A stretch of DNA of 20,130 nucleotides from a virus. The stretch spans positions 1-20,130 of IMG/VR virus record IMGVR_UViG_3300009503_000143; one strand, 5' to 3'. This document shows positions 1 to 20,130 of the stretch, one piece after another. The translations under genes and the position numbers were made by a program. The notes under the pieces are model-generated. The model had not been told where the DNA came from. It did no database searches and was given only the letters and a program-made list of their open reading frames with translations. Numbering within the stretch: position 1 is the stretch's first letter; each line of letters opens with the position of its first letter.

Positions 1-510
1 GCTGCAGAGAACACCTACTTCACCACGGGTACAGGGTCAAGCCAGCCCGAAGGCATCCTCACTGGCGGTACCCTTGGCAAGACAACGGCAAGCGCTACGG
101 CCATCACGTCGAACGAGGTAATCGATCTCTACTACGCGCTTAACTATCTCTACCGCCAGAATGCCGTCTGGATGATGAACGATAGCACCGCCAAAGCGCT
201 CCGGCAGCTGAAGGACAGCAACGGGCAGTACCTGTGGCAGCCCGGTCTCGCCGCCGGTACCCCGGATACCCTGCTGGGTCGGCCGGTGATCACCAACAAC
301 GCCATGCCCCAGATCGCGGCTAGCGCCAAGGTCATCGCCTTCGGCGACTTCAGCTACTTCTGGATCTTCGAGTCCGGCGACCTGACGGTGCAGCGGCTGA
401 ACGAGCTCTACGCGGCCAACGGCCAGGTCGGCTTCCGAGCCTTCCGGCGCCTGGGTAGCGTCGTCATGCTGCCGGCGGCGATCGTCTACATGCAGATGGC
501 GAGCGCGTAA
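1..510 (+). CDS. Phage major capsid protein, HK97 fold (3' part only)
   Basis: The reading frame is already open at base 1 and ends at TAA 508-510, so only the last 169 residues are visible. The translation has the signature of the C-terminal half of HK97 gp5-family capsid proteins. It includes the DLYYALNYLYRQNAVWMMN helix and strand, an LLGRPVITNN turn (residues about 91-100 of the fragment), and an IAFGDFSYFWIFESGDLTVQRL strand pair that forms part of the A-domain/P-domain region. In known phages this protein builds the icosahedral head shell. It lies at the left end of the late operon, directly upstream of other head genes, which is the expected position. The N-terminal arm and any scaffolding or protease genes lie outside the window. 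The family call is firm; the exact subfamily is not resolved. Confidence 0.9.
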   Translation, partial: AAENTYFTTGTGSSQPEGILTGGTLGKTTASATAITSNEVIDLYYALNYLYRQNAVWMMNDSTAKALRQLKDSNGQYLWQPGLAAGTPDTLLGRPVITNNAMPQIAASAKVIAFGDFSYFWIFESGDLTVQRLNELYAANGQVGFRAFRRLGSVVMLPAAIVYMQMASA

Positions 511-529
511 ACTCGCCAGGGTTGGTCCG

Positions 530-1363
530 ATGGACCTGCTAGTCTTCACGCCGGTCTTGAGGCTATGCGAGGAGACACTAGAGTCCATCGTGGCCCTGAA
601 GTGGGCCGGGGGGCGGATCGACCGCCTTCTGGGGGAGGATCTGGTCACGCCCCCCGGCGCCCGAAACCATCGCAAGCAGTACGAGCACGCGTTCCGGCTG
701 GCCCGGGAACATTACGACCTCATGCTGGTCGTGGAGTCGGACATTGTTGTACCTAAAGATGCGGCGTTACTCCTGGCCTCAGACGAAGCGGACATCGCCC
801 TCGGGCTTTACGCCTGGCGCAGTGGTACCGGATGCAACTTGCTACTACGCAACTCGCAAGGCGGCATGGGGGCTTACGCCAGCGAAGCCAAGGTACTATC
901 GCAAGTCTGGGGGAAAGTCGTCCCCGCGTGGGGAATAGGCCTGGGATGCACGATGTTCCGCAAGAGGGCCATGGAGATCCCTTTGCGGGAATGCGACCAG
1001 ACCTACTGCGACTGGGCTTATATGGAGGACGCCAATTCCGCGGGGCTGAGGATCGTCTGTGACACCCGGGTCGTTTGCGGGCACGTGTTCCGTAACGAGA
1101 TCCTTTACCCTATCGCCAGCGGGGAGGTACTGAGGATGCCCAGGACGAAAAGAGAGCTGCGGGACGTGCCGGACAAGGTGCGCGTCCGAATGCTGGTGTC
1201 GGTAGCCAGTCCATTCGGCTGCCCCACCATAGGCGAGGAGATGGAAATTCCCCTCTCGGACGCGCTGTCCTGGTACAATGCAGGATACTGCGAGATCCTG
1301 ACCCCGCTCGGGAGAGAGAGCAATGGCCGCGCTAGACGACCTGAAAGCGGAACTGGGGATTAG
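530..1363 (+). CDS. GT-A-like glycosyltransferase with a fused small phage module at the C-terminus
   Basis: This 277-residue protein resembles GT2/GT-A glycosyltransferases, which transfer a sugar from a nucleotide donor. Supporting features are a hydrophobic first strand (MDLLVFTPV), a DxD-like ESD at residues 69-71 (MLVVESDIVVP), an acidic DWAYMED at 161-167 and a CGH at 183-185 closing the fold. This arrangement is common in phage-encoded enzymes. Residues about 215-258 (VRVRMLV...GEEMEIPL...AGYCEIL) look like a separate small module of the kind often found as a free-standing head-neck protein. The gene sits 19 bp after the capsid gene and its end overlaps the connector gene by 41 bp, so it is translated with virion proteins. 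The virion itself is a plausible substrate, but that is inference. The RBS is weak (AGGGT). The family call rests on motif pattern only. Confidence 0.6.
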   Translation: MDLLVFTPVLRLCEETLESIVALKWAGGRIDRLLGEDLVTPPGARNHRKQYEHAFRLAREHYDLMLVVESDIVVPKDAALLLASDEADIALGLYAWRSGTGCNLLLRNSQGGMGAYASEAKVLSQVWGKVVPAWGIGLGCTMFRKRAMEIPLRECDQTYCDWAYMEDANSAGLRIVCDTRVVCGHVFRNEILYPIASGEVLRMPRTKRELRDVPDKVRVRMLVSVASPFGCPTIGEEMEIPLSDALSWYNAGYCEILTPLGRESNGRARRPESGTGD

Positions 1364-1883
1364 CGGCACGAGCGAAGATGCGCTCCTAGAGCGCTACCTG
1401 GACGCGGCCCGGGAGGCGATTATCACCTACGTCGGCACATCCTTCTGGGGCGGCACGGCATCCGATCGCTATTTTGCCGCACCCCAGGGAGAGCTGCTTC
1501 TCCTCCCCTGGGTGGTGTCGGTCTCGCATGTCTACCGCCGGGCAGATACGGACACGCCCGAGGAGGTCGCGACCTACTACCTGGTCCCAGACCGCGGGCC
1601 GCCGTACTATGGCATCCGCTTGCCGCGCGGGGAGCGGTGGACTTACGACCACGACCCCTGGCGGGCGGTGAAGGTTACCGCGGTATGGGCCTATAGCCTT
1701 GTGCCCCCGGCGGACGTCTACCAGGCCTGGATCATCTATGCCGCCTACCTCTACCGACGCAAGGACGTGCAGGCTCTCGAAGTGGTCGCCATGCCCGGGG
1801 TGGGGGCCTCGGTTATCCGGGTCCCGCCCGGAGTGCCCAAGGAAGTCCGGGCACTGCTAGACTCTTACTGTTGCCGACTATGA
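1323..1883 (+). CDS. Head-tail connector protein (gp6-like)
   Basis: The 186-residue product begins with the helical pattern of gp6-like connector proteins (MAALDDLKAELGI...EDALLERYLDAAREAIITYVG). In this family an alpha-helical bundle forms a ring under the portal that joins head to tail. The middle section is beta-rich with many Pro, Tyr and Trp residues, and the C-terminal half resumes with VYQAWIIYAAYLYRRKDV, a helix typical of the family. The start at 1323 has a GGGAGAGAG ribosome binding site 5-10 bases upstream and overlaps the preceding gene. The stop TGA shares bases with the ATG of the next gene (ATGA at 1880-1883), which suggests translational coupling. It is slightly longer than the usual ~100-residue family members, with an inserted beta region at about residues 40-120. 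Confidence 0.75.
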   Translation: MAALDDLKAELGISGTSEDALLERYLDAAREAIITYVGTSFWGGTASDRYFAAPQGELLLLPWVVSVSHVYRRADTDTPEEVATYYLVPDRGPPYYGIRLPRGERWTYDHDPWRAVKVTAVWAYSLVPPADVYQAWIIYAAYLYRRKDVQALEVVAMPGVGASVIRVPPGVPKEVRALLDSYCCRL

Positions 1884-2302
1884 GCATCTCGAGCACAATT
1901 GCCAAAATCCAAAGCTTGCTAGCGGGGGCGGGGCTGGTCAAGACCGCTTTCACGGATCGGTTCCCGGCAAGGGTGAACCCCTCCGACCTGCCCGCTTCGG
2001 TGGTCTTCCCCATGCGGGCAACTTGGGAGCACCAGGCGGTGGGGTATAACCGTGCCACGCGCACCTACAAGGTGCAGATCCTTGTCCGTCCCGTAGCTCA
2101 GGGGGTTGCCTGGGACGATGGCTACGGCGCTTGTATCCAGATCCTCGAATCCGCCGGAGCGCTGTTCCTAAGCCACCTAGACCTTGACCAAACAGTCGAC
2201 CATATCGCCCAGATCACCGACAACGGCATCGAGCTGATCACCCTGGGCGGGATGGAGTTCTGGGTTATTAACCTCCTCTTGACCTGTGTGGAGAAGGGCT
2301 AA
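1880..2302 (+). CDS. Tail terminator / neck protein
   Basis: This 140-residue protein resembles siphovirus tail-completion proteins (the gpU/gp17-like group), which cap the tail tube where it meets the head. The visible pattern is an N-terminal helix (MSISSTIAKIQSLLAG), beta strands with RATRTYKVQILVRPVAQG, a helix (DDGYGACIQILESAGALFLSH) and a terminal strand pair (MEFWVINLLLTCVEKG). I chose ATG 1880, not the upstream in-frame TTG at 1871, because the ATG overlaps the previous stop as ATGA. Its place between the connector and tail tube genes supports the role. No catalytic residues are expected. The assignment leans on gene order as well as fold pattern and is moderately secure. Confidence 0.6.
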   Translation: MSISSTIAKIQSLLAGAGLVKTAFTDRFPARVNPSDLPASVVFPMRATWEHQAVGYNRATRTYKVQILVRPVAQGVAWDDGYGACIQILESAGALFLSHLDLDQTVDHIAQITDNGIELITLGGMEFWVINLLLTCVEKG

Positions 2303-2303
2303 G

Positions 2304-2492
2304 ATGAAGAAGCAAAAAGTATCCGGGCTCAAGTTTATCGGTGGGAATCGCTTCCTTTGGGGCGTTCCGGCTCGCGACTTGACGCCGGACGAGGTAGCCG
2401 TCTACGGCCGTGAATGGCTAATCAGCACTGGGCTCTACATCGAGGAGGAGCCCGAAAACGATGGAGGTGAAGAATGCCAGCAACCGCAATGA
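2304..2492 (+). CDS. Small phage neck/tail protein with GVPARDL motif
   Basis: This 62-residue protein has the pattern LKFIGGNRFLWGVPARDLTP followed by a helix and an STGLYIEE ending. I recall this motif from many short uncharacterised phage proteins encoded near the tail tube gene. Its role is unknown. ATG 2304 follows the previous stop by one base (TAAGATG), with AGAAGG upstream in the preceding gene. An earlier in-frame GTG at 2286 would overlap that gene and is less likely. The 3' end overlaps the tail tube gene by 19 bp. The acidic tail (EEEPENDGGEE) overlaps the strong GGAGGTGA ribosome binding site of the next gene. It resembles in outline the C-terminal module of the glycosyltransferase-like protein at 530-1363, but this similarity is loose. 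Confidence 0.6.
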   Translation: MKKQKVSGLKFIGGNRFLWGVPARDLTPDEVAVYGREWLISTGLYIEEEPENDGGEECQQPQ

Positions 2493-3439
2493 AAGTTGCC
2501 CAGATTGGGAAAGAGACCACCTGGGGCACGCCGGTCGCAGCTACGCGGCGTCTCCCCCTGGTCTCCGAAGTGCGCTTGCGCCAGATCGTAGAGTTTGGCG
2601 ACCTGCAGCTGGTGGGAAACCTGGCCCCTTCTTTCGCCCAGTGGGTCGCGGGGGCACATGCAGAAGGGCAGATCACCACCCTTCTTTCGCCCAACGACCT
2701 CTTCGTCTTCCGGGGCCTGTTCGGGGACGTAACCCCCACCGGCACGACACCGCCCTATACCTGGACGTATAGCGCGCCGCTGACCTCCTTCCCCACAAGC
2801 TACTACTACACCCTGGAGGCGGGTACTACGGATGCTTCCTACAAGGTCGCCGGGATGATCCTCAGCCGGGCCTCCTTCCGGGTGGAGGTCGGTGGATCCT
2901 GGCAGGCCACGGTGGACTACATGGGGAAGCAGATCACCACGGTGACCCTGGCCTCGCTTTCGGCGGAATCCCTGACGCCAGTGCACGCGGGGAACACGTC
3001 CATCTACGTGGACTCCTGGACGGGCAATATGGGAACGACAGAGCTTGCTGCCTCGCTGATCTCGGCGGAGCTGGAGATCCGCACGGGCCGGCACATGAAG
3101 AACTTCATCGGAAGCATGTTCCCGTCCGGCATCGGGGATAGCCGCTGGGAAGGCAACCTGCGCCTGCAGCTGGAATTCAACTCCAGCGTCAAAAGCATCA
3201 TCGATACCTTGCTGGGGACGACGCCCGGGGAAGTCCAGCGCCAGATCGAGATCCGTGTCACCCAGGGCACCCACTCCATCAAGTTCCAGTTCTGCGGCGG
3301 CCTTTCGGAAGCTCCGGAACTGTGGGGAGACCGCGACGGCAACATGGTCGTGGAAACGAACTGGAAAGGGCTATACAACAGCACCTTCGGCAACTGGCTC
3401 AAGGTCATCGTGACCAATGGCATCAACACCTATCCGTAA
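2474..3439 (+). CDS. Tail tube protein
   Basis: This 321-residue protein looks like a siphovirus tail tube subunit (Phage_tube_2 type), which stacks in rings to form the inner conduit for DNA. Family features are the N-terminal IGKETTWGTPVAATRRLPLVSEV, with the usual E-T-T-W-G-T-P signature, a central GNLAPSFAQWVAGAHAEGQ, and alternating beta strands ending in WKGLYNSTFGNWLKVIVTN. The gene starts at ATG 2474 behind an excellent GGAGGTGA site at 2463-2470 and lies just before the frameshifted chaperone genes and tape measure, exactly where tail tube genes sit. The strong RBS fits a product made in high copy number. Confidence 0.85.
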   Translation: MPATAMKVAQIGKETTWGTPVAATRRLPLVSEVRLRQIVEFGDLQLVGNLAPSFAQWVAGAHAEGQITTLLSPNDLFVFRGLFGDVTPTGTTPPYTWTYSAPLTSFPTSYYYTLEAGTTDASYKVAGMILSRASFRVEVGGSWQATVDYMGKQITTVTLASLSAESLTPVHAGNTSIYVDSWTGNMGTTELAASLISAELEIRTGRHMKNFIGSMFPSGIGDSRWEGNLRLQLEFNSSVKSIIDTLLGTTPGEVQRQIEIRVTQGTHSIKFQFCGGLSEAPELWGDRDGNMVVETNWKGLYNSTFGNWLKVIVTNGINTYP

Positions 3440-3454
3440 CCAGGGGGAGCAAAA

Positions 3455-3742
3455 ATGGCGGAGCTAAAGATTCGCTTCCGGGCAATCGACCCCGAGGCCA
3501 AAGGCTCCTACTACCTGCTGAAGGCTCTCACCGAAGCCGCGGTGGAGCTGGACAAAGCCTCCCAGGGAAACAACGTCGCCCTGATGCTACAGGCGCTGGA
3601 GCACATCGAAGCGCTTCTGGGCCAGATGCTGGTCGAGGGAGACTTGCAGGAGTTCCTGCGTGTGGCTTCCATTGCGGATATCCGCATGGCTTTGGCCCAG
3701 ATTACCGGGAACGTGGGTGGCCCCCCTTTAGGATCTCCTTAA
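3455..3742 (+). CDS. Tail assembly chaperone, short form (gpG-like)
   Basis: The 95-residue product of normal decoding is predominantly helical (LLKALTEAAVELDKAS, LMLQALEHIEALLGQML, DLQEFLRVASIADIRMALAQI). It occupies the position between tail tube and tape measure reserved for the G chaperone of long-tailed phages. Such proteins bind the tape measure and keep it soluble until the tail tube assembles around it. The start has a GGGGGAG site 7 bases upstream. The last codons run over a slippery sequence at 3721-3730 and terminate at TAA 3740-3742. Ribosomes that slip -1 would make the longer GT form described separately. The protein sequence itself is poorly conserved across phages, so the call depends on position, size and the frameshift signal. 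Confidence 0.75.
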   Translation: MAELKIRFRAIDPEAKGSYYLLKALTEAAVELDKASQGNNVALMLQALEHIEALLGQMLVEGDLQEFLRVASIADIRMALAQITGNVGGPPLGSP

Positions 3743-3921
3743 GGGGGGCTACCCCGCCTTGGGTGGTCATCCTCATGATGGCCGAGGCCTGGGGCATGCG
3801 CCCGTGGGAGCTGGAACGCGAGGTTCCCTACACCTGGGTGGAACGGTTCCTTGCCTACAAGGAAGCCATGGCGCGTGAGGCGGGTGAGCTTCCTGGGACC
3901 ACCGGGAAAGTGCTGCTATGA
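3455..3921 (+). CDS. Tail assembly chaperone, -1 frameshift fusion (gpGT-like)
   Basis: A second reading frame, one base back from the short chaperone, is open past the slippery site and ends at TGA 3919-3921. A -1 slip at 3724-3730 would fuse 92 residues of the G-like protein to 63 further residues, giving about 155 in total. The added part contains PPWVVILMMAEAWGMRPWEL and YTWVERFLAYKEAMAREAGE. This matches the usual T domain pattern, in which a helix contains a W-G-x-x-P-W-E-L type motif. The T frame has no good independent start near its beginning. Its stop shares bases with the tape measure start (ATGA at 3918). In lambda-like systems the GT form, at a few percent of G, links tape measure to tail tube subunits. 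The efficiency here is unknown. Confidence 0.75.
3721..3760 (+). promoter_or_regulatory. Programmed -1 ribosomal frameshift site with hairpin
   Basis: Two overlapping heptamers fit the X XXY YYZ rule in the zero frame: C CCC CCT at 3721-3727 and C CCT TTA at 3724-3730. Ten bases after the second, AAGGGGGG (3741-3748) can pair with CCCGCCTT (3753-3760) over a CTAC loop with one G-G mismatch, at the usual distance for a stimulatory stem. An alternative hairpin pairs CCCCCCTTTAGG (3721-3732) with CCTTAAGGGGGG (3737-3748). It would sequester the slippery site itself and compete with the downstream stem. The zero-frame stop TAA lies at 3740-3742. Confidence 0.75.
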
Positions 3922-6641
3922 CCGAAGAGACCATCCGCATCCTAGTGCAGGTTGAAGGCGCGGAGAAGGTAAAGGATCTCCGGGATCAGATCCAGCGTGT
4001 CCGGGAAGAAGCCGAGGGCACCGGCGTTGGCGGCGGCCTACGCGGCTCCTTCCTGAACATCAGCGGCGCCCTTTTGGGGTTGGGCAAGGTTGCCAACTCG
4101 GTCGGCGGCATCATGCGCAGCGCCCTTCTAGGCATGGGTAAGGGCCTTCTCCACGTGGGCGAGATCGCCGCCGGGATCCTCGTTGCCGGGGCCATTAAGG
4201 GCCTATTCAACCAGTTCATGGAACTGGCTAACGGGGCAATCCAAGCTGCCGGAAGCATGCAGCAATACGGGATTGCCTTTCAGACGCTAGTCGCCCGAGA
4301 GCTGATGCGGGGAGAAGAGGTCACCCGCGTGGTGACCACTACCATCCACCTGACCGACAAGGAGCGGGAAAAGCTTGCTGACCTGCAGAAAGCGCGCCAG
4401 GAAAAGGTCGAGCAGCTAGGCCTGGAGCAGGAGGCCTTAAGGCTTCTCCAGGCTCGGGTAGAGCAGCTGACCCAGAAGTACGGGGCAGAAGACCTGCGCA
4501 CCCAGCAGGCCGTCCTCAGCATGAAGCGTAAGCAGGAGCAGATCGGAGACCTCCAGGAGGCTATCGCCGAGTACGACGCCCAGATCTCGGCGCTGCAGGC
4601 AAAGGAAGGGCAGCTGGCCCAGACGCTGGAAAGGGTTCGCGTCAATCAGATGGGCTTCGCCGAGGCACTGGCCCAGGCCGCCCCCAAGGCCCAGGAGCTC
4701 CTGAACTACCTGCGGGATCTAGCGCTGGTTTCTCCCTACACCTTCCCCGAAGTGGTGGACGCTATGCGTTTCACCATGGCCATGGGCGCGTCCCTGGAGA
4801 TGGCCAAGAGGCTGACCGGGGCGATGATCACCACCGCTTCAGCCCTGGGGCTGAACAACGAGCAGTTCTACCGCCTGTACTACAACCTGGCCCAGGCTAT
4901 CCAGGCGGGGGACCTCACGGCGATGAACCTGCGTCAGCTGCGGAACGTGGGCCTGGATCTGTCGGAAGTCCTGCAAGATCGCCTGGGGATGTCCATCGAG
5001 CAGGTGCGGGACGCGCTAAAGTCGGGGAAGCTGACCGCTAAGGACGTCGGGGAAGCATTCATCGGCTACGCCAATACCTACTTCGCCGGCGCGGCCAAAC
5101 GCATGGCCTACTCCTTCACCGGCCTGCGTTCCAACTTCAAAGACCTGCTCTTCTTCATCGGCGCGGATATGCTCGGGGTAGCGGTGGACAAGGCCAGCAA
5201 GTGGCTAGGCGGGCTTTTCGATGTTCTCCGCGGGATGGTGGAGGAAGGCTACTTCAAGCGGCTGGGAGAAGAGATCGGGAACTGGCTTAACCCCATCCTA
5301 GAACGGCTCACAGGGCTGCTGCAGACCCTCAAGACCGAGGGCATCGAGGGGGTGCTGAAGAAGCTCGGCGTTCCCCAGGGCGCGATCGATGGAATGAAGC
5401 AGCTAGCCAGCGGAACCTGGAGCCTGGTAAACGCGCTGGTAGCTCTAGCTTCCGGCCCGGCGGGGAGAGTAGCCGTAGGCATCCTCAGCGGCCTATTTGG
5501 TGCCCTAGGCGGCATTGCCGGGGGCCTGGCCGAGGTTACCGGCGGCCTGCTGCAGGGCAAGACGCTCGAGCAGCTCCGGGAACCGTACCCCAAGCCGCGG
5601 GTAGAGCACGGGCACATCCCGGAAGAAGCAATCGCCATGCGCGAGGCAGTAGCCGAAACTGCGCCCCTAACTGCCTGGCAGAAGTTCTGGCGGATCGAGG
5701 TTCCGGCGGCGCTTAAGACCGTCCAGCCCTACCTGAAGCAGATCGTTGGCCCCCTGAAGGGCATTGGCGATGAGTTCCGCGACTGGTGGTCCGTCACGGG
5801 CCCCGGGGTCATTGCCCTTCTGAGAGCCCTGGGCAAGATCCTGGGTTGGCTTGCGACTAACGTCCTGGTCCCGGTGCTCACCTTCGTCTTCAATGCGATC
5901 CGGAACATTCTCAGGGTCGTTATGGGGATCATCTCGGTCATCGTAGGGGTCCTGACGGGCAACGCCGACCTGATCAAGGACGGGGTAGACCGCATCCTTA
6001 AGGGCATCTTCGACCTGGTGGACGGCCTAGTTGCTACTATCGCCGGGATCCTCAAGTCCCTTGGCACCATCGTCTGGGATCACCTGGAACCCATTACGGA
6101 CACTGTAGGCGGCTTCCTGAACCGGCTCTGGAACACCATATGGAACTGGGTCACGACCAACGCGGCCAAGTTCTGGGAAGCCTCCAAAACCCTGGTGGGG
6201 AGCCTCCTGGACGGGGCCAAGGAGAAGTGGAACGACGTATCGACCTGGGCTCGGGGCCTGGTGAACGAGATCATCGGCATCATCCTGGAGCAGGTCTACA
6301 AGCTCAGGGAGGCCGGGAAGACAATCCTAACCGGCTTCTGGAATGGCATGCGGGACATCTGGAACAGCATCGTCCAGTGGTGGAACGATAACGTCGTAGG
6401 CATCTACAACAAGCTCAAGGACGTGTTCGACTTCCACTCCCCTAGCCGCACAATGTACTGGGCCGGGCGGAACATCATGGAAGGCTTCTACCAGGGGCTT
6501 TCTTACCGGCCTGGGGCGCAATACCAGTTCCAGTACGCGCCGGTGATCACGGTGCACGCGGGCCAAGCGGTGGTGGATTCCCAGCGGCTGCGGCAATACC
6601 TACGGAACGATGCCGCCTGGGCTCGTAGGTGGAGGCCATAA
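3918..6641 (+). CDS. Tape measure protein
   Basis: At 907 residues this is the longest gene in the window, in the standard place after the chaperones. Tape measure proteins set tail length and line the tube. The usual 0.15 nm per residue would predict a tail of roughly 136 nm. Residues 1-130 hold glycine-rich and hydrophobic helices. Residues about 145-242 form a highly charged heptad-like coiled coil. Residues about 261-381 match the tape-measure N-terminal domain (LNYLRDLALVSPYTFPEV ... LTAMNLRQLRNVGLDLSEVL ... KDVGEAF). Hydrophobic stretches at about 515-550 and 630-681 may insert in the host membrane. Residues 838-861 carry the common FDFHSPSR...GRNIMEGFYQGL motif. The start overlaps the previous stop, and its own TAA overlaps the next ATG. 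No peptidase or lysozyme domain is evident. Confidence 0.92.
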   Translation: MTEETIRILVQVEGAEKVKDLRDQIQRVREEAEGTGVGGGLRGSFLNISGALLGLGKVANSVGGIMRSALLGMGKGLLHVGEIAAGILVAGAIKGLFNQFMELANGAIQAAGSMQQYGIAFQTLVARELMRGEEVTRVVTTTIHLTDKEREKLADLQKARQEKVEQLGLEQEALRLLQARVEQLTQKYGAEDLRTQQAVLSMKRKQEQIGDLQEAIAEYDAQISALQAKEGQLAQTLERVRVNQMGFAEALAQAAPKAQELLNYLRDLALVSPYTFPEVVDAMRFTMAMGASLEMAKRLTGAMITTASALGLNNEQFYRLYYNLAQAIQAGDLTAMNLRQLRNVGLDLSEVLQDRLGMSIEQVRDALKSGKLTAKDVGEAFIGYANTYFAGAAKRMAYSFTGLRSNFKDLLFFIGADMLGVAVDKASKWLGGLFDVLRGMVEEGYFKRLGEEIGNWLNPILERLTGLLQTLKTEGIEGVLKKLGVPQGAIDGMKQLASGTWSLVNALVALASGPAGRVAVGILSGLFGALGGIAGGLAEVTGGLLQGKTLEQLREPYPKPRVEHGHIPEEAIAMREAVAETAPLTAWQKFWRIEVPAALKTVQPYLKQIVGPLKGIGDEFRDWWSVTGPGVIALLRALGKILGWLATNVLVPVLTFVFNAIRNILRVVMGIISVIVGVLTGNADLIKDGVDRILKGIFDLVDGLVATIAGILKSLGTIVWDHLEPITDTVGGFLNRLWNTIWNWVTTNAAKFWEASKTLVGSLLDGAKEKWNDVSTWARGLVNEIIGIILEQVYKLREAGKTILTGFWNGMRDIWNSIVQWWNDNVVGIYNKLKDVFDFHSPSRTMYWAGRNIMEGFYQGLSYRPGAQYQFQYAPVITVHAGQAVVDSQRLRQYLRNDAAWARRWRP

Positions 6642-8482
6642 TGGCAGAACAGCTATACCTCTACGACACTCTGGCTGAAACGGGGTTGGATCTAGCCAAC
6701 TCCAGCCATATCCGGCTGGTCGAGTTTACCCCCGCGCCGGTGGAGCCCGGGGAAGAGACATCCCAACAGCTGATCTCACTCGAGATCCTGGCCGATACCG
6801 CGGTGGAGGCCCTGGACATCCTAGCGGAGCTAGAGCGGTGGGTAGCCCTGGCGCGGCAGAGGTACGGCCAGCACTCCCGGATGGTCTACCTGTACTACCA
6901 GCCCGAGGGAGCGCTCAAGGCGCGGCGGGCCCCGGTGCGCGACGGAGTGGTTCGGCGTCGCCGTTGGGAATGGCCTTCCCGCGTCCACGGGTACCCCTCG
7001 TCCTTCGGGGTAGAGCTGGAACTCACCTGCGGGTTTGCCGAAGACGAGGACTACCTCCTCTTGCGCAACGGGGTTCTGAACCCGACCTTCGAGATCCGCA
7101 CAGGGGGCCTCTACAGCCCGGACTACTGGAGCACCGACCGGCTGACCTTCCAGGCAGTGGAGGACGTGGCTTCGAACCCGACCCGGTTCCTCCTGCGGAT
7201 CCAGTGTCCCGGGGCTTCCAACACGGGAATCGTCTACAACACCGGTACGGTGACGACAACCTCGACCTACCGGCAGCTGGACTACGGCGTGGAGGTGGTG
7301 ACCTTCCCGGAAACGGCTAGCAGAGTGACGCTGCAGGTGGCCAACGCCTCCACCGGGGCGGTGCTGGCAGAGCGCACGATTACCCAAACCGGTTGGGCCT
7401 GGGCCACCACTGGGGTCATCGCTTCAGGAACCCAATGCCGGCTCCAGGTAAGCATCACCGGCGGAGACACGTCGGACTACCTGGAGATTCGTTTCCCCTA
7501 CCTCGGCGCGGTAGGAACTAGCAGCCAAAGCGGAACAAGCTCGCCTATCTGGACGGGTCAGAGTACGCTTTACAACCACTGCGACTGGGGATGGGAAGCA
7601 GCTAATGGCCAACCGGCGGCGGTGGTGGCCTCGGTGCACCAGGACTGGACGGACATCTGGAACGTCCTTGGGGATGTTGCCCCCGACCTGCGGCTGCTCG
7701 TGAGCACAGACAACGGAGTCCGCTACCCGCTGGTGTACGTCCTTTCCTCCCCCTGTTCGGGCCAGTGGATGGGAACGATCCAGGCGGAAGGGTTAAATTT
7801 GGCCAACGGGGCAAGCCTGGTCACGGACTCTAACGCCACCGGGACAGCGACCAATAACGCCGTGAGCTGCCCTTCCACCAATGGCTCCTGGCTGTACTAC
7901 ATGTACACGGAGATCAACGACAGCCACATGCTTGCCCTGCAGGGGAAGTACTTCCGCTTGGTGATGGTCGCCCGCGGCGCTTCTGTGGGGACTCCCTTCC
8001 GCTGGGGGGTGACCTTCTCCTCGTCCGACTCCAGCCCTTCTGACCAGCGGGTGGCCACGCCGCCGAACACGAGCTACCAGTACTACGCCGACGGGCCCAT
8101 AATCAAGTTCCCGGGAGTCCAGCTGCCGGAAGGGTTTACCTCCGCCAAGGGGGCGCTCTACATCTGGTTCAACTCGACCCAGGAGGTAGTGGTAGATCGC
8201 TTCCTCCTTGTGCCGGTCGATGCCGCAGCGTACTGGCCTGCGTCCTACACCGTCTCCGGCTACTACATCCTTCTAGCCGATAATGGTGCCTGGGTAATGC
8301 CCCCCTCATTCCCAGCCTACTGGAACGTGTACTCCATCCTACCCTCCACGCTCATCGGGGGAACGGTCCCTGCAGAGAATGAACGCGGGTACCGCATCTA
8401 CCTGATCCAAGACTCGGTTGTTCCAGGGCTGAACCAGACCACGGTGTACATCTACATCCGTCCCCGGTGGAGGTCGCTGTAA
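6641..8482 (+). CDS. Distal tail / minor tail protein with beta-sandwich C-terminal region
   Basis: The 613-residue product follows the tape measure, where distal tail (Dit-like) proteins are encoded. Residues about 1-135 contain alternating strands and helices with VELELTCGFAEDEDYLL, a pattern I associate with Dit-like adaptors. The remaining ~480 residues are Thr/Ser/Tyr/Trp-rich beta strands (NPTFEIRTGGLYSPDYWS, SDYLEIRFPYLGAV, YRIYLIQDSVVPGLNQTTVY), consistent with one or more carbohydrate-binding-like beta-sandwich modules. It may form the tail tip and touch the host surface. Start ATG 6641 shares one base with the tape measure TAA and has GGAGG 7 bases upstream. An in-frame GTG at 6629 is rejected for that reason. 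The exact function is inferred mostly from position. Confidence 0.6.
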   Translation: MAEQLYLYDTLAETGLDLANSSHIRLVEFTPAPVEPGEETSQQLISLEILADTAVEALDILAELERWVALARQRYGQHSRMVYLYYQPEGALKARRAPVRDGVVRRRRWEWPSRVHGYPSSFGVELELTCGFAEDEDYLLLRNGVLNPTFEIRTGGLYSPDYWSTDRLTFQAVEDVASNPTRFLLRIQCPGASNTGIVYNTGTVTTTSTYRQLDYGVEVVTFPETASRVTLQVANASTGAVLAERTITQTGWAWATTGVIASGTQCRLQVSITGGDTSDYLEIRFPYLGAVGTSSQSGTSSPIWTGQSTLYNHCDWGWEAANGQPAAVVASVHQDWTDIWNVLGDVAPDLRLLVSTDNGVRYPLVYVLSSPCSGQWMGTIQAEGLNLANGASLVTDSNATGTATNNAVSCPSTNGSWLYYMYTEINDSHMLALQGKYFRLVMVARGASVGTPFRWGVTFSSSDSSPSDQRVATPPNTSYQYYADGPIIKFPGVQLPEGFTSAKGALYIWFNSTQEVVVDRFLLVPVDAAAYWPASYTVSGYYILLADNGAWVMPPSFPAYWNVYSILPSTLIGGTVPAENERGYRIYLIQDSVVPGLNQTTVYIYIRPRWRSL

Positions 8483-9609
8483 TGGGTTGGGATCTTTCCT
8501 TCACCACGCCGCTGGTCTACGCCACAAGCGTTCCTACAGGGGGGCAGCTTGTCCCCGCCCCGGACATGGAGATCCTTTCCTTGAGCTACTCCACCCAGGC
8601 GCTAGGGGGCTTCTACCGGGCCCAGGCGAAGGTGCGCGGGGATTCGGCCGACCTCCTGGAACTGCAGCGGCTGCTGGGGAAGCGGGTCATCATCTCCCAC
8701 AGCGGCACCGTGTGCTGGGAGGGGATCGTCGTAGCGGTCAACTACGACTTTGGGCTCTCCTACACCTTCGACGGCTATGCCAACGCGGTGATGGTGGAGT
8801 ACTCGGATCGCGTCGGCAGCCGTGCCTGGACAGATTGGGCTACAGACAGCACCAAGATCGCCCTACACGGCCGGCACGAGTACGTCTACTCCTTCGACGG
8901 GGCAACACCGGAAGCGGCCAACCGCTTGCGAGACCTGCTCCTATACTTCCGCAGCCACACCATGGCCCAGGACACGCTGACTTTCCCCGCTAGGCCGGTG
9001 CCCAGCGTAGTGGAAGCACAGATCTCTGCTGTGGGGTTCTATGCCACCCTGGGCTGGGAGTACTGGCAGGACACTACCGAAGGCGATATGGACACGGGGC
9101 AACAGATCGCTATGGTCGTGCAGGGCCGGGCTTCTTCGGGGAACCGCTACATCTACCTGCCCTCCACTACCACAGGGGTGTCCTGCTCCCGCTACCAGCC
9201 CGACCAGTGGCCGACATTGCAAGATCGCATCGAGCAGCTGCTGAAGTATTCCAACTCCGCCTCCCAAATCCTCTGGTTACAGGTGTGGGAGAGCCAGCGG
9301 GGCACCCTGGCCCCTATCGGCGGGGGAGACTTTCCCCAGCCGGACTACTACTCCGACGGGACTGAGATCATCGATGCCAACGGCAAGCCAGTGCCCCTGT
9401 TCCTAGTGCGGGCCGACCGGGTACTGATGACCAACGTCCGTCTGCCGCGGAGGGCCCTCAGTGTCTCCGATCCCCTGGAGACCCCCAGCGGAATGTACAT
9501 CAGGGAAACAGAAGTTTCCTGGGCCCCGGGCACGGGGCTAGAGGTTAGCTTAAGCCCGGCGTCCTGGCAGGACTTTGCCGAGATGGTCTATCGGTTGGGG
9601 TTCCCATGA
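8482..9609 (+). CDS. Siphovirus tail protein (baseplate hub / tail-associated)
   Basis: This 375-residue protein carries the pattern LLELQRLLGKRVIISHSG followed by CWEGIVVAVNYDFG and a D-G-Y-A-N-A-V-M-V-E-Y segment. The same order (ring protein core, then W-E-G-x-V, then N-x-V-x-V-x-Y) is frequent in minor tail or hub-like proteins encoded after the Dit gene in actinobacterial and other siphoviruses. Later segments include SASQILWLQVWESQRG and VRADRVLMTNVRLPRRAL, again typical. ATG 8482 shares a base with the preceding TAA (TAATG) and has GGAGG upstream. Its own stop forms an ATGA with the next gene. No lytic or protease motif is visible, so I do not call it a tail lysin. Confidence 0.6.
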   Translation: MGWDLSFTTPLVYATSVPTGGQLVPAPDMEILSLSYSTQALGGFYRAQAKVRGDSADLLELQRLLGKRVIISHSGTVCWEGIVVAVNYDFGLSYTFDGYANAVMVEYSDRVGSRAWTDWATDSTKIALHGRHEYVYSFDGATPEAANRLRDLLLYFRSHTMAQDTLTFPARPVPSVVEAQISAVGFYATLGWEYWQDTTEGDMDTGQQIAMVVQGRASSGNRYIYLPSTTTGVSCSRYQPDQWPTLQDRIEQLLKYSNSASQILWLQVWESQRGTLAPIGGGDFPQPDYYSDGTEIIDANGKPVPLFLVRADRVLMTNVRLPRRALSVSDPLETPSGMYIRETEVSWAPGTGLEVSLSPASWQDFAEMVYRLGFP

Positions 9610-10727
9610 CCAAGCATCGCGAAGTTTCCGAGCTATGGCCCCAGATCGAGGGCTACCTGGAACGCATGGCCTGCGGGTGCTATGTGACCCAGTCCGCAGC
9701 GCAGAGCATCCCAGGCAGTACCTGGACAAGCCTTTCCTTCGGCACCGAGGTGTTCGATCAAAACGGCTGCTGGTTCAGCAACTACCCCACCCGGCTCTAT
9801 GCCCCTGTGCGAGGGATCTACGTGGTCACGGCCGGGTGGTGCCGCCGGGCGGCACAGAACCCCACCGCGACCTACCAAGCGATTTACTTGCGCGTGGACG
9901 GAACGGCACCCCCGTACTATGGCTACAACATCCTGCGCACCATCGCCGGGACGGACATCACCGTTGCCACGGCAGCGGTGATCTCGCTCAACAGGGGCTC
10001 CTACGTCGAGGTCATGGCCTACCACACAGACTCGAGTGCCCGCTCTTCCAGTGGGGACTACCGCACCTATGCCGCCATGGGGCTGGTCTACCCTACGCCG
10101 CCCACAGGGGCAGCTGGCACCGAGCCCCCGGGCGGCGGTGGTGGTGGTGGCGGTGGCGGCTGGGACGGCACAACCTTCCGGCTTCTGCACCCGGACGGCA
10201 CTGTACTTGCGGAGTACGAGGGGAATGAGACCGGGCTACGGGACGCCATTACCAATGCCGCCGCTGGGGACACGATTTGGTTCCCAGCGCGGACGGTTAC
10301 CCTGACCAGCTCGCTAGCTTTGCCTGCCGGGGTAGCCCTGGTAGGTATCGTCAATGGCCGGTCGGGCCTGCAGGGCGATGAAGTGGTACTAGCCGATGGA
10401 TCACTTCTCCTGAACCTGCAGATCCAGCACTATCACACGTCCGGGATGGTGGGCAACGCCTATGCCCTGACGGCCGCTTCTTCTGGCTGGGCCCGGCTGG
10501 AGCATTGCGAGGTCTCAGCGCTGGTGCAGGCCGGGTACGAGGCCGCGGGGCTGTACCTAGCCTCAGACAAGGGGCAGTTCGTGGAGTTCTACGACTGTGT
10601 CGTGACCGGCTATGCCGAGTCCGGGGGAACGGCCTACGCGGCCAAACGAGACCTCACCTCTGCGGGTTCGGCGCACTTCTACGGCTGCCGGCTGTACGGC
10701 ACGACCGATATCTTCAAGGAGGGCTAA
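9606..10727 (+). CDS. Tail fibre / receptor-binding protein: C1q-like domain, Gly hinge, beta-helix
   Basis: The 373 residues divide clearly. Residues about 30-160 read as a C1q/TNF-like jelly roll: SIPGSTWTSLSFGTEVFDQN, the L-Y-A-P-V-R-G-I-Y-V-V-T-A-G strand pair, the I-Y-L-R-V-D-G strand, L-N-R-G-S-Y-V-E-V and a final YAAMGLVYP strand. Residues 176-185 are ten consecutive glycines, a flexible hinge. Residues about 195-370 look like a right-handed beta-helix of the pectin-lyase type (LRDAITNAAAGDTIWFPART, LEHCEVSALV, VEFYDCVVTGY, AHFYGCRLYG), with rungs bearing aligned Cys residues. Such trimeric domains bind or degrade host glycans. The gene begins with an ATGA overlap and has only a weak G-rich RBS, so coupling to the upstream gene is likely. 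Confidence 0.7.
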   Translation: MTKHREVSELWPQIEGYLERMACGCYVTQSAAQSIPGSTWTSLSFGTEVFDQNGCWFSNYPTRLYAPVRGIYVVTAGWCRRAAQNPTATYQAIYLRVDGTAPPYYGYNILRTIAGTDITVATAAVISLNRGSYVEVMAYHTDSSARSSSGDYRTYAAMGLVYPTPPTGAAGTEPPGGGGGGGGGGWDGTTFRLLHPDGTVLAEYEGNETGLRDAITNAAAGDTIWFPARTVTLTSSLALPAGVALVGIVNGRSGLQGDEVVLADGSLLLNLQIQHYHTSGMVGNAYALTAASSGWARLEHCEVSALVQAGYEAAGLYLASDKGQFVEFYDCVVTGYAESGGTAYAAKRDLTSAGSAHFYGCRLYGTTDIFKEG

Positions 10728-10728
10728 G

Positions 10729-11715
10729 ATGGCGATCCTATGGGCGACGGGGTTCGAACACGGCAGCGTGGACTTCCTGCCCGAGGGAGTGCGCCAGGGC
10801 TGTGCTGCCGTGAGCTCGTCCCCGGCGCCGAAAACGGGCAATTTCTGCTGCAAGATCAGCTCGAACAACTACATGACCTTCAACGTGACCGCAGGGACAG
10901 AGTTTTACCTGGCGGTGTGGGTATACGTCCGTTGCTCTCACTCGACTTACAACGATCACTTTTCCGTCCTGTTCCAAGGTGGCGACTCGACAATTAAGCT
11001 AGGGCTTGGGACAGCGCCCTACACTTACCGCCTCTGGATCGGGAGCACACAGGTCGCTACCGGCACGCATTACCTCGACTGGGACAAGTGGCACCACCTG
11101 CAGGTCTATGTGAAATGCGCCGACACCAATGGCCGTGTTGTCGTCAAGGTCGATGGCATCACCGACATCGACTACACCGGCGACACCAAAAGCGGCTCCA
11201 GCGCCCAGCTGACCTCGGTGAAGTTCAGCCATGCTTACTCCCTTGGCGACGAGGGATACTACGGCATAGATGACCTGTGCATCCGCGACGACCAGTGGCC
11301 CGGGGACATCCGCTTCGTAGCACTGGTCCCGGACGGGGACATAACGAGGCAATGGACGCCCAGCTCCGGATCCGACCATTACGCCCTGGTGGACGAAGTG
11401 CCCCCAAGCGATAGCGACTACATCTACACTTCTACTTCAGGGGCCCGAGATATGTTCAGCCTGAGCGACTTTGACGCCACCGGAAAGGAGCCCATTGCGG
11501 TGACTGCCTGGGCGCGGGGATGGAAGAACCGTGCCGAAGCCGATCAGCTGAAGCTGATCCTAAGCGACGGCACCAACGAGGTTAGCCAGACAGGCGACCT
11601 CATGACCACTCCAACCTACATCTGGAAGACGTTTGAGTCCGCCCCTGACATGTCAGAGTGGACAGACGAGGCACTGGATAACCTGAGGCTAGGCGTGGAG
11701 GCGATATTCGTCTGA
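10729..11715 (+). CDS. Phage structural protein with LamG/concanavalin-like domain
   Basis: The 328-residue product has an N-terminal half (about 1-190) with a concanavalin A/LamG-like sequence of strands. Examples are ILWATGFEHGS, TEFYLAVWVYVRC, WDKWHHLQVYVKCADTNGR, VVVKVDGITDIDY and GYYGIDDLCIRDD, where the W-H-H-L and V-D-G pair is characteristic. The C-terminal part (about 200-328) matches a second beta module common in phage tail proteins, with W-T-P-S-S-G at its start and a late IWKTFESAPDMSEWT. It is probably a carbohydrate-binding virion decoration or receptor-binding protein. ATG 10729 has a perfect AAGGAGG RBS inside the previous gene's end. The frame is open further upstream but without a better start. 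Confidence 0.65.
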   Translation: MAILWATGFEHGSVDFLPEGVRQGCAAVSSSPAPKTGNFCCKISSNNYMTFNVTAGTEFYLAVWVYVRCSHSTYNDHFSVLFQGGDSTIKLGLGTAPYTYRLWIGSTQVATGTHYLDWDKWHHLQVYVKCADTNGRVVVKVDGITDIDYTGDTKSGSSAQLTSVKFSHAYSLGDEGYYGIDDLCIRDDQWPGDIRFVALVPDGDITRQWTPSSGSDHYALVDEVPPSDSDYIYTSTSGARDMFSLSDFDATGKEPIAVTAWARGWKNRAEADQLKLILSDGTNEVSQTGDLMTTPTYIWKTFESAPDMSEWTDEALDNLRLGVEAIFV

Positions 11716-12116
11716 TGGCGGAAGAGAAGGTTTCTCAAGGCCTAGTTGAAGCCGCTTACGAGGTAAACCCCGAGGCCAAGGTTACCCAGGCCCAGGCCGA
11801 GGTCGCGGCCCACTCGCTGGATCGCTACGAACGGCTTTTCCAGGTCGGGGTAGAGGTCGGGCACAAGGTTTCGCGGCGCCTGGGCGTCAGCCATGCGTCC
11901 ACCGAGGTGGCCTACCGCCTGACAACCCGAGAGCTTAAGGCTTCCTGGCTCCTGCTCGAGGTAGGCTTTGTTTCTACTGGGTTTCGGGTCTACGACTGCA
12001 CATTTGGTGACGACTCTACACCTGGGCTATGGGCCCAGGGGACTACCTGGAACGATACTGCCGAGGCGGGGTTCTTCGTCTCCGACTCGGCATATGCTTC
12101 CGGGGGGCGACAATGA
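11715..12116 (+). CDS. Small virion protein with five ~17.5-residue repeats
   Basis: This 133-residue protein is of unknown function. It contains five degenerate repeats of a [V/L]-[S/T]-x-x-x-x-E-[V/A] unit with glutamates at residues 12, 29, 47, 64 and 82. The spacing is therefore 17, 18, 17 and 18 residues. The units begin VSQGLVEAAY, VTQAQAEVAA, LFQVGVEVGH, VSHASTEVAY and (SW)LLLEVGF. I recall similar 'VSQ...EV' repeats in short structural proteins of siphoviruses, but no function is established. Residues 86-133 are a different, small beta-like tail (FRVYDCTFGDD, LWAQGTTWND). It lies between two tail-fibre-like genes, overlapping both (TGATG at 11713-11717 and ATGA at 12113-12116). This supports a virion role. 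Confidence 0.6.
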   Translation: MAEEKVSQGLVEAAYEVNPEAKVTQAQAEVAAHSLDRYERLFQVGVEVGHKVSRRLGVSHASTEVAYRLTTRELKASWLLLEVGFVSTGFRVYDCTFGDDSTPGLWAQGTTWNDTAEAGFFVSDSAYASGGRQ

Positions 12117-13108
12117 GCAAGGGGAAACCGCTACGGGGAGACCGCAGCGCGTGGGATAGCGAGGATTACCCCGACTTCCATGCGCGGGATATCGAGGACG
12201 GCAAGTACACGGTGCACGTGCCCAAGCCGACCGCAGACTCTAGGCTCCTGGTCTCTTCTTCCGGCGGGTGGCAGGAGAAGACCCTTTCCGGCGATGGTTC
12301 CCTGGACGCCGATGGCAAGCTGACCGTGACCGGGCTTCAGGGCCGAGGGGTAAGCACCACCGCTCCCTCCGATGGGCAAGTGCTCACCTGGAAGGCCAGC
12401 ACGAATCTCTGGACGCCGGCTACACCATCCGGCGGAGGCGGAGGCGGGCTCACCAAGTGGGACCCGGACTTTCCTCCGGAAACCCCATCCGCGATGGACG
12501 ACGAGTTCGACGATGAGCAGCTAAACCTTACGCTTTGGAGCCGGTATAATCCCACGGGCACGCTCCAGTACCTGGAAGACCAAAGGGGGCTGCTCATTTG
12601 GGCCACCCAGACTTTCGCGCACGGGATCTACCAGCCATTGCCTTCAGTGGTGCCCTGCTGCTTCTGGACAAAGATGGGCCTGCTGCATTACGCCGGCGCT
12701 TGGCAGCACGTGATCCTAGCGATTTTCACCAACGCGGGGGATCCCAGCAGCCCCTTCTGGACGGTAGGGCTTACAGGGACCTGGAACAGCCTGGTGAAGT
12801 ACGAAGTTGTGCGTTGGGCACGGTGGAATCAGTGTGACTATGCCGCGGCGAGTAGGGAAATGCCCTGGGGGCCGACGTGTGTCTATGCCCGCATCCGGCG
12901 AATCGACTCGACCACCTGGGACTTTGACTTAAGCACGGATGGCGTCGCCTGGGCACGCTTCTACCGGTTGACCGGCTACTCTGCCCAGCACGTAGGGCTA
13001 CTTGCCTGGACGGAGGACACCAACTACCCCGCCCGGGGGTGGTTCCGCTTCTTCCGCATGCTCGAGACGGCAGACCACTTTGCCCTTATGCCAGGGCGAA
13101 TCGGGTAA
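12113..13108 (+). CDS. Tail fibre-like protein with Gly hinge and beta-sandwich C-terminal domain
   Basis: The 331-residue protein starts with a short fibre-like region. Residues about 45-100 include LSGDGSLDADGKLTVTGLQG and then TTAPSDGQVLTWKASTNLWTP, a stem segment common to phage tail fibres (x-S-D-G-Q-V-L-x-W). A six-glycine hinge lies at residues 107-112. Residues about 125-331 form a LamG- or arabinanase-like beta-sandwich (LTLWSRYNPTGTLQYLEDQR, YARIRRIDSTTWDFDLSTDG, GLLAWTEDTNYPARGWFRFF), suited to glycan binding. ATG 12113 overlaps the preceding TGA. The upstream part of the frame (from 12029) lies within the previous gene and is excluded. The last gene of the fibre group ends 16 bp before the phosphoesterase. 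Confidence 0.65.
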   Translation: MSKGKPLRGDRSAWDSEDYPDFHARDIEDGKYTVHVPKPTADSRLLVSSSGGWQEKTLSGDGSLDADGKLTVTGLQGRGVSTTAPSDGQVLTWKASTNLWTPATPSGGGGGGLTKWDPDFPPETPSAMDDEFDDEQLNLTLWSRYNPTGTLQYLEDQRGLLIWATQTFAHGIYQPLPSVVPCCFWTKMGLLHYAGAWQHVILAIFTNAGDPSSPFWTVGLTGTWNSLVKYEVVRWARWNQCDYAAASREMPWGPTCVYARIRRIDSTTWDFDLSTDGVAWARFYRLTGYSAQHVGLLAWTEDTNYPARGWFRFFRMLETADHFALMPGRIG

Positions 13109-13124
13109 CAAAGGAGGGCGCGTA

Positions 13125-13907
13125 ATGCCCCGGATTGTCGCTGTAGCTGACCTACACTGCGGCTCCACGCTGGGCCTGTGCCCCGGGGGTGGGGCCGAGA
13201 CTGAAGACGGGGGATGGTACGAACCTAGCGAGCTACAGGACTGGCTATGGGAGAAGTGGCTTGCCTTCTGGAACGGGCTTTCGGGGGTAGATCTGGTCTT
13301 GCTCGTAGGGGACTTGGTCGATGGGGATGTGAAGGGAACCACCCAGCGTTGGACGCGGAACTTGACGGTACAGGCCCAGTGCGCGGCCCGCTGTGTACAG
13401 GCGGTAGTGCCGGCAGGGGCGCGTATCCTGGTCTTCCGGGGCACCCCAGCGCATGTACGCTCCGGGGGTGAAGGCGATGACATGGTCGCGGCCTACCTGG
13501 GCGCGGAGGGGGCCGAGTACCGCCGGCGGCTGGTTGTGCACGGGGTACTGCTCGACGTTTCGCACTACGTCAGCGCCTCCGGGCGCCGGCATATCTGGAC
13601 GGAACACGGGATTGCCCAGCGGATCGTTGCCGACTTCCTGGCCGAGTGTGCCCGATGGAACGAAGCTGTCCCCGACCTGGTGATCCGGGGCCATGCCCAC
13701 GGGGCCCTGGACAGCGGGCCTACCACTAGGCCGCGGGTGCTTATCCTCCCCGCCTGGCAACTGGCGACCGAGTACATTCAAGCGACAGGAACCCCGCGGG
13801 TGGCCCCTGTCGGCGGGGTGGTCATCGACATCGAACCCGGGCGAGATCCCGAAGTTCGGTGGAAGCTATACCGGCCCGATCCGGTGCCAGTGGAGAAGAT
13901 CCTATGA
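13125..13907 (+). CDS. Calcineurin-like metallophosphoesterase
   Basis: The 260-residue protein has most of the metal-binding motifs of calcineurin-like phosphoesterases, which hydrolyse phosphomono- or diesters with a two-metal centre. These are D-x-H at D9/H11 (VAVADLHCG), G-D-x-x-D at residues 62-66 (LVGDLVDGD), a histidine at H147 (DVSHYVS), and G-H-x-H at H190/H192 (IRGHAHG). The usual G-N-H-D/E is replaced by GTPAH at 106-110. ATG 13125 has an ideal AAGGAGG at 13111-13117. The gene is appended to the structural operon and followed without gap (ATGA) by a winged-helix-like gene. The substrate is unknown. DNA or nucleotide processing is possible, since phages often carry such enzymes. Confidence 0.75.
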   Translation: MPRIVAVADLHCGSTLGLCPGGGAETEDGGWYEPSELQDWLWEKWLAFWNGLSGVDLVLLVGDLVDGDVKGTTQRWTRNLTVQAQCAARCVQAVVPAGARILVFRGTPAHVRSGGEGDDMVAAYLGAEGAEYRRRLVVHGVLLDVSHYVSASGRRHIWTEHGIAQRIVADFLAECARWNEAVPDLVIRGHAHGALDSGPTTRPRVLILPAWQLATEYIQATGTPRVAPVGGVVIDIEPGRDPEVRWKLYRPDPVPVEKIL

Positions 13908-14167
13908 ACGAGAACAAAATGCTGCGGTTACTCGCGCAGGAAGCGATCCGGGACGGCCTGGACGGGCAACGTCCGGACGAGTTTACGGTAATGGACTTCC
14001 TGGAGGAGCTTCGCCGGCAGGGGAGTAAGGTAAGTCGCTACACAGCGATCCGCATTCTGAACAAGATGGTGGAGGACGGCCAACTTCGGACGCGCCTAGC
14101 CCTAGTGCGGGGTCGCTGGATGCGGGTCTACTCCACGACCGAGACGGCCAGCCAGCGGGGCGCGTAG
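13904..14167 (+). CDS. Small winged-helix-like DNA-binding protein
   Basis: The 87-residue product has the organisation of a winged helix-turn-helix domain. An N-terminal helix (NKMLRLLAQEAIRDG) is followed by FTVMDFLEELRRQG, a recognition helix in SRYTAIRILNKMVEDGQL, and a beta wing (RTRLALVRGRWMRVYS). This looks like the MarR/ArsR-like or replication-terminator-like domains found in small phage regulators. It probably binds DNA. Whether it represses late genes or early genes is unknown. Its ATG shares bases with the phosphoesterase TGA. Its last 40 bp are also the end of the oppositely oriented helicase gene, so it closes the late operon. Confidence in the gene is high; in its function, moderate. 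Confidence 0.6.
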   Translation: MNENKMLRLLAQEAIRDGLDGQRPDEFTVMDFLEELRRQGSKVSRYTAIRILNKMVEDGQLRTRLALVRGRWMRVYSTTETASQRGA

Positions 14168-15618
14168 CGGGCCACGCGTTTCCAGTTGGCATCGACGATG
14201 TAGCCCACAGCGTAGTCGTCCGGGTGCCGGACCCCGCGGCCCAGGCCCTGGACGACTTTCAGGGCCGCCTGGGCGTCGTACCAGGCGCGGCCCCCAGGGC
14301 GCTGGAGCAGGATGCGCACGACCGGATCGGCTAGATCCGGGAAGGGGACTTTGGCCACGATGATGAAACGGCAAAGGTCGTCGCGCAGATCCAGGCCTTC
14401 CCAGAAGGACGGGGAGACAGCTACCGTCCCCCGGGGAGCGTTCAGGAGCTTGGTCACCTGATGCGTCCGGGAGTCCAGTCGGGAAGGGAGGTACACCAAA
14501 AAGCCCTGCAGGCGTAGGTAGGACGCGATGGTCTGTGCATGATTCCAGGAAGAAGTGTGAACAATTCCGCTTTCCCCGCGATGGTGCTCCACGATGGCGC
14601 TGATGTATTCCAGCTGTCGCAGGTAGGCCTCGGGCGGGCTCTGGTGGTTCAGTGCGGGGGCCTTGGGGTAGAAGAACACTGGCCGGTGGGAGGGGTCGAA
14701 CGGGTGGGGCACCTGCAGGACGTGGTAGTCGCGGATCCCCAGGGTACGGGCCAGGACGGCTGGGGCGCCCAGGGTAGCGGACATGAGGACGGCGCGGCCC
14801 CGAGGCGGCACCAGCCGACGGAACATCCGGCTGATATCCAGGGGGCGGATGGTTACCTTGCCCGCCTGGGAATTGATCGTAACGTAGAACTCGGTCGGCT
14901 GGGCCTGGAACTCTTCGGCGATCATCTGCAGCCGAGCGGCCTGTTGCTTCAGTGCCAGGGCTTCTTTGGGATTACCAGCCTTCTCCGCGTCCTTCAGCCG
15001 TATTTGGGCAACCATGTGCAGGAATCCGGGAATTTCTTCCGTTTTCTGAGGCAGGGTGAGCTCTTTAGGCCGTTGGATCTCGATTTTTGCCAGGTCGCGC
15101 AGGACGTTTTCCACGTTATGGGCCTCGTCCAGGACGAAGATATCGGTGGGCATCTTGCCCGAGGTAGCGTAGCGGCCAAAGAAGGCGACGTGGTAGTTCA
15201 GCACCCGGAAGCGGCTCCAGGTGGCTTCGGCGAGCGCGACCTGGTAGGGGCAATCCTCGCACGCCGGACCCTCGCACTCGGCTACGTTGGGGAGGGACCC
15301 CCATCGGTGCTCGAACCGGGCCGCGTAGGGGTGATCCGGGTGAATGCAGCCGTAGTGTTCCTTCCCCCATAGGACTTTGGCCTGCTCGAAGGCATCGGCG
15401 TACTGTTGCTGCAGGTCTCGGGTGCAGACGTAGGTCGTGACGCGCCATCCCATGGCAGCCAAAGCGGCTGGGACGGCGCTTTTCCCGAACCCAGTGGGGG
15501 CATCGAGGAAAAGGGCCTCCCCTTCCCCAAGACCCTGGGCAAGGAGGGTTGCTTCTTCTTGCCCGGGGCGCCAGGCGGGGAAGGGGAGGCCGAGTTCGGA
15601 CGGGGCTGGCAGGCTCAT
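14128..15618 (-). CDS. XPD/DinG-type superfamily 2 helicase with Fe-S cysteine motif
   Basis: The 496-residue protein has the landmarks of Fe-S superfamily 2 helicases, which unwind DNA 5'-3' using ATP. They are a Q-motif-like WRPGQ (16-20), Walker A APTGFGKS (40-47), DEAH (164-167), a later TSSWNHAQT motif region, SFWEGLDL and a C-terminal QGLGRGVRHPDD arginine-finger motif. Cysteines C91, C115, C120 and C123 sit between Walker A and DEAH, in the place where XPD/DinG coordinate a 4Fe-4S cluster. The length is shorter than XPD (~550-750). I chose ATG 15618, which follows the upstream gene's TGA (TGATTATG); an earlier in-frame start at 15672 would overlap that gene. It is the last gene of the leftward operon and probably serves phage replication, recombination or repair. 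Confidence 0.85.
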   Translation of the reverse strand: MSLPAPSELGLPFPAWRPGQEEATLLAQGLGEGEALFLDAPTGFGKSAVPAALAAMGWRVTTYVCTRDLQQQYADAFEQAKVLWGKEHYGCIHPDHPYAARFEHRWGSLPNVAECEGPACEDCPYQVALAEATWSRFRVLNYHVAFFGRYATSGKMPTDIFVLDEAHNVENVLRDLAKIEIQRPKELTLPQKTEEIPGFLHMVAQIRLKDAEKAGNPKEALALKQQAARLQMIAEEFQAQPTEFYVTINSQAGKVTIRPLDISRMFRRLVPPRGRAVLMSATLGAPAVLARTLGIRDYHVLQVPHPFDPSHRPVFFYPKAPALNHQSPPEAYLRQLEYISAIVEHHRGESGIVHTSSWNHAQTIASYLRLQGFLVYLPSRLDSRTHQVTKLLNAPRGTVAVSPSFWEGLDLRDDLCRFIIVAKVPFPDLADPVVRILLQRPGGRAWYDAQAALKVVQGLGRGVRHPDDYAVGYIVDANWKRVARYAPRWLAVSVVE

Positions 15619-15620
15619 AA

Positions 15621-15953
15621 TCACTCGATGCCGGCGGCAGCGCGTACGTCTTCGGGCAAAGTGACCCCGCACTCCTTGGCTGTGGTCACGAGTAGCGCCA
15701 GGACGACAGGATCGCTTGTAGTCCTCCAGGTCTCGACGGCGCGCTGGATGGTCTCGGCGATGCTTCGCCGGTGCTCCACGTGCTTCTGCAGCTGGAGCAA
15801 GGGTGTGTCGGGCTCCCGCTCTGTCAAGTAAGCGGTGATTGCCTCGCGAATGATCTCGCTGACCGACTTTCCGGTCTGGTTCGACCGCTCTAGAAGGGTG
15901 GCATGGGTTACAGGATCGATTGCGGCGGAGACGATTCGGTTGAAGTTGCGCAT
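15621..15953 (-). CDS. Ribbon-helix-helix-like protein
   Basis: The 110-residue product has an N-terminal RHH-like pattern: a strand with alternating residues (FNRIVSAAIDPVTHATL), then LLERSNQTGKSVSEIIREAITAYL with the conserved T-G-K/R-S-V-S-E-x-I-R-E-A. This is the fold of CopG/Arc repressors and of some antitoxins, which bind DNA as dimers. A longer helical C-terminal part (residues about 45-110) may mediate oligomerisation. The gene sits between the Sak4-like ATPase and the helicase with 1-2 bp junctions. It may act as an operon autoregulator, but no direct evidence shows that. ATG 15953 is preferred over GTG 15962 because the latter overlaps the upstream stop; the RBS is modest. Confidence 0.65.
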   Translation of the reverse strand: MRNFNRIVSAAIDPVTHATLLERSNQTGKSVSEIIREAITAYLTEREPDTPLLQLQKHVEHRRSIAETIQRAVETWRTTSDPVVLALLVTTAKECGVTLPEDVRAAAGIE

Positions 15954-15954
15954 C

Positions 15955-17058
15955 TTACCCACTCCGGAGCTTTTGCCAGGCCACCGCGGGGTCGTGGATC
16001 TCGTTCGGGGAGGTCACGCCCAGGCGGGTAAAGATCTCGGTGACCGGGGGCTTGAGCTCTTTCATGGCCCGGGCCAGCAGTTCCGCAACCGTTGTCGGAG
16101 GGACGGCAGCGGCGGCTTCCTCCCGGGCCTGCTGCCGCTCCGCCTCCAGACGGGCCAAACGCAGAGCATCCCGGGCTTCCTCAGGGAGGGTGCCCCGCAG
16201 GATGTGTAGCTCCTGCTCGGACAAGACCTCGCCCGGAGCCGGGTTTTGCCAGTCCGCTGGGTGCTGCAGGTAGTAGGCGATGGACGCCCAGGTAGCTTCG
16301 GGGAGCCGCCGGGGAAGGCAGGGCCGCACGACGGCTCGAGGGAAGCTGTCCGGGGGCATATCGGCGATGACCGGCTTGAGGTAATCCGGCGCCTTTTCCT
16401 TAGACTCTACCCACTCGATGCGCCCGGTGCGGTCTTTGAGCACGATGGCGTAGGGCACCCGGCTCCCAGCTTGGGGACGGAGCCAGAGAGCCAGGGTAGC
16501 GATCTCGGAGGTCATGCGGAACCCCTGGGGCTTCTGTACCCCAGGCAAGGGCCGGCCAGCCGACCAGTCGTCTTGGAGGTGGCTGGTGACGATGACCAGC
16601 CCGATGCTCCTTCCCGCCTGAAGCATGTGCATATCCAGGCGGAAGAGGTTACGGATCGGCCCCCAGACAAGGGCCTGCATGGTCTGGAGCTGGCCGGAGG
16701 AGATGCCGAACTTGGTGTGGTTGGCCCGAACGTAGGCCTCGTAGGCGTCGCCCAGGTAGCGGATGTTGTCGATCACCACGACGTCGTACTTCCTTGGCGG
16801 GATATCCTCCAGTATGCGGTGCCAGTGCTCGTAGAGCTCCAGGTACCAGGCCTCGGTGATTTCGGGGTGCTTGCTCTGGAAGGTCCCCAGGACGTCCAAC
16901 CAGACGATGGGGTACTGGTGGACTTCGGAGAAGACGGCGGCGGAGCGTTCCCAGTCCAGGCATAGGACGCGGCTGGGTGGTGCGGCGGTGATGGCGAAGG
17001 TGGTCTTGCCGACCCCTACCGGGCCGGTGACGTGGACTAGACCCTTAAGAGTGGTCAT
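15955..17058 (-). CDS. Sak4-like RecA-fold ATPase (phage nucleotide-binding recombinase)
   Basis: The 367-residue protein begins with a RecA-type P-loop, GPVGVGKT at residues 12-19 (VHVTGPVGVGKTTF). It then has an early CLDWE and a Walker B-like YDVVVID with D97. The middle contains LGDAYEAYVRANHTK, then GRSIGLVIVTSHLQDDW, TSEIATLALWLRP and YAIVLKDRTGRIEW. This matches phage Sak4/AAA_24 proteins, single-strand annealing recombinases related to Rad51/RecA. They work with an SSB, and a candidate SSB-like protein is encoded upstream. Residues about 230-367 are an extra, Glu/Arg-rich C-terminal region whose role I cannot name. The start ATG 17058 has GGAGG upstream and overlaps the preceding gene by 14 bp. 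Confidence 0.8.
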   Translation of the reverse strand: MTTLKGLVHVTGPVGVGKTTFAITAAPPSRVLCLDWERSAAVFSEVHQYPIVWLDVLGTFQSKHPEITEAWYLELYEHWHRILEDIPPRKYDVVVIDNIRYLGDAYEAYVRANHTKFGISSGQLQTMQALVWGPIRNLFRLDMHMLQAGRSIGLVIVTSHLQDDWSAGRPLPGVQKPQGFRMTSEIATLALWLRPQAGSRVPYAIVLKDRTGRIEWVESKEKAPDYLKPVIADMPPDSFPRAVVRPCLPRRLPEATWASIAYYLQHPADWQNPAPGEVLSEQELHILRGTLPEEARDALRLARLEAERQQAREEAAAAVPPTTVAELLARAMKELKPPVTEIFTRLGVTSPNEIHDPAVAWQKLRSG

Positions 17059-17272
17059 TGCAGGGCCTCCATTCCTGGCCGTCCAAGTGGATACGGCGGG
17101 GGCTAGGGGAATCCCCCTCCATGGGGACGTAGGTCAACCAGACGTGCCCGTTCTCGTCCGAGACGACCTCGGTAATCGTGCCCAGGACGGCGGGGGCGAT
17201 GCTGATGATGTCGCCCGGGCGGAGGTGGACTTTGGTCGGGTTCGCGTCTTGGGAAAGGACAAAGACGGTCAT
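17045..17272 (-). CDS. Small hypothetical protein, early operon
   Basis: The 75-residue protein (MTVFVLSQDANPTKVHLRPG, then DIISIAPAVLGTITEVVSDE) is not recognised. It has a beta-rich, SH3-like look, with a short N-terminal strand, a turn with G-D-I-I-S-I and a later V-W-L-T-Y-V-P strand. Small proteins with this outline occur in many phage early operons. ATG 17272 overlaps the nuclease stop as ATGA (17269-17272) and is preceded by AAGGAG at a good distance. A longer frame starting at 17329 would run inside the nuclease gene and is rejected. The C-terminus overlaps the start of the Sak4-like gene by 14 bp. It is probably real because of its RBS and tight coupling. Confidence 0.55.
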   Translation of the reverse strand: MTVFVLSQDANPTKVHLRPGDIISIAPAVLGTITEVVSDENGHVWLTYVPMEGDSPSPRRIHLDGQEWRPCNDHS

Positions 17273-18000
17273 ATGGTTCTCCTTGCGACGCACATGGAGT
17301 AGTAGGCGCACCGCTGCTCCGAGCACCACCAGCCGTCGGTGCGAGCCGGGAAGACGCCATAGCGCAGGGCTCGCGCTACCGGCCGCACGACCTGGTGCAG
17401 GTAGTTCTGGAGTGTCTCCTCATCCCAGCTCAGCGGGATGACCTGTACCGCGTCCGGCTGGCAGAGGTGATAGGCGTGGCAATTGGAGATGGGCTTTCCC
17501 ATCCCGAAGGCGTAGAGAGCCAGCTGGGCCATGTCGGGGACTTGGCTCGAAAACTTGTAGTCGATGATGTTGCCCCAGGCGTCCACTGCGTCCACAACGC
17601 CCCAGAGGACGACCGGAAAGAGGTCCAAGTCCACGGTTCGCTCGAAGACGTGCTCGACCAGCGCTGGCGTGGTAGGGTAAGTACGGACGTAGAGCTGGTA
17701 AGCCCCGATGATGGGCTCGGGATCTGGCGCGTCTCCCAGCACTTGGCCGTTCCAGTGTTCCAGGCGCATGCCTTCCGGAACCTCGCCTTTAGCCAGGACG
17801 GCGCATGCGATGCGGATGTACTCCTCCTGGTCGTCTTCCGGCTTAACCCAGCGTCGGCACAGGGCGGCGTGGAAGACACTTCCGGCAAGCATCCGGCCCG
17901 GGATGGGGGTCTCCCGTCCCATAAGGTAGAACTCCTGAGCACGGCCGCACCGGAGCCATCTACGGATGGAGGTATAGGAGACGAGTGTAGGCTCACTCAT
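17269..18000 (-). CDS. Cas4/RecB-like PD-(D/E)XK nuclease with Fe-S-type cysteines
   Basis: The 243-residue protein shows the features of Cas4/AddB/RecB-type exonucleases. They are a first cysteine C18, GSVFH with H44 (motif GxxxH), GVVDAVD with D137/D140, IIDYK with D147 and K149 (the D-x-K core), QLALY with Q159 and Y163 (the QxxxY motif), and a C-terminal C226-x4-C231-x5-C237. Four cysteines split in this way hold a 4Fe-4S cluster in Cas4, AddB and Dna2 nucleases. It is compact, without a helicase domain, and likely generates single strands for annealing. ATG 18000 is preceded by GAAGGAGAA and overlaps the preceding gene by 8 bp. Its stop forms ATGA with the next gene. Confidence 0.85.
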   Translation of the reverse strand: MSEPTLVSYTSIRRWLRCGRAQEFYLMGRETPIPGRMLAGSVFHAALCRRWVKPEDDQEEYIRIACAVLAKGEVPEGMRLEHWNGQVLGDAPDPEPIIGAYQLYVRTYPTTPALVEHVFERTVDLDLFPVVLWGVVDAVDAWGNIIDYKFSSQVPDMAQLALYAFGMGKPISNCHAYHLCQPDAVQVIPLSWDEETLQNYLHQVVRPVARALRYGVFPARTDGWWCSEQRCAYYSMCVARRTI

Positions 18001-18673
18001 TGGCTTCTCCTTCTTCCTCTGGCTGGTCGGGGGCGAGCATGAAGGTGTTGACCAGCTGCTGGCGCTGCTTCCCCATCCCGGGGACTTTGAACGCCCAGTT
18101 GGGGTAATCGCTCACCGCGGCGATGAAGGAGCCGTAGTAGTCGAGGATTGCCGTAGCGAGCACGGGCCCGATCCCGGGGATCGCGGCGAGGGCTCGTACC
18201 TGGGGGCTATAGTATCGTACGGAGCGCTTGGGCCAGGCGGCGGTGAAGGGCTCGGTGGTATCGGCCCACTGGGCGATGTGGGCGATGGCCTGGGGCACTT
18301 CCCCAGCGGGGACAACGACCAGGGCACACTGGAGGGACAGCAGGGCAAGCTGGGCCCCCAGGATGTGCTTCCAAGTCCAGCTGGTTGGCCCGCGCTTGGG
18401 AACAATGACGACGCCCTGGCGCCCGTAGTAGAAGGGCTCGCCGAGGATGATCCCTATGCCGTTGCCGACGACGGCTTTCTGCATGGCCTCGGCCTGGTTG
18501 AAGAGCCGGCCGTCGGAGATGGAAGCCAGGAGGTCTGCCAGGGTCTTCCGTTCCACCGCGATGGTGAGCCCGTTGCCCACGACCAGGTAGTCGAACGGCA
18601 GCTCGACCTCGGTGTGGGGGATGGAAAGGCGCAGGACGGCGGCTTCGCGGTAATCCTGGAAGACGTGTGCCAT
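17993..18673 (-). CDS. ERCC4/XPF-type nuclease with helix-hairpin-helix
   Basis: The 226-residue protein carries the ERCC4 nuclease signature. D28-Y29 lies in a strand, then VERK with E41-R42-K43, TLADLLASI, DGRLFNQ (residues 54-60), and later a helix-hairpin-helix LAAIPGIGPVLATAILDYYG at about 162-181. XPF/Mus81-type enzymes cleave branched or flap DNA near ss/ds junctions. The HhH gives non-specific DNA binding. No helicase-like domain is fused, unlike eukaryotic XPF, and the size fits prokaryotic/phage versions. ATG 18673 follows the upstream gene's TGA after 1 bp. The substrate and partner are unknown, but co-operon nuclease and helicase genes point to replication/recombination processing. 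Confidence 0.8.
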   Translation of the reverse strand: MAHVFQDYREAAVLRLSIPHTEVELPFDYLVVGNGLTIAVERKTLADLLASISDGRLFNQAEAMQKAVVGNGIGIILGEPFYYGRQGVVIVPKRGPTSWTWKHILGAQLALLSLQCALVVVPAGEVPQAIAHIAQWADTTEPFTAAWPKRSVRYYSPQVRALAAIPGIGPVLATAILDYYGSFIAAVSDYPNWAFKVPGMGKQRQQLVNTFMLAPDQPEEEGEANE

Positions 18674-18674
18674 G

Positions 18675-19274
18675 TCAAGCTCCCTGCTGGGCGAGGGTCT
18701 GGGCGAAGGCGTACATTCCTTCGGCGACCTCGGCGGAGAGGCCCATTACCTGGGCCATCTGGAGGAAGAGCTCCTTATTTCCCCCGGATGCCTGCCAGAG
18801 CTTTTCAGCGATCTCGGTGTCGGCGTCCTTGCTTGAGTCCGGGGAGTCAGGTGCAACTTCTTTCGCGATTTCGCCCAGGCTGGAGTAGACCTTGAGGACG
18901 ACGGGCACCCGGGCAGTGACAGCTTCCCCCTGGCGGTCTCCGAACTGGGTCTCCTTCTCCTCGACGTAGGCGTAGCGGCCCTCGAGGTCGCTCGGCTCGA
19001 AGCCCAGTGCGCGGATCGACTGCAGGTGGGCGTGCCACTTGGATCTGCGCGCGCCAGGCTTGGGAAAGCCGAAGGTGTAGTGGAACTCCATGTCCAGCTC
19101 CCGGGGGGCGCCGTCGGAGAGGATGATCGGGTGATAGTAGAGCTTGATCACCCGGACCTTTTCCCCGTCGGCTCGGTCAATGTACGTCTCGGCGTACTGG
19201 ACGATCTTCACGTATTGTCCTTCGCGGACGTTCAGGGCCTCCGGGGAGAGGGGCAGTCTGACCTCTTCGCTCAT
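18675..19274 (-). CDS. Putative ssDNA-binding-like early protein
   Basis: The 199-residue product is not firmly recognised. Residues about 15-110 are beta-rich and OB-like in rhythm (GQYVKIVQYAETYIDRADGE, VRVIKLYYHPIIL). A SKWHAHLQSIRALGFEPSDL segment, then LEGRYAYVEEKETQ, recalls SSB-like proteins (including DUF669-type) encoded near Sak4 recombinases. The C-terminal ~60 residues are acidic, with DSPDSSKDADTE, and then helical. These traits and its operon fit a single-strand-binding partner, but this is inference. ATG 19274 has a near-perfect AAGGAGGTG at 19279-19287, the strongest ribosome binding site in the early operon, so it should be abundantly expressed. The longer frame from 19304 is less likely because it skips that site. 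Confidence 0.5.
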   Translation of the reverse strand: MSEEVRLPLSPEALNVREGQYVKIVQYAETYIDRADGEKVRVIKLYYHPIILSDGAPRELDMEFHYTFGFPKPGARRSKWHAHLQSIRALGFEPSDLEGRYAYVEEKETQFGDRQGEAVTARVPVVLKVYSSLGEIAKEVAPDSPDSSKDADTEIAEKLWQASGGNKELFLQMAQVMGLSAEVAEGMYAFAQTLAQQGA

Positions 19275-19278
19275 GGAA

Positions 19279-19287
19279 CACCTCCTT
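19279..19287 (-). promoter_or_regulatory. Strong Shine-Dalgarno for the putative ssDNA-binding gene
   Basis: On the minus strand the sequence is AAGGAGGTG, complementary to the 3' end of a canonical 16S rRNA, ending 4 bases before ATG 19274. It decides the start of the 199-residue gene against an upstream in-frame candidate at 19304. Confidence 0.75.
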
Positions 19288-19307
19288 GTTTTTTGAGCTC
19301 TCACTTA

Positions 19308-19694
19308 CTATACATCACCGAGGGGGCACTTTTGTGACAGCTTACGCCGGATCCGTTCCAGGCGCTTGCGGGCCCGGGGACCGGGGTCGCAGAGCACCAG
19401 GACAACATCGGGGAACTCCAGGACAATGTCTCGTAGGACGACCATGGCCATGGCGCGCTCTTCGGGGGCGTCCAGCGCTGGGGCGGGGTGTACGTTGGTA
19501 AGCTCCACCAGCCGGGCCTGCTTGCGGGCCAGGCGCAGGGCGCGGGTTCGTACACGCCGGCACATGGCAGCCAAGTCCCAGTCCGCATTGCGTTCGTAGC
19601 GCTGCAGGTACACCTCCTGTACCACATCTTCCGCATCCTCCTTGCTAAGGTACCGCCGTGCGATCGCGACCAGCTCGTGCCACCGTTCTTCCAT
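19308..19694 (-). CDS. Short ECF-sigma-like protein
   Basis: The 128-residue protein shows sigma-70 region 2 features (LVAIARRYLSKEDAEDVVQE, close to the D-A-E-D-L-V-Q-E-x-F of ECF factors), then a basic helix (AAMCRRVRTRALRLARKQAR) like regions 2.3-2.4. The C-terminal part resembles a divergent or reduced region 4: LRDIVLEFPDVVLVL then ARKRLERIRRKL. ECF sigmas are usually ~160-200 residues, so this one is short. It could direct host RNA polymerase to phage promoters or act as a decoy. ATG 19694 is preferred because AAAGGA lies 7 bases upstream; ATG 19718 (adding MSSRKDKA) has no clear RBS and lies in a repeat. It is the first gene of the leftward operon. Confidence 0.6.
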   Translation of the reverse strand: MEERWHELVAIARRYLSKEDAEDVVQEVYLQRYERNADWDLAAMCRRVRTRALRLARKQARLVELTNVHPAPALDAPEERAMAMVVLRDIVLEFPDVVLVLCDPGPRARKRLERIRRKLSQKCPLGDV

Positions 19695-19753
19695 CGCCTT
19701 GTCCTTTCTGCTTGACATAATGCTGGACTATCCCAGAGTTTTAATAAAATTCA

Positions 19754-19762
19754 TAACTGTTA
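19754..19762. promoter_or_regulatory. Operator-like palindrome TAACTGTTA, site 1
   Basis: TAACWGTTA is a 9-bp palindrome with a variable centre. This copy is in direct repeat A, flanked by CA and CC. Four exact copies fall within 200 bp, suggesting a dimeric DNA-binding protein. The binder is unknown; the RHH-like or winged-helix-like proteins of this window are candidates. Confidence 0.5.
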
Positions 19763-19791
19763 CCTTGCTATAGTATTACTGTTATTGTCAA

Positions 19792-19814
19792 CTAGAACAT
19801 GCGTTCGACCTCCT
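19792..19814 (-). other. Orphan ribosome binding site and two-codon ORF in the duplicated leader
   Basis: On the minus strand AGGAGG (19809-19814) is followed after 8 bases by ATG TTC TAG (19800-19792). In the other leader copy the aligned place holds the AAAGGA site and ATG 19694 of the sigma-like gene. This one therefore looks like a decapitated start or a leader peptide. Confidence 0.5.
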
Positions 19815-19862
19815 CGCAGCTTGACATAATCTGAGAGATACTCTGAGTTTTAATAAAATTCA

Positions 19863-19871
19863 TAACTGTTA
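19863..19871. promoter_or_regulatory. Operator-like palindrome TAACTGTTA, site 2
   Basis: This is the equivalent site in direct repeat B, with the same flanks, 109 bp from site 1. Confidence 0.5.
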
Positions 19872-19920
19872 CCTCTATAGTATTACTGTTATTGTCAACT
19901 AGCACATCTGTTCTATTTCT

Positions 19921-19954
19921 CATAACAGTTACCACTGCCGTGGTAACAGTTATG
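19921..19954. promoter_or_regulatory. Paired operator-like palindromes, sites 3 and 4, forming a 13-bp inverted repeat
   Basis: CATAACAGTTACC (19921-19933) and GGTAACAGTTATG (19942-19954) are inverted with a single central mismatch (A against A) around an 8-base spacer. Each contains TAACAGTTA (19923-19931; 19944-19952). The pair lies immediately downstream of the leftward -10 candidate, where a bound repressor would block initiation. As RNA it could also form a hairpin in the leader. Confidence 0.55.
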
Positions 19955-19969
19955 AATTTTATTAAAACT
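19942..19969 (-). repeat. Third, inverted copy of the 28-29-bp AT-rich block
   Basis: The plus strand here reads GGTAACAGTTATGAATTTTA and continues TTAAAACT. It is the reverse complement of the block at 19736-19764 and 19845-19873, missing only the outermost base. The 28-bp CTATAG block is not repeated with it. Confidence 0.9.
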
Positions 19970-19984
19970 TTTCACCCTCTTCAA
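19956..19984 (-). promoter_or_regulatory. Leftward promoter candidate for the early operon
   Basis: On the minus strand TTGAAG (19979-19984) and TAAAAT (19956-19961) are separated by exactly 17 bases, matching sigma-70/A consensus 4/6 and 5/6. The start would fall near 19949, within operator sites 3 and 4. It would transcribe both leader copies and then the sigma-like gene. Confidence 0.55.
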
Positions 19985-20018
19985 GCACCTCATGCCTGCA
20001 CAGATGCATCGGTATGAT

Positions 20019-20037
20019 TTGCCCAAGCCCCGGGCAA
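20019..20037. repeat. Hairpin TTGCCC/GGGCAA
   Basis: TTGCCC (20019-20024) and GGGCAA (20032-20037) can pair over a 7-base loop AAGCCCC. No T-run follows on either strand, so it is not an evident intrinsic terminator. It could be an operator or a leader structure. Confidence 0.4.
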
Positions 20038-20073
20038 GTATAGCGCAGTTATCGCTACCCTGGTGATCGCTGG

Positions 20074-20094
20074 TACCCATACCTGGTATGGGTA
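20074..20094. promoter_or_regulatory. 21-bp perfect palindrome (operator-like)
   Basis: TACCCATACC and GGTATGGGTA flank one central T, giving 10-bp perfect arms. This length and symmetry suit the binding site of a dimeric repressor. It is unlike the TAACWGTTA sites, so a second regulator may be involved. The nearest gene to the right is outside the window. Confidence 0.55.
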
Positions 20095-20112
20095 TCCGGC
20101 TCGAGGGCCTTT

Positions 20113-20128
20113 GGGGGTAAGGACCCCC
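20113..20128. repeat. GC-rich hairpin GGGGGT/ACCCCC at the window edge
   Basis: GGGGGT (20113-20118) pairs with ACCCCC (20123-20128) over AAGG. No T-tract is visible before the sequence ends, so its role (terminator, attenuator or end-related structure) cannot be decided. Confidence 0.35.
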
Positions 20129-20130
20129 CC

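Follow-up and report, generated by a model that had tools for sequence, protein, structure and literature searches.

A cluster of paired palindromes that probably forms the promoter/operator region of a leftward recombination/repair operon in a GC-rich viral contig

We analyzed the complete IMG/VR record IMGVR_UViG_3300009503_000143, a viral sequence of 20,130 bases with a GC content of 62%; we refer to this whole stretch as the window. The record is probably a fragment, because a capsid gene is truncated at its left end. The late genes (the end of the capsid gene and the tail genes) are on the left side of the window and are transcribed rightward. A leftward block, from 19.7 kb to 14.1 kb, contains recombination/repair genes along with a gene for an RHH protein (Table 1). 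Directly upstream of this block is a 275-bp array of repeats and palindromes whose GC content is just 34%, versus 62% for the window. To the right of the array, 145 bp remain before the contig stops at 20130. More palindromes occupy this rightmost segment: TTGCCC...GGGCAA near 20022-20040, a 10-bp inverted repeat without mismatches at 20074-20094 (TACCCATACC/GGTATGGGTA), and GGGGGTAAGGACCCCCC where the contig stops.

The first gene of the leftward operon encodes a short protein that is similar to ECF sigma factors. The similarity is confined to region 2 and is weak both in sequence and in predicted fold (the predicted fold resembles region 2 of sigma-E with E values of 0.2 or more). Judging from the sequence, the ATG at 19694, which lies behind AGAAAGGA, is a likelier start for this gene than 19718. 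The RHH protein, which is encoded farther along, also matches a PHROG family described as "transcriptional repressor" (E = 1.4e-4). This phage early operon also includes the gene for an ERCC4 (XPF/Hef-like) nuclease that has a helix-hairpin-helix end (17993-18673, minus strand); the nuclease had no relative among the phage records that we searched. For the small protein encoded at 13859-14167, the predicted structure was too poor to be used (mean pLDDT of 62).

Table 1. Features of the array and of the leftward gene block. Positions are those of the window.
Feature	Position	Strand	Details
Leftward block products	19.7 -> 14.1 kb	-	sigma-like protein, unknown 209-aa protein, ERCC4 nuclease, PD-(D/E)XK exonuclease
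Leftward block products, further		-	94-aa protein, Sak4-like AAA protein, RHH protein, DinG/XPD-like helicase
First operon gene, short (128-aa) ECF-sigma-like protein	19308..19694	-	weak sigma-70 region 2 matches
RHH (CopG-type) protein, candidate binder	15621..15962	-	Pfam RHH_1, 27.6 bits (cut-off 20.5)
Tandem unit 1	about 19702..19806	+	conserved blocks GCTTGACATAAT, GAGTTTTAATAAAATTCATAACTGTTACCT, CTATAGTATTACTGTTATTGTCAACTAG
Tandem unit 2	about 19811..19913	+	107-109 bp downstream of unit 1
28-nt block AGTTTTAATAAAATTCATAACTGTTACC, copy 1	19737..19764	+	repeat search; TTTTAATAAAAT + operator site
28-nt block, copy 2	19846..19873	+	repeat search; inside the identical part of direct repeat D1
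28-nt block, inverted copy	19942..19969	-	repeat I2; 100% complementary to copy 1
S1, TAACTGTTA (13-mer CATAACTGTTACC)	19754..19762	+	exact TAACWGTTA
S2, (TTGACAA)TAACAGTAA	19776..19784	-	pairs with S1, centers 22 bp apart
S3, TAACTGTTA	19863..19871	+	exact TAACWGTTA
S4, (TTGACAA)TAACAGTAA	19883..19891	-	pairs with S3, centers 20 bp apart
S5, TAACAGTTA	19923..19931	+	exact TAACWGTTA
S6, TAACTGTTA	19944..19952	-	exact TAACWGTTA; pairs with S5, centers 21 bp apart
Leftward promoter candidate, TTGAAG-17-TAAAAT	19956..19984	-	9/12; predicted +1 near 19949, inside S6
Rightward promoter candidate, CTGAGA-17-TAAAAT, unit 2	19831..19859	+	9/12; predicted +1 near 19866, inside S3

An earlier note on this DNA, made from the sequence alone, had described four copies of the palindrome TAACWGTTA within the array. 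These four exact copies are present (S1, S3, S5, and S6) and there are no others in the 20,130 bases of the window. The earlier note missed two sites that differ from the motif at one position (S2 and S4, TTACTGTTA), and the six sites are not singles but form three inward-facing pairs, with centers at 19758/19780, 19867/19887, and 19927/19948. This spacing is about two helical turns, so both members of a pair would lie on about the same face of the helix. If each site is read from the outside of its pair to the inside, then four of the sites are CATAACWGTTACC and two are TTGACAATAACAGTAATAC. In the S5/S6 pair, the symmetry extends to arms of 16 nt that are 94% complementary, with 4 nt between them. 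Elsewhere in the window, the best matches to the extended 13-bp site carry three mismatches. As a null model, we used 5000 dinucleotide shuffles of the local AT-rich stretch, which keep its AT-richness. The array has 4 exact sites and 6 sites with at most one mismatch, versus averages of 0.010 and 0.24 in the shuffles, and none of the shuffles reached either of the observed counts. The palindrome array is real and far beyond chance.

The palindromes lie within larger repeats. The two direct copies and one inverted copy of an AT-rich block that were reported previously are all present (Table 1). A block of this size does exist, but 28-29 bp is not the whole repeat: the direct copies are parts of tandem units with a period of 107-109 bp, and the inverted copy belongs to an additional, partial copy. 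(In our repeat search, the tandem units appear as direct repeats D1 and D2, with 64 nt at 80% identity and 39 nt at 92% identity.) Units 1 and 2 are identical at 87 of 103 aligned positions, and their divergence is quite uneven. Runs of 12 and 58 nt are 100% identical, and all 16 mismatches are in the other 33 positions, mainly between GCTTGACATAAT and TTTTAATAAAAT. When we placed the mismatches at random, an identical run as long was obtained in 0 of 20,000 trials. Such uneven divergence is the expected pattern if the blocks are under selection, and selection would be the simplest reading of the alignment. Alternatively, gene conversion between the units could have produced the 58-nt run.

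The units have two other features that we mention for completeness. At their junction (19785-19820), the minus strand reads GAGGAGGTCGAACGC ATG TTC TAG, that is, a good ribosome-binding site ahead of a reading frame of two codons, which is probably the relic of a duplicated gene start. Also, both units have TTGACA 27 bp upstream of TAAAAT, which is ten bases beyond promoter spacing.

We scored the entire window with a weight matrix for sigma-70 promoters, using general frequencies for E. coli promoters. The highest-scoring site was TTGAAG-17-TAAAAT on the minus strand, and the second highest was CTGAGA-17-TAAAAT on the plus strand. The -10 element of the leftward site is within the inverted copy of the block, as first proposed. 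The direct copies had been thought to lack a -35 element, which is correct for unit 1 (it has weak ones only) but not for unit 2. By these scores, the two best promoter matches in the window might form a face-to-face pair. The number of promoter-like sites in the array (2, versus 0.6 ± 0.8 in shuffles) is not significant for such AT-rich DNA, so the promoter calls rest on placement and not on statistics. Each of the three copies has a palindrome pair 2-3 bp past TAAAAT, and hence the pair would overlie the start site together with the first 20-30 bases of the transcript. This agrees with the earlier suggestion that operators lie right at the start site, as the predicted starts fall inside palindromes, after TAAAAT. 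Another candidate on the minus strand, TTAAAA-16-[CG]ATTAT, just upstream of the ribosome-binding site of the first gene, was set aside as it was absent from the top scores. From the leftward start to the ATG at 19694, the leader would be about 250 nt. It had no match in Rfam, and it folds no better than shuffled sequences (z = -0.99), so a role at the level of DNA is likelier than a role as RNA.

We found little that resembles this operon elsewhere. We searched IMG/VR with the sigma-like, second-gene, AAA, and PD-DEXK proteins and saw no relative of the operon, among scanned records that may omit those very near the window. The helicase found one distant viral contig (28-32% identical), which besides has a weak ERCC4-like match only. 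Six operon proteins were compared to 50,697 phage records with tblastn and none was found, and 399 genomes from a single phylum contained no match to the AAA protein. As for the capsid, one relative (90% identical, with a record of 15.5 kb) is without the operon. The records of two other capsid relatives do not contain TAACWGTTA, nor did we see comparable repeats in the AT-rich parts that we examined. The earlier note had recommended a search for TAACWGTTA in related phages, and this search found no related operator.

We also scanned IMG/VR for pairs of the motif (TAACWGTTA-N11-13-TAACWGTTA) and found 94 stretches. By eye, the excess of N12 among these looks like coding periodicity, because 21 bp is seven codons and because many of the matches are in AT-rich repetitive sequence. 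Some of the others are intergenic and GC-rich, and these share no protein with the window. Ten of the loci (GC content of about 0.55-0.58) have intergenic pairs 22 bp apart; of those examined, most are beside a gene for a RusA-like resolvase or for a small zinc-ribbon-like protein. By protein this group is unrelated to the window, and it looks like a separate operator set. Four other loci are GC-rich phage contigs (GC content of 0.67-0.69) with dense clusters of TAACTGTTA/TAACAGTTA; in one of them, the cluster is just behind a gene that matches a PHROG replication protein. A different query, TTAATAAAATTCATAAC, was found at 31 loci in IMG/VR, none of which has the operator attached. Searching the literature for the site strings gave only unrelated papers among the matches listed.

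In our view, this stretch likely serves as promoter and operator region for the leftward early recombination/repair operon. Dyad-symmetric repeated sites cluster at a predicted promoter (a sequence match) that heads early genes, which is the general arrangement of operator arrays. The earlier note also placed an operator array at the head of this operon, and two observations fit: the palindrome pairs are at predicted starts, with the best promoter match pointing into the operon, and the repeat blocks were preserved while the neighboring spacers diverged.

We infer promoter activity, repression, and a history of duplication, as follows. Transcription by RNA polymerase with a sigma-70-type factor would begin near 19949 and run leftward into the sigma-like gene and beyond. 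A dimeric DNA-binding protein would occupy the 9-bp palindromes, with two dimers per operator, two turns from each other along the same helical face. When bound at S5/S6, it would lie over positions +1 to about +27 of the leftward promoter, blocking it. Tandem duplication of a promoter-operator segment may have given rise to units 1 and 2, which would have kept further pairs of operators. The extra pairs could add cooperative binding, and the pair in unit 2 could also control the possible rightward promoter that faces the leftward one.

Which protein might bind these sites? The RHH protein of the operon (by autoregulation) and a repressor encoded to the right of the contig's end seem equally possible. 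Given that RHH proteins are often regulators of their own operons and that this one exceeds the Pfam cut-off, it is a reasonable candidate; what ties it to the sites is its neighborhood.

If the array is indeed the operator region of the early operon, then it marks the control point of this operon in a phage lineage for which we found no operon-bearing relative. The defined 13-bp site (CATAACWGTTACC) would be a handle for finding the regulator, and the diverged tandem units reveal which bases were kept, as in a natural mutational scan. In other respects, phage regulatory regions of this kind are ordinary.

A more specific form of this explanation, and not its opposite, is a lysis-lysogeny switch with face-to-face promoters, similar to that of P2 or 186. 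In this switch, the early operon would be driven from the leftward promoter, a repressor gene past the end of the contig would be driven from the rightward one (in unit 2), and both promoters would share the operators in between. The window's two best sigma-70 matches do point toward one another; about 83 bp separate their predicted starts, each of which has an operator pair. However, the -35 element of the rightward promoter is poor, the match is not significant in AT-rich DNA, and we see no repressor gene, no integrase, and no clear start of a rightward gene ahead of 20130. We view such a switch as rather unlikely. It is more doubtful still that the array comprises the operators of an undescribed kind of regulator, be it the RHH protein or the sigma-like protein acting on its own operon, with paired 9-bp palindromes two turns apart and duplicated face-to-face promoters making a graded switch.

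The earlier note pointed out that AT-richness and iteration also fit a replication origin, whose repeats would be iterons for an initiator. Besides the low GC content and the repeated palindromes, the cumulative GC skew peaks near 19.3-19.5 kb. The peak is uninformative because the turn coincides with the end of the leftward block and the contig stops just afterwards. Origins of this type have regular iterons along with DnaA boxes and/or an initiator gene, but the array has no DnaA-box-like site, no initiator gene was recognized within the window, and the spacing of the sites (21/60/109 bp) is irregular, unlike an iteron ladder. An origin is therefore improbable. We give even less credence to the idea that this is a mobile or repetitive sequence in tandem copies, with no regulatory role. 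It is plain that the units are tandem duplicates, and each has inverted TTGACA-like ends, but a palindrome pair lies behind TAAAAT in every copy and the inverted partial copy repeats this arrangement; furthermore, we found no homolog in phage records and only a 34-nt chance match in plasmid records. Finally, repeats upstream of an operon can be the binding sites of a phage DNA-anchoring protein (PMC4446434), and the operon does encode an RHH protein. A partition or anchoring site comparable to the alpS repeats, which lie upstream of alpAC in the CGP3 prophage, and bound by the RHH protein or a different adaptor, is nonetheless very improbable here: the operon genes that we scanned include no actin-like or ParA-like partner, and there are only six sites, placed at promoter hexamers.

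Among the known systems close to the operator region that we propose are the multi-site operators of temperate phages, such as OR/OL of phage lambda and O1-O3 of the S. aureus phage phi11, which also have several homologous palindromic operators clustered at early promoters. In phi11, adjacent operators can be bound cooperatively by repressor dimers (PMC3991615). The likeness is one of layout. The array's sites measure 9-13 bp and face inward in pairs spaced by 21 bp, and tandem duplicates of 107-109 bp hold two of the three pairs. No divergent pair of cI and cro genes, as in lambda, is visible in the part that is present, which is the left side, with a first gene that is sigma-like, not cro-like. 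In the switch of phage 186, the promoters face each other with binding sites between them (PMC7498355). The array may also have two facing promoters with sites between them, of which the rightward one is a candidate only; the two facing candidates are the best in the window, yet they are at chance level for such AT-rich DNA. In 186, the Apl sites are direct repeats of 6 bp spaced by one turn. Those of the array are palindromes in inverted pairs about 21 bp (two turns) apart, which distinguishes them from the Cox/Apl type.

The operators of RHH proteins (MetJ/Arc/CopG) are made up of short palindromic sub-sites that are used in multiples by cooperating dimers. The array likewise has short palindromic sites in multiples, and its operon encodes an RHH protein, but RHH operators are spaced by about one turn and the centers in the array are about 21 bp apart. 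Overall, the array is most likely an operator set whose site sequence, along with any relatives of it, was absent from the collections that we searched, and the kind of switch is ordinary for phages.
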